Origin: Firmicutes bacterium HGW-Firmicutes-2
GTDB lineage: Bacteria; Bacillota; Clostridia; Lachnospirales; Vallitaleaceae
DNA: 64,000 nucleotides
Direction of reading: 5' to 3'
Assembly (NCBI GenBank): GCA_002841495.1
Contig: PGZV01000003.1
Coordinates: 1-64,000 of the forward strand
The notes beneath the pieces are model-generated. The model saw nothing but the letters and a program-made list of their open reading frames with translations. It searched no databases and had not been told where the DNA came from. The position numbers were made by a program, and so were the translations under genes. Within the stretch, counting starts at the first letter, position 1, and every line of letters begins with the position of its first letter. Of this stretch, positions 1 to 64,000 are shown piece by piece.

Positions 1-118
1 ACATAATTTCTTACATAGCGTCCGTTTTAAATTACTTTTTGATAGGTTGGTTTACTGTTCAGTTTTCAATGTTCAATCTAAAATTATACCTCGCAAACCG
101 TTTAGGTCAGCGAAAAGT
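1..118 (-). other. probable rRNA operon leader, partial
   Basis: No ORF is convincing here. Read on the minus strand, the segment lies just downstream of a consensus promoter and contains ATTGAAAACTGAACAGT (70 to 53), a sequence type typical of rRNA leaders and spacers in Firmicutes. A second TATAAT lies at 88..83 without a good -35 box. I infer that a 16S rRNA gene begins just left of the window; the gene itself is not visible. Confidence 0.45.
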
Positions 119-147
119 ATTATATCATAACCATTTTGCTAAGTCAA
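119..147 (-). promoter_or_regulatory. strong sigma-A promoter, leftward
   Basis: On the minus strand there is TTGACT (147..142), a 17-base spacer and a perfect TATAAT (124..119). It reads away from the tRNA-Ser genes toward the window edge and the rRNA-leader-like sequence. It is one of the best sigma-A matches in the window, which fits a stable-RNA promoter. Confidence 0.7.
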
Positions 148-178
148 TGCTATTTCAACATTTTCTTAAGTTACTAAA

Positions 179-266
179 CGGAGAAAGAGGGATTTGAACC
201 CTCGCGCCGCGTTAACGACCTACTCCCTTTCCAGGGGAGCCCCTTCAGCCGCTTGGGTACTTCTCC
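179..266 (-). tRNA. tRNA-Ser(GGA)
   Basis: The 88-base minus-strand sequence folds as a tRNA with a long variable arm, as expected for serine. The acceptor stem pairs GGAGAAG with CTTTCTCC, the T-arm carries GGTTCAAATCC, and the anticodon loop within CCCTGGAAAGG gives anticodon GGA. The discriminator is G at 179, and CCA is not encoded. Confidence 0.95.
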
Positions 267-330
267 AAACGTTGAATAAACACACGTTGTACTTCTAATA
301 TTCATAGAAATCTGATGATCAAGATTTCAA

Positions 331-416
331 CGGAGAAGGTGGGATTTGAACCCACGGTCCCTTTCGGGATCACTGGTTTTCAAGACCAGCTCCTTAAGCC
401 ACTCGGACACCTCTCC
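331..416 (-). tRNA. tRNA-Ser(TGA)
   Basis: The 86-base minus-strand sequence has acceptor GGAGAGG paired with CCTTCTCC, a long variable arm (GATCCCGAAAGGGACC), T-loop GGTTCAAATCC, and anticodon TGA in the loop CTTGAAA. CCA is not encoded. It lies 64 bases upstream of the GGA isoacceptor in the direction of transcription, so the two are probably co-transcribed. Confidence 0.95.
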
Positions 417-450
417 AGATGTACGCTTGCGCACTGATTGGCGCTTAATT

Positions 451-479
451 AATTTATCATATCTCCCTAGTGGTGTCAA
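451..479 (-). promoter_or_regulatory. promoter of the tRNA-Ser pair
   Basis: The minus strand has TTGACA (479..474), a 17-base spacer and TAAATT (456..451), about 35 bases upstream of tRNA-Ser(TGA). The -35 is perfect and the -10 moderate. Confidence 0.55.
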
Positions 480-537
480 CACTTTTCTTCATTTTTTTAA
501 GAATCTAAAAAACAACGCCTTTTTTAGTGATAAACGT

Positions 538-565
538 CTAAAAACCGCTCTTATAGCGGCTTTCT
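538..565 (-). terminator. intrinsic terminator after the ispD region
   Basis: A GC-rich stem (GCCGCT / AGCGGT) with a short loop is followed on the minus strand by TTTTTAG. It lies about 85 bases past the stop of the 67-aa gene and would end the leftward ispD transcript. It also has a T-rich tail on the plus strand. Confidence 0.6.
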
Positions 566-646
566 TTTATGCCATTACCATTTAAATATTGCAGAATCCT
601 ATTGTTGTCAGATAACTCCGAGCGCATTTGTCTTGTATGAAAATAT

Positions 647-850
647 TCACTCCTCATAGCCTTCGAAATCATCCCCATACTTTTCGTAGGTGTCTAGAAG
701 ATTGATATTTTTTTTCTTCACAGGTTTATGTTTAGGCTCTATCCTGTTTAGTCGTGGTAATCCTTTTTCATTTTGACTTGGATGACTCCTAACATGTTTT
801 TTGATGCGCTCATCTTTGTCCAATTCTTCTTGTTCCTTTCTTTTTGGCAT
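647..850 (-). CDS. small, highly charged hypothetical protein
   Basis: This 67-aa protein is about half charged residues, with K/R-rich and D/E-rich segments, two PKHKPVKKK-like basic patches and an acidic tail (DDFEGYEE). It has no membrane segment or cysteine motif, and I do not recognise a family. A strong ribosome binding site (CCGGAGGACATT before ATG) and its position 14 bases after ispD suggest a real gene at the end of that operon. The composition suggests an intrinsically disordered, possibly nucleic-acid- or ribosome-associated protein; this is inference. Confidence 0.6.
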   Translation of the reverse strand: MPKRKEQEELDKDERIKKHVRSHPSQNEKGLPRLNRIEPKHKPVKKKNINLLDTYEKYGDDFEGYEE

Positions 851-864
851 AATGTCCTCCGGAA

Positions 865-1560
865 TTAATCATCTGTTAATTGCTTTGCAATCCATTCACC
901 ATATGCTAAATCAGATGGTGTGGTGATTTTAATATTATCATAAGAGCCTTCCACCATTTTTACATCATGATCCATTAATTCTTCTACCAACATGGCATCA
1001 TCCCAAAAATCTTTTGAATAGGCATACCGTTTTGCATAAGCTTGCTTAATCAAATTCAATTCAAAGGCTTGAGGGGTTTGAACAGCCCATAATAAGCTTC
1101 GATCCGGTGTTTTTATAACCAACTGATGCGCATCCACGCTTTTTATTGTGTCTTTGACCGGTACACCCAAAACGGCAGCGTTACTTTTAAGTGCTACTTG
1201 AATAAGCCTTAAAATATCTACTTCTTTGACAAAAGGTCTTGCACCGTCATGAATCAATACCAAACCTTCACCTTCAATAGCTTTCAATGCATTGTCGACT
1301 GAATCTGATCTTTCTTTGCCACCCTCTACCATTTTTACAACTTTTGAAAAATCATTTAATGGGAAAATGTTTTTTTCTACATAGGACATCTCATCTTCTC
1401 TTACAACCAGAATTATGTTATCAACTGCTTTCATTTTTTGAAAGACCATCAAAGTATGATACAAAATTGGATATCCTGCTAGATGTATAAATTGCTTATT
1501 TTGATGATGTTGCATTCGATTTCCCATACCTGCTGCTAAAATTATCACATTTATTTCCAT
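865..1560 (-). CDS. ispD: 2-C-methyl-D-erythritol 4-phosphate cytidylyltransferase
   Basis: IspD transfers CMP from CTP to 2-C-methyl-D-erythritol 4-phosphate in the cytosolic MEP pathway of isoprenoid synthesis. The 231-aa length is normal. The N-terminal nucleotide-binding motif IILAAGMGNRM is at residues 6-16, GGKERSDSV at 80-88, HDGARPF at 104-110, VPVKDTIK at 133-140 and TPQAFE near 162. The start has a GAGGT site 6 bases upstream. It lies downstream of tsaD on the same strand with a gap of 44 bases. No IspF domain is fused, so ispF must be elsewhere. Confidence 0.95.
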   Translation of the reverse strand: MEINVIILAAGMGNRMQHHQNKQFIHLAGYPILYHTLMVFQKMKAVDNIILVVREDEMSYVEKNIFPLNDFSKVVKMVEGGKERSDSVDNALKAIEGEGLVLIHDGARPFVKEVDILRLIQVALKSNAAVLGVPVKDTIKSVDAHQLVIKTPDRSLLWAVQTPQAFELNLIKQAYAKRYAYSKDFWDDAMLVEELMDHDVKMVEGSYDNIKITTPSDLAYGEWIAKQLTDD

Positions 1561-1604
1561 AATGACCTCGTATTCAATAATCTATGATTAAGATAATGCC
1601 CATC

Positions 1605-2624
1605 CTAACCGAACTGAATGTTAGATGAAGCGTTTAGCGACATATCATGCTGTATACCCTTTTTATAATCATAATAGGCTGCCACTCCAATCATAGCTGC
1701 ATTATCTGTGCAATAAATTGGTGATGGGTAATAGAGCTCATAGCCATTTTCTTTCGCTTTTCGCTGCATTTCTTCTCGAAGTCGACTATTAGAAGCGACA
1801 CCACCCGCTAACGCTATTTTATTCAAGCCCAAATTCTTTGCTGCCATCATCGTTTTGTTAGTAATAACCTCTATAACCGCTTCTTGAAAAGATGCTGCCA
1901 CATCAGATGGATTGATGGCTTCATCTTTCATTTTCATTTGATTCAGATAGTTTAAAACAGCTGATTTTATACCACTGAAACTAAAGTCATAAGATCCTTG
2001 TTCTAAGTAGGTTCTTGGAAAGCTAATGGCTTTTCCATTACCTGTTTTTGCTAATACATCCATTTTGGGACCACCCGGATAACCCAGACCGATGCTTCTT
2101 GCCACTTTATCATAGGCTTCACCCACAGCATCGTCTCTGGTTCGCCCAATGATCGTATAACTACCATAATCTTTAACTTCTACTAAATGTGTATGCCCAC
2201 CCGAGACCACCATACACAAAAAGGGTGGTTCTAAATCATGTTCAATGTAATTTGCGGATATATGCCCTTCAATATGGTGTACACCTATTAAGGGAATATC
2301 AAGGGCAAAAGCTATGGCCTTTGCCTCAGCTAGGCCAACCAACAAAGCGCCAATCAGCCCCGGTCCATGTGTAACCGCTACCCCATCTAAATCTGCAAAG
2401 GTAATCCCTGCCGCGTTCAGGGCTTCATCTATAATCGGATTCATTTTTTCTACATGCATGCGAGATGCTACTTCCGGAACCACGCCACCAAATTTGGCAT
2501 GCAATTCTATTTGTGAAGATATGGCATTACTCAGAATTTCTTTGCCATTTTTTACAACTGCTGCTGATGTTTCATCACATGATGTTTCAATGGCTAATAT
2601 AATCATATCATTTTCTTTTTTCAT
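1605..2624 (-). CDS. tsaD: tRNA N6-threonylcarbamoyladenosine transferase TsaD
   Basis: TsaD transfers the threonylcarbamoyl group to A37 of ANN-decoding tRNAs, working with TsaB and TsaE. The 339-aa protein has the ASKHA-type N-terminus ([11 protein letters not shown], residues 9-19), the metal-binding HHIEGH at 116-121, SGGHTHL at 141-147 and the C-terminal CTDNAAMIG segment. The ATG at 2624 is preceded by AGGGAA; an internal ATG six codons on is possible. tsaB and tsaE lie about 4.3 kb away on the same strand rather than beside it. Confidence 0.95.
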
Positions 2625-2636
2625 TATTGTTCCCTA

Positions 2637-3227
2637 CTATTCTATCGTGATTGTCTCGCCAATCGGTACCCAACCTTTGATAAACCAAAGTCCATCTGAT
2701 CGTTCCAACACATACTGTTGTTGAATATTTTCACTTTTTCCCACACTGTTTGGTATGAAAACCACTTTTACAAATGCTAATGCATTATCTGTTGGACTAT
2801 ATTCCGGCAACAAAACTCTATAATCTACAATGTGATCCTTTCCTTCATTAGCCCTTCTGACTTCTTCAACAATAGTTGACATATGTTCTTCTTCAGGATT
2901 TAGCTCCAATAAAGCTTGGGCATAATAAGTCCTTTGAACTTTTGCAAGTAACTTGATTTCATCTTCTGATAGCTTTCCTGAATACATAACCTTCATCAAC
3001 ATGGTATTGAACTTAATAATCTCATAAGGACTTTTTTGAAGTTTTTCAACATTAAAAGTTAATACGCCTGTATTGGCTTGCGCCAGAGGTAATATTTCTT
3101 TTTCTTCAATAACATCATCAAACAGTCGCTTAGTTTCTTCTTCCTTATTCTTGTTGTATATGCTTGGATTTAAAAATAATAAAGCACCTAATCCAATTAG
3201 GATCAGTACGGCAATAATCTTTCTCAT
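2637..3227 (-). CDS. hypothetical membrane-anchored protein
   Basis: This 196-aa protein starts with one hydrophobic segment (residues 4-20) after MRK, then runs as a soluble, mostly helical, acidic domain ending in a beta-rich tail with WFIKGWVPIGE. There is no lipobox cysteine, so the N-terminus is probably an uncleaved anchor with the bulk outside. It ends 12 bases before tsaD and has a good AGGAGG-type site, so it is probably co-transcribed. I do not recognise a characterised family. Confidence 0.75.
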   Translation of the reverse strand: MRKIIAVLILIGLGALLFLNPSIYNKNKEEETKRLFDDVIEEKEILPLAQANTGVLTFNVEKLQKSPYEIIKFNTMLMKVMYSGKLSEDEIKLLAKVQRTYYAQALLELNPEEEHMSTIVEEVRRANEGKDHIVDYRVLLPEYSPTDNALAFVKVVFIPNSVGKSENIQQQYVLERSDGLWFIKGWVPIGETITIE

Positions 3228-3332
3228 AGATATCCTCCTTGTACAACAACGTCATTTATATGCAAGGCTATACATCTATAAGCCTTTCATTAAATATATC
3301 GGAAAAATAACAGAAAATATGAGTCCAAGGGA

Positions 3333-4241
3333 CTAGTCTTCAAATTTTAATGTTAGGGACTGTCGATCCTTTGCCACAAAACTATTTGGAAATATCTTTT
3401 GTGCTACATGTTCAAAATCTTTTGGCTTTACAAGCGCCGGACTAAAGTGGGTCAACCACATCGTTTTTACATGAGCTGCTTTTGCCAATTCTGCCGCTTC
3501 CCAAAAGGTCATATGCTTATATTCTTTTGCCTTATTCTCTTCCTCTGGATCACCATACATACCTTCACATATGAACAAATCTGCTTCTTTTGCGTGTATG
3601 ACAATATTATCTACCGGCCTTGTATCCGTACAATAGGTGACTTTAATGCCTTTTCTTTCCTCACCAAGGACCATATCCGGGGTCAACAGACGTTCTTCAT
3701 GAAGAACATTATCACCTTTTTGTAGTACTGACCAATACTTTATTGGGATCTCTGCTGCTTTGGCTTTATCCATATCAAATTTACCGGTTCTGTTAATAAT
3801 GATATTATAACCATAGCAGGTCACTTTATGATTCAATTTATACGCTTCGATCTGATAACCTTTGTACTCAATATGGTTAAAGTCATCTTCAAGTTCGATA
3901 AACTCTATTTCAAAAGGTAATTCCGGAGCAATGACCCTAAGTCCGTTAACGATCCGTATAACACCTTTAGGTCCGATAATTTTTAAGGGTTCTTTTCGAT
4001 CTGAATTTCCCATAGTTAAAAGTAATCCAGGTAGCCCACTTGTATGATCACCATGAAAATGTGTAAAACAAATGATATCTATAGCTTTAAAACTCCACCC
4101 TTTTTGTTTTAAGGTGATTTGAGTGCCTTCACCACAATCAATTAATAGATTGCTTCCGTTGTATCTTGTCATCAAGGATGTTAACCATCTATTGGGCAAT
4201 GGCATCATACCGCCTGTTCCTAATAAACATAAATCTAACAT
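3333..4241 (-). CDS. rnz: ribonuclease Z
   Basis: RNase Z is the zinc endonuclease that removes 3' trailers from tRNA precursors, needed especially where CCA is not encoded, as in the two tRNA-Ser genes here. The 302-aa length is typical of the short form. The N-terminal LLGTGG and the metallo-beta-lactamase signature HFHGDH (residues 61-66) are present, with further metal ligands in CTDTRP (middle) and LTHFSP (C-terminal). The gene lies leftward between tkt and the 196-aa membrane protein. Confidence 0.93.
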   Translation of the reverse strand: MLDLCLLGTGGMMPLPNRWLTSLMTRYNGSNLLIDCGEGTQITLKQKGWSFKAIDIICFTHFHGDHTSGLPGLLLTMGNSDRKEPLKIIGPKGVIRIVNGLRVIAPELPFEIEFIELEDDFNHIEYKGYQIEAYKLNHKVTCYGYNIIINRTGKFDMDKAKAAEIPIKYWSVLQKGDNVLHEERLLTPDMVLGEERKGIKVTYCTDTRPVDNIVIHAKEADLFICEGMYGDPEEENKAKEYKHMTFWEAAELAKAAHVKTMWLTHFSPALVKPKDFEHVAQKIFPNSFVAKDRQSLTLKFED

Positions 4242-4379
4242 AGTTTTATTTCTCTCTCTAATCTTGGAAAAGTGTCAAAACTACACTTTAACCATCTTTA
4301 TTATTTTTGGTTTTGGTGTCCATATTATAACATAAATATCTCTAAGGTTCTAGGTATGAAAGGACTTTCCTAAACAGGT

Positions 4380-4432
4380 TAATAAAATAAAAGCTGTCTC
4401 TCTCATTGGAGCACCAACAAGAGGACAGCCTT
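4380..4432 (-). terminator. intrinsic terminator of tkt
   Basis: On the minus strand a stem formed by GCTGTCCTCT and AGAGAGACAGC is followed by TTTTATTTTATT. It begins about 10 bases past the transketolase stop. Confidence 0.85.
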
Positions 4433-4441
4433 GAAATTATC

Positions 4442-6424
4442 CTATAGTTCTTTTGCTGCATTATATACAGCTTCTGTTGTAATACCATAAGCTTCATATA
4501 CTTTTGAAGCCGGTGCAGAAGCTCCAAATGTATCAATACCAAGTACTTTACCATCAAGGCCGACGTATTTGTACCAAGTGGCTGTTGCACCTGCTTCAAT
4601 GGCAATTCTCTTTCGACATTCATTCGGTAGTACCGCTTCTTTATAGGCAGCTGATTGTCCATCAAAAAGATTCATGGATGGCATACTGACCACTCTCACA
4701 TCTATACCCTCTGACCTTAATTTTATTGCCGCTTCGTAGACATACTCAACTTCCGATCCGGAACTCATAAGTATCACGTCAGGTATTGACTTCGTTGAGT
4801 CGGATAAAATATAGCCACCTTTTAAGGCTTCCCTACCAGATTCCTTATAGAAAGGAACGTTCTGTCTGGTCAGAACAATAGCCGTAGGTGTTTTTTTATT
4901 CGTTACTGCATAATACCAGGCTGCTGCTACTTCTTTTGCATCTGCCGGTCTAAAGGTCGTAAAGTTCGGCATTGTTCTTAACATAGATAGCTGTTCAATC
5001 GGCTGATGGGTTGGCCCATCTTCGCCTACACCAATACTGTCATGGGTTAAGACATAGGTTAAAGGTTGATGCATGATGGCTGATAGTCTTGCCATTGGCT
5101 TCATATAATCACTGAAGACAAAAAATGAAGAAACAAAAGCTTTAAAGCCACCATGAATACTTATACCATTCCCAATGCCTGCCATTGCCAACTCACGTAC
5201 ACCAAAATGGATGTTCATACCTTCATAATGATCCGCCGAGAAATCGCCTTGTCCATTCATATACGTTTTGGTAGACGGTGCTAAGTCTGCTGCACCTCCA
5301 AATAAATTCGGAATGATTTTAACGAGTTTTTGTATAACTTCACCTGAAATAGATCTTGTTGCATTTGGCTTCTCATCAAATGTCCAAAAATCATCTTCTT
5401 CCAAAGCACTTAAATCTAGTTCATCATTAAGACAAGATTCAAGTTCAAGAGCAAGTTCCGGATATTTATCTTTATAAGTTTCAAACTTGTCTTGCCATTG
5501 CTTTTGAGCTAAAACACCTTTATTGTTAATGCTTACCATGTGTTCATAGGCTTTTTCCGGCACAACAAAGCTCTCTAATTCAGTCCAACCTAAATTCTTT
5601 TTAGTCTCAACAATGTTGTCATCACCTAAGGGCTCTCCGTGGGCACTGTGTTTGCCTTCTTTAGCAGGGCATCCATGACCGATTAATGTTTTAACAATAA
5701 TCAATGATGGTTGGTCAAGGTTTTGCTTTGCTTTTTCGATTGCTAACCCAATAGCTACCGGGTCATTTCCATCTTCAACTTCAAAGACTTCCCAATCATA
5801 TGCTTTAAAACGGGCACCTACATCTTCTGTAAAAGCTAAGTCTGTGCTGCCTTCAATTGTGATACTGTTTGAATCATAAAGTGTGATCAGTTTACCAAGC
5901 TTAAGCGTACCGGCAAGTGATGCTGCTTCTGAAGTAATACCTTCCATTAAGCAACCGTCACCAACAATTGTATAGGTATAATGATTGATAATATCCAATT
6001 GATCCTGGTTGAACCTTGCTGCCAAATTTGCTTCAGCCATAGCCATACCAACTGCATTTGTAAATCCTGCGCCAAGTGGACCTGTTGTGGTCTCAACACC
6101 AACTGTATGACCAAATTCAGGGTGACCAGGCGTTTTACTATCCCACTGTCTAAAAGACTTAATATCGTCTATAGTCAGTCCGTAACCAAATAAGTGCAAC
6201 AATGAATAAAGCAACATGGAACCATGTCCGGCAGATAGGACAAATCGATCCCTATTCACCCAGTTTGGATCTTTGCCATTATGGTTCATATGGTTGGCCC
6301 ACAATTCATAAGCCATGGGTGCCGCACCCATAGGGAGTCCGGGGTGTCCTGAATTCGCTTTTTGTACAGCCTCGGCTGACAAAATACGAATACTATTAAT
6401 CAATAATGAATCTATTTCCTTCAT
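4442..6424 (-). CDS. tkt: transketolase
   Basis: Transketolase moves two-carbon ketol units between sugar phosphates in the non-oxidative pentose phosphate pathway, using thiamine diphosphate and Mg2+. The protein is about 660 aa, full length. Visible landmarks are [12 protein letters not shown] near the N-terminus, the ThDP-binding GDGCLMEGI, the pyrimidine-domain catalytic region [21 protein letters not shown] and the C-terminal [18 protein letters not shown]. The start at 6424 is chosen over one 42 bases upstream because AAGGAGGT sits just before it. It is monocistronic, with its own terminator. Confidence 0.96.
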
Positions 6425-6539
6425 AATTACCTCCTTGATATATATGGCAGTTCCGACTCTGAGCATCTTCCACTAGAATTGTATCATAATTCTAGTGGAA
6501 TTCAAGTGAAAAACTGTTCATATTATTATAGTTGCTCTT

Positions 6540-6974
6540 TCATTGCTCTTTCCACATAATAATCGCATCTTCTTTAGGAAGGTCATAAAACCCTTTCCGA
6601 CGTCCCGCTTCTACAAATCCAAGCTTTTTATAAAGCTTCAACGCTTGAAAATTACCGCATCTTACTTCCAACGTCAATTTTTCAATTTGGTTGTCTTGTG
6701 CATGTTCCATAAGCCGCTCCATCAGAAGTAATCCAAATCCCCTATTTCGATACCCTTTTTTTACAGCAATATTGGTGATATGTCCCTCATCAAAAATCTT
6801 CCACAGACCTGCGTAACCAATTATTTCACCCTCGTAGTCCATGACGAGATAGTGACTTCTTGGGCTTATGACTTCCATTAGAATAGATTCCCTCGACCAA
6901 GGTGATGAAAAAGCCTCCAACTCTATGGCATAAACTTGCTCCACATCTTTTTCAAGTATTTTACGAATCTCCAT
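6540..6974 (-). CDS. rimI: ribosomal protein bS18 alanine N-acetyltransferase
   Basis: This 144-aa GNAT acetyltransferase is of the RimI type, which acetylates the N-terminal alanine of ribosomal protein S18. The acetyl-CoA loop is the segment NRGFGLLLM after the strand ITNIAVKKGYR, followed by LEVRCGNFQALKLYKKLGF, characteristic of RimI. It overlaps the end of tsaB by 14 bases and is the last gene of a tsaE-tsaB-rimI operon, the standard arrangement in Firmicutes. Confidence 0.92.
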   Translation of the reverse strand: MEIRKILEKDVEQVYAIELEAFSSPWSRESILMEVISPRSHYLVMDYEGEIIGYAGLWKIFDEGHITNIAVKKGYRNRGFGLLLMERLMEHAQDNQIEKLTLEVRCGNFQALKLYKKLGFVEAGRRKGFYDLPKEDAIIMWKEQ

Positions 6975-7674
6975 TCATCTTTTCCTCATATTCTCGTTCA
7001 GCTTGAGACAATCTATAGTAATTAGGCTGATGGGTTAAATAATCTTCCCATTCACCTTTTTTATATTTTTCTATGGCTAAGAACCCTAAAGTAGCCGCTC
7101 TTGGTAAAAATTCAATGGCTCTTGCGACTATGATTTTATCTTCTGAAAGATAGCTCCTGATGATACTTTCATGGGCTTCAAATCCATCTCCCAAAAATAG
7201 GATGGGCTTATTATATGTTTTAAGTTGCTCTAGTAAATCTGATACAGGCATCTGATCAATTGGTATTAATTGCCTCATTATGTTGCCCTCATAAACAAAA
7301 GCACCTGAAAAAACATGTTCCCTTCTAGCATCCAACATAGGACATATGATGTGATCTGTTGTTTGAATGTTATGGGCCATACTCTCGATCGTGGATACCC
7401 CTATGATCGGAATTCCCAGTACATGTGCCAATCCTTTAGCCGTGGCGCTACCAATTCTAAGACCGGTATACGATCCCGGTCCCTTCGATACTGCAATAGC
7501 ATCCAGAGTTGACAAATCTAAACCCAGCTGTTCTTTAAGATCATCTAACATTGGCATAATGGTCTGCGCATGATTTTTTTTGTTGTTTAGAATATACTCG
7601 CCAATGATCTTAGTATCCTCAATGATTGCTACACCTGCCACCATAGCCGAGCTTTCTATTGCCAATATTTTCAC
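6961..7674 (-). CDS. tsaB: tRNA threonylcarbamoyladenosine biosynthesis protein TsaB
   Basis: TsaB is the inactive TsaD paralogue that forms the heterodimeric core of the t6A synthase. The 237-aa protein has N-terminal ILAIESSAMVAGVAII, KGPGSYTGLRIG and AKGLAHVLGIPIIGVSTIE, all typical. It lacks the HxxxH metal site of TsaD, as expected. It directly abuts tsaE (zero-base gap) and overlaps rimI, so translational coupling is likely. Confidence 0.94.
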   Translation of the reverse strand: MKILAIESSAMVAGVAIIEDTKIIGEYILNNKKNHAQTIMPMLDDLKEQLGLDLSTLDAIAVSKGPGSYTGLRIGSATAKGLAHVLGIPIIGVSTIESMAHNIQTTDHIICPMLDARREHVFSGAFVYEGNIMRQLIPIDQMPVSDLLEQLKTYNKPILFLGDGFEAHESIIRSYLSEDKIIVARAIEFLPRAATLGFLAIEKYKKGEWEDYLTHQPNYYRLSQAEREYEEKMNGDS

Positions 7675-8112
7675 TTAGTCACCTTCTTCTATGGTTATCG
7701 TTCTATAATCGAGACCTTTGCTTAAGTCTTTTTTAATGGTAATATATCTGGCATCTTTTGGAACAAGTTCTTCAATGCGTGACGCCCATTCAACCATCGT
7801 GACGCCTTGCCCATAAAAATAATCTTCATATCCAATCTCTTCTAATTCATAAGTATCTGATATTCTATAGACGTCAAAATGATAAAAGTGCAAACGACCA
7901 CTTTCATATATGTTTAATATGGTAAATGTAGGGCTGGTTACATGTTCATGAATATGCAGACCTTTTGCAAAACCTTTTGTAAAAACGGTTTTACCGACAC
8001 CCAATTCTCCATTCAAGCAATACACTTCACCCGGTTTTGCTATTATACCTAGCTTCTCCCCAATTGTTTGAGTTTCCGCTTCCGTTTTTGACTCATAGAT
8101 TCTCTTGATCAT
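7675..8112 (-). CDS. tsaE: tRNA threonylcarbamoyladenosine biosynthesis ATPase TsaE
   Basis: TsaE is the P-loop ATPase of the bacterial t6A complex. The 145-aa protein carries Walker A GELGVGKT (residues 35-42), the SPTF segment that follows it, the HFDVYR element and the conserved MVEWASR near residue 107. Its start codon lies inside the end of the upstream YcxB-like gene (20-base overlap), and its stop directly precedes the tsaB start. Confidence 0.95.
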   Translation of the reverse strand: MIKRIYESKTEAETQTIGEKLGIIAKPGEVYCLNGELGVGKTVFTKGFAKGLHIHEHVTSPTFTILNIYESGRLHFYHFDVYRISDTYELEEIGYEDYFYGQGVTMVEWASRIEELVPKDARYITIKKDLSKGLDYRTITIEEGD

Positions 8113-8635
8113 TTAATTTGACTTCCATTCTTTTATCCTTATGTAGGGATAATTTCTTTTCTTCAATAAGTCTTTTAACAACATCATAATCCTCTTTTTT
8201 CAAGAAATTTCTTTTCGGAATAATCAAAGCATGATTATCTTGTATATAAACAAATATAATTTCTTTAAGCATAGCAACCTTGATTACATCTTGCCATGCA
8301 ATTTGTGAAGCACCTGTATACAGCTTGACTCTTAATAAGTCTTCTTCAAAAATAAATGTCATCTTATTCTTAAAAACTGGGTTCATGTGAATTTGACGTC
8401 TCGCTTTTGCATAAAAATCAAGGGGTGTTACAACAATATATGCAAACGCTAAGAAAGCAAAAATCAATGCACTTAGTATATCCTTATTGATTAAAAATAT
8501 CGGTGCCAATATAAGCCCCGCCACACCAAGCAGTGCTGTTAAGCGTCCGCCCCATCTGCTATAGTTATGGTAAAACATAAATGTCACCACGTCTTTTACA
8601 ATCAGTTTCCCTGATACCTTGATTTCTTTTGCCAT
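8093..8635 (-). CDS. YcxB-like membrane protein
   Basis: This 180-aa protein has two closely spaced membrane segments (about residues 34-70: LTALLGVAGLILAPIFL and ILSALIFAFLAFAYIVV) and a C-terminal soluble domain with beta-strands ending in IAWQDVIKV...IFVYIQDNHALIIPKR. That pattern matches the YcxB-like C-terminal domain, whose function is unknown. It has a clear AGGAGGTCGTT site and is the first gene of the unit overlapping tsaE. Confidence 0.75.
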   Translation of the reverse strand: MAKEIKVSGKLIVKDVVTFMFYHNYSRWGGRLTALLGVAGLILAPIFLINKDILSALIFAFLAFAYIVVTPLDFYAKARRQIHMNPVFKNKMTFIFEEDLLRVKLYTGASQIAWQDVIKVAMLKEIIFVYIQDNHALIIPKRNFLKKEDYDVVKRLIEEKKLSLHKDKRMEVKLNDQENL

Positions 8636-8676
8636 AACGACCTCCTATATATTGCTCTACCTTATCAAATGTAGTC

Positions 8677-10830
8677 TTAAGATTTACCACTGTTGATCTT
8701 CATGGTTAACCCTATGCGCTTTTTCTCAAGCTCTATTTTCATAACCTGTACTTCAACGACATCTCCTACAGACACGACTTCTAAGGGATGCTTGATATAC
8801 CGGTCCGTCATTTGTGATATATGCACCAAGCCATCCTGATGCACCCCAATATCCACAAAAACACCAAAATCAATGACATTTCGAACGGTACCCTTAAGGA
8901 TCATGCCTTCTTTTAGGTCTTTCATATCCAATACATCTACGCGCAAAATCGGGGTTGGCATCTCATCTCTTGGATCTCGTCCGGGCTTATCCAGTTCTTT
9001 GAGGATGTCTGATAATGTTGGGATACCAACCTCAAGCTCTTTCGCATAAGCTTCAAGATTATTAACTTTTTTACTGATTTGGACTTTTCGTTCATGGATG
9101 TCCTCTAAAGATAGTCCCAGTTTTGCTAAAAGTTTATTAGTCACATCATAGCTTTCAGGATGAACACCTGTTTGATCAAGTATGTTCTTTCCACCTTGAA
9201 TTCTCAAGAAACCTGCACATTGCTCATAGGCTTTAGGCCCTAATTTAGGCACTTTTAGTAATTCTTTTCGGTTTTTGAAGACACCAACATCTTCTCTATA
9301 GGCTACGATGTTTTTGGCTAAAGCTTTGTTGATTCCGGATATGTAGGCTAACAATGATGGGGATGCAGTATTTAAGTCAATGCCAACTCGATTAACACAG
9401 TCTTCTACAACACCAGTTAAAGCTTCTGCTAGTCTCTTTTGATTCATATCATGTTGATACTGGCCAACGCCAATACTTTGTGGGTCAATTTTCACCAACT
9501 CTGCTAATGGGTCTTGGAGTCTTCTACCTATAGATACAGCACTTCTAAGTGCCACATCAAACTCTGGAAACTCTTCTGTTCCAAGTTTTGATGCTGAATA
9601 AACCGATGCGCCTGCTTCGTTAACGATGATGTATTGAATTTTGTCTTGAATCTCTTTTAACATCTCTGCCACAAAAAGCTCTGTTTCTCTTGAAGCGGTA
9701 CCATTACCTATGGCAATCAGTTGTACTTTGTGCTTCTCTATCAAAGGTTTTAGTTTAGCTTTTGCCTCTTCTGTTTTATTATGAGGCGCTGTTGGATAAA
9801 TGACCCCTGTTTCTAGCACTTTACCATTTCCAGTGATGATAGCCATCTTGCACCCTGTCCTAAAGGCAGGATCCAGTGCTAAAACCACTTTTCCAGATAT
9901 GGGCGCTTGCATCAACAGTTGGGTCAGGTTTTTCCCAAAGACATCTATGGCACCTTCTTCTGCTTTTTCACTTAATTCATTTCGAATATCTCTTTCAATA
10001 GAGGGTGCAATCAATCTTTTATATGCATCGCTAATAGCGTCTCTTAAGGGTTCCGCGTATAGACTATTTGAATTTTTAATAACTTTGATACACAAGTACT
10101 GAATAAACCGTTCTTCCGGTACGACAACTTTTATATTGAGTATTTTTTCTTTCTCACCTCTGTTTATGGCAAGTATTCTATGGGGTGCCACTTTCTTTAT
10201 GCTTTCTTCATAGTCATAATACATTTCAAAAACGGATGTCGCTTGATCCTTTTTTGCTTTGGATACAATCATACCCAATTCAAAACTTTGTTCTCTAATG
10301 TATTTCCTATAGTCCGCATCATCCGCAATGCTTTCTGCAATAATGTCTTTTGCACCAGCTATAGCATCTTCTACTGTAAATACTTCTTTTTCTGAATCTA
10401 CATACTTTATTGCGACATCTTCTAATGAATCGTTACCCTGTTGCAACAGGATATACAAGGCTAAGGGTTCTAACCCTCTACTTTTTGCAACTGTTGCTCT
10501 TGTTTTCTTTTTGGGTCGAAACGGTCTGTAAATATCTTCAACTTCTACTAAAGTTTGTGCTTGATTAATCTTAAGTTTAAGAGCTTCTGTTAATTGACCT
10601 TGTTCTTGAATTGTGGCTACAACTTGTTCTTTCTTTTGCTCTAGATTTCTCAAATAAGACAAACGATCAAATAGATCTCTTAAAAGTTCATCGGTCAATG
10701 AACCCGTTATTTCTTTCCTATATCTGGCAATAAATGGTATGGTATTTCCTTCATCAATTAACTTGACTGTATTTTCCACTTGCCAGCTCTGAATCGAGAA
10801 TTCTTGTTGCAGTGCCTTATAAATATCCAT
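8677..10830 (-). CDS. tex: Tex-type S1 RNA-binding protein
   Basis: This 717-aa protein is full length for the Tex/YqgF-fold transcription accessory family, related to eukaryotic Spt6. An N-terminal helical region contains IPFIARYRKEITG; the RNase H-like YqgF core includes LALDPAFRTGCK; the helix-hairpin-helix region includes VEDCVNRVGIDLNTAS and LLKVPKLGPKAYEQCAGFLRI; and the C-terminal S1 domain (about 640-710) includes GTVRNVIDFGVFVDIGVHQDGLVHIS. The family binds nucleic acid and affects transcription and stress responses. It appears monocistronic, with a GGAGAACTGG site upstream. Confidence 0.93.
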   Translation of the reverse strand: MDIYKALQQEFSIQSWQVENTVKLIDEGNTIPFIARYRKEITGSLTDELLRDLFDRLSYLRNLEQKKEQVVATIQEQGQLTEALKLKINQAQTLVEVEDIYRPFRPKKKTRATVAKSRGLEPLALYILLQQGNDSLEDVAIKYVDSEKEVFTVEDAIAGAKDIIAESIADDADYRKYIREQSFELGMIVSKAKKDQATSVFEMYYDYEESIKKVAPHRILAINRGEKEKILNIKVVVPEERFIQYLCIKVIKNSNSLYAEPLRDAISDAYKRLIAPSIERDIRNELSEKAEEGAIDVFGKNLTQLLMQAPISGKVVLALDPAFRTGCKMAIITGNGKVLETGVIYPTAPHNKTEEAKAKLKPLIEKHKVQLIAIGNGTASRETELFVAEMLKEIQDKIQYIIVNEAGASVYSASKLGTEEFPEFDVALRSAVSIGRRLQDPLAELVKIDPQSIGVGQYQHDMNQKRLAEALTGVVEDCVNRVGIDLNTASPSLLAYISGINKALAKNIVAYREDVGVFKNRKELLKVPKLGPKAYEQCAGFLRIQGGKNILDQTGVHPESYDVTNKLLAKLGLSLEDIHERKVQISKKVNNLEAYAKELEVGIPTLSDILKELDKPGRDPRDEMPTPILRVDVLDMKDLKEGMILKGTVRNVIDFGVFVDIGVHQDGLVHISQMTDRYIKHPLEVVSVGDVVEVQVMKIELEKKRIGLTMKINSGKS

Positions 10831-10974
10831 CCAGTTCTCCTTATATCCAAATAATCCCTATGACTTATACTTCATAAAGCCATTAGGATTTCCGCTATTT
10901 ATTATTGATTTAAGCATAAATACTATAGCATATCTTGGTTCGTATGACAAGAAGGGTGGGTGCGTTCATAAACA

Positions 10975-11006
10975 ATAAGACCACCTCTAATTCGAGATGG
11001 TCTTAT
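10975..11006 (-). terminator. hairpin terminator of the aspartate-family operon
   Basis: On the minus strand ATAAGACCATCTC pairs with GAGGTGGTCTTAT with one mismatch, about 40 bases past the aspartokinase stop. The following tail (TGTTTATG) is only moderately T-rich. Confidence 0.65.
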
Positions 11007-11042
11007 GAGTTGTTTTAATGAAAAGCTGAGTTCAATACTGAA

Positions 11043-12251
11043 TTAGTTGCCTAAGCTAAATTCTTCATGAATAGCGTTTACTGCTTCATCCGTATAACGT
11101 TCGTCGATCAACAGTGAAATCTTAATCTCGGATGTTGATATCATCTTAATGTTAATGCCTGCATCATATAAAGCTTCAAACATTTTACTTGCAACACCAG
11201 TATTTGACTGCATCCCTGCGCCTACTAGAGATACTTTGGCGACATGTTCATCTACTGAAACGGATTCAAAGCTTAAAGACTCTTGATGGGCTTCAATGGC
11301 TTCTTTGGCGTGATAAGCATCATTAATATCTACTGTAAAAGAAATATCTTTTGTATTGTTGCGCCCTATGGATTGAAGAATAATGTCAACATTTATATTT
11401 TCCTTCGCCATGATTCTAAATAGTTTAAACGCCTTTCCAGGTTCATCTTCTATACCGACTACCGCTATCCTGGCAATGTTTTTATCTGCTGCTACTCCAC
11501 TTACCAACATTTTTTCCACTGTACATTCCTCCTTAACAATCGTTCCTTCAGCTCTCGTCAAACTTGATCGTACCACCAATTCGACACCATATTTTTTAGC
11601 CATTTCTACTGATCGATTATGTAATACTTTTGCACCAAGTGATGCCAGTTCCAACATCTCATCGTAGGTTATTTCATGTAATTTTTTTGCTGTTTTTACG
11701 ATTCGTGGATCTGCTGTATAAATACCATCCACATCTGTGTAAATCTCACATTTGTCCGCATTTAAGGCTGCTGCTAGTGCCACGGCTGTTGTATCGGAAC
11801 CACCTCGACCAAGTGTTGTAATATCATCATGTCGATTGATCCCTTGAAACCCTGTTACGATGACGATGTTTTTTCTATCTAGCTCTTCAGTAATCCGTTC
11901 ACCGGTTATATTCTTAAGTCTTGCATTCCCATAGGAGGAGGATGTATACATTCCAGCTTGAGTTGCATTAAGTGAAACGGCATTATAACCCAGTTCTTGA
12001 AGTGCCAATGCCATTAAGGATACAGAGATTTGTTCACCTGTTGTAAGTAACATATCCATTTCTCTTTTTGAAGGCAAGCTACAATAGGTTTTTGCCTTAG
12101 CCAGTAATTCATCTGTAGTATCCCCTTGAGCTGATAAAACAACAACCACATCATGTCCTTGATCGTAATCTTCTATAATCCTTCTAGCAACATTAAATAC
12201 GCGATCTCGATCTGCTACAGAACTGCCGCCAAATTTTTTAACAATTAGCAC
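11043..12251 (-). CDS. lysC: aspartate kinase
   Basis: Aspartokinase phosphorylates aspartate, the first step to lysine, threonine and methionine. The 402-aa monofunctional enzyme has the N-terminal KKFGGSSVAD, the GFQGINRHDDITTLGRGGSDTTA segment, the YTDVDGIYTADPRIV nucleotide-binding region and two C-terminal ACT domains (about 260-402). It is the last gene of a unit running ACT protein, hom, apgM-type, aspartokinase. The symbol is generic; isoenzyme-specific feedback cannot be read from sequence. Confidence 0.93.
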   Translation of the reverse strand: MLIVKKFGGSSVADRDRVFNVARRIIEDYDQGHDVVVVLSAQGDTTDELLAKAKTYCSLPSKREMDMLLTTGEQISVSLMALALQELGYNAVSLNATQAGMYTSSSYGNARLKNITGERITEELDRKNIVIVTGFQGINRHDDITTLGRGGSDTTAVALAAALNADKCEIYTDVDGIYTADPRIVKTAKKLHEITYDEMLELASLGAKVLHNRSVEMAKKYGVELVVRSSLTRAEGTIVKEECTVEKMLVSGVAADKNIARIAVVGIEDEPGKAFKLFRIMAKENINVDIILQSIGRNNTKDISFTVDINDAYHAKEAIEAHQESLSFESVSVDEHVAKVSLVGAGMQSNTGVASKMFEALYDAGINIKMISTSEIKISLLIDERYTDEAVNAIHEEFSLGN

Positions 12252-12282
12252 TATATTTTCCTCCTATATATGTTTTCCAAAC

Positions 12283-13494
12283 TTATTCTTCCGCTAAGAA
12301 ATAGCCCATAAGTTCATGTCCTTCTTTAAATCGAACACCATTTTTTTCTGCCATGACCTCATCGTATGTCAGGTGATCCTCTAAAACCTTACGACTGTCA
12401 TAAAGCACATACGGAACAGGGTCTGTTGTATGTGTCCTTATTTCCACCGGTGTAGGATGATCCGGCATAATTAATATTCTATATGGTTCTTCCAACTCTG
12501 TCAAACCCTTAACAAGTGGTTTGACAACTTTTTCATCAATAAGTTCAATCGCCAGTATCTTATTTTCTAATTCACCTCTATGACCGCATTCGTCCGGTGC
12601 TTCAATATGCAAGTAAACAAAATCATGACCATACTTTAATGCTTCCAATGTTGCCTTTACCTTTCCTTCATAGTTGGTATGTAAGGTACCGTCTGCGCCT
12701 TCTACATCAATGGATGTCATTTCACTTGCAATAGCTATCCCTTTTAATAAGTCTACGGCTGAAACCATGGCGCCTTTTTTACCATACTTTTCTTTAAAAG
12801 ATGTCAAGCTGGGCTTTGTACCTTCACCCCATATCCAGATACTGTTGGCTTTGTTCAGCTTTCTTTTTGCTCTATCTAGATTAATAGGATGGTCATTCAA
12901 TATTGCATAACTGGTTTTCTGCATTTCTAAAATCAGGTCACTAAAGTCACCTTTTGGCAAATGTTGCCTGATTTGACTTTCCAAAATGTTATGAGGTGGT
13001 ATTAACTCAACATTTAATGAACCATTTTTCCAAATAAGTGCATGCCTATAGGATATACCCGGATAAAACTTTCTAATCGTATCAGAAAACACTTGATCGA
13101 TTGCAGCTATCAGCTCTCTGGCTTCTTCTGTGGTAATTTCTGAAGCACTATGATCCAGCATGATTTTATCTTCATAAGGTTCTTGCTCGGATAGGGTGAC
13201 AAGATTACATCTAAAACAGATATCGTCAGCCTCCATATTAATCCCCATACTTACGGCTTCAAGAGGGGATCTACCTGTATAATATATTTTAGGGTTATAG
13301 CCCATAACCGACAGATTTGCTGTATCACTTCCAGGTGCCATCCCTTTTGGAATTGTATCCACAAGGGCAACTTCACCCTTCATAGCCAACGCATCTATAT
13401 TTGGCTTTTTTGCTACCTGAAGAGGCGTCTTATTCCCTATTCTTGCTATAGGGCGATCTGCCATGCCGTCTCCTAGAATGACTACATACTTCAT
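12283..13494 (-). CDS. ApgM-type phosphoglycerate mutase family; putative homoserine kinase
   Basis: This 403-aa alkaline-phosphatase-fold protein belongs to the archaeal-type cofactor-independent phosphoglycerate mutase family: N-terminal VVILGDGMADRP, the nucleophile region GMAPGSDTANLSVMGY, and metal-site segments YLHIEAPDECGHRGE and LIMPDHPTP. A subfamily found beside homoserine dehydrogenase genes has been proposed to act as homoserine kinase. Here it lies 8 bases after hom and 31 before aspartokinase, and no GHMP-type thrB is present in the window. I favour the threonine-pathway role by context; mutase activity is not excluded. Confidence 0.85.
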   Translation of the reverse strand: MKYVVILGDGMADRPIARIGNKTPLQVAKKPNIDALAMKGEVALVDTIPKGMAPGSDTANLSVMGYNPKIYYTGRSPLEAVSMGINMEADDICFRCNLVTLSEQEPYEDKIMLDHSASEITTEEARELIAAIDQVFSDTIRKFYPGISYRHALIWKNGSLNVELIPPHNILESQIRQHLPKGDFSDLILEMQKTSYAILNDHPINLDRAKRKLNKANSIWIWGEGTKPSLTSFKEKYGKKGAMVSAVDLLKGIAIASEMTSIDVEGADGTLHTNYEGKVKATLEALKYGHDFVYLHIEAPDECGHRGELENKILAIELIDEKVVKPLVKGLTELEEPYRILIMPDHPTPVEIRTHTTDPVPYVLYDSRKVLEDHLTYDEVMAEKNGVRFKEGHELMGYFLAEE

Positions 13495-13502
13495 CCTTCT
13501 AC

Positions 13503-14741
13503 CTACCTTTCTAAGCGTATCATACTTTCAACCGCTATGATGGCTTCATTCTCACCTAATTTTTCAATATTCAAGGCGATATCGCCTTCTCTTATGGTAT
13601 CTGTAATAAACCCTATTGAATTAGAATCCTCTTCGATTTGAACCCACTCGACATGATTGAACATTTTTTCAATAAAGGCTCTTCCTTCTTTTTCATGATG
13701 CAAACTGACTCTAATAAAATAATTAAAATGGCCATCTGCCATTGGCATCAACTTCATTTTCTTCATGCTCCACTGCACAATAATATTTTTGCCTTTATGC
13801 TTAGAAGCATCTATGATATCGGCGACAACTGCACTGGCTGTTGGTAACTTACCTGCACCTGCGCCATAAAACATTACATCTCCAATCACATTGCCTTTAA
13901 TTAATATGGCGTTGAACACGCCATGCACATTGTTCAATGGATGATTGGTACCAATGAGCATCGGAATAACTGCTAAGCACACTTGGTCGCCTTCTTTTTT
14001 ACATCTGCCAAGAAGCTTAATATCCATACCCATGGCTTTAGCGTAGATCATGTCTTTTTGTGTTATTTTTGTAATACCTTCTGTATAAATATTTTCATAA
14101 TCCACGTGCCAACCAAAAGCCAATGAGGATAAGATGGCTATTTTCCTACATGTATCATGTCCTTCAATATCTGATTCCGGATTGCGTTCTGCAAAACCAA
14201 GGTCTTGAGCTTCTTTTAATGCCACGTCAAAGTCAAGGCCTTCATCTTTCATCTTAGACAAGATATAATTGGTGGTTCCGTTTAGAATACCTTCTATCTC
14301 GTAGATTTCATCCGCAGTTAAGGATTGATTTAATGGACGTATAATCGGTATGCCGCCACCTACACTAGCTTCAAAAAGAAAATTTACATGATTTTTTTTG
14401 GCTATTTCAAGTAAATGAGGACCATGCTTTGCAACCAGTTCTTTATTTGATGTCACCACGCTTTTCCCTTTTTCAAGGGCCTGCTTGACAAATGTATACG
14501 CCGGTTCTGTACCGCCCATGACTTCTACGACGATATCCACTTCATCATCCATCAGTATGTCCATATAGTCATGAGTTAACACATGTTCTATAGGTGATCC
14601 CGGAAATTCTCTTAAATCCAAAACATACTTTAATTCAATATCGCTTTCAGCTCTTCTGTTAATACTTATTTGATTGGTTTTGAGTACTTCAACCACACCT
14701 GATCCAACTGTACCATATCCCAAAATCGCTATTTTTGCCAT
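13503..14741 (-). CDS. hom: homoserine dehydrogenase
   Basis: Homoserine dehydrogenase reduces aspartate semialdehyde to homoserine. The 412-aa protein has the Rossmann motif AILGYGTVGSGV (residues 4-15), the conserved VVTSNKELVAKHG, the catalytic-domain segment GGGIPIIRPL, ILNGTTNYILSKM, AERNPESDIEGHDTCRKIAIL and a C-terminal ACT domain (about 345-412). It starts 4 bases past the ACT-protein stop and is translationally close to the ApgM-type gene. Confidence 0.95.
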   Translation of the reverse strand: MAKIAILGYGTVGSGVVEVLKTNQISINRRAESDIELKYVLDLREFPGSPIEHVLTHDYMDILMDDEVDIVVEVMGGTEPAYTFVKQALEKGKSVVTSNKELVAKHGPHLLEIAKKNHVNFLFEASVGGGIPIIRPLNQSLTADEIYEIEGILNGTTNYILSKMKDEGLDFDVALKEAQDLGFAERNPESDIEGHDTCRKIAILSSLAFGWHVDYENIYTEGITKITQKDMIYAKAMGMDIKLLGRCKKEGDQVCLAVIPMLIGTNHPLNNVHGVFNAILIKGNVIGDVMFYGAGAGKLPTASAVVADIIDASKHKGKNIIVQWSMKKMKLMPMADGHFNYFIRVSLHHEKEGRAFIEKMFNHVEWVQIEEDSNSIGFITDTIREGDIALNIEKLGENEAIIAVESMIRLER

Positions 14742-14745
14742 CTTA

Positions 14746-15189
14746 TCACTCCCTAGCTAAAATCTTAACTTGATGCACGCCTTCTGTCTCAATCAAATGA
14801 TTGACCATATCTTGAACATCTCCCGTTGTCGGTAACACCTCTATGCTAAATGTAATATCTGCAACACCGTTAATGGGTATTGTTTGATGTATTGTTAATA
14901 TATTCGCCTGATACTTGGCAATACAATTAAGAAGCAAAGATAAAAGACCAGGTTCGTCATCAATACGCATACCCAAAGTTATAGCCCTTCCCCTTGAATT
15001 CTCATAAAAAGGGAAAATGGTATCTTTATACTTATAGAAAGAGCTTCTACTGATACCCACAGCTTCAACAGCTTCTTGAACGGTCATTGCCTTTTCTTTT
15101 TCTAGATATTGTTTTGCTTGTACGACCTTTAGAAATACTTCAGGTAAAGCCTTTCTTTGTATGATATAAAAATTAGCTTGATCTGGCAT
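14746..15189 (-). CDS. ACT domain-containing protein (UPF0735/PheB-like)
   Basis: This protein of about 147 aa has an N-terminal helix-turn-helix-like segment (VQEAVEAVGISRSSFYKYKDTIFPF) and a C-terminal ACT domain starting near GRAITLGMRIDDEPGLLS. This is the UPF0735/PheB-like architecture, usually found beside hom in Firmicutes. The start at 15189 (MPDQANF) is preceded by GAGGTG; an upstream TTG reading is less likely. ACT domains bind amino acids, and the HTH suggests a possible regulatory role for the downstream genes, but this is inference. Confidence 0.88.
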   Translation of the reverse strand: MPDQANFYIIQRKALPEVFLKVVQAKQYLEKEKAMTVQEAVEAVGISRSSFYKYKDTIFPFYENSRGRAITLGMRIDDEPGLLSLLLNCIAKYQANILTIHQTIPINGVADITFSIEVLPTTGDVQDMVNHLIETEGVHQVKILARE

Positions 15190-15293
15190 GATACACCTCA
15201 CTTTGTCCAAGTATGTTCTTACTGGAAATACATTTGTATTTCATAGAAAGATAATACCATAATTCATTCTGAGTTTCAACACTAAATAAAAAT

Positions 15294-15393
15294 AATAGGA
15301 AAGGTCTTTGACGTATTCTGCCACGCTTCAAGGCTGAAACTAAAGTATGACTTGCAAGTGACCTGCTTTGCTGGACACGCCCCTAGAGAATAG
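15294..15393. repeat. small non-coding repeat, copy 1 (short form)
   Basis: About 100 bp beginning AGGAAAGGTCTTTGAC and ending CCCTAGAGA. It closely matches 59389-59478 (copy 3) in order and sequence, sharing for example GACTTGCAAGTG and TGCTTTGCTGGACACGC-like segments. AATAG occurs at both ends (15294-15298 and 15389-15393), a possible short duplication. It lacks the left third seen in copies 2 and 3. Its right end touches the T-tract of the cheW terminator. No ORF is present. Confidence 0.75.
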
Positions 15394-15427
15394 AAAAAAG
15401 TTGCTCCATATTATGGAACAACTTTTT
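15393..15427 (-). terminator. intrinsic terminator of cheW
   Basis: The minus strand has AAAAAGTTGTTCCATAA paired with TTATGGAGCAACTTTTTT-type sequence, ending in TTTTTTC, directly past the cheW stop. Confidence 0.9.
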
Positions 15428-15430
15428 AAT

Positions 15431-15892
15431 CTATACTTCTGCTATAACTTCACCTAAGGATATTTTTTCTTCATCTGTTACGACCAAATCAATATCAATA
15501 AGAACAATCATGCGTTGATCTACTTTTGCTACGGATTTTATATATTTTCTATTAATACCTGCAACTATGGCCGGCGCTACTTCAATAACTTCTTCATCAA
15601 TCTGAAGAATCTCTTCCACAGAATCTACGACAAACCCTATCTTGATATCATTTGTATTAACAACAATGATTTTTGTGTCATCATCATGTGGTTTGTCTGT
15701 CAAGTTGAATTTTTTCCTCAAACTGAATATGGGGAGTACTTCACCTCTCAGGTTAATCATACCTTCTATATACTCCGGTGCATTCGGTACTTTTACAACC
15801 TCTTGATATTTTTCAATCCCATTTACTTTCATAATGTTTAAGCCATATTCTTCTTTGTTCAGTTTAAATACAACTTGTTGCAACGTTGCCAT
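15431..15892 (-). CDS. cheW: chemotaxis coupling protein CheW
   Basis: This 153-aa protein is a single CheW domain, which links chemoreceptors to the CheA kinase. The order VVFKLNKEEYGLNIMKVNGIEKYQEV, PNAPEYIEGMINLRGEVLPIFSLRKKF, and IGFVVDSVEEILQIDEEVIE...GINRKYIKSVAKV...MIVLIDID is typical for the full fold. It lies 16 bases after prfB and may be co-transcribed with secA-prfB. No receptor, CheA or flagellar gene is in the window, so its partner is unknown. Confidence 0.93.
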   Translation of the reverse strand: MATLQQVVFKLNKEEYGLNIMKVNGIEKYQEVVKVPNAPEYIEGMINLRGEVLPIFSLRKKFNLTDKPHDDDTKIIVVNTNDIKIGFVVDSVEEILQIDEEVIEVAPAIVAGINRKYIKSVAKVDQRMIVLIDIDLVVTDEEKISLGEVIAEV

Positions 15893-15908
15893 AAGCTTTC
15901 CTCCTTAG

Positions 15909-17022
15909 TTAAATGGTTTGCACTGCCATCCACTTCAAATATGCATTTATAAAATCATCCAGCTGTCCATCCATCACCGCAGCGACATTACCGGTTTCTT
16001 GACTGGTACGATGGTCTTTAACCATATTATAAGGATGCATAACATAAGATCTTATTTGACTGCCCCATCCGATTTCTTTTGTTTCGCCACGTATATCTGT
16101 CATTTTTTCTAGTTGTTTCTGTCTTTCTACTTCAAAAAGCTTAATCTTTAACATCTTTAAAGCTTTATCCTTATTCTTATGTTGAGATCTTTCATTTTGG
16201 CACTGTACAACTATACCTGTCGGCATGTGGGTAATTCTAATGGCAGAGTCCGTCTTATTGATATGTTGGCCACCTGCGCCGCTTGCTCTAAATGTGTCAA
16301 TCCTAATGTCCTCTGATTTGATTTCCACATCTATATCCTCTTCAATATCCGGCATGACATCACAGGATGCAAAAGTTGTGTGACGTCTCCCTGAACTGTC
16401 AAAAGGTGATATTCTAACCAACCTATGAACGCCTTTTTCAGCCTTTAGGTACCCATAAGCATTTTCACCACTAACCTCGAAGGTAATAGATTTTATGCCG
16501 ACCTCATCGCCTTCAAGATAGTCAATCACATCCAGATGATAGTTCTTCTGGTTAGACCATCTCATATACATTCTATAGAGCATTTCAACCCAATCACAAG
16601 ACTCCGTGCCACCTGCACCTGCATGAAGCGATATAATCGCATTGGTGTTGTCATATGGGCCCTTTAATAAGGTCGCTATAACCATAGCTTCATAATTGGA
16701 GATAAAACCGGTTACCAACACCTTTATCTCACTTAAGAGATCTTCATCCGATTCTTCCTGTGCCATATCTATAAGTATATCAAGTTCTTCATAGTCTTGC
16801 AATATTTTCTTAAAGTCATCAACCTTATCATGAAGAACCTTAATGGTTTTTAAGACTTCCTGCGATGTTTCAGGGTGATTCCAGAAATCTTCTTCACCTG
16901 ATTGTGCTTCTAGCTCTTGTAATTTATTTTCTGCGCCAGGGATGTCAAAGAGAAGCCCTCAGTTCTTCTAGCTTATTTTCATACCCTTTTAATTGTTGTC
17001 GTATTTGATCTAACTCGATCAT
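15909..17022 (-). CDS. prfB: peptide chain release factor 2, programmed +1 frameshift
   Basis: RF2 terminates translation at UGA and UAA. The gene is read in two frames: a first section starts at 17022 (MIELDQIRQQL..., GAGGTG site upstream) and reaches CTT TGA after about 25 codons; a +1 shift continues as DIPGAENK into the long frame ending at 15909, giving about 370 aa, full length. The GGQ peptidyl-release loop is within RASGAGGQHINKTDSAIRITH, and RF2 anticodon-like and domain-3 regions are present. An annotation starting at 16802 would lose the N-terminal domain. Confidence 0.95.
16944..16962 (-). promoter_or_regulatory. RF2 programmed frameshift site
   Basis: The minus strand reads AGGGCTTCTCTTTGAC: a slippery CTT codon, in-frame UGA, C as the next base, and an internal Shine-Dalgarno-like AGGG 5 bases before CTT. 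This is the autoregulatory site by which low RF2 raises frameshifting. The spacing between AGGG and CTT is slightly longer than the usual 3 bases. Confidence 0.93.
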
Positions 17023-17070
17023 TCTAACACCTCTTTACATTTTTCAACTTATTTATGAGTCTTCACTAAC

Positions 17071-19647
17071 TTACTTACCATGACATTGTTTATACTTTTT
17101 ACCACTTCCACATGGACAAGGTTCGTTCCGTCCTACTTTCTTTTCAGCTCTTTTTATGGGTGCCGGTTTTGAGCTTTCACCTTTGTTGGTTCCTGTGATC
17201 TTCGCAACTTGTTCACGTTCAATCTTAACTTTAGCTCGAATAGAATACATCGCTCTAACCGTGCTTTCTTGAATGCTTTCAATCATATCATCAAACATCT
17301 CAAAGCCGACAAATTTATACTCGACCAAAGGATCTCTCTGTCCATAAGCCCTAAGTCCGATACCTTGACGCATCTGATCCATGCTATCAATATGATCCAT
17401 CCACTTTTGGTCAATGGATCTTAGCAATACAACCCTTTCCGCTTCCCTTAAGATTTCAACGTCCTCAAATTCATCTTCTTTTATTTTATACAGTTCATAG
17501 GCTTTATTTATAATAAAGTCAATGAACTTTTCACGGTTCATACCATCTTTCTCATCGTCTGTCATCTGAACATGGTGTATGGGTATAATATTATGCATTT
17601 GCTCCATCATACCAGGTAGATCCCACTCATCCGGATGGTCCATACCATTAGAAAATCCGTTGACAATTCTTTTGACGTTATCCGAAATCATGTTCATAAT
17701 AACATCTCGCATGTTTTGACCATCTAATACCTTACTACGTTCCTCATAGATAATCTCTCTTTGCTCATTCATGACTTGATCATAATCTAGCAAATGCTTT
17801 CTTATTCCAAAGTTATTACCTTCAACTTTTTTCTGTGCATTTTCTATTGCATTGGATAAGATACCTGCAGCTATGGGCTCACCTTCCGGCAATCCAAGTC
17901 GACTGATGGTATTCTTAAACCGATCGGAACCAAAAAGACGCATAAGATCGTCATCCAAAGATAAATAGAACTTGGACTCTCCCGGATCGCCTTGACGTCC
18001 TGAACGACCCCTTAGCTGATTATCGATTCGCCTTGATTCATGACGCTCCGTACCGATAATCTTAAGACCACCTACTTCTATAACACCCTGACCCAACTTA
18101 ATATCCGTACCACGACCAGCCATGTTGGTTGCAATGGTAATGGCTTCAAATTGTCCGGCGTTTGCTACAATCTCTGCTTCTCGCTCATGAAACTTTGCAT
18201 TCAAAACATTATGCCTGATGCCGGCCTTCTTTAATTCACGGCTTAACTCTTCTGATGAGTCAATGGTAACCGTACCTACTAGCACGGGTTGACCTTTATC
18301 ATAGGAAGCCTTTACATCATTTACGATAGCCCTGATTTTCTCCTCATGGGATCTATACACTTCGTCCGCATGGTCTATACGTACGATTGGTCGATTGGTA
18401 GGGATAACAATAACATCCATACCATAGATTTCTCTAAATTCTTCTTCTTCCGTTAATGCTGTACCGGTCATACCGGCTCTTTTTTTATATCGATTAAAAT
18501 AGTTTTGAAAGGTTATGGTGGCTAAAGTCTTACTTTCACGTCTAACATCCACTTCTTCTTTGGCTTCTATGGCTTGATGCAGTCCGTTTGAATACCTTCG
18601 CCCAGGCATTAATCGACCTGTAAACTCATCTACAATGACAATCTCGCCATCTTTTATAACATAATTCTTATCCTTAAACATGGTATAATTGGCTCTAAGT
18701 GCCAAGTTAATATGGTGTAAAATCTCCATATTATCCGGATCAGACAGATTTTCAATTTGAAAATAGGCTTCAACTTTTATAACCCCTTCTGCCGTTAAGG
18801 TAACATTTTTTTCCTTTTCATCTAATACAAAATCACCGGTTTCTTCAACCTCTTCATTCAGTATAGCACTGAGTTTTGAGACTTCACCAATGATTTCACC
18901 TTTTCTCAACCTTTTTGACAGCATATTGGCTTGTTGATAAAGATGGGTCGATTTACTACTACTTCCTGATATGATTAACGGGGTTCTCGCTTCATCTATC
19001 AAAATAGAGTCGACTTCATCAATGATGGCATAGTTCAAATCTCTTTGAACCATGTCTTTTTTATAAATGACCATATTGTCTCTTAAGTAATCAAATCCGA
19101 ACTCATTGTTTGTCCCGTAGGTAATATCAGCTTGATAGGCCGCATGCCTTTCTTCATTGGTGATACCATTAATAAGCACACCAACCGTTAAACCTAAGAA
19201 ATTAAAGATTCTACCCATTTCTTCAGCATCACGTGCCGCTAGGTAATCATTTACGGTTACAACATGAACACCTTTACCGGATAAGGCATTTAAGTAAGCC
19301 GGTAGGGTTGCTGCCAAGGTTTTTCCTTCACCGGTTTTCATCTCACCTATACGACCTTGATGAAAAATAATGCCTCCGATAATTTGAGTTCTAAAAGCTT
19401 TAAGTCCTAATACTCTATGTCCGACTTCTCGTACTGTAGCAAATGCCTCCGGTAAGATATCATCTAGGGTTTCTCCATTGTCCAATCGGTTCTTTAGAAT
19501 TGTGGTCATTTCTTTTAACCCATCATCAGACATGCGCGCATACTCAGCATCCAAATTATCAATTTGGTCTACAAGGGGCATAATTCTCTTTAATTCTCTT
19601 TCACTATGTGTTTTGAACATTTTTCTAATGAGTGACATTTTTTTCAC
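17071..19647 (-). CDS. secA: preprotein translocase ATPase SecA
   Basis: SecA drives post-translational export through SecYEG at the cytoplasmic membrane. The 858-aa protein is full length: Walker [18 protein letters not shown] near residue 105, [19 protein letters not shown] (Walker B), [29 protein letters not shown], and the C-terminal zinc-binding [14 protein letters not shown]. The ATG has GGTGAAAAAAATG context. It lies between hpf and prfB (48-base gap), an order common in Firmicutes. Confidence 0.97.
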
Positions 19648-19804
19648 CTTCCAAGACTATTTCTACTGTGTTTTTTAACACCTTGAATTATTGCATTACA
19701 CAATTTTACCATTAACCCTTAGGTTATTCAACCTCTTGTGTCGAATAATTCAGCAAGTTACCATGTTAGTGCTTATCCTACCTTATAGTTTTAAAAAAAG
19801 TATT

Positions 19805-19836
19805 AAAAAATCTTCCGGAGTATCCGGAAGATTTTT
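19805..19836 (-). terminator. intrinsic terminator of hpf
   Basis: A perfect stem, AATCTTCCGGA / TCCGGAAGATT, is followed on the minus strand by TTTTTAATACTTTTTTT, 8 bases past the hpf stop. Confidence 0.92.
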
Positions 19837-19843
19837 GAGTCTT

Positions 19844-20368
19844 CTATTCTGGTGAAATCAAACCAAATTGTCCATCTTTTCTTTTATAAACCACGGCAAG
19901 TTCCTCTGTATCTCGATCTCTAAATACAAAAAAACTATGTCCTAAAAGTTCCATTTCCATACATGCTTCTTCAGCATCCATCGGTTTTATAGGGAATTTT
20001 TTACTTCTAACGATAGCCAAACCTTCATCATCTTCATAATCAACCTGTGCGAAAGCAGTTCTAAAAGTTCCATGATGGCGATGACGATTAATTAATTTTT
20101 TCTTGTGTCTAAGCAATTGTCGCTCCAACACATCTATAACAAGATCTATAGCTGCATACATATTTTCAGCTTCTTCTTCGGCTCTTATAATGGTGCCTTT
20201 CAATGGCAAGGTAACTTCAATTATATGATTTTTCTTTAAAACACTCAAGGTAACCTGTACTTCGGTGTCTTCTGAAAAGTACTTTTCCAACTTACTGAGT
20301 TTATTAGTTGCCACTTCTCTTAATGCGTTGGTTATCTCGATATTTTTTCCACTTATTGTATAACGCAT
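19844..20368 (-). CDS. hpf: long-form hibernation promoting factor (RaiA/YvyD-like)
   Basis: Long HPF binds the 30S subunit and, through its C-terminal domain, dimerises 70S ribosomes into inactive 100S particles. The N-terminal domain starts MRYTISGKNIEITNALREV, followed by LEKYF and the basic LLRHKKKLINRHRHHG linker; the C-terminal domain contains IVRSKKFPIKPMDAEEACMEMELLGHSFFVFRD. The start at 20368 (174 aa) is preferred because AAGGAG lies 9 bases upstream; a TTG 18 bases earlier would overlap that site. A terminator follows directly. Confidence 0.95.
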   Translation of the reverse strand: MRYTISGKNIEITNALREVATNKLSKLEKYFSEDTEVQVTLSVLKKNHIIEVTLPLKGTIIRAEEEAENMYAAIDLVIDVLERQLLRHKKKLINRHRHHGTFRTAFAQVDYEDDEGLAIVRSKKFPIKPMDAEEACMEMELLGHSFFVFRDRDTEELAVVYKRKDGQFGLISPE

Positions 20369-20384
20369 ACGAACAACTCCTTTC

Positions 20385-20428
20385 AAACACGATAACGTGT
20401 TTTTACAAAATTATAGCTTTTGCTATAA
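20385..20428 (-). promoter_or_regulatory. two perfect hairpins in the hpf leader
   Basis: Directly upstream of the hpf ribosome binding site is a perfect inverted repeat AAACACG / CGTGTTT (20385-20402). Ten bases further upstream is another, TTATAGC / GCTATAA (20411-20428), followed on the minus strand by TTTTG. The first could affect ribosome access and the second could act as a weak attenuator. The base pairing is seen; the function is inferred. Confidence 0.4.
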
Positions 20429-20536
20429 TATTAATATTCTATATTTAATCCACTTATCCTTCTTTTGAAACCTCTTTTTTTAGTATTTTCCTGTTTAAGA
20501 AATGTCAGAAAATTGTGTGACCTTATTGAACACGCC

Positions 20537-20834
20537 TGTGGATAACCTGATTTTAATTATTATTTTAACTGCATTTACTTGTGGATAGTGTGTCCAACTC
20601 TGTGTACAACCCCATTTTTCAAGGATTTTTTTAGTTTTATGTGTGGATAATGCCATTTCAATAACTATATTATGTCAACATACTAATAAGGCATATGTTA
20701 TAGATATATCAATGTTTGAACATTACATATCGACTTCATGACTTCTTATTCCTACACGACTTGGAAAGCTTTATCGCGTATTTTCAAATCCTCGTAAAAC
20801 TTCTCTAATCTTCAATTTATAATACTGTGTATAA
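20537..20834. promoter_or_regulatory. cluster of DnaA-box-like sites
   Basis: TGTGGATAA, the complement of the canonical TTATCCACA box, occurs at 20537-20545 and 20642-20650. TGTGTATAA (fits TTATNCACA) is at 20826-20834, and one-mismatch forms TGTGGATAG and TGTGTACAA lie at 20580-20588 and 20601-20609. All have the same orientation. dnaA and dnaN are not here, so this is not a standard origin; a DnaA-binding regulatory cluster is more likely. Confidence 0.5.
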
Positions 20835-20880
20835 ACCTAGAGACACACAGATGGGTTTTCATGGGATAAGGATACGATAC

Positions 20881-21048
20881 AATAATACCATAGTAAGCCA
20901 ACACCGACTATGAAGTTCCTGGAGTAGTGTTAGCTACATAAGCCAGGTTACATGGATGTAACCGCCGACTTTTCCTACATGGATGTAGGAACAAGAGGCC
21001 GTTGTAGCTAATCCACGGAAGGGTTTTTATAGGACTATTGAAATAATA
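20881..21048. ncRNA. candidate structured RNA upstream of hpf
   Basis: The segment folds as a three-way junction. The closing stem is TTAGCTACA (20930-20938) with TGTAGCTAA (21003-21011), extended by TTCC/GGAA outside and GCC/GGC inside. Two perfect hairpins lie within, GGTTACATGGATGTAACC (20946-20963) and TTCC-TACATGGATGTA-GGAA (20972-20991). A further hairpin CATAGT/ACTATG is at 20889-20912. No ORF is present. An upstream location next to a raiA/hpf gene recalls the published raiA ncRNA motif, but I cannot confirm membership or strand. Confidence 0.5.
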
Positions 21049-21049
21049 C

Positions 21050-21093
21050 CAAAAAAAGTAGTAACCTTAGATTTGCATCCATGGCTACTACTT
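21050..21093 (-). terminator. intrinsic terminator of the hydrogenase operon
   Basis: On the minus strand AGTAGTAGCC pairs with GGTTACTACT (one bulge) and is followed by TTTTTTT. It lies about 25 bases past the hydA stop. Confidence 0.88.
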
Positions 21094-21116
21094 CTTTCTA
21101 AACATAATCTAAACTA

Positions 21117-22880
21117 TTATGCTTTATCTTTTTGACTATAATGTGTATGTAATAAATCATGGGCCTTGTGTGACATTGGCTCTCCAAGATACTTATCATA
21201 TAACTCCATTACCGCTTCATTTTCATGAGATTTTCTGATTGGCATGTCTTGATCAATCTGATAAATAGCATCCATACGTTTTTTGATGATGGATGAATCA
21301 CCGTGATGGTAAGGTTGTCCTCCACCACCGATACAGCCACCAGGACAAGCCATAACTTCAATGGCATGGAAGTTTCTAGGGTTACCATTACGGATCTCAG
21401 TAAGTAATGCCTTCGCATTACCTAGTCCGTGAGCAATACCAATATTTAGCTTCAAACCATCAAAATCAACTTCTGCAGCACGTACACCTTCAAAGCCTCT
21501 TAATTGCTCAAAATCAATTTTTGGTAAAGGTTTCTTAACATGAACTTCGTATGCGGTTCTAAGTGCAGCTTCAATAACACCACCCGTAGAACCAAAGATT
21601 ACACCTGCGCCAGTAGAAACACCAAGTGGCTTATCAAATTCTGAATCTTCAAGCTCGTCAATATCAATATTAACTTGTTCAATTAAATGCGCAAGCTCTC
21701 TGGTTGAGATTACAAGGTCTACATCCGGATTACCATCCACACTAAATTCAACTCTATCAGCTTCATATTTTTTAGCTAAACAAGGCATGACGGATACAAC
21801 TACCAAATCCTTACGGTCAATCTTTAGGATATCTGCGTAATAGGATTTTGCTACAGCACCGAACATTTGTTGAGGTGATTTTGCTGAAGACGGAATATCA
21901 ATTAAATCCGGGAATTGACTCTCAACAAAGTTAACCCATGCAGGACAGCATGATGTTAGTATTGGAAGTGGAACATCTTTTTCACCTGCTAGAAAACGTC
22001 CTAAACGTCCTAGAAGCTCTGTACCTTCTTCCATAATGGTTAAGTCTGCTGCAAAGTCAGTATCAAATACCTGATCAAATCCGATTTGCTTAAGGGCTGT
22101 CACCATTTTTCCTGTAATGATTGTTCCAGGAGCATGACCAAATTCTTCACCAAGGGCAACTCTAACTGCTGGTGCTACTTGAACGATAACGGTTTTTTCT
22201 GGATTCGCTAAAGCCTCAACAACTTTCCATGTATGGTCGTTTTCTGACAATGCGCCTACAGGACATACCGCTACACATTGACCACAATGGGTACAGACAG
22301 TTTCAGTCAATGGTAACTCAAAAGCAGGAGAAACTACGGCATTGAAACCTCTATTGATGCCTGATAAGGCGCCAACTTCTTGAACATTGTTACACATGGT
22401 TTCACATCTTCTACACATGATACATTTATCCATGTCTCGTATAATTGAGGTTGAATAATCCTTCTTATACGTTGACATTTCATTACCAGTAATATTTATG
22501 TCTCTAATTCCAATCATTTCAGCAAGATCTTGTAGTTCACACTCACCTGATTGAGAGCAAGTTAAACAATCTTTTGGATGATCAGACAGAATCAATTCTG
22601 TTACAGTCTTTCTTGTTTCAAGGACACGCATGGTATTTGTACGAACCACCATACCGTCAAGTGCAGGTGTTGCACATGAAGGTGCTAAATTGCCTCTACC
22701 TTCTACTTCAACCACACAAACACGACATGAAGCCGTTTGATTGACCATTTTTGTATCATGTAAATCTAAATGACATAAAGTGGGGATGGTTATTCCAAGT
22801 TTTTTGGCACCATCCAATATGGTGCTGCCTTTTGGAACAAAAACTTCTTTCCCGTCAATGACTATTCTAATATCTGACAT
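21117..22880 (-). CDS. hydA: NADH-linked [FeFe] hydrogenase, catalytic subunit HydA
   Basis: This 587-aa protein is the H-cluster subunit of a group A3, electron-bifurcating-type hydrogenase. In order: a 2Fe-2S ferredoxin domain (C36, C52, C55, C69), a His-ligated 4Fe-4S site (H101, C105, C108, C114), two 4Fe-4S sites (C153-C163 and C196-C206) and the H-cluster motifs TSCCPAW (309-315), MPCLAKKYE (365-373) and MACPGGCIGGGGQPY (510-524). All key cysteines are present. It ends a four-gene operon with hydB, a ferredoxin-like protein and a NuoE-like subunit. Bifurcation with NADH and ferredoxin is inferred from the family. Confidence 0.95.
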   Translation of the reverse strand: MSDIRIVIDGKEVFVPKGSTILDGAKKLGITIPTLCHLDLHDTKMVNQTASCRVCVVEVEGRGNLAPSCATPALDGMVVRTNTMRVLETRKTVTELILSDHPKDCLTCSQSGECELQDLAEMIGIRDINITGNEMSTYKKDYSTSIIRDMDKCIMCRRCETMCNNVQEVGALSGINRGFNAVVSPAFELPLTETVCTHCGQCVAVCPVGALSENDHTWKVVEALANPEKTVIVQVAPAVRVALGEEFGHAPGTIITGKMVTALKQIGFDQVFDTDFAADLTIMEEGTELLGRLGRFLAGEKDVPLPILTSCCPAWVNFVESQFPDLIDIPSSAKSPQQMFGAVAKSYYADILKIDRKDLVVVSVMPCLAKKYEADRVEFSVDGNPDVDLVISTRELAHLIEQVNIDIDELEDSEFDKPLGVSTGAGVIFGSTGGVIEAALRTAYEVHVKKPLPKIDFEQLRGFEGVRAAEVDFDGLKLNIGIAHGLGNAKALLTEIRNGNPRNFHAIEVMACPGGCIGGGGQPYHHGDSSIIKKRMDAIYQIDQDMPIRKSHENEAVMELYDKYLGEPMSHKAHDLLHTHYSQKDKA

Positions 22881-22903
22881 TTGGTTTTGCCTCCTTCTCT
22901 CAA

Positions 22904-24697
22904 TTATCGTTTTTCAATCGCAGCAAACTTACAAGTATCGTAACAAGCACCACACTTGATACATGTTTCCTGATCAATTACATGTAATTTCTTAACTTCA
23001 CCAGAAATACAGTTAACAGGGCATACACGTGCACATGCTGTACAGCCGATACACTTATCTTCAAGAATGTAATAGCTTAATAGGGATGTACATTGTCCTG
23101 CTGGGCACTTTTTATCATTAATATGAGCCAAATACTCGTCATAGAATGCATCCAAAGTGGATAAAACTGGGTTAGGTGCTGTTTGTCCCAAACCACATAA
23201 TGAGGCACTCTTAATTGTACGGCTAAGTCTTTTTAATTCATCAATATGTTTCATTTCGCCTTTACCATCTACAATGACTTCAAGAAGTTCATGTAAACGC
23301 TTAGTACCTACTCGGCATGGCGTACATTTTCCACATGATTCTTCAACAGTGAACTCTAGATAGAATTTGGCTATTGCCGGCATACAGTCATCTTCATCCA
23401 TGACAATCATACCACCAGATCCCATCATTGAACCTGCTGCAATTAGATTATCAAAATCAATTGGGGTATCTAAGTCTTTTTCAGTCAAACAACCACCGGA
23501 TGGTCCACCCGTTTGAACAGCCTTAAATTTCTTGCCGTCTTTTATGCCACCACCAATGTCATAAATAACTTCACGTAAGGTTGTGCCCATTGGAACCTCA
23601 ATCAATCCAACGTTGTTAATTTTACCGGCTAATGCAAAAACTTTGGTTCCGGTTGATCGCTCTGTTCCGATTTTTGAATACCAATCTGCACCTTTTAAAA
23701 GGATGGCCGGTACATTAGCGAATGTTTCAACATTGTTAACATTGGTTGGTTTACCCCAATAACCGGATTCAGCTGGAAATGGTGGTTTTGTAGTTGGCTC
23801 TCCACGTTCACCTTCCATTGAATGAATCAATGCTGTTTCTTCACCACATACAAAGGCACCTGCACCATAAGTCAATTCAATATCAAATTCAAAACCTGTT
23901 CCCATAATGTCTTGACCAAGAAGACCATATTCTCTTGCATCACTGATCGCTTTTTCAAGACGTTTAATAGCCAAAGGATACTCAGCACGTATATAGACAC
24001 GACCTTGCGTAGCGCCTATAGCATAACCGCATATTGCCATAGCTTCGATAACTGAATGAGGGTCACCTTCAAGAATTGAACGGTCCATAAAGGCACCTGG
24101 ATCACCTTCATCCGCATTACAAATAACATATTTTTGGTCTGCATCATAACCTGCTGCAAATTGCCATTTAAGACCTGTAGGGAAACCGCCACCCCCACGG
24201 CCACGTAAACCGGAGTCTTTAATTACATCAATAACATCTTCCGGTGTCATTTCTGTTAAGGCTCTACCAATAGCTTGGTAACCATCTCTTGCTATATAAT
24301 CATCAATAACATCCGGATCGATTAAACCACAGTTTCTAAGAGCAATACGCATTTGTTTTTTGTAGAAATCCATATCCTTAGAGTCTGAAATGATTTCTTT
24401 TGTGTCCGGATTGACATAAAGCAATCTTTCAACTTTTCTACCCTTAACACAATGTTCAGCAACCAATTCTTCTGCATCTTCCGGTACAACTTGTACATAA
24501 AATGTATTATCAGGTAATATTTTAACGACAGGTCCCTTTTCGCAGAAACCAAAGCAACCGGTTGTCAAAACTTGAACTTCATCACTAATATTGTTTGCTA
24601 CAATAGCTTTTTCCAGATTCGTTACAATACCGTCTGCTTCGGCGGATTTACATCCTGTACCACCGCAAACCAGCATTTGCATTTTATAGTTAGCCAT
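22904..24697 (-). CDS. hydB: NADH-linked hydrogenase, NuoF-like subunit HydB
   Basis: This 597-aa flavoprotein takes electrons from or to NAD(H). An N-terminal thioredoxin-like 2Fe-2S domain has C11, C16, C48 and C52. The FMN/NADH domain follows with GRGGGGFPTGLKW (166-178) and CNADEGDPGAFMDR, then ESCGKCTPCRVG for a 4Fe-4S centre, and a C-terminal 2x[4Fe-4S] ferredoxin domain (CIGCTACARVCPVNC and CIKCGACYDTC). This matches HydB of trimeric hydrogenases. The gap to hydA is 23 bases. Confidence 0.95.
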   Translation of the reverse strand: MANYKMQMLVCGGTGCKSAEADGIVTNLEKAIVANNISDEVQVLTTGCFGFCEKGPVVKILPDNTFYVQVVPEDAEELVAEHCVKGRKVERLLYVNPDTKEIISDSKDMDFYKKQMRIALRNCGLIDPDVIDDYIARDGYQAIGRALTEMTPEDVIDVIKDSGLRGRGGGGFPTGLKWQFAAGYDADQKYVICNADEGDPGAFMDRSILEGDPHSVIEAMAICGYAIGATQGRVYIRAEYPLAIKRLEKAISDAREYGLLGQDIMGTGFEFDIELTYGAGAFVCGEETALIHSMEGERGEPTTKPPFPAESGYWGKPTNVNNVETFANVPAILLKGADWYSKIGTERSTGTKVFALAGKINNVGLIEVPMGTTLREVIYDIGGGIKDGKKFKAVQTGGPSGGCLTEKDLDTPIDFDNLIAAGSMMGSGGMIVMDEDDCMPAIAKFYLEFTVEESCGKCTPCRVGTKRLHELLEVIVDGKGEMKHIDELKRLSRTIKSASLCGLGQTAPNPVLSTLDAFYDEYLAHINDKKCPAGQCTSLLSYYILEDKCIGCTACARVCPVNCISGEVKKLHVIDQETCIKCGACYDTCKFAAIEKR

Positions 24698-24718
24698 TTT
24701 TTAACCTCCTAACCTATT

Positions 24719-25114
24719 TTATTCAATTGTTTTATGAGTTTGTGGTATGATACCGTCTACTAAAGTGCCTTCAATAATATGCTTTTCTATGATTTCCAGT
24801 GCTTTTTCATTATCAACATTACCATACACCACACCGTCTTGACCCGGTAGAACAATTTCAATAGTAGGCTCTGCATAACAATAACCCATACATCCTGTTT
24901 GTGTGACGATAACGTTATCTACGCCTTTTGCTGCACACTCATCTATGATATAGGTCATGATTTCTCTTGCTCCTGAAGCAATACCACAAGTAGCCATAGC
25001 TACTCTCACTTTCACCAAGGTATCACTGTTTTCACCTTTTTCTCTTAAGGCTACTTGAGATTGAACATCCTCTTTGATCTTCTTTAGATCTGCAAATGAT
25101 TTTATTTTTGCCAT
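24719..25114 (-). CDS. thioredoxin-like 2Fe-2S ferredoxin of the hydrogenase operon
   Basis: This 131-aa protein has a thioredoxin-like 2Fe-2S fold: MATCGIASGAR (C43), C60, then GCMGYCYAEPTIEIVLPG (C75, C79). Small proteins of this kind occur between NuoE- and NuoF-like genes in clostridial hydrogenase operons and probably carry electrons or support the complex. It lies 20 bases from its neighbours on each side, with AGGAGG sites. It is similar to the N-terminal domain of HydB, suggesting common origin. Confidence 0.88.
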   Translation of the reverse strand: MAKIKSFADLKKIKEDVQSQVALREKGENSDTLVKVRVAMATCGIASGAREIMTYIIDECAAKGVDNVIVTQTGCMGYCYAEPTIEIVLPGQDGVVYGNVDNEKALEIIEKHIIEGTLVDGIIPQTHKTIE

Positions 25115-25134
25115 TTGAATGCCTCCTTTATGAT

Positions 25135-25611
25135 TTAGTAGTTGCTGATGATTTTTTTAACGTCTTCTACGGTTACACGGCCATATACTTTTTCCCCTAC
25201 CAATACAACCGGTGCAAGTCCGCAAGCACCTACACAACGTAAAGCATCTAATGAAAACTTACCGTCTGCAGTGGTTTCGCCTACCTTAATACCCAGTTCT
25301 TTAATAAATGCATCTTGCACCTTCTCTGCGCCTCTTACATAACAAGCCGTTCCCATACATATGGCGATTGGATTTTCCCCTTTAGGTTCCATCGTGAAGT
25401 ATGAGTAGAAACTTACAACGCCAAAAACTTTAGCCGTTGATAAATCCAACTTTTTGGCTATGAATTTCTGCACTTCCTGTGGTAAAAATCCGAAAATACC
25501 TTGCGCCTTATGTAAGACACGAATAAGTTCGCCTTTTGTGGAAGGCATTGAATCAATATACTGTTCTAATTCGTTAAATTTTTCAACAGTTAATTCAGTG
25601 TTAACAGCCAT
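25135..25611 (-). CDS. hydC: NADH-linked hydrogenase, NuoE-like subunit HydC
   Basis: This 158-aa subunit has an N-terminal helical part (LIRVLHKAQGIFGFLPQEVQ) and a thioredoxin-like 2Fe-2S domain with ligands C85 and C90 (CMGTACYVRGA) and C126 and C130 (CVGACGLAPVV). The full ligand set is present. It is the first gene of the hydrogenase operon, preceded by AAGGAGGT and, about 80 bases upstream, by a Rex-like operator. Confidence 0.94.
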   Translation of the reverse strand: MAVNTELTVEKFNELEQYIDSMPSTKGELIRVLHKAQGIFGFLPQEVQKFIAKKLDLSTAKVFGVVSFYSYFTMEPKGENPIAICMGTACYVRGAEKVQDAFIKELGIKVGETTADGKFSLDALRCVGACGLAPVVLVGEKVYGRVTVEDVKKIISNY

Positions 25612-25689
25612 AATTTACCTCCTTAAGTATAATATTAAATAAAGTATCTGTGTGACATTACGCTTGAACTAAATCTACTTTTTACAATA

Positions 25690-25707
25690 TAGTTAAATCA
25701 TTAACAA
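25690..25707 (-). promoter_or_regulatory. Rex-like operator of the hydrogenase operon
   Basis: The minus strand reads TTGTTAATGATTTAACTA, which matches the Rex consensus TTGTTAA-N4-TTAACAA at all but one of 14 positions. It lies 79 bases before the hydC start. Rex senses the NADH/NAD+ ratio and commonly represses hydrogenase and alcohol genes in Clostridia. The rex gene itself is not in the window. Confidence 0.75.
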
Positions 25708-25778
25708 TCTTAACGACACTGAAAACGCAGATTATGTCTCTATATTATTTTGAAGGTTTTCTTCAAATAATAGTTCTA

Positions 25779-26501
25779 CTAGATGTTATTCGTTTTTAGT
25801 TTTTTGAGTATGGCTTCAAGTGTTTTTTCCGCTACATCTATGGTCTTATTACAACTGCCAATATAACCAAGGTCATGGGCATCAGAATTTTGTATGATTT
25901 GATGATTGGGGTATTGGTTTATATAGGCTTCAAGAGCATTGTGTCTAGAAATCTCTAAAGTCGGAAAATCTATGTTCTCTGGAATCATACCAAGGTTAGA
26001 AATAATACTGTAGCTTGGTCGGTCAATATGAGCCGGAATACATACACCATCATGTTCGTGGCATAATTGTACCACTTGATCTAAGGACAAATCACATGCA
26101 AATGAAAGCAATCGATTCATAGTTCCTATCTGATCGTCCTCATCATTATAAAGTATTTGTTCACCAAAGATTTTTCGATTGTTAGGTATGTCGGGCAAAT
26201 GGCTATATATAATATCTTGAACCTTTTGTACTTGTTCCAGTGTTGGAAAAAGACAAACCAAATGGACTTCTTCTCTTGACTCTATTTCCATACCGGGTAT
26301 GACGATTAAGCCAGATTTTGAAGCGACCTTCATGACAGCTTCCACATTTTCACAAGTATTGTGATCGGTTATAGCTATTACATCTACACCACATAATTTT
26401 GACATGTTAACGATATTGTTTGGTGTCATGTCTTCATGACCACAAGGTGATAAGGCTGTATGAATATGTAAATCATATGAAATTTCCATAAGACCTCTCA
26501 C
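25779..26501 (-). CDS. PHP-domain metal-dependent phosphoesterase
   Basis: This 240-aa protein has the PHP fold: DLHIHTALSPCGHEDMTP at the N-terminus (metal-binding His/Asp), AITDHNTCENVEAV, VIPGMEIESREEVHLVCLFP, PAHIDRPSYS, and C-terminal NSDAHDLGYIG. These cover the expected metal ligands. Substrate is unknown. Genes of this kind often flank clostridial NADH-linked hydrogenase operons; here it lies 167 bases upstream of hydC, separated by the Rex-like site. An RNA, DNA or phosphate-ester substrate cannot be chosen from the sequence. Confidence 0.85.
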   Translation of the reverse strand: MRGLMEISYDLHIHTALSPCGHEDMTPNNIVNMSKLCGVDVIAITDHNTCENVEAVMKVASKSGLIVIPGMEIESREEVHLVCLFPTLEQVQKVQDIIYSHLPDIPNNRKIFGEQILYNDEDDQIGTMNRLLSFACDLSLDQVVQLCHEHDGVCIPAHIDRPSYSIISNLGMIPENIDFPTLEISRHNALEAYINQYPNHQIIQNSDAHDLGYIGSCNKTIDVAEKTLEAILKKLKTNNI

Positions 26502-26587
26502 TTTTCGTTAAATTATTATCAAATTGAGCATAACACAGTTTATTATAGCAGATTATATTTATACTGTAAACAAATTTATCTATTTTT

Positions 26588-29470
26588 TTAATGAATAAAA
26601 CCTTGATAAATCAAGGTTTTATTCATTAAACTCAGCATATGCTTTTTTAAAACTTTTTTTAGAAATTGCCCCGTATACGAGGTCTCAATATCAGCAACTT
26701 CTTCTGGTGTTCCGATAGCAACAATGCTTCCGCCTCGGTCGCCACCTTCCGGTCCTAAATCAATTACATAGTCTGTCGTCTTTATGACATCAAGATTATG
26801 TTCTATCACTATGACCGTGTTACCCGAATCCACCAAAGATTGAAGAATTTTTATCAGTTTATGTACATCTGCAAAGTGTAGACCTGTCGTCGGCTCATCT
26901 AAAATATAAACCGTCTTACCTGTACTCCTTTTGCTAAGCTCAGTAGCTAGTTTCACCCTTTGTGCTTCTCCACCTGATAGCGTTGTAGACGGTTGCCCAA
27001 GTTTGATATAGGATAATCCTACATCATTCAGACAATCTAATTTTCTTCTAACTTTTGGTATATGTTCAAAAAAATGTATTGCATCTTCAACCGTCATATC
27101 TAGAACTTCTGAGATATTTTTTCCTTTGTACTTAATTTCTAAGGTTTCTCTATTGTATCTTTTTCCGTGACACACTTCACAAGGCACATATATATCCGGA
27201 AGAAAATGCATTTCGATCTTATTGATACCATCCCCACGACAAGCTTCGCAACGTCCACCTTTCACATTAAAACTGAATCTGCCTTTCTGATAACCTTTCA
27301 TCTTGGCATCTACGGTTTTGGCAAAGATATCTCTAATCGGATCAAAGAGTCCCGTGTAAGTTGCTGGGTTAGATCTTGGTGTTCTTCCAATCGGTGATTG
27401 ATCAATATCAATAACCTTATCTAAATATTCAAGGCCTTCAATATCATCATGTTTACCTGGTTTCATTTTAGCTCTATTTAAATCTCTGGCTAATCGCTTA
27501 TACAGGATTTCATTAATAAAGGAACTTTTCCCAGAACCGGAGACACCTGTTACGGCTGTTAATATGCCAAGGGGTATGCTAATGTCAATATTTTTAAGAT
27601 TGTTTTCAGATGCGCCCTTTACAGTTAACCAATTGTCACCTACCGACCGTCTAACTTTTGGAACAGCTATTTTTCTTCTTCCGCTTAAATAAGCGCCAGT
27701 TATGGATTCTTTGTGGGCCATAATCTCCTGGGCTGTACCGACAGCTACAATCTCGCCTCCATGAACGCCTGCTTTAGGTCCAATATCCACAACGCAGTCC
27801 GCCTCAAACATGGTATCTTCATCATGCTCTACGACAATTAAGGTATTTCCAAGATCTCTTAGATGTTTGAGTGTTGCAAGTAACCTGACATTGTCACGTT
27901 GATGTAGGCCAATGGAAGGCTCATCGAGTATATAGACAACACCCACAAGACCGGATCCAATCTGAGTTGCCAAGCGAATACGTTGGGCTTCTCCTCCAGA
28001 TAAGGTACCTGCCGACCTAGACAAGGAGAGGTAATCCAAACCAACATCCATTAGAAATTTAATTCTGGCATCAATTTCTTTTAGAATCTGGTCACCAATC
28101 ATGTGCTGCCGCTCTGTCAAAGGAAGTTTTTGCATAAAATCTTTAACATCATTAATAGACATCTCTGTCACTTCGGAGATGTTATAATTACCTAGTTTAA
28201 CAGCTAAAGATGTCGCTCTTAGCCTAGCACCATGGCAACTTGGACAATCATTATTTGTCATGAGTCCTTGATACTCTTGTCGCATATACTCTGATGTCGT
28301 TTCTTTATATCGTCGTTCTAAACTGTTTAGGATACCTTCAAAAGCCGTGTCATATGAGCCTTCACCATGATTATGGGCATAAACCACGCGTACCTTCTCA
28401 TTGCCTGTACCAAACAAAATAATGTCCTGAATCTTCTGTTCTAAGTCATCAAATGGTATCTTTAAGCTGAACCCATATTTCAATGATAAAGCTCTGAATA
28501 TACTGTTTACATGACTGTCTTCATTAGATGCTGCTGACCAACCCGGTGCTTTTATGGCACCTTCATCAATGGAAAGACTGCCGTCCGGTATAATGAGGTC
28601 TTTATCGAACTCCATTGTGAAGCCTAATCCATGACACTCAGGACAGGCTCCGAAAGGGTTATTAAATGAAAACATTCTTGGTTCAATTTCATCGAAACTA
28701 ATATGCCCATCCGGACAAGCGAAATTCTGATTGAAATTAATCGCCGCTTCTCCAATAATATCTATGCGTAGACTTCCTCCGGTAATATGCATAACCGTCT
28801 CAATAGAATCTGTTAATCGCTTCCCAATGGTCGGCTTAACCACCAAACGATCCACAACGACATCGATGTCATGTTTTTTATTTTTATCTAATGTTATATC
28901 TTCGGATAACTCATATAGATTGCCATCGACAAGTACTCTGACATAACCACTTTTTCTTGCTTGATCCAGAATTTTTTGATGTTGTCCTTTTTTCCCTCGC
29001 ACAACCGGCGCTAGAAGTTGAATTTTTTTGCCTTCTTCCATTTGTAGGACCTGATCTACAATTTGATCAATAGTTTGTTTTTTTATTTCTTTACCACAAG
29101 TCGGACAGTAGGGAACACCGATGCGTGCAAATAGCAATCTAAAATAATCATATATTTCTGTCACTGTACCTACAGTGGATCTAGGGTTCCTACTGGTTGT
29201 CTTTTGATCGATGGATATTGCTGGAGACAACCCTTCTATGCTGTCTACATCCGGTTTTTCCATCTGACCCAAAAACTGTCTAGCGTAAGATGACAAGGAC
29301 TCCACATAACGTCTCTGACCCTCTGCATACAGTGTATCAAACGCTAAGGATGATTTGCCGGAGCCACTAAGGCCGGTAAAAACAATCATTTTATCTCTGG
29401 GTATGGTTAGATTTACATTTTTCAAATTGTGCTCACGTGCACCTTTAATGACGATATTCTGACTTGACAT
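26588..29470 (-). CDS. uvrA: excinuclease ABC subunit A
   Basis: UvrA is the damage-recognition ATPase of nucleotide excision repair. The 960-aa protein has two ABC modules: [28 protein letters not shown] near residue 33, [19 protein letters not shown], a second Walker [11 protein letters not shown] and [18 protein letters not shown]. The zinc-finger cysteines are present ([21 protein letters not shown]...CEVCHG). The last 15 or so residues ([11 protein letters not shown]) run through a perfect inverted repeat that looks like a terminator, so the tail is probably non-conserved. It lies 16 bases after uvrB. Confidence 0.96.
26591..26630 (-). terminator. inverted repeat overlapping the end of uvrA
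   Basis: A perfect palindrome (arms AATGAATAAAACCTTGAT and its complement, 2-base centre) covers the last codons and stop of uvrA. On the minus strand the inner stem AACCTTGAT/ATCAAGGTT is followed by TTATTCATT, so it can act as a weak terminator read through the coding end. Confidence 0.6.
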
Positions 29471-29486
29471 GGGATCACCTCTGTGG

Positions 29487-31475
29487 TTATTCTTTAACTT
29501 GGAGTTGTTTTTTTAGCTTAAGCAATTCGTCTCTAAGGAGCGCCGCTTTTTCAAACTGAAGATCGGCTGCCGACGTTTTCATTTCTTTTGATAACTTCGT
29601 TATCAGTACTTCAAGTTCAAAACGGTCCATGGACTCCGGATCTTTATCAAGTGTGTAACTGCCTTTTTCTTCAGCAGCCTTTGATATTCTAATAATGTCT
29701 CTAACTGCCTTTATAATGGATTCAGGTGTAATACCATGTGTTTCATTATAAGTACTTTGAATGGTACGCCTACGATTGGTCTCGTCAATTGCAAGTGACA
29801 TGGATCGGGTTATCTTATCCGCATACATGATGACCCTACCTTCAGCGTTACGGGCTGCGCGTCCAATGGTTTGTACCAACGCCGTCTCCGATCTAAGAAA
29901 TCCTTCTTTATCCGCATCTATAATCGCCACAAGGGATACTTCCGGAATATCCAGACCTTCTCTCAAGAGATTGATGCCAATGAGTACATCAAAAACATCT
30001 AGGCGTAAATCTCTTATGATCTCCATGCGCTCTAAAGTTTTTATATCACTATGGAGATACCTTACCTTAACGCCCATTTCTTTCATATAGTCTGTTAAAT
30101 TTTCAGACATTTTTTTTGTTAATGTGGTCACCAAGATTTTGCCTTTTTGGGCTGTCACCTTGTGCACCTCATGAATGAGGTCATCAATCTGACCTTTTAC
30201 AGGGCGGATTTCAACCACTGGATCTAACAAACCGGTAGGGCGAATGATTTGCTCCGCATAAGATTGCTGTATCTCTTTTTCATATGGTCCCGGTGTAGCA
30301 GAAACAAATAAAACCTGATTGATTTTCGACTCAAACTCTGAGAAATTCAACGGCCTGTTATCCTTTGCAGATGGGAGCCTGAATCCATATTCCACCAAAG
30401 TACTTTTTCTGGCTTGATCCCCTGCATACATACCTCGTATTTGAGGAATGGACATATGTGACTCATCAATCATCAATAGAAAATCTTTTGGGAAATAATC
30501 AATTAAGGTATGTGGTGGCTCGCCTTCTTTAAGGCCTGTTAAATGTCTGGAATAATTTTCTATGCCGGAACAGAAACCTGTTTCTTTCATCATTTCTATA
30601 TCAAAATTCGTTCTCTGTGCAATACGTTGCGCCTCTAATAACTTATCTTCTTCTTTAAAGGCTCTTACTACTTCTTCCAGTTCTTTTTCAATGGCTTCAA
30701 TGGCAATGTTTAGTTTTTCTTCTCCAATAACATAATGGGATGCCGGAAAAATAAGTAGATGTTCCAACTCTCTAAGCACTTCACCTGTTAAAACATTGAT
30801 TTCAAGCAATCGATCGATCTCATCTCCAAAAAATTCAATACGTAAAGCAACATCAGTTATGGCGGCAGGAATAACTTCAACCACATCACCTCTAACTCTA
30901 AATGTACCTCTTTGAAAATCCATATCATTTCGGTCGTATTGGATCTCAATCAGCTTTTTGAGAATATCGTCTCTTTCTTTTAACATACCTTTTCTAAGTG
31001 ATATAACCATTTCTCCATAATCTATCGGACTTCCAAGGCCATATATACACGAAACACTGGCTATGATAATCACATCGTCTCTTTCTGCTAAAGCGGCTGT
31101 AGCCGAATGCCGTAGCCGATCAATTTCTTCATTAATTGAACTGTCTTTTTCAATGAATGTATCTGTATGGGCAACATAAGCCTCCGGTTGATAATAGTCA
31201 TAATAACTTACAAAATATTCTACTGCATTATGTGGGAAAAACTCTTTGAACTCACTATAAAGTTGGGCTGCCAATGTCTTATTATGCGCCATGATTAGGG
31301 TGGGTTTCCCTATTTTTTCTATGACATTGGCCATTGTAAAGGTTTTTCCCGAACCTGTAACCCCCAGCAAAGTTTCAAATTTATTATGCTTTTTAAACCC
31401 TTGTACAAGGGCTTCAATCGCATCCGGCTGATCCCCTGTCGGTTGAAAGTCAGATATCAAATCAAATTTTGCCAT
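29487..31475 (-). CDS. uvrB: excinuclease ABC subunit B
   Basis: UvrB is the helicase-like subunit that verifies DNA damage and loads UvrC. The 662-aa protein is full length: Walker [17 protein letters not shown], the beta-hairpin region [51 protein letters not shown], helicase motif [11 protein letters not shown], and the C-terminal UVR domain ([31 protein letters not shown]). uvrA follows in the same unit. Confidence 0.97.
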
Positions 31476-31576
31476 ACTGACACCTCATTTCCATACGTTT
31501 CATTTCGATTTTCAACATTTGATCCTTCGCCCACTATTATATCATAATATATACTAGGAATGCAAACGTATGTTCT

Positions 31577-32785
31577 CTATTTCTCTATCATTTTTAAAAT
31601 AGTATCCATTGCAACATCTAACTGGGGATCCCAGTCCTCAGGTACTGTGGCATCTTCATCCAATTCTGGTAATTCTGCCAGAATATCCGGTTCAATACCT
31701 ACATCCTGAATGTAATGACCTCCGGCTGTAAAGTATTTGGCTACGGTTACTTTTAACACAGATCCATCACTAAGTATAACCGGTTGTTGTACCAAACCTT
31801 TTCCAAATGTGGTTGTACCAACAATAACACCTCTCTCATGATCTTTAATTGCACCGGCAAGTATTTCTGAAGCACTGGCACTGGATTGATTGACCAAAAC
31901 CACCAAAGGCTTATTAAATTGTCGTTCTTCATCTGAATAAACCGTTGCTTTATTGCCTTCTTTGTCTTCAGTATAATAGATGATACCTTTTGGTAAAAGC
32001 TCATCTGCAATGGCCGAAACCACATGGGTTAAGCCACCACCATTATACCTTAAGTCAATAATCATGCCTTCTTGATTCTGATCTTCCAATTCAAGGAAAG
32101 CCTCCATAAATTGTGCTTCCGTCACTCTATCAAAACCACCTATTCTTATATAGCCAATTTTATTATCCAACATTTCATGACTAACCGTCGGTACAACGAT
32201 TTCGTCTCTAATGACAGAATACTCCAATACTTTGTTATCACGGCTCACTTTAATTACAACCGTAGTCCCTTTTTCACCTTTTATTAATTTAACCAATTCT
32301 TCCGTTGTCATACCTGATACATCCACACCATCTATTGAAATAAAACGGTCCATGGCTTTAAGCCCTGCCTTTTCACTTGGTGAGCCTACCATAGGGGCAA
32401 TAATTAACAACTCATCCTTCGTTTCACCAAACCCAACATAGGCACCAATACCTTCATAGGTCCCATCAATATCTTCAGTAAAGCTTTTAAATTCATCTTT
32501 AGAAAAATAAACGGTATAAGGATCACCAATGCCATCAACAAATCCTTTATAAGCTTCAACGTACATATTTTCTATGTCTATGTCCCCATGGTAATAGGTG
32601 TTTAATTTTTTTAAGATATCTTCAAACTTTTCATCTTGGCTGCTGTATTCACTTTGAATTAAACCCAAACCTGCTGATTTTGTAAAATCTAATACCGACT
32701 GTATACCAAGATATAAAGCTACAATAAGTAGCGAAATACCAATTCCGGTCCCCAAGCCTATCCAAAAACTTTTTTTGCTTTTCAT
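31577..32785 (-). CDS. S41-family C-terminal processing peptidase
   Basis: This 402-aa serine protease has an N-terminal membrane anchor (about residues 7-32), a PDZ domain (IAPMVGSPSEKAGLKAMDRFISIDGVDVSG) and a tail-specific peptidase core with the Ser in NQSSASASEIL and the general base Lys in TTFGKGLVQ. It is CtpA/CtpB-like and acts outside the membrane. It lies next to an M23 peptidase and ftsXE, so it may process cell-wall hydrolases at the division site (inference). Confidence 0.92.
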   Translation of the reverse strand: MKSKKSFWIGLGTGIGISLLIVALYLGIQSVLDFTKSAGLGLIQSEYSSQDEKFEDILKKLNTYYHGDIDIENMYVEAYKGFVDGIGDPYTVYFSKDEFKSFTEDIDGTYEGIGAYVGFGETKDELLIIAPMVGSPSEKAGLKAMDRFISIDGVDVSGMTTEELVKLIKGEKGTTVVIKVSRDNKVLEYSVIRDEIVVPTVSHEMLDNKIGYIRIGGFDRVTEAQFMEAFLELEDQNQEGMIIDLRYNGGGLTHVVSAIADELLPKGIIYYTEDKEGNKATVYSDEERQFNKPLVVLVNQSSASASEILAGAIKDHERGVIVGTTTFGKGLVQQPVILSDGSVLKVTVAKYFTAGGHYIQDVGIEPDILAELPELDEDATVPEDWDPQLDVAMDTILKMIEK

Positions 32786-32867
32786 TATTGTCTCCTTAGT
32801 TTGCCATTATTGTTACGCTAAATATTATAACATTCAATTATGACAATTCAAAATCAAAATTGTAAAT

Positions 32868-32899
32868 AGAAAGACCATCTTCAATGAGATGGTCTTTCT
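32868..32899 (-). terminator. intrinsic terminator of the ftsEX-M23 unit
   Basis: A perfect stem, AGAAAGACCATCT / AGATGGTCTTTCT, is followed on the minus strand by ATTTACAATTTT. It lies about 10 bases past the M23 peptidase stop and separates it from the S41 gene. Confidence 0.82.
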
Positions 32900-32909
32900 C
32901 GGTCTTTTA

Positions 32910-34037
32910 TTACTTTACATAGAGCATGGGATCCACCCATTCCCCATTAATCTGTATGCCAAAATGTAGATGATTACCTGTTGACCAACCTGTCGAACCA
33001 ATTTCAGCTATTTTTTCACCTCTTGTTACTGCTTGCCCTGTTGTCACAAGAAGCTTAGAATTATGAGCGTACAGAGTGGCGTAACCGCTACCATGGTCGA
33101 TAATAATATAATTACCGTAAGAGCTACTATACTTAGACAGTATGACCACACCTTTTTCGGCCGCTGTAACCGATACGCCTCCAGATGCAGGAATATCTAT
33201 ACCGTTATGAAACCGTGTTGTCTTGAAAATGGGATGAACCCGTTGACCAAAGGGTGAAGAAATTCTATACCAACCAGAAACTGGCCATTCCATTTTTCCG
33301 CCTTTGTAAACCAAAGTACTACGTCTAATGAGCTCTTTGATTTCCGCATCCACTGCTTTTTCAGCCTTTTCTAGTTCAATCATCATATTTTCATAGACTT
33401 TTTGGTCCTCTGAGTAATTTGCAACTTCCTGATTCTTTGTAAGAATTTTATCCTCAAGCTGAATCTTTTTAAGGTTTGTTTCAGCAGACATATGGCTGAG
33501 TTGAACTTCTTCTGCTTTAAGTTTAGCTTCTTTATCCGTTATAGATACCTCAATCTCCTCAAGGTTTTTAAATAGCTTATTATCGAATTCTAATAATCGA
33601 TTGATATACTCTAAACGATTAAAGAAGTCTACCATATCCTTGGATGCAAATAAAACCTCTAAATAGCCAGAGTTACCATATTCATACATAACTCTGATTC
33701 TATCTTTTGCTTGTTCGTTCAGTATATCTTTATCCATCTTAATGTTATTAAGTTCAATCAGTGTGTCTTCAATTTCTATGTGCTTGGCCTCTATCTGACG
33801 GTTAAGATCATTTAGACGGAATTCAGTATCCAGTATATCCACTTCAATTTTTTCAATCGACTGAAGGGCTACCTTGAGTTCAGTCTTTGTATTCGCCAAA
33901 TTCTTTTGGACTGCCTCAAATTCCTTTTCTATATTTTCTTTTTTCTTTTCTAATTCTTCCATCTTTGAGCCATCGACCTGGGTTCCAAGTATTAGACTCA
34001 TCATCAGCAACACAATAACTAGAAATCCCTTTTTCAA
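32910..34037 (-). CDS. M23 peptidase with coiled-coil domain (EnvC/PcsB-like)
   Basis: This 375-aa protein begins with a signal sequence (KKGFLVIVLLMMSLILG). A long coiled coil (about 27-245, heptad-rich E/K/L) follows, and then the LytM/M23 domain: FHNGIDIPA near 280 and HLHFGI at 356-358, with the zinc ligands present. Such proteins are activated by FtsEX through the coiled coil to cut septal peptidoglycan. ftsX and ftsE lie immediately upstream (13-base gap), a strong context match. Confidence 0.93.
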   Translation of the reverse strand: MKKGFLVIVLLMMSLILGTQVDGSKMEELEKKKENIEKEFEAVQKNLANTKTELKVALQSIEKIEVDILDTEFRLNDLNRQIEAKHIEIEDTLIELNNIKMDKDILNEQAKDRIRVMYEYGNSGYLEVLFASKDMVDFFNRLEYINRLLEFDNKLFKNLEEIEVSITDKEAKLKAEEVQLSHMSAETNLKKIQLEDKILTKNQEVANYSEDQKVYENMMIELEKAEKAVDAEIKELIRRSTLVYKGGKMEWPVSGWYRISSPFGQRVHPIFKTTRFHNGIDIPASGGVSVTAAEKGVVILSKYSSSYGNYIIIDHGSGYATLYAHNSKLLVTTGQAVTRGEKIAEIGSTGWSTGNHLHFGIQINGEWVDPMLYVK

Positions 34038-34050
34038 GATGCGCCACCTC

Positions 34051-34959
34051 CTAAACTCTTAAATATTTGTGAATTGTTACCCGACTACCAATAAGCCCAA
34101 TCAAAATACCGAATAAAGCCGCCATAGGTACTAAGTTTTTATAGATATCCATAATATCCATAAAGATTAAGTAATTACTGATCAATACAAATTCAGTCGT
34201 TACCACCTCAATTACGCGCTCATAAAACACATAAATAATTGACAAGGGAATAACCGCTCCTATAATGCCAATAATGGCGCCTTCTATAATAAATGGTCCT
34301 TTTATGAAGGCATCCTTTGCGCCAATATACTTCATAATCTCAATCTCTTTTTGCCGTGTTGATATACCAAGTCGTATGGTATTAGAAATTAAGAAAATGG
34401 ATATGATTAATAATATCGCTACAAGAACAAGACTGGAATACCGTACCAATGTATTAAAGCTTTGCATGATTTCAACAACTTGCTCAGCCTGCCGAATATT
34501 TCTGACATTTGGTAATGCCTCAATATATGCGACCAAGTCCTTTTGAGTCTCTAGTCTGGCAAAATAAACTTCCAAAGATGCAGAATCTTTTAATGGATTT
34601 TCACCTTCGAAGCCTGCCAGTTGATCTTCTTTCCCCGTAAAATACTCATTTTTAAAATTCGTCCAAGCTTCCTCGGGTGATATATAATTGACCTTATGCA
34701 CTTCATTTCTTGCTTCTAGAAGACCTTTAATCTCGATAATCTGTTCTTCACTTGTACCTTCATCAAAAAATACCGTCATACCCATGGTCGTTTCTATAGC
34801 ATCCAACATATAATCCATATTAACACTGACTGTATAAAAGATGCCAACCATAAATATACAGGCCGATATCGTTGTAATAGAGGCGAAAGACATAAGTTGA
34901 TTCTTAATAATATTCATACAACCTTGTCCCATTAAATAAAAAATCGTTCTAATTTTCAT
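34051..34959 (-). CDS. ftsX: cell-division membrane protein FtsX
   Basis: This 302-aa protein has four membrane segments: one near residues 24-44, then three in the C-terminal half (about 176-200, 225-250, 270-292). A large extracellular loop lies between the first and second and contains the PcsB/EnvC-contact domain. The cytoplasmic motif LGISTRQKEIEIMKYIGAKDAFIKGPF is typical. Its start overlaps ftsE by 11 bases, so the two are translationally coupled. Confidence 0.94.
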   Translation of the reverse strand: MKIRTIFYLMGQGCMNIIKNQLMSFASITTISACIFMVGIFYTVSVNMDYMLDAIETTMGMTVFFDEGTSEEQIIEIKGLLEARNEVHKVNYISPEEAWTNFKNEYFTGKEDQLAGFEGENPLKDSASLEVYFARLETQKDLVAYIEALPNVRNIRQAEQVVEIMQSFNTLVRYSSLVLVAILLIISIFLISNTIRLGISTRQKEIEIMKYIGAKDAFIKGPFIIEGAIIGIIGAVIPLSIIYVFYERVIEVVTTEFVLISNYLIFMDIMDIYKNLVPMAALFGILIGLIGSRVTIHKYLRV

Positions 34960-35635
34960 AGCCGTAGTCCCCCTTTTGCATGTCTCTTATGACACGACCT
35001 TCTCTAAGGGTTATGACGCGCTTTTTCATAGAATTGACAACTTCCTTGTCATGGGTTACCACGACAACAGTTGTACCTCTTAGGTTGATATCAAGAAGCA
35101 GCTTCATAATCTCCCAAGATGTTTTTGGATCTAAGTTTCCTGTAGGCTCATCTGCCAGTAGAATCGGAGGATTATTGACAATCGCTCTAGCTAGGGCTGC
35201 TCTTTGCTGTTCGCCACCTGATAGCTGTTTTGGATGCATATTTGCTTTTTGAGATAACCCTACAAGGGAGAGCACCATAGGTACATTCCTTCGTATGGTT
35301 CTAATTGGTGCTTCTGTCACTTTCAAAGTAAAGGCTACATTGTTATATATCGTCATTTTTTCCAATAATCTAAAGTCTTGAAATACAACACCAATACTTC
35401 TTCTTAATTTTGGTATCTTACTTCTTCTTAATTTGGTTATATCTTTTTCTTCTACAAATAAACTACCACTCGTCGGATTTATTTCTTTCATCAACATTTT
35501 TATCAATGTTGACTTACCGGAACCCGAATTCCCAACAATAAATACAAAGGCTCCCTTTTCTATCTCAAATGACACGTCATCCAAAGCTTTTACACCATTT
35601 GGATACACCTTTGTCACATTTTCCAATCGAATCAT
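34949..35635 (-). CDS. ftsE: cell-division ATP-binding protein FtsE
   Basis: This 228-aa ABC ATPase has Walker A GNSGSGKST (35-43), Q-loop VFQDFRLL, signature LSGGEQQRAALARAI, Walker B ILLADEPTGNLD and switch VVVTHDKEVV. It drives the FtsX-dependent activation of the adjacent M23 hydrolase at the septum. It is the first gene of the ftsE-ftsX-M23 unit. Confidence 0.95.
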   Translation of the reverse strand: MIRLENVTKVYPNGVKALDDVSFEIEKGAFVFIVGNSGSGKSTLIKMLMKEINPTSGSLFVEEKDITKLRRSKIPKLRRSIGVVFQDFRLLEKMTIYNNVAFTLKVTEAPIRTIRRNVPMVLSLVGLSQKANMHPKQLSGGEQQRAALARAIVNNPPILLADEPTGNLDPKTSWEIMKLLLDINLRGTTVVVVTHDKEVVNSMKKRVITLREGRVIRDMQKGDYGYEN

Positions 35636-35762
35636 TTTAAGCCTCCCAGCGCCTCTAAGCCAACTGAATTTCTTTAAAAAAATGCTTGCATGCTTCTAAT
35701 AAGTTTTATTATGCCTTTGGGTTACGTTATAAGTTATGAATCATTAAAGTATGTGTCTAAGA

Positions 35763-35801
35763 AAAAGCAAACCTGGTTATCAACACCAAACTTGCTTTTC
35801 A
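35763..35801 (-). terminator. intrinsic terminator after the PucR/CdaR gene
   Basis: The minus strand has AAAAGCAAGTTTGG paired, with three G-U pairs, to CCAGGTTTGCTTTTT, then TCTTAG. It is about 50 bases past the regulator's stop. Confidence 0.7.
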
Positions 35802-35849
35802 TGTTTTGATTTGACTAAAATCTCAAAACTAAGTATTGATACTTTAATC

Positions 35850-36941
35850 CTAATAATCGGATTCAACCATGTATTTCATGTATTTTACGACCATTAAGGC
35901 AATTTTAAATGTTATGGCATCTTCAAAAACCCTTAAATCCAATCCGGTGTTTTTTTGCAGCTTATCTAAACGGTATACCAAGGTGTTTCTATGAATATAG
36001 AGTTGTCTCGACGTCTCTGAAACATTAAGACTGTTTTCAAAAAACTTATTGATGGTAGAGAGTGTTTCTTCATCAAAATCGTCTGGTGATTTATCCTGGA
36101 ATATTTCAGATATAAACATTTTGCATAAAGGAATAGGAAGCTGATAAATTAAACGTCCGATACCCAAGCGACTATATGCCATAATATGGGTTTCTGAATA
36201 AAATATCTTGCCAACTTCTAATGCCATTTTTGCTTCTTTATAGGATCTTGATACATCCTTAATATCTCTTACTGCTGTACCAATGGCTATAAAAACAGAA
36301 CTCATGGCTTCAGCATTTAAGGTGTCAAGAATCATTTTAGCAATCCGATCAATTTCTTCTTGGCCATCCCCATCTTTAAGTTCTTTAACCACTATGATGT
36401 TTTTCTCATCCACAGCTGTTATAAACTCCTTGGTTTTTGAAGGGAATATATTTCTGACCACTTCAAGGGCATTATTGTCTTTTTCCATTTTGGTTTCAAT
36501 AATAAATGCAACGCGTTTGACGTCCGTATCGATATGAAGCTTTTTAGAACGGTTATAAATATCAACCAGTAAAAGATTGTCCAATAGCAGATTCTTTACA
36601 AAATTGTCTTTATCAAAACGTTCTTTGTAAGCTACCAGTAGATTTTGTATCTGAAAAGATGCAATCTTTCCGATTTTGTAGACGTCTTCTGCCTCGCCTC
36701 TGGCTGATATAACATACTCAACCGTATTGTCATCAAAGACTTTAAAAAATTGGTATCCTTGGACCAACTGGCTCTCTGCTTGGGAGTTTACAAAATCCGG
36801 AACGGCAAAATTATATTCATCCATTTTGTCTTCTTCTGTTGCGGCTAGTACTTTACCTTCTGCATCCATAACACTGAGTTCAATTCTTGTTATGGTTTTA
36901 AGTCCATCGATGGTCGTTTGCAATATTTGATTAGATATCAT
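35850..36941 (-). CDS. PucR/CdaR-family transcriptional regulator
   Basis: This 363-aa protein has an N-terminal sugar-diacid-type sensor segment (QILQTTIDGLKTITRIELSVMDAEGKVLAATE), a central GGDEF-like middle domain, and a C-terminal PucR-type HTH (LNVSETSRQLYIHRNTLVYRLDKLQKNTGLDLR). This is the CdaR layout. The ligand is unknown. It lies upstream of ftsE and downstream of the UgpC-type ATPase, with terminators on both sides, so it is monocistronic. It may regulate carbon use together with the neighbouring ATPase (inference). Confidence 0.87.
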   Translation of the reverse strand: MISNQILQTTIDGLKTITRIELSVMDAEGKVLAATEEDKMDEYNFAVPDFVNSQAESQLVQGYQFFKVFDDNTVEYVISARGEAEDVYKIGKIASFQIQNLLVAYKERFDKDNFVKNLLLDNLLLVDIYNRSKKLHIDTDVKRVAFIIETKMEKDNNALEVVRNIFPSKTKEFITAVDEKNIIVVKELKDGDGQEEIDRIAKMILDTLNAEAMSSVFIAIGTAVRDIKDVSRSYKEAKMALEVGKIFYSETHIMAYSRLGIGRLIYQLPIPLCKMFISEIFQDKSPDDFDEETLSTINKFFENSLNVSETSRQLYIHRNTLVYRLDKLQKNTGLDLRVFEDAITFKIALMVVKYMKYMVESDY

Positions 36942-37041
36942 ATGATAGTCTCCTTATACTCAGTATTGAGCTACTCGTATAGCTACAATTCACTTTGAGC
37001 TAAACCTAATTCTATTCTATAGTATATTATTCAAAATTAAA

Positions 37042-37073
37042 AGAGGAAATACACATTTTTGTGCATTCCCTCG
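37042..37073 (-). terminator. intrinsic terminator of the UgpC-type ATPase
   Basis: The minus strand has GAGGGAATGCACA paired with TGTGTATTTCCTC, followed by TTTTAATTTTG, about 20 bases past the stop. Confidence 0.88.
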
Positions 37074-37092
37074 TATTTTAATTATTTTTATG

Positions 37093-38205
37093 CTAGTTTG
37101 TAATCACTTGCTCTGTTTCTTTATCAAATATATGTAGCCTTTTTAAATCAAAACCTACTTTAACTGTTTCACCAGGTTTTGCTATTGATCTAGGACCTAC
37201 ACGTGCGGTACATTCATAGTTATCGACTGAGCCTATCAGAATAATTTCTGCTCCGAGCATTTCAGTAACATTAACTTCGAAATTAACCAAAGCTTTAGGA
37301 TGTGATTGAATAAAAGCTTCTTCGTCATGAATATCTTCTGGACGAATACCCATAACGATTTCTTTACCAATGTAACCTCCATCAATAAGTTTCTTAGCTT
37401 TCTCTTCAATCAATATAACTGAATTGGTTCCAAAAAGCAGTGATACTTCATCATCTGTTTTTTCAACTTTTGCTTCTAAGAAGTTCATTTGTGGTGAACC
37501 AATGAAACCTGCAACAAATACGTTGTTTGGTCTTTCATATAGATTTGTAGGAGAATCACATTGCTGTATAATACCATCTTTCATAACAACAATTCTTGTA
37601 CCCAAAGTCATAGCTTCAACCTGGTCATGTGTAACATAAATGATGGTTGTTTGAAGTCTTCTATGAAGTTTTGATATCTCAACACGCATTTGAACCCTTA
37701 ATTTAGCATCTAAGTTAGATAAAGGTTCATCCATAAGAAATACCTTAGGCTCTCTTACAATAGCACGTCCCATAGCAACACGTTGTCTTTGACCACCTGA
37801 CAATGCCTTAGGTTTACGATCTAATAATACCTCAATGCCGAGGATTTTGGCTGCTTCTTGAACGCGTCGGTCAATTTCTGCCTTTGGTGTTTTACGTAGT
37901 TTAAGACCAAAAGCCATATTATCATATACGGTCATGTGTGGGTATAAAGCATAGTTTTGGAAAACCATAGCAATGTCCCTATCTTTAGGTTCTACATCAT
38001 TGACCCTCTTGTCACCGATATAAAGATCACCTTCACTGATGTCTTCTAGTCCGGCAATCATTCTAAGCGTTGTCGACTTACCGCATCCTGACGGTCCAAC
38101 AAAGATAACGAACTCTTTGTCTGCCACATCAAGATTGAAATCCTGTACCGCTGTTACATTACCAGGGTATACTTTTTTAATGCCTTTCAATGATAAACTT
38201 GCCAT
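37093..38205 (-). CDS. sugar ABC transporter ATP-binding protein (UgpC/MsmX-like)
   Basis: This 370-aa CUT1-type ATPase has Walker [10 protein letters not shown] (37-45), signature [15 protein letters not shown], Walker [17 protein letters not shown], the switch [10 protein letters not shown], and a C-terminal TOBE/MalK regulatory domain (about 290-365). No permease or binding protein is near, so it is probably a shared ATPase serving several sugar transporters, as MsmX does in Bacillus. The start [15 protein letters not shown] has a weak GGGGGC-type site. Confidence 0.93.
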
Positions 38206-38615
38206 ATTGCACGTGCCCCCTTGCGAATTGTTATGATCCTAATGTTATTAATCAGCAACTGTTAAATACTGCTGTAACTCATGGAAATAACTATACTATA
38301 ACTATTTGCTTAAAACCATTGGTTAATTCAACAAAAGGCTTAGACACAATTTGTTCATATTGCATACGGGAGATTCTTTCATGTATTATTGAACACATCC
38401 ATCGTTTATTTATAGAGATTATAACGAAGTTTAGTATGCCCTATCTCGTTATTTACTGACGTCTATAGGCAACTTCACCGAAGTTATCTTACTTTTTTCG
38501 ACATCATAATAAGTCTAAAATCATAGATTAAATTATAATGTTTGTGTCTCTTATAAAATTCTTAACATAATGCCCATTTTTCATAGCTTAATGATGGCTT
38601 TCTATAGTGAATCTT
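38206..38615. other. 410-bp intergenic region, no gene seen
   Basis: No convincing ORF or RNA was found. A TATAGT -10-like element on the minus strand about 90 bases before the ATPase may belong to its promoter, but the -35 is weak. AACCAATGGTT (near 38316) and AACTTC-ACC-GAAGTT (near 38470) are short palindromes that could bind regulators. Confidence 0.4.
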
Positions 38616-39497
38616 CTAAAAATCATAATGCTCATACTCTTTGAATCCTTCTCCCAGAACTTCTCTGACATCCGTTACAATGACAAATGCTCTTGGATCT
38701 GATATTTTTACAATTTCTTTAAGTTTGACGATTTCTCTTTTTGATACGACACAAAAAAGTACATGCTTAGGTGAAGCTGTAAACATACCCTCTCCCACTA
38801 AACCGGTTACACCTCTATCCAGCTCTGACATAATGTTTTCAGCTATGGTTTTATGATGATCTGAAATGATGAATGCAGCCTTTGAAAAGTGTAAACCATC
38901 TAGTATGGCATCAATGACCTTTACTGAAATAAAAACCGAAATAACAGCATATAGTGTTGCTTCAGCACCAAAAAAGTAAACACCGGATAAGATAATAATC
39001 GAATCCAATATCATCATGATTCTGGCTATCGATACATGCTTAATCACATGTTGAATCAGACTGGCAGCAAGATCTGTACCGCCAGTTGTTGAAAAAGCTG
39101 AAAACACCAAGCCCAACCCAACACCCGCTAACACACCGCCGAAAATACTGGCAAGAAGTATATCTTTTGTCAAAACCGGAACCCACTGTGTGTAAAATAG
39201 AGCAAATGACAAAAAAAAGGTTGCAAATAAACTTCGCCAGCCAAAGTCCCTGCCTTTGACGATAATCGCCAATACAAATAATGGGATATTAATGATCATA
39301 TTGGTCAACCAAAGGGGGATACCACCTTGGACGACGTCCATGGATAATCCCTTAACAATAATGGCGATACCGGTAACTCCTCCGGTAACCATATCTAAAG
39401 GCTCAAAAAAAGCATTAATGGCTATTGCCATTATGGTCACACCGACGATGATATATAGGTAATCCACCCATACTTTACGTGTTCTTATTAGTTCCAT
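38616..39497 (-). CDS. YitT-family membrane protein
   Basis: This protein of about 293 aa has five to six membrane segments (residues about 10-170) and a C-terminal soluble DUF2179-type domain (KAAFIISDHHKTIAENIMSELDRGVTGLVGEGMF...VVSKREIVKLKEIV). This is the YitT layout; function is unknown, possibly transport. The start at 39497 (MELIRTRKVW) has GGAG 8 bases upstream; the longer reading would overlap the glycosyltransferase. Confidence 0.9.
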   Translation of the reverse strand: MELIRTRKVWVDYLYIIVGVTIMAIAINAFFEPLDMVTGGVTGIAIIVKGLSMDVVQGGIPLWLTNMIINIPLFVLAIIVKGRDFGWRSLFATFFLSFALFYTQWVPVLTKDILLASIFGGVLAGVGLGLVFSAFSTTGGTDLAASLIQHVIKHVSIARIMMILDSIIILSGVYFFGAEATLYAVISVFISVKVIDAILDGLHFSKAAFIISDHHKTIAENIMSELDRGVTGLVGEGMFTASPKHVLFCVVSKREIVKLKEIVKISDPRAFVIVTDVREVLGEGFKEYEHYDF

Positions 39498-39507
39498 CTT
39501 CCATCTC

Positions 39508-40245
39508 CTATAGATACTTCTTACCTTCAATAATCACCTTAAAAAGAAATACAGGCAGTCTAAGCATTCTTTTTGCCCTTGTAGGTTGGCTAATCAAACG
39601 ATAAAACCACTCTAATCCTAACTTAATAAAAAAATCCGGTGCCCGTTTGACCTTCCCCGACATCCCGTCAAAAGATCCACCAACACCCATTAAAACACTT
39701 GCATGGAGCTGATCTCTATTGCTTTCTATCCAATATTCTTGTTTGGGCGCGCCTAATCCCACAAGGAGAAAGTCCGGTTTTGCAGCATTAATGAGCTTAA
39801 TAATATCTTCATCGTTATCAAAATAGCCATTGTGGACACCTACAATTTTTAAGTTGGTGTATTTTTCTTCCATTTTTCTCTTGGCCAGTTCAGCTACGCC
39901 TTGACCGGCGCCTAAAAAGTAAACTTTTATTTCCTTGTGCTCAATTTGTCTAAAAACTTCTTGAACCAAATCATAGCCGGCTACTCTTTCCGGTAATGGC
40001 TGACCCAGTATTTTTGAAGCAATCACAACACCTATGCCATCCGGAACCACCATTTCACTATTATTAAGTATAGCTTGCAATCTTGTATCATGATAGGCTT
40101 CCATAACAATTTCCGGATTTGGCGTAAAAACAGAAGCTTTCTTCCGTTCTTGTAAACATTTTACAATAAAGGTTGCGGCTTCTGATCTTGTGACATAATG
40201 GAACTTGGTACCTAATATGTTGATGATCTTTTTACTTGATATCAT
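39508..40245 (-). CDS. WecG/TagA/CpsF-family glycosyltransferase
   Basis: This 245-aa GT26-type transferase probably adds N-acetylmannosamine or a related sugar to a lipid-linked intermediate, as TagA does in teichoic acid synthesis. Motifs: TPNPEIVMEAYHD, VVPDGIGVVIASKILG, VYFLGAGQGVAELAKRK, PDFLLVGLGAPKQEYWI and GVGGSFDGMSGKVKRAP. It overlaps the upstream 172-aa gene by 4 bases and is followed by yitT. Together with the LCP proteins it suggests secondary cell-wall polymer assembly. Confidence 0.92.
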   Translation of the reverse strand: MISSKKIINILGTKFHYVTRSEAATFIVKCLQERKKASVFTPNPEIVMEAYHDTRLQAILNNSEMVVPDGIGVVIASKILGQPLPERVAGYDLVQEVFRQIEHKEIKVYFLGAGQGVAELAKRKMEEKYTNLKIVGVHNGYFDNDEDIIKLINAAKPDFLLVGLGAPKQEYWIESNRDQLHASVLMGVGGSFDGMSGKVKRAPDFFIKLGLEWFYRLISQPTRAKRMLRLPVFLFKVIIEGKKYL

Positions 40246-40760
40246 TTTAATGTGTATGCCCCCTTAATCATGATGAAGGCCTTCTCTGTAATCTTAATGC
40301 CTCTGCCATCATCCCTAGAAATCAAGAGAAGATGTTGCATGGGTACAAACGCTCCACCTTTTAGATCTAAGCCTTGAGTTAGGTCCGCCAATCCATCGCC
40401 GTTGACACCTTGTATCACTGTTGCTTTACCTGCTCGCAAAATAAGCTCCGTTCCTCCGCCGCATATAATCGTATCTCCGACTTCGGCTTCTACGACAACA
40501 AAAGTGCTGCCCAATTGTCCGGCAATCTGTTGATCAATATATGCATTGATCGCCTTCATATCCACTTCTCCAGTATTACCCGTTGATCCGCTTGGATTGA
40601 TGATTTCATTTATTTTCTGGTCGACATAGGATTTGGTAACCAAAGGATCATTCACCGTACCCGGTTCTGTTGATCCTGCTTCCATATTGATACCAATGAT
40701 CCAACTGACCATAATGACTATGCATAATAGGCCTATTAGTATACTTACTTTCTTGTTCAT
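40242..40760 (-). CDS. hypothetical secreted protein between TagA and LCP genes
   Basis: This 172-aa protein begins with a membrane segment (VSILIGLLCIVIMVSWIIGI), then a Gly/Pro/Ser-rich linker with two related repeats (KSYVDQKINEIIN and NAYIDQQIAGQLG). A compact C-terminal beta-rich domain follows (FVVVEAEVGDTIICGGGTELILRAGKATVIQG...KITEKAFIMIKG). I do not recognise a family. The start at 40760 has GGTGG. It is coupled to the glycosyltransferase and lies 21 bases after an LCP gene, so a cell-wall polymer role is likely. The protein is probably held at the outer face by its N-terminal helix. Confidence 0.75.
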   Translation of the reverse strand: MNKKVSILIGLLCIVIMVSWIIGINMEAGSTEPGTVNDPLVTKSYVDQKINEIINPSGSTGNTGEVDMKAINAYIDQQIAGQLGSTFVVVEAEVGDTIICGGGTELILRAGKATVIQGVNGDGLADLTQGLDLKGGAFVPMQHLLLISRDDGRGIKITEKAFIMIKGAYTLK

Positions 40761-40783
40761 CACAAACCACCTTTATCTTTTCT

Positions 40784-42109
40784 TTATTTTTCTGTATTCC
40801 CTAAAACAATGATAATCTGATGTGTCTGATCCATTAATTCCGGTTGAATAATCATTTCAGAGTCCTTAAAAAGCGTCTTTATTTCTGCATAAGCCTCAGG
40901 TATGGGAACATATATTTTTGTCTTTTCTACCGGTTTATTTTCATAATCTATTGCTTCAATAGGATCATAGCCCTGTTCCTTTAACATATCTCTTGTTTTG
41001 CCTGCAAGTCCTTTCATATTGGTGCCATTTTGAACCGATATGGTTAAACTTTTTATATCTATAATTTCCTCCGGTGTTACATCAATAACCGCTTCATCTA
41101 CATTTTCAGAAGCTAAAAAGGGTTCATTTATGATTTTGTCTAAAAGCTCTTTTGTCGCATCATAGTCATAAATATAATAGGAGCCACCTTTGTCACTAGG
41201 GTCTCTAGGCAACATATGCATAACAAAATTCTCAGGTTTGATTCGGTCAAGGAAAATCAGATAATCCACAGCATGCTCAAAATTCGTATCCACCTTCACT
41301 AAAACAGCACCAACAACATTTACCATATTGAGTCTGTTTTTTGTATTCAGTAATTGCTCAACAAAGGCCTTCATAAATACTTGTTGCATCTCAACACGGC
41401 CTACATCGGCGCTGGCATAACCGGATCTAAATCTGACCAATTGCTCAGCTTGGGCACCATTGATGTATTGCTCACCTTTTTCAAGATTAATATATAGATT
41501 TTGTAACGGATCACTATATTTCATATCCATCGGTATGTCAATCTTGATTTCACCGATCGTATCCACAATATATCTGAACACATCCAATTTGATATTCACA
41601 TAATAGTCGATGGGAACACCTAAATTGCTTTCAAGAACTGCTACAGATGCCTCATTTCGATTCTCCGCAACATAGGCAGGTATGGCATTGATCTTGACCA
41701 ACTGTTTCACATCACTTCTTCGCTCTTTAATAGTACTATACATATCGTCCGGAATTTTAACTTTCGTATCTCTTGGAACCGAAAGTATGTCTACCTTACC
41801 ACTTTCATGATGAAAAAAAACGACCATCGTCACATCGGTTCGATAACTGTCTTCATCTACGCCAAAAACAGCAAAAGTGGTCAACTTCTTGTCTCCGAAA
41901 ATATTTTTCCCATCCGGATCTGCAGCCTTTGCTCCATATTCTGTTAAGTTGTATTTAGATAAATCCAACATGCTACCAATACTGTTACCCATTACCACAA
42001 CATAAATAACTGTACCGATTCCGACGACTGCCATGAGTAGCGCAAAGGTAGATAAGAATATCTGTATGAATTTATTGACCAATTGTTTTTTCTGCTTTTT
42101 TTTCGACAC
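40784..42109 (-). CDS. LytR-CpsA-Psr family protein with LytR_C domain
   Basis: This 441-aa protein has an N-terminal membrane segment (about 10-38), the LCP catalytic domain (TFAVFGVDEDSYRTDVTMVVFFHHESGKVDILSVPRDTKV, ... EQLVRFRSGY) with conserved Arg and Asp residues, and a C-terminal LytR_C-like domain (LTISVQNGTNMKGLAGKTRDMLKEQGYDP). LCP proteins attach wall polymers to peptidoglycan. The start is GTG with AGGAGG 7 bases upstream. A second LCP gene lies 64 bases upstream. Confidence 0.92.
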   Translation of the reverse strand: MSKKKQKKQLVNKFIQIFLSTFALLMAVVGIGTVIYVVVMGNSIGSMLDLSKYNLTEYGAKAADPDGKNIFGDKKLTTFAVFGVDEDSYRTDVTMVVFFHHESGKVDILSVPRDTKVKIPDDMYSTIKERRSDVKQLVKINAIPAYVAENRNEASVAVLESNLGVPIDYYVNIKLDVFRYIVDTIGEIKIDIPMDMKYSDPLQNLYINLEKGEQYINGAQAEQLVRFRSGYASADVGRVEMQQVFMKAFVEQLLNTKNRLNMVNVVGAVLVKVDTNFEHAVDYLIFLDRIKPENFVMHMLPRDPSDKGGSYYIYDYDATKELLDKIINEPFLASENVDEAVIDVTPEEIIDIKSLTISVQNGTNMKGLAGKTRDMLKEQGYDPIEAIDYENKPVEKTKIYVPIPEAYAEIKTLFKDSEMIIQPELMDQTHQIIIVLGNTEK

Positions 42110-42173
42110 AGTGAGGCCTCCTATATGTATGCTTTATCAATGATTAATTAATGTTTTTCTAAGGATATATCTG

Positions 42174-43190
42174 TTACTCATCTAAATCTGAGATGTCAAC
42201 TGACGCATTTCTATTATGAATCAGCGCATCGACAGCCTCTCTTGCTTCCTCTAGCTCAAAGTACTGGAACCATCTTTCATCCACCAACTCGCCATATGAA
42301 GGTATGGTTATCATATTCTCTGGTGATAGCAGATGCTCCAACTCTAGATTGAAGAAGAACTCAGCGTATTTTAGCATGACAACCATACCAAAATCCGTGT
42401 CGATATACTTATAACCTTTAGAAATGAACTGGCTAATCTGATTAAAATCTCTAGACCCTAAAACCTGATCTACCATAGCAGCAATAAAAGCTTGCTGGAC
42501 TTGAATTCTTTGTAAATCACCCATTCTATATTTGCGGAATCTAACCAGTTGCTCGGCTTTATCCCCATCCAGGACCTGGGGTCCAGGTTGTAAATTTATA
42601 TACAAATCCTGAACCGGATCTGAATAATACATTCTCTGTGGCACATCAAATTCAACACCACCAACCGCATCCACCACTTCGCGTAATCCGGATGTGTCAA
42701 TCGTCATAATATAATCAATCTCCAGGCCTGTAATACCCTCAACAATCACGCGCACATCTTCAAGGGCTCTCTCATCCCCGCCTATCAGGGAATATATTTC
42801 AGTCAACTTAGCATGGACGATTCTATTTTTGGGATTGTTCTTTTTAATGGTTTTGAAAGGTTCTTCATCAAAGTAGATTTCCAAGTCTCTAGGTATAGAA
42901 ATAAGTTGTACTTTATTCTCCTTAGGGTCAATGTGACCCACCATAAGAACATCCGTCAAAGCGCCGGACGTGTCAAAACCTACAAATAGGCCATTAATAG
43001 GCGCCGGTATAGCTTTTTCTGCTTCTTCTGCTTCCCGTTCAGCATCCAACAGTTCCTGATCCCTCAATTTTTGAGCTTCTAATTCAATTCTTATTTGTTC
43101 CTGTGCAACCTTCTCTTCGCCGTTCATTTCTATAACAGCAATAAAGGACATAGCTATAATACCCAAAGTTATGCCCAACAATAAGCCCAT
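42174..43190 (-). CDS. LytR-CpsA-Psr family protein
   Basis: This 338-aa protein has an N-terminal membrane segment, a short coiled coil (EEKVAQEQIRIELEAQKLRDQEL) and an LCP domain (GLFVGFDTSGALTDVLMVGHIDPKENKVQLISIPRDLEI ... AEQLVRFRKYR). It lacks the LytR_C domain of its neighbour. GGAGGGTACC precedes the ATG. The two LCP genes are probably co-transcribed with the glycosyltransferase unit and may be partly redundant in attaching wall polymers. Confidence 0.9.
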   Translation of the reverse strand: MGLLLGITLGIIAMSFIAVIEMNGEEKVAQEQIRIELEAQKLRDQELLDAEREAEEAEKAIPAPINGLFVGFDTSGALTDVLMVGHIDPKENKVQLISIPRDLEIYFDEEPFKTIKKNNPKNRIVHAKLTEIYSLIGGDERALEDVRVIVEGITGLEIDYIMTIDTSGLREVVDAVGGVEFDVPQRMYYSDPVQDLYINLQPGPQVLDGDKAEQLVRFRKYRMGDLQRIQVQQAFIAAMVDQVLGSRDFNQISQFISKGYKYIDTDFGMVVMLKYAEFFFNLELEHLLSPENMITIPSYGELVDERWFQYFELEEAREAVDALIHNRNASVDISDLDE

Positions 43191-43292
43191 ATGGTACCCT
43201 CCATATTCACTTCCTATATAATAACATATTTTTCACAAAATGAAAGCTTTGTAACACTTATTTAAAGGTTTGATCTAAGGTTCCAATTTTCT

Positions 43293-43321
43293 TTGTATTA
43301 ATCCCTAATTTCTTGTATAGT
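43293..43321 (+). promoter_or_regulatory. promoter of the SDR gene
   Basis: TTGTAT (43293-43298), a 17-base spacer and TATAGT (43316-43321), about 38 bases upstream of the start codon. Confidence 0.6.
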
Positions 43322-43359
43322 ATAGATAAAACAACCTTTTAGAAAGAAGGATTTCCTGT

Positions 43360-44094
43360 ATGAACAAAAAACCTGTAGCACTCGTCACCGGAGCCTCAAG
43401 AGGGATTGGAGAAGCCATTGCCATCACTTTGGCCAAAAACGGTTATGATCTAATTATAACCTCCCGAAATAGTCAACTTGACTTAGAAAATGTCGCTATA
43501 AAAATAGAGACGATTGGTGCACGTTGTCGATGGTTGACTTCTGATGTTGCCTCCTATGAAGACACCAAAAACCTTTTTGAGCAGATCACAGATTACACAG
43601 ACCACCTTGACCTAGTGGTGAACAATGCCGCTTGTTCCTATATAGGCTTATTAACAGATATGTCCGTTGACACATGGAACCAACTCCTAAACACGAACCT
43701 TTCCGGTTTGTTTCATACCAGCAAATTTGCCATACCAATGATGGTTGCCACAAAAAAAGGGGTCATCCTGAACATTTCATCTATTTGGGGTGGTACAGGT
43801 GCCTCTTGCGAAGTAGCTTATTCTGCAACAAAAGGTGGGGTCAATAGCTTTACAAAAGCATTGGCTAAGGAATTAGCGCCTTCAAATATACGTGTGAATG
43901 CTGTGGCATGTGGCGTAATAGATACACATATGAATGCGTGGCTATCTGATTCTGAAAAGGAAGCACTTATATCCGATATTGGTCTCGGGCGTATGGGTAC
44001 CCCCCAAGATGTTGCCAATACCGTTTTATTTCTTGCCTCAGATGCTTCCGACTACATCACCGGTCAAATCATAACCGTTGATGGAGGAATTTAA
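43360..44094 (+). CDS. SDR-family oxidoreductase (FabG-like)
   Basis: This 244-aa NAD(P)-dependent short-chain dehydrogenase has the cofactor motif TGASRGIGEAIA (residues 10-21), NNAA, catalytic Ser in ILNISSIWGG and YSATKGG (Tyr and Lys), and the C-terminal GRMGTPQDVANTVLFLASDASDYITGQIITVDGG. It resembles 3-oxoacyl-ACP reductase but has no fatty-acid genes nearby, so the substrate is unclear. It is the first plus-strand gene in the window, with its own promoter and terminator. Confidence 0.9.
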   Translation: MNKKPVALVTGASRGIGEAIAITLAKNGYDLIITSRNSQLDLENVAIKIETIGARCRWLTSDVASYEDTKNLFEQITDYTDHLDLVVNNAACSYIGLLTDMSVDTWNQLLNTNLSGLFHTSKFAIPMMVATKKGVILNISSIWGGTGASCEVAYSATKGGVNSFTKALAKELAPSNIRVNAVACGVIDTHMNAWLSDSEKEALISDIGLGRMGTPQDVANTVLFLASDASDYITGQIITVDGGI

Positions 44095-44096
44095 TA

Positions 44097-44131
44097 AAAG
44101 CCAGACGATTATTTCTCGACTGGCTTTTTCT
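44097..44131 (+). terminator. intrinsic terminator of the SDR gene
   Basis: AAAGCCAG pairs with CTGGCTTT with an internal loop, followed by TTTTTC, directly past the SDR stop. Confidence 0.88.
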
Positions 44132-44166
44132 ATGATTCTTGTTTATAATTCCTGTTTAAGCTCTGA

Positions 44167-45102
44167 CTATATTGTCGCTACCATAATCGCCTTAATTGTA
44201 TGCATTCTATTTTCTGCCTCATCGAATATTACTTGGGCATGCTTCTCAAAAACTTCTTCTGTAATCTCATAACCCTTTACAGCCGGTAAGCAGTGCATTA
44301 CAATGGTCTCTGCCTTTAATGTCATCTCCAATAATCCTTGATTGACTTGATAAGGTCTTAGGAGCTTAAGTCTCTCTTCTGCTTGTGCTTCTTCACCCAT
44401 GGATACCCAGACATCTGTATAAATCACGTCTGCCTCCTCCACTTGTGTCACGTCTTCTGTACAGACGATATGTGCGCCGGATTCATTCGCATATTCTTGG
44501 CACACCTGAATCAAATCCGAGTCCGGCCATAAGTTTTTAGGGGCAATAACTTTGAAATTTACACCCATTTTTGTCATACCAATCATAAGACTATTGCCCA
44601 TATTGTTACGTCCATCGCCTACATAGACAAAGTTCAAACCTTTTAAATAACCAAACTGTTCTTTAATGGTCAATAAATCCGCTAGAATCTGAGTCGGGTG
44701 GTAATCATCCGTCAAGCCATTCCATACCGGTACGCCACTGTATTTGGCTAATTTTTCTACAACATCCTGCTTAAAGCCTCGAAATTGTATACCATCAAAG
44801 AGTCTACCAAGAACCCGCGCCGTATCTTCAACAGATTCTTTGTGTCCAAGCTGAATATCATTTTTTCCAAGATATTCAGGATGTCCACCTTCGTCGACGC
44901 ATCCTACAGTAAAAGCGCATCTTGTTCTTGTTGACGGCTTTTCAAAAATCAATGCAATATTCTTGCCTTCAAGTAACGTTCCTTTAATACCCATACGTTT
45001 TTTTTGTTTCAAATCCTTGGATAACTCAAGTAAATATTCAATTTCCGCTTTAGAAAAATCCTTTAGTGTTAAAAGACTTCTTCCTTTTAAGTTCACTGCC
45101 AC
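44167..45102 (-). CDS. argF: ornithine carbamoyltransferase
   Basis: The enzyme forms citrulline from ornithine and carbamoyl phosphate. The 311-aa protein has the carbamoyl-phosphate motif [48 protein letters not shown] and the catalytic HCLPAVKG. The start is GTG with GAGGTG. It stands alone, with its own promoter and an ARG-box-like site upstream, so an anabolic role in arginine synthesis is more likely than a deiminase pathway. Confidence 0.94.
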
Positions 45103-45113
45103 ACGATCACCTC

Positions 45114-45127
45114 TGTATTATTATTCA
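45114..45127 (-). promoter_or_regulatory. ARG-box-like operator of argF
   Basis: The minus strand reads TGAATAATAATACA, one mismatch from the ARG box TGAATWWWWATTCA. It lies between the inferred transcription start and the ribosome binding site, a position where ArgR would block transcription. Confidence 0.45.
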
Positions 45128-45142
45128 TAAAAACTTATATTT

Positions 45143-45171
45143 ATAATATATCATTTCTTTTTTTCTGTCAA
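45143..45171 (-). promoter_or_regulatory. argF promoter overlapping the ppk1 stop
   Basis: TTGACA (45171..45166), a 17-base spacer and TATTAT (45148..45143) on the minus strand. The -35 includes the TGA stop codon of ppk1, so the promoter is fused to the end of the upstream gene. Confidence 0.75.
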
Positions 45172-47318
45172 GCATTATCCTTTTGGCTAAAGCTAAAGGA
45201 TTCTTCTAAGGCTTCTGCACTTACAGGCCTAAATACATCTCTTTCAATTTCCGTAACATATTCCGTTTCACTCTTCAGCGCTTCATTCTCAAAAAATTCT
45301 TGAGAGTTTATAACCAACTTACCTCGACGATCTATCCGATTGTATCTACATGCATTGTCTTTAATTTTGCCTTTAACCACATCCATCAACTGGATTTCCA
45401 GTATATTCTTCACCCTGGCTTTGATGGTCGCGTCTTCTACAGGAAAGAATAACTCCACCCGACGGTCAAGATTTCTTGGCATAAGATCCGCACTTGAAAG
45501 ATAGACTTCTTCATCTTCATCATTTGCAAAATAGTAGATACGACTATGCTCCAAATATTTGCCAATAATGCTTCGAACCGTAATATTATGACTAACACCT
45601 TCAATGCCCGGAATTAAGGAACATACACCTCTCACAATCAACTCGATTTCCACACCGGCCATAGATGCTTTATAAAATTCTTCAATCATTTCTTGGTCAC
45701 ATAAAGAATTCATTTTAGCAATGATTTTTCCTTTTTTACCTTGAAGGACATGCTGGATTTCACGATGTATCAACTCAACAAATTTCTCTCTAAGACCTGT
45801 CGGTGCCATAGCTATTTTTAATAGTTTAGGCGTATCGGAATAACCTGAAATGGCATTAAATATTGCCGATACATCTGCACCTATTTTCTCATTACAGGTG
45901 AATAGACCAACATCCGTATAAAACCTTGCCGTTATATCATTATAGTTACCGGTTCCAAGATGAACATATCGCCTTATACCGGAAGCCTCACTTCTAACAA
46001 TCAAGGTCACTTTGCTATGTGTTTTCAAACCTACAAGACCATAAATAACATGACACCCTGATTTTTCAAGACTCTTGGCCCACTGTATGTTGTTTTCTTC
46101 GTCAAATCTTGCTTTAAGCTCAACCAATACCGTAACCTGCTTACCTGCTTCAGCAGCTGCAGCAAGGGCTTTGATAATCGGCGATTGTCCACTGACTCTG
46201 TAGAGCGTTTGCTTAATAGCCAATACTTTTTCGTCTTTGGCTGCTGCGGTTATAAGATCAACTACTGCGTCGAATTTTTCAAAAGGATGAGATAGGAATA
46301 TGTCTTTCTTTTGAATCGCTTCAAACAAGTCTGTCTCACCTAATAAATCCTTGGGTTCACAAGGATCAAAGTCTCTGAATTTAAGATGATCATAACCCTT
46401 AAGACTGTATAATTTCATAAGGAATGTTAAATCAACAGCGCCGATAATATAATAAATATCTTTGGAATGGATGTCGACTGATTTTTTTAACTTTTTTAAC
46501 AGCTTAGCATCTATATGACTCTGAACCTCAAGCCTTATGCCCTCGCCCCATTTTCTTTTCTTAATCGATTTCTCGATTTCAATCAATAAATCTTGTGCTT
46601 CCTCTTCATCTATGGACAAGTCCGAATTTCTAGTTAACCTATAGGCACTGGAACACTTTACATGGTACCCTACAAAAATCTTATCAATATTATTCATGAT
46701 GATATCTTCTAGTAAAACAAAGGACTTCTCATCCGTATGTTCGCTGGGTACTGTGACATATCTCGGTAAGACGGAAGGTACTTGTATTGTAGCAAATACT
46801 TCTTCATCTTCCTTCTTAAGGATAACGGCCACATTAAGGCTTTTATTCAATATCAAGGGAAAGGGACGACTGGCATCCACACCCATAGGTGTTAGTACCG
46901 GATAGATGACATCTTCAAAATACTCATCTATATAGTCGCTTTGATCCTGGTTCAGCTCTTTTGGCGACAAAAAGTGAATACCGACTTTTTTCAATCCCGG
47001 TATGATGGCTCTTTTATAAAGGTTACCCCTATCTTCAACCATTTCATGGGTATACGCAGCTATGGCTTCAAGTTGCTTACTAGCATTCATGCCTGAAAAA
47101 TCCAGCTTTTCATAGCCCACATTGACCTGTTCTTTTAAAGAGGCTACCCGCACCATAAAAAACTCATCCAAGTTGGAACTTACGATAGATAGAAACTTAA
47201 TCCGTTCAAATAGTGGATTTTCCGGATTCTGAGCCTCCTCTAACACCCTTCTGTTGAAGCTTAACCACGACAGTTCCCTATTCTCATATAATTGACGATC
47301 TTTTAAATCTACATTCAT
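45168..47318 (-). CDS. ppk1: polyphosphate kinase 1
   Basis: PPK1 reversibly makes inorganic polyphosphate from ATP. The 716-aa protein is full length: N-terminal RELSWLSFNRRVLEEA, FMVRVASLKEQV, the catalytic region with KQTLYRVSG and RRYVHLGTGNYND (phospho-accepting His), IELIVRGVCSLIPG, LEHSRIYYFAND (second His) and the end LMPRNLDRRVELFFP. It follows an exopolyphosphatase-type gene by 11 bases, so synthesis and breakdown are encoded together. Confidence 0.96.
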   Translation of the reverse strand: MNVDLKDRQLYENRELSWLSFNRRVLEEAQNPENPLFERIKFLSIVSSNLDEFFMVRVASLKEQVNVGYEKLDFSGMNASKQLEAIAAYTHEMVEDRGNLYKRAIIPGLKKVGIHFLSPKELNQDQSDYIDEYFEDVIYPVLTPMGVDASRPFPLILNKSLNVAVILKKEDEEVFATIQVPSVLPRYVTVPSEHTDEKSFVLLEDIIMNNIDKIFVGYHVKCSSAYRLTRNSDLSIDEEEAQDLLIEIEKSIKKRKWGEGIRLEVQSHIDAKLLKKLKKSVDIHSKDIYYIIGAVDLTFLMKLYSLKGYDHLKFRDFDPCEPKDLLGETDLFEAIQKKDIFLSHPFEKFDAVVDLITAAAKDEKVLAIKQTLYRVSGQSPIIKALAAAAEAGKQVTVLVELKARFDEENNIQWAKSLEKSGCHVIYGLVGLKTHSKVTLIVRSEASGIRRYVHLGTGNYNDITARFYTDVGLFTCNEKIGADVSAIFNAISGYSDTPKLLKIAMAPTGLREKFVELIHREIQHVLQGKKGKIIAKMNSLCDQEMIEEFYKASMAGVEIELIVRGVCSLIPGIEGVSHNITVRSIIGKYLEHSRIYYFANDEDEEVYLSSADLMPRNLDRRVELFFPVEDATIKARVKNILEIQLMDVVKGKIKDNACRYNRIDRRGKLVINSQEFFENEALKSETEYVTEIERDVFRPVSAEALEESFSFSQKDNA

Positions 47319-47329
47319 TTTACTGCCCC

Positions 47330-48868
47330 CTATAACTCACGTGTAATAATTAGGATCGGTTTAATCCCAAACACTTCTTTAAAAAATTCTGATTTCTTTG
47401 CAAAATTCCATTCTTCTAATGTGGTGTTTTTTACAGATTTTCCTCTAATGATTAATTCTTTGTCTTTTATTCTAACGGACTCAATCTTAATTTTTTGTTT
47501 GTGACTCCGATCTAGAGCATCTGCCATTCGAAGGATTCCAATTAGTTTAGCTACAATAATTCTCTCTTTAGTCGGCAATAACGCTAGATTTTGGTCTTGA
47601 TCTTTAGGCACGACAATACCGTGATATCTGGCAATGTTTGCCACCATCTCCACTTCCAATGTTGACATACCAAACAATTCCAATGACTTAATGAGATTAT
47701 AAGAATGCTCATTGTGGTGATCTAAGCTTATGAACTTCCCTATATCATGAAGGATGGTCGCCACACGAAGCAAGATGCGTTCCTCTTTCATGCCATGAAT
47801 TTTTCTCAACTTATCAAAAAGTAATAACGCATGGGCTTCAACATGGTTACAATGAGTTTCATCATAATTGAATTTTTTGGCTAATACAATTGCACTTGTT
47901 ATGATGTCTTGAGTGGAGATATCATTTGTATGGAGATTATAGATGTCCTCATGAATGTAACGGATAATACCATCTGCTAAGGATATGTTTGGTATGATAA
48001 TTTCTCCGGCAGTGGTTTTGTCAATAAACATGTTGATGAGCATTAACGAAGGTACAATGATTTCAGCTCTTTCTCTTTTAATCCCATAATCTCTTTTGAT
48101 TTCCTCTGTCGTTTTAGACATGACTTCGTTTGATATAGCACGAAAATCCTTTTTTTTCATACTATAAGTTGCTTCTGTCACTTCATCATCCATCAAACTC
48201 TGAATAACACCAATTTCACCACCAATTACGATGAGATGCTTATAAGCATCCTTATCTTTTAAAAAATCTAAGTCTTCCAAATTCGCTTCAATATATTCTC
48301 TAAGCACTTTATAATATTTTGTGGTTTGGTTCTCTAGTGCTCCTAAGATTTCTTTAATTCTAAGGGCGCCCATTTTCACATTCTGACTGGATTTTAGCTC
48401 ACCTTTTAAAAAAGTTGTAATCTGAATACTGCCTGCACCAATAACGATGACGACGGCACCTTCCGCAGTAATTGTATTATAATGGTCCAACTTGTGCTTC
48501 AGTGCTTTTAGAGTGAGATACTGTTCTTGAGAATTATCAATAATACGTATATCCAGACCCGTTTTTAATTTAATTTGATCCATTATATAGTCTTTATTGG
48601 ATGCTTCTCTAATGGCGCTGGTAGCCATCATGACATAACGCTTAACACCGTAATCATCCATTGTCATTCTAAAGTTTTTGAGAATTTCACATGTTTTATC
48701 TACAGACTCAAAGCTTACCTTTTCATGAGCAAAGGTGTCATGACCTAACACCGCTATTTTCCGAAATTTTTCAAGTAATCTGAAATCTCCCGCTTTATTG
48801 ATTTCACCGATTTTCATTCTTATGGCATGAGAGCCCACATCTATGGCTGCTATTAGATTTTTCGACAT
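47330..48868 (-). CDS. ppx: Ppx/GppA-family phosphatase with HD domain
   Basis: This protein of about 512 aa has an N-terminal ASKHA phosphatase domain (AAIDVGSHAIRMKIGE, VVIVIGAGSIQITTF, HLIVIGGEIGVI) and a C-terminal HD-type domain (HDIGKFISLDHHNEHSYNLIK). It hydrolyses polyphosphate or guanosine pentaphosphate in family members; the ppk1 neighbour favours polyphosphate. The start at 48868 (MSKNLIAA) is preferred, with AGGAG 9 bases upstream; the earlier ATG directly abuts that site. Confidence 0.9.
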   Translation of the reverse strand: MSKNLIAAIDVGSHAIRMKIGEINKAGDFRLLEKFRKIAVLGHDTFAHEKVSFESVDKTCEILKNFRMTMDDYGVKRYVMMATSAIREASNKDYIMDQIKLKTGLDIRIIDNSQEQYLTLKALKHKLDHYNTITAEGAVVIVIGAGSIQITTFLKGELKSSQNVKMGALRIKEILGALENQTTKYYKVLREYIEANLEDLDFLKDKDAYKHLIVIGGEIGVIQSLMDDEVTEATYSMKKKDFRAISNEVMSKTTEEIKRDYGIKRERAEIIVPSLMLINMFIDKTTAGEIIIPNISLADGIIRYIHEDIYNLHTNDISTQDIITSAIVLAKKFNYDETHCNHVEAHALLLFDKLRKIHGMKEERILLRVATILHDIGKFISLDHHNEHSYNLIKSLELFGMSTLEVEMVANIARYHGIVVPKDQDQNLALLPTKERIIVAKLIGILRMADALDRSHKQKIKIESVRIKDKELIIRGKSVKNTTLEEWNFAKKSEFFKEVFGIKPILIITREL

Positions 48869-49060
48869 ATTTAACATCTCCTAGTTCTATGATTAAATGA
48901 ACCTATATCTAATAATTATACCATATTATCTTAGCAGATTATGTAATGTTCTGATAAATACTATGTTAACTTTTATTCTGTGATGTGATTCATATAAATT
49001 TATGATATAATAACTAGAGCAAAAACCATGATTTTAATGGGTTGATAGGTGGAGGTTTTT

Positions 49061-50281
49061 ATGTCCGACTTACAAAACAGTGTCGAGCTTCTGATAAAGA
49101 GCCATATTGATGTCTTGACCAGCAATCAAAAAGAGAAAAGTTCAAGTCATATCAGCCATCAAGATTTTACTCTAATTGAAGAATTATATGCCAATGACGA
49201 GAAAGGTATTGTTCTTATTAATCATTTTGGGCATATTGAATACCGTAATTATACATTCTCGAAACTGTTTATGCTGGATAAGTACGAAAAGACTTTCACA
49301 AATTTGCTTAATCTAAGTCAGTTACCTCTTGATATAAAATATGAAAACAAAATATTTCTTCTGACTTATCCAAGTGGCTTAATCTCTAAGCTTCTCTTAA
49401 ATCATCAAATTGTTAAATTCCAAAAGACATCACTTTTACTCTTAAAATTCACCGATCAAACAGATTTTCTCAAAAGTGAAGCACTGAATCAAAGCTTTCG
49501 TACAAAAGTAGCCCTATACTTCAAACATCTAGAAACACCCATGTTCTTAATAGATCATAATGGTTACATTGTAGATATTCCTCAAAATAATCTTAAGCTT
49601 TTTGGAAAGTCTCTAAAAACTATTCAAGGCGACAGTATTTTCGAAGCCTTTCCCTATGATTATGCAAAAGAAATCATGGAGCGGGTACAGCATACCGGCG
49701 AAAAAATCAATCTATACTTTCAATACCAACATGATTTAACGTTATCCATCCAAGTACTAGATACAACCTTGCATAAAGTAGGCGATGGTTTAACCCTGTG
49801 CCATATAAAAGACGTGTCCGATCTGAACACGATGTCTTCAACCCTAGAGTACCTAAATAATTTCGATCCTCTGACCGGTTTCCACAATCACACCCAGTTT
49901 GAAATGAAGTTGAAAGAGCTGAATCAACATGGTTTTCTGCCTCTTGGTATTTATGTTCTAGCCATTCAAGGTCTAAAACAGTTGAATAAAAAACTTGGCC
50001 ATACACATTCTGACCATCTTCTCGAGGAAATAGCACTTGACCTAAAATCAGCTGCCAGCCAATATGAGATTCCCTGCAGGATCAGTGGTGATACCTTTGT
50101 CGTTTTTTTCCCAAACTGTTCCTCCGGCACTTTAAATAAGTTCTTAGAGAAAATGGATCAATCTATTCAGACTTATCATGAGAAATATATAAAACACTTG
50201 TTGACCTACACACAAAAAAGTATGATGATTAAAACAAAGCAACCCAACCTTTCTAAAACAGTCAAAGGTCTACTACCCTAA
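49061..50281 (+). CDS. PAS protein with degenerate GGDEF domain
   Basis: This protein of about 406 aa has two PAS-like segments (KGIVLINHFGHIEYRN...; TPMFLIDHNGYIVDIPQNN...) and a C-terminal GGDEF-like domain that starts FDPLTGFHNHTQFEMKL. The active-site sequence is SGDTF (about 342-346) instead of GGDEF, and no RxxD inhibitory site is seen. The part after the signature is short. It is probably not an active diguanylate cyclase and may instead bind or sense. GGAGG precedes the ATG. A TPR membrane protein follows after 24 bases. Confidence 0.85.
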   Translation: MSDLQNSVELLIKSHIDVLTSNQKEKSSSHISHQDFTLIEELYANDEKGIVLINHFGHIEYRNYTFSKLFMLDKYEKTFTNLLNLSQLPLDIKYENKIFLLTYPSGLISKLLLNHQIVKFQKTSLLLLKFTDQTDFLKSEALNQSFRTKVALYFKHLETPMFLIDHNGYIVDIPQNNLKLFGKSLKTIQGDSIFEAFPYDYAKEIMERVQHTGEKINLYFQYQHDLTLSIQVLDTTLHKVGDGLTLCHIKDVSDLNTMSSTLEYLNNFDPLTGFHNHTQFEMKLKELNQHGFLPLGIYVLAIQGLKQLNKKLGHTHSDHLLEEIALDLKSAASQYEIPCRISGDTFVVFFPNCSSGTLNKFLEKMDQSIQTYHEKYIKHLLTYTQKSMMIKTKQPNLSKTVKGLLP

Positions 50282-50305
50282 AAATAATATTACTTGGAGG
50301 ATTTC

Positions 50306-51226
50306 ATGGCAAAACTCAAAACAAAATGGCGTTCCATTACAATTGGTTATCTGTTGGTCAGCTACTTTGTAATCGTCGTCATAAACCATTTACCTGTATC
50401 TTATTTCTTAATTGGTTTAGGTATTTATTTTCTACTATTCATCTTCATATTTCTTGGCACTTTCATCGGTGTACTCGGTGTTCTTATCCAAGCGTTTACG
50501 CAGAACAACCAAAAGGCATTACCTTTTTATTCATTAGCTTATCAACTAGGTACACAAAATACGACTATTTTAGCCACATATGGTCTCTTGCTTCTTAGAA
50601 ATAATGAAGTGAACAAAGCCCTTGAGTGTTTTGATAAGGGGCTTGAAACAAATAGCTATTTTCTCACCACTAAAACTTTAATGGGCAATAAAGCCATCTG
50701 CTATTGGAAGCTGGGTCATCTGGATGAAGCCATTCAAATCTATTATGATTTTTTCAGTAAATATGGTGCTGAAAATCAAGCATTTTTAACAGATCATAGC
50801 TATCTAGAGGATCGAATCCATGATGTGGTAAAAGACAACCCCTATTTCTTCCCACAAGACTTCACCACTTTAGGCTATCTTTTTATTCTGAAAGAAGATT
50901 ATATCAAAGCAACCTTTTTTACAAAAGCTGCTTTAAGTAAGCAAGAGGACTACGCCGGAGCCTATGATAATCTAGGGCAGATTGCATTTAGACAAGATGA
51001 TCTGGCTGATGCTAAAAAGCACTTTCTAAAAGCTTTAGAGCTGGATGAGAACGCTCCTGATACCTTATACCAAATTGGCCTCATCTATCAGATAGAGGGC
51101 AATCAAACGGAAGCACTGCTACATCTAAAAAAGGCTAAGAGCTGTTACCTTGATGGCCTAAGCACCATTACTTACGAGATGATTGATACAGCTATTAACC
51201 ATCCTTTACCTAGCGTAAAACAATAA
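50306..51226 (+). CDS. membrane-anchored TPR protein
   Basis: This protein of about 306 aa has two membrane segments (about residues 11-35 and 40-65), then several TPR units on the cytoplasmic or outer side: NEVNKALECFDKGLE, KAICYWKLGHLDEAIQIYYDFF, GYLFILKEDYIKATFFTKAAL, AGAYDNLGQIAFRQDDLADAKKHFLKAL, TLYQIGLIYQIEGNQTEALLHLKKA. It probably acts as a scaffold. The ATG at 50306 has TTGGAGG upstream. It lies 24 bases after the PAS/GGDEF gene, so the two are probably one operon. Confidence 0.85.
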   Translation: MAKLKTKWRSITIGYLLVSYFVIVVINHLPVSYFLIGLGIYFLLFIFIFLGTFIGVLGVLIQAFTQNNQKALPFYSLAYQLGTQNTTILATYGLLLLRNNEVNKALECFDKGLETNSYFLTTKTLMGNKAICYWKLGHLDEAIQIYYDFFSKYGAENQAFLTDHSYLEDRIHDVVKDNPYFFPQDFTTLGYLFILKEDYIKATFFTKAALSKQEDYAGAYDNLGQIAFRQDDLADAKKHFLKALELDENAPDTLYQIGLIYQIEGNQTEALLHLKKAKSCYLDGLSTITYEMIDTAINHPLPSVKQ

Positions 51227-51243
51227 TAAATCCATCAACTACT

Positions 51244-51288
51244 AAAGCCATTTTAGCCGTCTATGACGACCAAAATGGCTTTTATTAT
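51244..51288. terminator. bidirectional terminator between convergent genes
   Basis: AAGCCATTTT pairs with AAAATGGCTT, followed by TTATTAT on the plus strand and, for the minus strand, preceded by an A-rich tract. It separates the TPR gene from the convergent methyltransferase gene. Confidence 0.8.
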
Positions 51289-51301
51289 AATTGGTGGCGC
51301 A

Positions 51302-52078
51302 TTAATTTATATCTCTTTGCCTTATGGCTTCATATACCAAAATGCTTGTGGCAACTGCAACATTTAGACTTTCAGCATCAGATCTCATGGGAATCTTTAC
51401 ATAATCAGAAGCAAGAGCGGATAGCTTATCGCTTAGACCGTTACCTTCATTACCCATTAAAAAACATGTACCGGCAACATAATTACCCTCATAATGGTTT
51501 TTTGTACCTTCTAGGTGAGCTGCAATAATTTGGATGCCTTGATCTTTAAGCTCCTTCACATAATGACACAAGTCCATATCTTTAAGGATACGTAGTCTAA
51601 AAATTGCACCCATGGTCGCTTTAATGACTTTAGGGTTATACAAATCAACCGTGCCTTTTGACAATACCACCAAATCTACCCCTGCTGCATCTGCCGTTCT
51701 GAGTATGGTGCCAAGGTTACCTGGGTCCTGTATATTTTCAAGGGCTATAATCAACGGATGATCTGTTGAATATGCCTGTTGTTTATGAGACTTCATATGA
51801 ACCGTCGCCAAAATGCCTTGAGAGGTCGTCTCATTGCTTATGGCTTTCATCACTTGATCGCTGACTTGCTCTATATCCCAATCTCCACTTATATCTAAAG
51901 CAGTCCATTTATCCATTTGAGAGGACTGTATATAAATGCATTCAATCTGATTAAAGGGTATCTCTTTTATAAGGCGCCAGCCTTCTGCTACAAATTTTCC
52001 GGATTGTTGACGGTACTTTTGACTGTTTTGAAGTTTTTGTATTTCTTTAACTTTAGCATTTGATAGACTACTTATCAT
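51302..52078 (-). CDS. SpoU/TrmH-family RNA 2'-O-methyltransferase
   Basis: This 258-aa SPOUT enzyme has an N-terminal RNA-binding region (KVKEIQKLQNSQKYRQQSGKFVAEGWRLI), motif 1 LENIQDPGNLGTILRTADAAG, motif 2 FLMGNEGNGLS, and motif 3 IPMRSDAESLNVAVATSILVYEA. It transfers methyl from SAM to a ribose 2'-OH in tRNA or rRNA; the exact target is unknown. It overlaps the end of the ktrA-like gene by 11 bases. Confidence 0.93.
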   Translation of the reverse strand: MISSLSNAKVKEIQKLQNSQKYRQQSGKFVAEGWRLIKEIPFNQIECIYIQSSQMDKWTALDISGDWDIEQVSDQVMKAISNETTSQGILATVHMKSHKQQAYSTDHPLIIALENIQDPGNLGTILRTADAAGVDLVVLSKGTVDLYNPKVIKATMGAIFRLRILKDMDLCHYVKELKDQGIQIIAAHLEGTKNHYEGNYVAGTCFLMGNEGNGLSDKLSALASDYVKIPMRSDAESLNVAVATSILVYEAIRQRDIN

Positions 52079-52745
52079 AATTATCCTTTTTTATTACATT
52101 AATTTTTCTAAGATCTGAATTAGCACCAATAACAACCAGTACATCAGATGACTGAAAAACAAAATCCGCACCAGGCGTTATGGTTATTTTTTCACCTTTA
52201 CGAATGGCCATAACGTTTATACCATAATTAGCACGCATATTCAGTTCTTTTAGTGTCTTGCCTACCCAATCGTCAATGACTTCAATTTCAACAATACTAT
52301 GGTCAACGGATAATTCAATATAATCAATAAAATTCTCAGAAATGAGATTATTGGCAATACGCACACCGATTTCTCTTTCAGGGAAAATAACTTTGTCCGC
52401 GCCTACTTTTTCAAGCACCCTTTTATGAATTTCATTTTGGGCCTTGGATAGCACATAGGGTACGCCTAACTCTTTCGCCAATATGGTCGCCATAATACTG
52501 GCTTGTAGATTATTGGAGATGGCTACAACAGCTACGTCAAAGTTACCAATTCCCAGTGCTTTTAGAGCATCGCCATCTGTAACATCCGCTTGTACCGCAT
52601 GGGTTACAAAATCTGCCACATCTTGAATCACCTCTTCTTTAATGTCAATAGCAAGGACTTCTTTACCATTGTAAGCCAAGGTCTCTGCCACACTTCTTCC
52701 AAATTTACCTAATCCGAAAATTACAAAATCATTTCTACCTGCCAT
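52068..52745 (-). CDS. ktrA: KtrA-type potassium uptake regulatory subunit
   Basis: This 225-aa RCK protein has a Rossmann motif IFGLGKFGRSVAETLAYNGKEVLAID (residues 9-34), conserved VQADVTDGDALKALGIGNFDVAVVAI and a C-terminal RCK_C domain (VGKTLKELNMRANYGINVMAIRKG...GADFVFQSSDVLVVIG). It gates the KtrB channel in response to nucleotides. It lies 14 bases after ktrB. Confidence 0.93.
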   Translation of the reverse strand: MAGRNDFVIFGLGKFGRSVAETLAYNGKEVLAIDIKEEVIQDVADFVTHAVQADVTDGDALKALGIGNFDVAVVAISNNLQASIMATILAKELGVPYVLSKAQNEIHKRVLEKVGADKVIFPEREIGVRIANNLISENFIDYIELSVDHSIVEIEVIDDWVGKTLKELNMRANYGINVMAIRKGEKITITPGADFVFQSSDVLVVIGANSDLRKINVIKKDNYDK

Positions 52746-52759
52746 AACTGAGCCTCCAT

Positions 52760-54142
52760 TTATCCTACCATTACTTTTTCTTCCGGTTTTCTGATGTTAA
52801 TTTTTTTCTTTTCATGCTTTAATGTAAGGGCCACAGCCATAGTGATCGGCCCGAGTCTTCCAATAAACATGGTCATGCTCATAATCAGTTTACCAACTTG
52901 AGTCAGTCTTTGGGTCTCACCCAAGGAGAGGCCTACCGTAGCAAACCCGGATACCGCTTCAAATAAGATATCCATAAATCCACCCGATTCCGTTATAGTA
53001 AGCAACATTGTCACACCCATAACCACAGACAAACTGATCATAATAACTGCAAGGGCTCTTTTTATGGTATTTCTTGGGATGCGACGGTTAAATGCTTCTG
53101 CGTCATCTTTCCCTCTAACAACCGACAACACTTCAAAAAATATAACACCCATAGTAACTGTCTTTATACCACCTGCCGTACCTGCCGGTGAACCCCCTAT
53201 AAACATCAAAAGTATGGTCACAAACTTTGATACATCTGTCATAGCGCTATTATCAATGGTGTTAAAACCTGCGGTTCTTGTTGTCACTGACTGAAACATA
53301 GCGCCTAATACCTTGTCTTTTAGAGGTAGATTACCAAGCGTTGCTTCATTAAATCCTTCTAGGAAGAAAAAGAAAATAAATCCCCCCATAATCAGACTTG
53401 CTGTGATAACCAAAACCAATTTTGTATGAAGGCGCAAATGCCTAAACCATCTTTTGGGCTTCATGCCAATTCTTAATTCCTTATTCGTAACTTTAATGAC
53501 ATCCATCCACACCGTGAAACCCAAGCCACCAATAATGATGAGCGCCATAACTGTAAAATTAATTGTAACACTGCCTACATATGGCATAAGACTGTTGTTC
53601 CCGATAATATCAAACCCAGCATTACAAAACGCAGATATGGCATGAAATATACTATAGAAAACACCTTTACTGCCATACTCCGGTACAAATTTTAAGGATA
53701 GAAACAAAGCACCAACGGCTTCTATGATTAATGTCCCTATGATAATGTTTTTTGTCAATCGTACCATGCCTGATAAAGTGTTTTGGTTCAATGACTCTTG
53801 GATCATCATTCGATCTCGTAAACTTATTTTTCGTCCTAATATCATAAAGATAGTGCTGGCTATGGTCATAAATCCCAATCCACCAATTTGTATAAGCATA
53901 AGAATAATCACTTTTCCAAATGGGGTCCAATGGGATGCTGTATTGACGACGACCAAGCCTGTCACACAGACTGCAGAAGTGGCTGTAAAAAGAGCATCCA
54001 CAAACCCGGTACTCGTACCTGATACACTCGCCATCGGAAGACTCAAACAAATAGCACCTAAAAAAATAAGAATCAAAAAGCCTAGAACCAACACTTGTGT
54101 CGGCTTTAAATTAACATCCAACTGTCTTTTTAGATTATCCAT
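52760..54142 (-). CDS. ktrB: KtrB-type potassium transporter
   Basis: This protein of about 460 aa is a Trk/Ktr/HKT transporter with about eight to ten membrane segments. Four pore-loop glycines can be seen: SAVCVTGLVVV, AFCNAGFDIIG, TRTAGFNTID and GFATVGLSLG. The start at 54142 (MDNLKRQL) is chosen because GAGAGGT lies about 10 bases upstream; an earlier TTG is weaker. ktrA is next, completing a KtrAB system. Confidence 0.93.
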   Translation of the reverse strand: MDNLKRQLDVNLKPTQVLVLGFLILIFLGAICLSLPMASVSGTSTGFVDALFTATSAVCVTGLVVVNTASHWTPFGKVIILMLIQIGGLGFMTIASTIFMILGRKISLRDRMMIQESLNQNTLSGMVRLTKNIIIGTLIIEAVGALFLSLKFVPEYGSKGVFYSIFHAISAFCNAGFDIIGNNSLMPYVGSVTINFTVMALIIIGGLGFTVWMDVIKVTNKELRIGMKPKRWFRHLRLHTKLVLVITASLIMGGFIFFFFLEGFNEATLGNLPLKDKVLGAMFQSVTTRTAGFNTIDNSAMTDVSKFVTILLMFIGGSPAGTAGGIKTVTMGVIFFEVLSVVRGKDDAEAFNRRIPRNTIKRALAVIMISLSVVMGVTMLLTITESGGFMDILFEAVSGFATVGLSLGETQRLTQVGKLIMSMTMFIGRLGPITMAVALTLKHEKKKINIRKPEEKVMVG

Positions 54143-54263
54143 ATGTAACCATACCTCTCCAAGTATCCCCGTGTCTTTTAGCAATATAATAACAAGCTAA
54201 TGTACATTATATAACTTAGAGATTGAAAATGCAATAAAACCGACTTCATGATATAATCAATTT

Positions 54264-54387
54264 AGGACAAAGAGGCTACGCTTCGCTTTGCAAAGCAAAT
54301 TGTTCCGGCAGGAAAGTCTTCCTTGATTGTTAATGCGACGCTTCAACGCATTAACAGCTTAGACTTTCCTAGAGAAGGACAAAGAGG
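54264..54387. repeat. small non-coding repeat, copy 2, with 12-bp direct repeats
   Basis: A 100-bp insert (54276-54375) is flanked by AGGACAAAGAGG on both sides (54264-54275 and 54376-54387). It begins CTACGCTTCGC, contains a GCTTTGCAAAGC hairpin and a long stem GGAAAGTCT / AGACTTTCC, and ends CCTAGAGA. Ends and the GGAAAG core resemble copy 3; the middle differs. Removing it restores a continuous leader with the ribosome binding site of the next gene. Confidence 0.8.
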
Positions 54388-54396
54388 AGGAAGAAT

Positions 54397-54690
54397 ATGA
54401 TTAAACATATCGTCATGTGGAACATTAAAGAAGATCTGGACCTTGATCGTACAAGACAAACACTGAAAGAAAAGCTAGAGGCTTTGACGCATGCTGTAGA
54501 AAGCTTAAAAGAATTATCCGTAGGCTTCAACTATAATACGTCTGAAGCTAAGCGAGATGTCGTCCTAATTACAAGTTTTTTAGACAAAGACGGCCTCGAT
54601 GCTTATATTGTTCATCCGGCCCATGTACAAGTAGGTGAATATGTACGTCAGGTTACTAAAGATCGAGTTGTTGTTGATTATGAATACTAA
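54397..54690 (+). CDS. Dabb-family (stress-responsive A/B barrel) protein
   Basis: This 97-aa protein is a single dimeric alpha-beta barrel domain: MIKHIVMWNIKEDL at the start, LKELSVGFNYNTSEAKRDVVLITSF in the middle and HPAHVQVGEYVRQVTKDRVVVDYE at the end. The family function is unclear. GAGGAGG precedes the ATG, and the upstream copy of the small repeat has inserted right next to this site. A terminator follows. Confidence 0.85.
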   Translation: MIKHIVMWNIKEDLDLDRTRQTLKEKLEALTHAVESLKELSVGFNYNTSEAKRDVVLITSFLDKDGLDAYIVHPAHVQVGEYVRQVTKDRVVVDYEY

Positions 54691-54730
54691 ATAATGTGCC
54701 AAAACTAAGTAAGTGATTTTTACCTAGAGA

Positions 54731-54772
54731 AAAAACAAAGGCGTTGCATCTATGCAACGCCTTTGTTTTTCT
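54731..54772. terminator. strong bidirectional terminator
   Basis: A perfect hairpin with arms AACAAAGGCGTTGCAT/ATGCAACGCCTTTGTT and T-rich flanks on both strands lies between the Dabb gene and the convergent ilvE. Confidence 0.93.
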
Positions 54773-54792
54773 ATTATACGGTTCAATTATAA

Positions 54793-55857
54793 TTAAAGCG
54801 TCTCGATCCACCCGAAGTCATCTTTCGCATCACCATACTGCATACCCGTTAAGGTATCATAGACCCTTCTGGTTATAGGGCCGATTTCATTATTATGTAC
54901 CACAAAGTCATGACCTTTATAATGTATACCACCTACCGGTGATATGACCGCTGCTGTGCCGGTACCAAATACTTCTTCCAAATCTCCATTTTTCGAAGCT
55001 TCTATAATATCTTCCATTGATATCCGCTCTTCATAAACGGGAATATCCCACGACTTAAGAAGCATGAGTACAGAATCTCTTGTAATTCCCGGTAGTATAC
55101 TGCCGGATAATTCCGGGGTATATACCTTACCACGAATCTTAAAGAAGATGTTCATGGTGCCTACTTCTTCCACATAACGGTGTTCTATTGCATCTAACCA
55201 TAAGACTTGAGCAAAACCTTCCTTTTTTGCATTTCTTTGTGCAATCATACTAGCACCATAACTACCACCTGTTTTAGCTTCTCCCACGCCACCTCTTGAT
55301 GCTCTTACATAAGTGTCCTCCACATAAATCCTTACCGGATTCAAACCTTCTTTATAGTAGGCGCCAACCGGAGATAGAATAATCATAAACAGATAGGCTT
55401 TGGATGGGCTTACCATAAGTGTTGGCTCTGTAGCTATAACAAAGGGCCTAATATATAAGGATGTTCCCTCTTCATCCGGTACCCAAGAAGCATCCAACTC
55501 AACTAAAGTTCTAACCGCTTGTACAAAATCCTCTACTGGTATTTGGGGCATACAAATACGGTCATTGGTATTATTGAGACGTTTCCCATTCATATCCGGT
55601 CTGAAAAGATTAATTTTCCCATCTTTTCTTCGATAAGCCTTAAGGCCCTCAAACATTTCTTGTCCATAATGAAACACCACCGCCGAAGGATCAAGACGTA
55701 AGTCCTCATAAGGCTTTATCCTAGGGTTATGCCAACCCAGACCTTCTTGGTATGCCATCACAAACATGTGGTCCGTAAAATAGTTTCCAAATCCTAGATT
55801 ATTTGGATCCGGTTTATCTTTGAGCTGCTCAGCTTTAATAATCTTTATCTCTAACAT
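54793..55857 (-). CDS. ilvE: branched-chain amino acid aminotransferase
   Basis: This PLP enzyme of about 354 aa interconverts Leu, Ile and Val with their keto acids. Motifs: VFHYGQEMFEGLKAYRRKDGKINLFRPDMN, SLYIRPFVIATEPTLMVSPSK, the PLP-lysine region GEAKTGGSYGASMIAQ, LWLDAIEHRYVEEVGTMNIFF and GTGTAAVISPVGGI. This is the class II type. The start at 55857 (MLEIKII) has GGGGGT; an upstream TTG is less likely. A terminator is shared with the Dabb gene. Confidence 0.94.
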   Translation of the reverse strand: MLEIKIIKAEQLKDKPDPNNLGFGNYFTDHMFVMAYQEGLGWHNPRIKPYEDLRLDPSAVVFHYGQEMFEGLKAYRRKDGKINLFRPDMNGKRLNNTNDRICMPQIPVEDFVQAVRTLVELDASWVPDEEGTSLYIRPFVIATEPTLMVSPSKAYLFMIILSPVGAYYKEGLNPVRIYVEDTYVRASRGGVGEAKTGGSYGASMIAQRNAKKEGFAQVLWLDAIEHRYVEEVGTMNIFFKIRGKVYTPELSGSILPGITRDSVLMLLKSWDIPVYEERISMEDIIEASKNGDLEEVFGTGTAAVISPVGGIHYKGHDFVVHNNEIGPITRRVYDTLTGMQYGDAKDDFGWIETL

Positions 55858-55917
55858 GACAATACCCCCGACTTTCAATTATATTCGTTTCATTATATCA
55901 AACTCGAGGAGAGTTAA

Positions 55918-55983
55918 CAAGAAGAAGGACTGGCCCATGTCATATATCATATAGAATATAATTAGGGGAAGTCCTTCTTCTTT
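55918..55983 (-). terminator. terminator of the YtrA-type ABC operon
   Basis: Long arms AAGAAGAAGGACT / AGTCCTTCTTCTT flank an AT-rich loop of about 35 bases, just past the permease stop. Its length is unusual but pairing is perfect over the arms. Confidence 0.7.
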
Positions 55984-56002
55984 GCTCATATTTCTTACTT
56001 GA

Positions 56003-58018
56003 CTAATATTGCGTTACATAGGATTTTAGGATCTCAGGCAAACTGCTCACTCTATAAGAGTACTCACCATAATCTTTATAAATTAATGTAATCCTGTAAC
56101 TGTCTTCTGGATCTTTAGAATAGTCATAAGGCAAATCATAAATCATGTCAATGATGTCATCATCAACAATGCCGGTAGAAGCGATCACACCTTGTGATTG
56201 CATATCCTTCACATATTCAGGCGACATGTCAACTTCCATATCGAGGTTGATGACCGGAGTAATACGTGCACTAACAACGCCTTCTCTATTTGGTACAATA
56301 CCTTCATAGCCATTCTCTATTAACCATGTTTTTGTATGTTCAAAGCTTGGCCAAATATTCAGACTATGATACGTCAGTAGTTCATAACCTTCTTCTCTTG
56401 AGCCATCTCCTGCTGTTATTGCAATATCAATGGTACCCCAATTGTCATAACTAATTTCTTCCGCATAAGATAAAAGCATAAAATCCTTTCTATAGGCCTC
56501 GAATAATGCTTCACCTTTTTGTAGGTTCATGTTTCTTTCTTGACCACCACGGCCCCAAACATGAATTGTAGATATTCTCGGGTGGGTGAGAATGGCTTCT
56601 ATATCTTTAAGACGCCCTAGCTTATACCCTTCAGATTCATGTAAAATGGCAAATCCTTCATCCATTTTAGGGTATTCATACATTCGGCTTATTCTTTTAC
56701 CGTTTTCTAAAACATATAACAGATCCAGTCTATATACACGTGTGTTATATCCCATATCTTGCTCGGCATGAATCGCCGTTTCATGAAGGTAGAGTATCTC
56801 TTGTATGGATGTCTGATCTGTAAAAATCAGCTCAAAATTACTTTCACTTCCGTACAGCACTGTTTCATTTGACATCTTTCCTTGTCTTGGATAGCTGTTT
56901 TCTCCATAAATGACATAAGCCACCTCATCTGATTCCGGTACATAGGATTCAAAACCAATCAAATCAAAGTCTATAACCACAAGTGCTAACATAAAAAGAC
57001 CAACGACCACAATCCAGGATTTGTAGTAGACAAATATTCTTACTGTTTTTTCCGCTATCATCTTTGTAACACCATAGCCTATAACCGCACCAAAGAATAC
57101 ACCTACGTAAACCCCCAGTGAACGATTATCGTAAAACATCGATCCTAACATATTGGCCAGTGTTAACGTAATCAAGACTGTCAACAAGCCTATAAAGCCA
57201 ATTTTTGCAAAGTCAAAAACGATTAAATCATGATGTCTTTCAAGATCTCTTTTCTTATATAAAGTATAACTTGCTATTAATGAAAAACACAGATAAACAA
57301 TGATCACAATAAAACCTTTTAACAAAAACGCCGTATTGTTGATATCCACCATTCTTCCGATGGTGTAATAGGGCGTCATAAGTAAATGTAGCGCCTCATC
57401 ATCCATATATGTAGAAAAACCTTTTAAAGTCCAACCAATTAATACCTTACCAAACTCGACAATCGCTACAGGCATGGCCATCATAACATAGGTTAAAACA
57501 GCCTGTAACACCGATGAGCCCACCAACATACCAAACATGACCGTTATATAAAAAATAGTCATGCCACTTAGAATCATACCCAGTGTATAAATACTCAGAT
57601 GTATGGCAAGTTCTGAAGCCGGATACCCTTTAAACACCAAAATGATATAAGATATCAACGTATTGGTTACCAAAGGTATACCGAATAAAATTAAAAAAGA
57701 AATCATATGGCTAAAAAATAGTGTCTTACGACTCACCGGAAAAGCATGGATGGTTGCCAACGCTTTTTCATCCTGTATGTATCTGAACAAGACAATACCC
57801 AAAATAACCGGAAGGAAAAATAAAATAAATACATCCCATCCACTTGGTATCTTATATAATAGGTTATCCATCGTATGGGTTGGACCGAGCGTATTCATCA
57901 GCATCCCAAAATTAACCACTAAAAAATGGATAACAAAATATAATATGCCTATATATGCAAATCGCTTAATATTGTTCTTAAGAATGGCCTTATTATAGAA
58001 TGAGGTTTGAAACTTCAT
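56003..58018 (-). CDS. ABC transporter permease of a YtrA-type operon
   Basis: This protein of about 671 aa has several membrane segments in the N-terminal half (about residues 20-330, including the ABC-2-like region IHAFPVSRKTLFFSHMISF) and another near 340-360. A large C-terminal extracytoplasmic domain follows (about 365-671). The start at 58018 (MKFQTSFYNK) has GGAGGGG; it overlaps the ATPase by 26 bases. Substrate is unknown; related operons are linked to cell-envelope stress or antibiotic resistance. Confidence 0.85.
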   Translation of the reverse strand: MKFQTSFYNKAILKNNIKRFAYIGILYFVIHFLVVNFGMLMNTLGPTHTMDNLLYKIPSGWDVFILFFLPVILGIVLFRYIQDEKALATIHAFPVSRKTLFFSHMISFLILFGIPLVTNTLISYIILVFKGYPASELAIHLSIYTLGMILSGMTIFYITVMFGMLVGSSVLQAVLTYVMMAMPVAIVEFGKVLIGWTLKGFSTYMDDEALHLLMTPYYTIGRMVDINNTAFLLKGFIVIIVYLCFSLIASYTLYKKRDLERHHDLIVFDFAKIGFIGLLTVLITLTLANMLGSMFYDNRSLGVYVGVFFGAVIGYGVTKMIAEKTVRIFVYYKSWIVVVGLFMLALVVIDFDLIGFESYVPESDEVAYVIYGENSYPRQGKMSNETVLYGSESNFELIFTDQTSIQEILYLHETAIHAEQDMGYNTRVYRLDLLYVLENGKRISRMYEYPKMDEGFAILHESEGYKLGRLKDIEAILTHPRISTIHVWGRGGQERNMNLQKGEALFEAYRKDFMLLSYAEEISYDNWGTIDIAITAGDGSREEGYELLTYHSLNIWPSFEHTKTWLIENGYEGIVPNREGVVSARITPVINLDMEVDMSPEYVKDMQSQGVIASTGIVDDDIIDMIYDLPYDYSKDPEDSYRITLIYKDYGEYSYRVSSLPEILKSYVTQY

Positions 58019-58886
58019 AGCCTTCCCCTCCAATCTCATAAATAAATATTTCTTCTAATGTTAATGGTATAAAGTCTACCAGTACAGGTTTCATAGGGCT
58101 TAATGACTTTTCAATCTCGTCTCTTAAACCTCTTACAATTATAGTATGTACAGACCCCACCTGCATTTCTTTAAGGGGGTTCAAACTTTTGAGTGATACA
58201 TCTGAATCCTCAAATGCCACTTGAATTTTATGAATATCTGATTTCATTTCATCAAGATCTCTTTCAAGAAGCAATTTGCCTTCATGTAAAATGCCGACAT
58301 AATCACATACGTCTTCTAATTCTCTGAGGTTATGAGATGAAACGACAACCGTCATGTTTCTTTCTGAAACATCTTGTAACAGAAGTGACCATATTTGACG
58401 ACGCATAACCGGATCAAGTCCGTCAACCGGCTCATCCAAGATCATAACATCCGGCTTCGTACAAATCGCCAACCAAAAGGCTACTTGTTTCTTCATCCCT
58501 TTAGAGAGCTGACTGATTTTCTTTTGAATGGGAATCTTAAGCAGTCCTTGTATCCTAACAAAACGATCACGGTCAAACACTTCAAACATTTCATCATAGA
58601 AATCAGCCATATCTTTAATGGTAGCCATTGGAAAATAATAAAGTTCGTCAGGTATAAAACTAATGCGTTGCTTCAAACTAATATGATCTTCTACAACTTG
58701 GCCATCAATGAAAATCTGCCCCTGATTCTGTCTAAACACCCCTGTCATGATTTTTAACAACGTCGTCTTACCTGCGCCATTTGGTCCAACCATACCATAG
58801 ACGGATCCCTTTTTCACATGTATGTTAATCTGGTCAAGGGCTTTGAAAGTCCCATATGATTTTGTTATATCTACTGTTTTAATCAT
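57993..58886 (-). CDS. ABC transporter ATP-binding protein
   Basis: This 297-aa ATPase has Walker A GPNGAGKTTLLKIM (33-46), signature LSKGMKKQVAFWLAI, Walker B VMILDEPVDGLDPVMRRQ and switch VVVSSHNLRELEDVCD. It partners with the overlapping downstream permease. It overlaps the GntR-type regulator by 4 bases, so the three are translationally coupled. Confidence 0.93.
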   Translation of the reverse strand: MIKTVDITKSYGTFKALDQINIHVKKGSVYGMVGPNGAGKTTLLKIMTGVFRQNQGQIFIDGQVVEDHISLKQRISFIPDELYYFPMATIKDMADFYDEMFEVFDRDRFVRIQGLLKIPIQKKISQLSKGMKKQVAFWLAICTKPDVMILDEPVDGLDPVMRRQIWSLLLQDVSERNMTVVVSSHNLRELEDVCDYVGILHEGKLLLERDLDEMKSDIHKIQVAFEDSDVSLKSLNPLKEMQVGSVHTIIVRGLRDEIEKSLSPMKPVLVDFIPLTLEEIFIYEIGGEGYEVSNLIL

Positions 58887-59260
58887 CGATTTTCACCTCT
58901 CTTATAAACCTCAATCAGGTAATCTGATAGGATTTCTAAAGAAACATTCAATAATTTTGCTTCTAGAATGGTTTCTTTTAACTTTAGCTTAATCCCTTCT
59001 ATTTCCTGATTTCTATACTGAATATCCAGTTTTTTTGCAAAATTCCCTCTACCCTGAAGGGCATAAATATACCCATCTTGCTCCAACTGTTTGAAAGCCT
59101 TCTGAATGGTATTGGGGTTTACTGTCAGTAACGATGCCAGCTCCCTAATAGATGGCAATTGCTCATCTTCCTTAATATGGCCTTCTAAAATTAATCTTCT
59201 AATATTTTCATACATTTGTTCATAAATCGGAATTCGGCTTCTAATATCCACTTGATACAT
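58883..59260 (-). CDS. YtrA-type GntR-family regulator
   Basis: This 125-aa protein has an N-terminal winged HTH (IRRLILEGHIKEDEQLPSIRELASLLTVNPNTIQKAFKQLEQDGYIYALQGRGNF) and a short C-terminal dimer helix, the YtrA type without a ligand domain. It is the first gene of an ABC transporter operon it most likely represses. A palindrome just upstream is the likely operator. Confidence 0.93.
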   Translation of the reverse strand: MYQVDIRSRIPIYEQMYENIRRLILEGHIKEDEQLPSIRELASLLTVNPNTIQKAFKQLEQDGYIYALQGRGNFAKKLDIQYRNQEIEGIKLKLKETILEAKLLNVSLEILSDYLIEVYKRGENR

Positions 59261-59277
59261 AAGACACCTCCTGTATT

Positions 59278-59304
59278 AACTGTATTATATAACATGATAC
59301 AGTT
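59278..59304. promoter_or_regulatory. palindromic operator of the YtrA-type operon
   Basis: AACTGTAT and ATACAGTT are perfect inverted arms separated by 11 bases, just upstream of the regulator's ribosome binding site. Autorepression by the GntR protein is inferred. Confidence 0.6.
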
Positions 59305-59326
59305 AAATGCAAGCCATATCTTTTTA

Positions 59327-59487
59327 AACAAGAAAAGAAGCTTCGCTTCGTTATGAGCTCTGCTCATATTTCTGAACGTTTCGACAGGAAAGGTCTTTGA
59401 CATATTCCGCCACGCTTTTTGGCTGAATACTAAAGCATGACTTGCAAGTGGCTAGCTTTGCTGGACACGCTCCTAGAGAACAAGAAA
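59327..59487. repeat. small non-coding repeat, copy 3, with 9-bp direct repeats
   Basis: A 143-bp insert (59336-59478) is flanked by AACAAGAAA at both ends (59327-59335 and 59479-59487). It begins AGAAGCTTCGCTTCG, contains a hairpin ATGAGC/GCTCAT, then GACAGGAAAGGTCTTTGAC, GCCACGCTTTTTGGC-like and CTTGCAAG segments, and ends CTCCTAGAG. It matches copy 1 closely in the right two-thirds. The right flank adjoins the lacZ terminator T-tract. No ORF. Confidence 0.8.
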
Positions 59488-59518
59488 GCATCATGTCTTA
59501 AGTACTGACATGATGCTC
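59487..59518 (-). terminator. intrinsic terminator of the beta-galactosidase gene
   Basis: A perfect stem AGCATCATGTC / GACATGATGCT is followed on the minus strand by TTTCTTGTT, 10 bases past the stop. The T-tract overlaps the direct repeat of repeat copy 3. Confidence 0.88.
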
Positions 59519-59527
59519 ACGCATTCA

Positions 59528-62680
<3,153 letters not shown>

Positions 62681-62789
62681 TCAAATATTTCTCTCAATAC
62701 TATTCTATACCCTTATTTTAATAGATTCAATATAAGTATATTCAATAACAGTATAATAATTTTAAACAAGTATTCCGTTATACTATTAA

Positions 62790-62834
62790 ATAAGATAAAA
62801 GCTACCTCTATAATTGAGGTAGCTTTTATCTTAA
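62790..62834 (-). terminator. intrinsic terminator of cutA
   Basis: AAGATAAAAGCTACCTC pairs perfectly with GAGGTAGCTTTTATCTT, with T-rich ends on both strands, about 40 bases past the cutA stop. Confidence 0.92.
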
Positions 62835-62872
62835 ATTGATACTTCAACCTTATTTTGGTAAAAGTGTAAAAA

Positions 62873-63190
62873 CTATTTTGTAATGAAGTCGATCCAATGT
62901 AGATACTCTTTTGAGCCGTTTTCGATTGGGATGACAATAATCTCAGGTAACTCATAGGAATGCAAGCCTTTAATGGTTCTTTCAACTTCCTCGTATAAAT
63001 GCTTCTTTGTCTTAATCATCAATCTTATTTCTTCATCGTGATGTAACTTATCATTATAATAATAGTGGCTGTACTCAGTTGATGAATGTATACAGGCTGC
63101 AAGTTTTTCTTCAAGCAATATTTTGGTAATGTAATCTGCTTCACGATAATCTCTAGATGTTGTCATAATGATAATATACCCATCTTCCAT
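62873..63190 (-). CDS. cutA: CutA-family divalent cation tolerance protein
   Basis: This 105-aa protein is a PII-like trimeric fold: IIIMTTSRDYREADYITKILLEEKLAACIH at the start, MIKTKKHLYEEVERTIKGLHSYELPEIIVIPIENGSKEYLHWI at the end. The family was linked to copper tolerance in E. coli but the role elsewhere is unclear. It has AAGGAGGC upstream and lies 48 bases from the SleB-type gene. Confidence 0.93.
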   Translation of the reverse strand: MEDGYIIIMTTSRDYREADYITKILLEEKLAACIHSSTEYSHYYYNDKLHHDEEIRLMIKTKKHLYEEVERTIKGLHSYELPEIIVIPIENGSKEYLHWIDFITK

Positions 63191-63238
63191 AAGTGCCTCC
63201 TTAATCTTTGCTTTTGCTTATTGCCGTTATGCTCTATC

Positions 63239-64000
63239 TTAGTAATAGAAATATTGTCCATTTATAATTCTATATAAATCACTGGATTTTCTCGGAAAAG
63301 GTTTGTGATTAAAAAACAAACTTTGACCTATGTTATTATTGCCATCTAATGCATTTTTTGCTGCTGCCCAGCTCTCTAAATCCGGTTCTAAGGTTAAGAA
63401 ACTATCTCGATGTGCTGGTGGAAACTGCGTGGAATACTTCGTGTCAAAAATGACCTCTTTGATGGTCATTGGAAATCTACCACTTTTGACCCTATTAAGA
63501 ACAACATTAGCAACTGCAAGCTTGGCTTCATAGCCTATACTGTAGGCTTCCACTCGAACAATCCTTGCTAACCATAGGATATCTTCGTAATTATATTGGT
63601 TGGTCGCAAGAAGATCCTGAGATACCACTGCAGTAGGATTGTTAATCGCCACAGTACGAATCAGCGGATTATAATTAACATTAAATGCCAGTTCTTCTGC
63701 AATAATCCTTAGTGGCAACATCGTACGCTCATTAACAATAACCGGCGCAACACCCATTGTTTTTTCCACGCCATTCACCCAATAACTCATACTGTCTATC
63801 TTAAAGATCATAGATTTATCCCCTACAACAATGGTGACACTCCTATCTTCTTCATTCCAGACCACTTCCTCAGGGCCTAATGCTTCTACCACCGTTCGAA
63901 TCGGTACCATTGTACGGTCTTCTTCAATATAAGGGTTGCTATCCATTTTAATAATCATGTCATTTACGCGAATATCCAGTTTCATCATGGCCGCTTCAGT
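63239..64000 (-). CDS. copper-amine-oxidase-N / SleB-type cell-wall hydrolase, partial
   Basis: The visible part has copper-amine-oxidase-like N-terminal units (about residues 5-110: RVNDMIIKMDSNPYIEEDRTMVPIRTVVEALG and TMLPLRIIAEELAF) followed by a SleB/Hydrolase_2 catalytic domain (LARIVRVEAYSIGYEAKLAVANVVLNRVKSGRFP, with the catalytic Glu). The frame stays open to the window edge (upstream codons TEAA), so the true start and probable signal peptide lie outside. It likely cleaves peptidoglycan in spores or the wall. Confidence 0.87.
   Translation of the reverse strand, partial: TEAAMMKLDIRVNDMIIKMDSNPYIEEDRTMVPIRTVVEALGPEEVVWNEEDRSVTIVVGDKSMIFKIDSMSYWVNGVEKTMGVAPVIVNERTMLPLRIIAEELAFNVNYNPLIRTVAINNPTAVVSQDLLATNQYNYEDILWLARIVRVEAYSIGYEAKLAVANVVLNRVKSGRFPMTIKEVIFDTKYSTQFPPAHRDSFLTLEPDLESWAAAKNALDGNNNIGQSLFFNHKPFPRKSSDLYRIINGQYFYY

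Follow-up and report, generated by a model that had tools for sequence, protein, structure and literature searches.

A dispersed three-way-junction RNA with two GGA hairpins as a candidate CsrA-binding module in Clostridia

The 64,000-nt window analysed here, from contig PGZV01000003.1 of Firmicutes bacterium HGW-Firmicutes-2, carries one copy of an element, E1, that almost certainly belongs to a real, undescribed superfamily of dispersed RNAs, one that is missing from Rfam 15. The plus-strand transcript would fold into a three-way junction presenting two GGA-loop hairpins whose GGAs lie 27 nt apart, and one CsrA dimer is proposed to bind both. We assign a probability of roughly 0.6 to the reading that E1 is a dispersed RNA module binding CsrA, acting as a decoy when transcribed or as a docking site within a 3' UTR. 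As a decoy the module would titrate CsrA away from its targets, for example the flagellin leader, in an mRNA 3' UTR it would provide a CsrA docking site on that mRNA, and the modules would spread as intergenic repeats and together with insertion sequences. The main rivals to the decoy role are a cis-acting 3' UTR role and a role in mobility.

Structure and working strand of the element

The gene order around E1 is hpf (minus strand, 19844-20386), a gap of ~520 bp, E1, a terminator and the [FeFe]-hydrogenase gene (minus strand, 21117-22880), with both gene names taken from the protein sequences and the first-pass annotation and not from a family search. No open reading frame of at least 50 aa lies within E1. 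The first-pass annotation had described a closing stem enclosing two hairpins that share TACATGGATGTA; these are found where it placed them, with TACATGGATGTA at the tips of both H1 and H2, and covariation supports them. It had missed the outer stem (CTATGAAG/TTTTATAG), and the boundaries are now set at ~20905-21035, as kept in about 50 full-length copies. Upstream of hpf, a DnaA-box-like cluster at 20537-20655 (TGTGGATAA at 20537 and 20642, TGTGGATAG at 20580) is visible in all four Petrocella species.

Table 1. Features of the E1 copy in the window and of its immediate surroundings
Feature	Position	Strand	Remarks
Stray copy of E1's own 3' end, GGGTTTTCATGGGA	20853-20866	+	Empty site in sister genome G003 keeps one copy only
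Weak promoter-like pair TTTTCA-16-TACAAT	20856-20883	+	9/12; sole plus-strand transcription candidate here
Semi-conserved 5' leader AATAATACCATAGTAAGCCAACAC	20881-20904	+	Common to many E1 copies in alignments
Core of dispersed three-way-junction RNA (E1 copy)	20905-21035	+	Model R1 match, 130.7 bits
Outer stem P1, 5' arm CTATGAAG	20908-20915	+	Pairs with 21025-21032; seen in folds
Junction-closing stem P2, 5' arm GTTAGCTACA	20929-20938	+	TTAGCTACA at 20930-20938 within arm
Hairpin H1 GGTTACATGGATGTAACC	20946-20963	+	Loop GGA at 20954-20956
Hairpin H2 CCTACATGGATGTAGG	20974-20989	+	Loop GGA at 20981-20983, 27 nt from first GGA
Junction-closing stem P2, 3' arm TGTAGCTAA	21003-21011	+	Pairs with TTAGCTACA
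Outer stem P1, 3' arm TTTTATAG	21025-21032	+	Folds, covariation
Hydrogenase-gene hairpin terminator	21052-21097		Inverted repeat I1; T-run on minus strand

Taken alone, folding energy is moderate evidence for the structure: the plus-strand fold beats 200 of 200 shuffles with a z of -2.65 (minus strand, -4.2). It is covariation that puts the fold beyond doubt. Compensatory changes in relatives, proposed earlier as a check on the fold, were found in close and distant copies alike. An alignment of 21 close copies has 97.1% of its cells paired and two-sided changes in 24 of 46 pairs, and none of 500 shuffles reaches either figure; the outer helix P1 is 98.8% paired, and two-sided changes occur in 10/14 pairs of P2 and 5/7 pairs of the H1 stem. 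Among distant copies, whose alignment was fitted to the model and leans towards structure, two-sided changes affect 44 of 46 pairs (558 two-sided cells), with a covariation of 0.60 compared to about 0.06-0.11 for slid alignments.

The strand, previously left open, can now be resolved as plus from comparative sequence evidence. The E1 alignment read on the plus strand contains 263 G-U cells against 18 A-C cells, which assigns the working RNA to this strand, and the alifold energies agree, at -88.7 for plus vs -78.8 for minus (-69.3 vs -57.5 in E2, a second family described below). At loci orthologous between the window's genome (G000) and its sister G003, single-sided changes preserve pairing 46 times on the plus strand and 14 times on the minus strand (p = 4e-5). 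The 3' arm of P1 itself differs by a C-to-T change from G001 and G002, with pairing surviving only as G-U, on the plus strand. All of this counts against a working minus-strand RNA, namely an antisense RNA or 3' UTR element whose UCC loops would bind Shine-Dalgarno sequences, which we consider improbable. Such a loop is indeed complementary to GGA-type ribosome sites, and the downstream gene is convergent, reading towards the element, in 65 of 71 E1 copies, which places these copies just 3' of a minus-strand gene; a shared, bidirectional terminator could mark the end of the element, or the element's minus strand could often be transcribed. In the window, however, the terminator separates the gene from the element, and the copies borne by insertion sequences are sense on the plus strand.

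Distribution, age and mobility

By DNA search, the element proved abundant in the window's genome as well as in three sister genomes. Model R1 matched 52 times in the former, a Petrocella genome, and 63 times in the complete Petrocella genome G003. Model R2, built from diverse copies, added matches in G004 (8), G005 (7), G008 (3), G011 (5), G013 (12), G015 (40), G018 (2), G020 (1) and G021 (3), and model R3 added G007 (4), G048 (2) and G060 (4), the last two from another family and with a few weak matches, as well as G251 (7) from another order. The range thus extends from Petrocella to other Vallitaleaceae, to a neighbouring family and to a second order of Clostridia. Across distant copies sequence similarity is gone, and what is kept is the architecture of a long closing stem, a short H1, a longer H2 and GGA in the loops; because structure and not sequence is shared, a search for the exact pattern in 84,980 species returned Petrocella sp. 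FN5, a Firmicutes MAG corresponding to sister genome G002, and no others. Scanning 64-400 kb samples from each of several genomes with a simple descriptor of GGA hairpins, or of GGA-GGA three-way junctions, was uninformative.

Several variants accompany this architecture. In distant copies L242-L252, L074 and L077, tandem G-A mismatches flank H1 (GUGA-GCC..GGC-GAAC), a conserved non-canonical junction feature. A hairpin of 75-80 nt (CTCATAAGAAAGTT...AACTTTCTTATGA) is inserted in the three-way junction of L087-L090, L092-L095, L102, L113-L116, L141 and L142, with the GGA hairpins retained. The second family, E2 (~107 nt), is a three-way-junction RNA with two GGA hairpins, found at L064:1232-1338 (minus), L114:1861-1967 (plus) and about 20 more loci; it usually lies divergent from E1, 150-350 bp upstream, and the E2-E1 pair sits in convergent intergenic regions. 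A repeat of ~130 nt (AAGGAAAGTCATACTTTAGTATTCAGCC...) is inserted at differing positions of the E2 region in L026, L012 and L007.

The first-pass annotation had likened the position to that of the published raiA motif and proposed this identity, which our searches contradict. No Rfam family reaches threshold at the locus: a search of the window at gathering thresholds returned two tRNAs only, a sensitive search of 20380-21125 with E up to 10 gave chance-level matches only, and the raiA model (RF03072) had no match in 31 related genomes, although its control genomes gave none either. Both are structured RNAs near hpf/raiA in Clostridia, but E1 lacks any sequence or structure match to the raiA RNA, is dispersed and multicopy, and does not lie directly upstream of raiA/hpf on the same strand, hpf being divergent, on the other strand and across the gap given above. 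Since dozens of copies adjoin other genes, hpf is divergent and the sister-species hpf locus is without the element, the position next to hpf is incidental and has no special meaning. A raiA RNA, a member of another Rfam family or an ANTAR-type pair of hexaloop hairpins is accordingly most improbable, despite the location and the two hairpins, some of them hexaloops with A first and G fourth. ANTAR targets obey the hexaloop rule, and many loops here have only four or five bases (AGGA, AGGAC).

Most copies are old, as about 28 of 40 loci in the window's genome have the element at the orthologous G003 locus, with flanks diverged by ~13% between the species. At the G003 hpf locus the element is absent and one 20-bp copy of its 3' end remains; the pair L129/L321 repeats this empty-site pattern, while other sites are decayed remnants. 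Copies have been lost at some loci without obvious replacement, implying that no single copy is essential. Stray segments of 15-20 bp corresponding to the element's own 3' end precede about eight copies (the window copy, L048, L066, L103 and L129 among them), hinting at a product of specific recombination or excision. The earlier suggestion of an inserted element holds insofar as E1 is a dispersed repeat. The 10-mer AATAATACCA is indeed present at both of its ends (20881 and 21042), but it does not mark an insertion: as a target-site duplication it was rejected, since on the left it forms part of a conserved leader that many other copies have without the right-hand 10-mer. A phage or plasmid origin was also rejected, there being no DNA match.

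The module is carried in the 3' UTRs of ISLre2-type (PF06782) and ISL3 (PF01610) insertion sequences, on the transposase mRNA strand; in G003 the carriers are L083-L086 and L087-L090, four near-identical copies each, and in the ISLre2 case the module begins at the transposase stop codon. Could the fold then serve DNA mobility, as in a MITE-like element in which a transposase or recombinase recognises the single-stranded plus strand and any RNA is incidental? Consistent with this are the 52-63 copies per genome, the carriage by two IS families, the 20-bp 3'-end segment retained at empty sites, a possible 9-bp duplication (CTATTAATA/CTATTAGTA) at one copy, L040, and one G015 subfamily (L279-L283, L285), the only one with terminal inverted repeats (AGAAAAAGTGTTTTGT / ACAAAACACTTTTTCT), whose near-identical copies lie inside a MITE-like unit. 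E1 copies, however, show no consistent target-site duplication or terminal repeat, and the ISLre2-borne module travels in an element moved by another transposase. Moreover, in 13 intact ortholog pairs pairing is preserved in 53 of 69 stem changes, compared to 4/24 for a random substitution. Such upkeep in situ at shared loci indicates that the fold was selected after insertion or repaired by conversion, and gene conversion between copies could contribute. Like MITE, RUP, BOX and RU-1/2 repeats, E1 is short, structured, intergenic and present in many copies, but it differs from them in the compensatory upkeep of pairing at orthologous loci, the invariant GGA loops and the fixed spacing, which together point to a function in RNA. 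A mobility role, which also leaves the CsrA-type loops unexplained, is in our estimation unlikely.

GGA loops and CsrA as the putative partner

The GGA loops are close to invariant. Among 86 close copies, the H2 loop contains GGA in 84, and H1 does so in nearly every readable loop; in the distant set GGA occupies 100 of 103 hairpin loops and 49 of 51 copies have at least two GGA hairpins, figures to be read with the origin of R2 and R3 in mind, since the copies used to build these models carried GGA and their matches are biased towards it. The GGA-GGA distance is 26-29 nt in 147 of 149 copies. The base preceding GGA and the size of the loop do vary (UGGA, AGGA, GGGA, CGGA, AUGGAU, AGGAC). The spacing falls inside the range given for bridging by a CsrA dimer, which spans sites 10-63 nt apart with an optimum above 18 (PMC7652899). 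The SELEX consensus for CsrA is RUACARGGAUGU (PMC4347634), and the ISLre2-borne subfamily (AUACAAGGAUGU / AUACAGGGAUGU) matches it at 12 of 12 positions. The features of a CsrA site are thus all present: a short stem with A(N)GGA in its loop, a sequence near the consensus and, ideally, two sites 10-63 nt apart.

The window's genome encodes a canonical CsrA, including the -IHRKEVY- segment, with fliW, csrA and hag forming a single cluster. The leader of hag (flagellin) carries the hairpin CAGCAUGGAAGCUG ahead of the Shine-Dalgarno sequence, and the commonest E1 H1, CAGCAUGGAUGCUG (20 copies), is nearly identical to it; the G013 flagellin leader carries GGCAUGGAUGCC. In Bacillus subtilis the hag leader is a CsrA target, and the cluster is conserved here. 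The two RNAs share the GGA hairpin but differ in layout, the leader having one hairpin and a Shine-Dalgarno site at an mRNA 5' end, E1 two hairpins and no ribosome site. Short of experiment, we regard this match as the best evidence for CsrA. The csrA gene is present in each of the 17 module-bearing genomes, and none of nine csrA-lacking genomes searched has the module, an association that is weak and phylogenetically confounded (Fisher p about 0.04, counts approximate); in many csrA-bearing relatives no copy was detected. CsrA is quite probably the partner of this RNA family.

Transcription and relation to known systems

Transcription is the weak point of the decoy reading. A search for sigma-A promoters on both flanks and strands of the copies gave no enrichment over shuffles, and the TTTTCA-16-TACAAT pair of the window copy is not enriched across copies. 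E1 therefore does not qualify as an ordinary sRNA gene standing on its own, and the full-length copy alignment contains no terminator conserved within the unit. In the window, the hydrogenase terminator possibly stops plus-strand transcription as well. Alternatively, E1 may work purely in cis, as a 3' UTR element to which CsrA or a different protein binds, influencing the stability or termination of the upstream gene's transcript with no decoy action. The IS-borne copies do lie within 3' UTRs of transposase genes, and a co-directional gene precedes 18 of 23 copies in G015 and some 43 of 71 E1 copies; yet for the other 28 of 71, among them the window copy, the preceding gene is divergent, so that the element cannot belong to that gene's 3' UTR. 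We judge an exclusively cis-acting role unlikely, to the same degree as the mobility role, and a decoy or titration role moderately probable on the available sequences.

Close parallels among known systems include CsrB/CsrC and RsmX/Y/Z, the CsrA-sequestering sRNAs of Gammaproteobacteria, whose loop-GGA stem-loops E1 resembles; E1 would likewise compete for CsrA. E1 has several loop GGAs (two per unit) and resides in genomes encoding CsrA (17/17). It differs from the CsrB/RsmZ type, in which the sRNA has its own gene with promoter and terminator, since neither was found for E1; its unit consists of two hairpins on a three-way junction, it occurs in dozens of dispersed copies and not in a few sRNA genes, and its hosts are Clostridia that also have FliW.

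Decoy RNAs of the CsrB type have been characterised in Gammaproteobacteria, many bacteria with CsrA are reported to be without them, and the known CsrA antagonist of B. subtilis is the protein FliW (PMC4894983, PMC7652899). If the proposed reading is true, RNA titration of CsrA also occurs in Clostridia and is able to spread in the form of a mobile repeat. More tentatively, the CsrA network of Clostridia may be parasitised or buffered by a class of mobile RNAs present in many copies. Each dispersed repeat or insertion sequence would then contribute two CsrA sites at fixed spacing, and the level of CsrA in the host would be balanced against roughly a hundred decoy hairpins across the genome.
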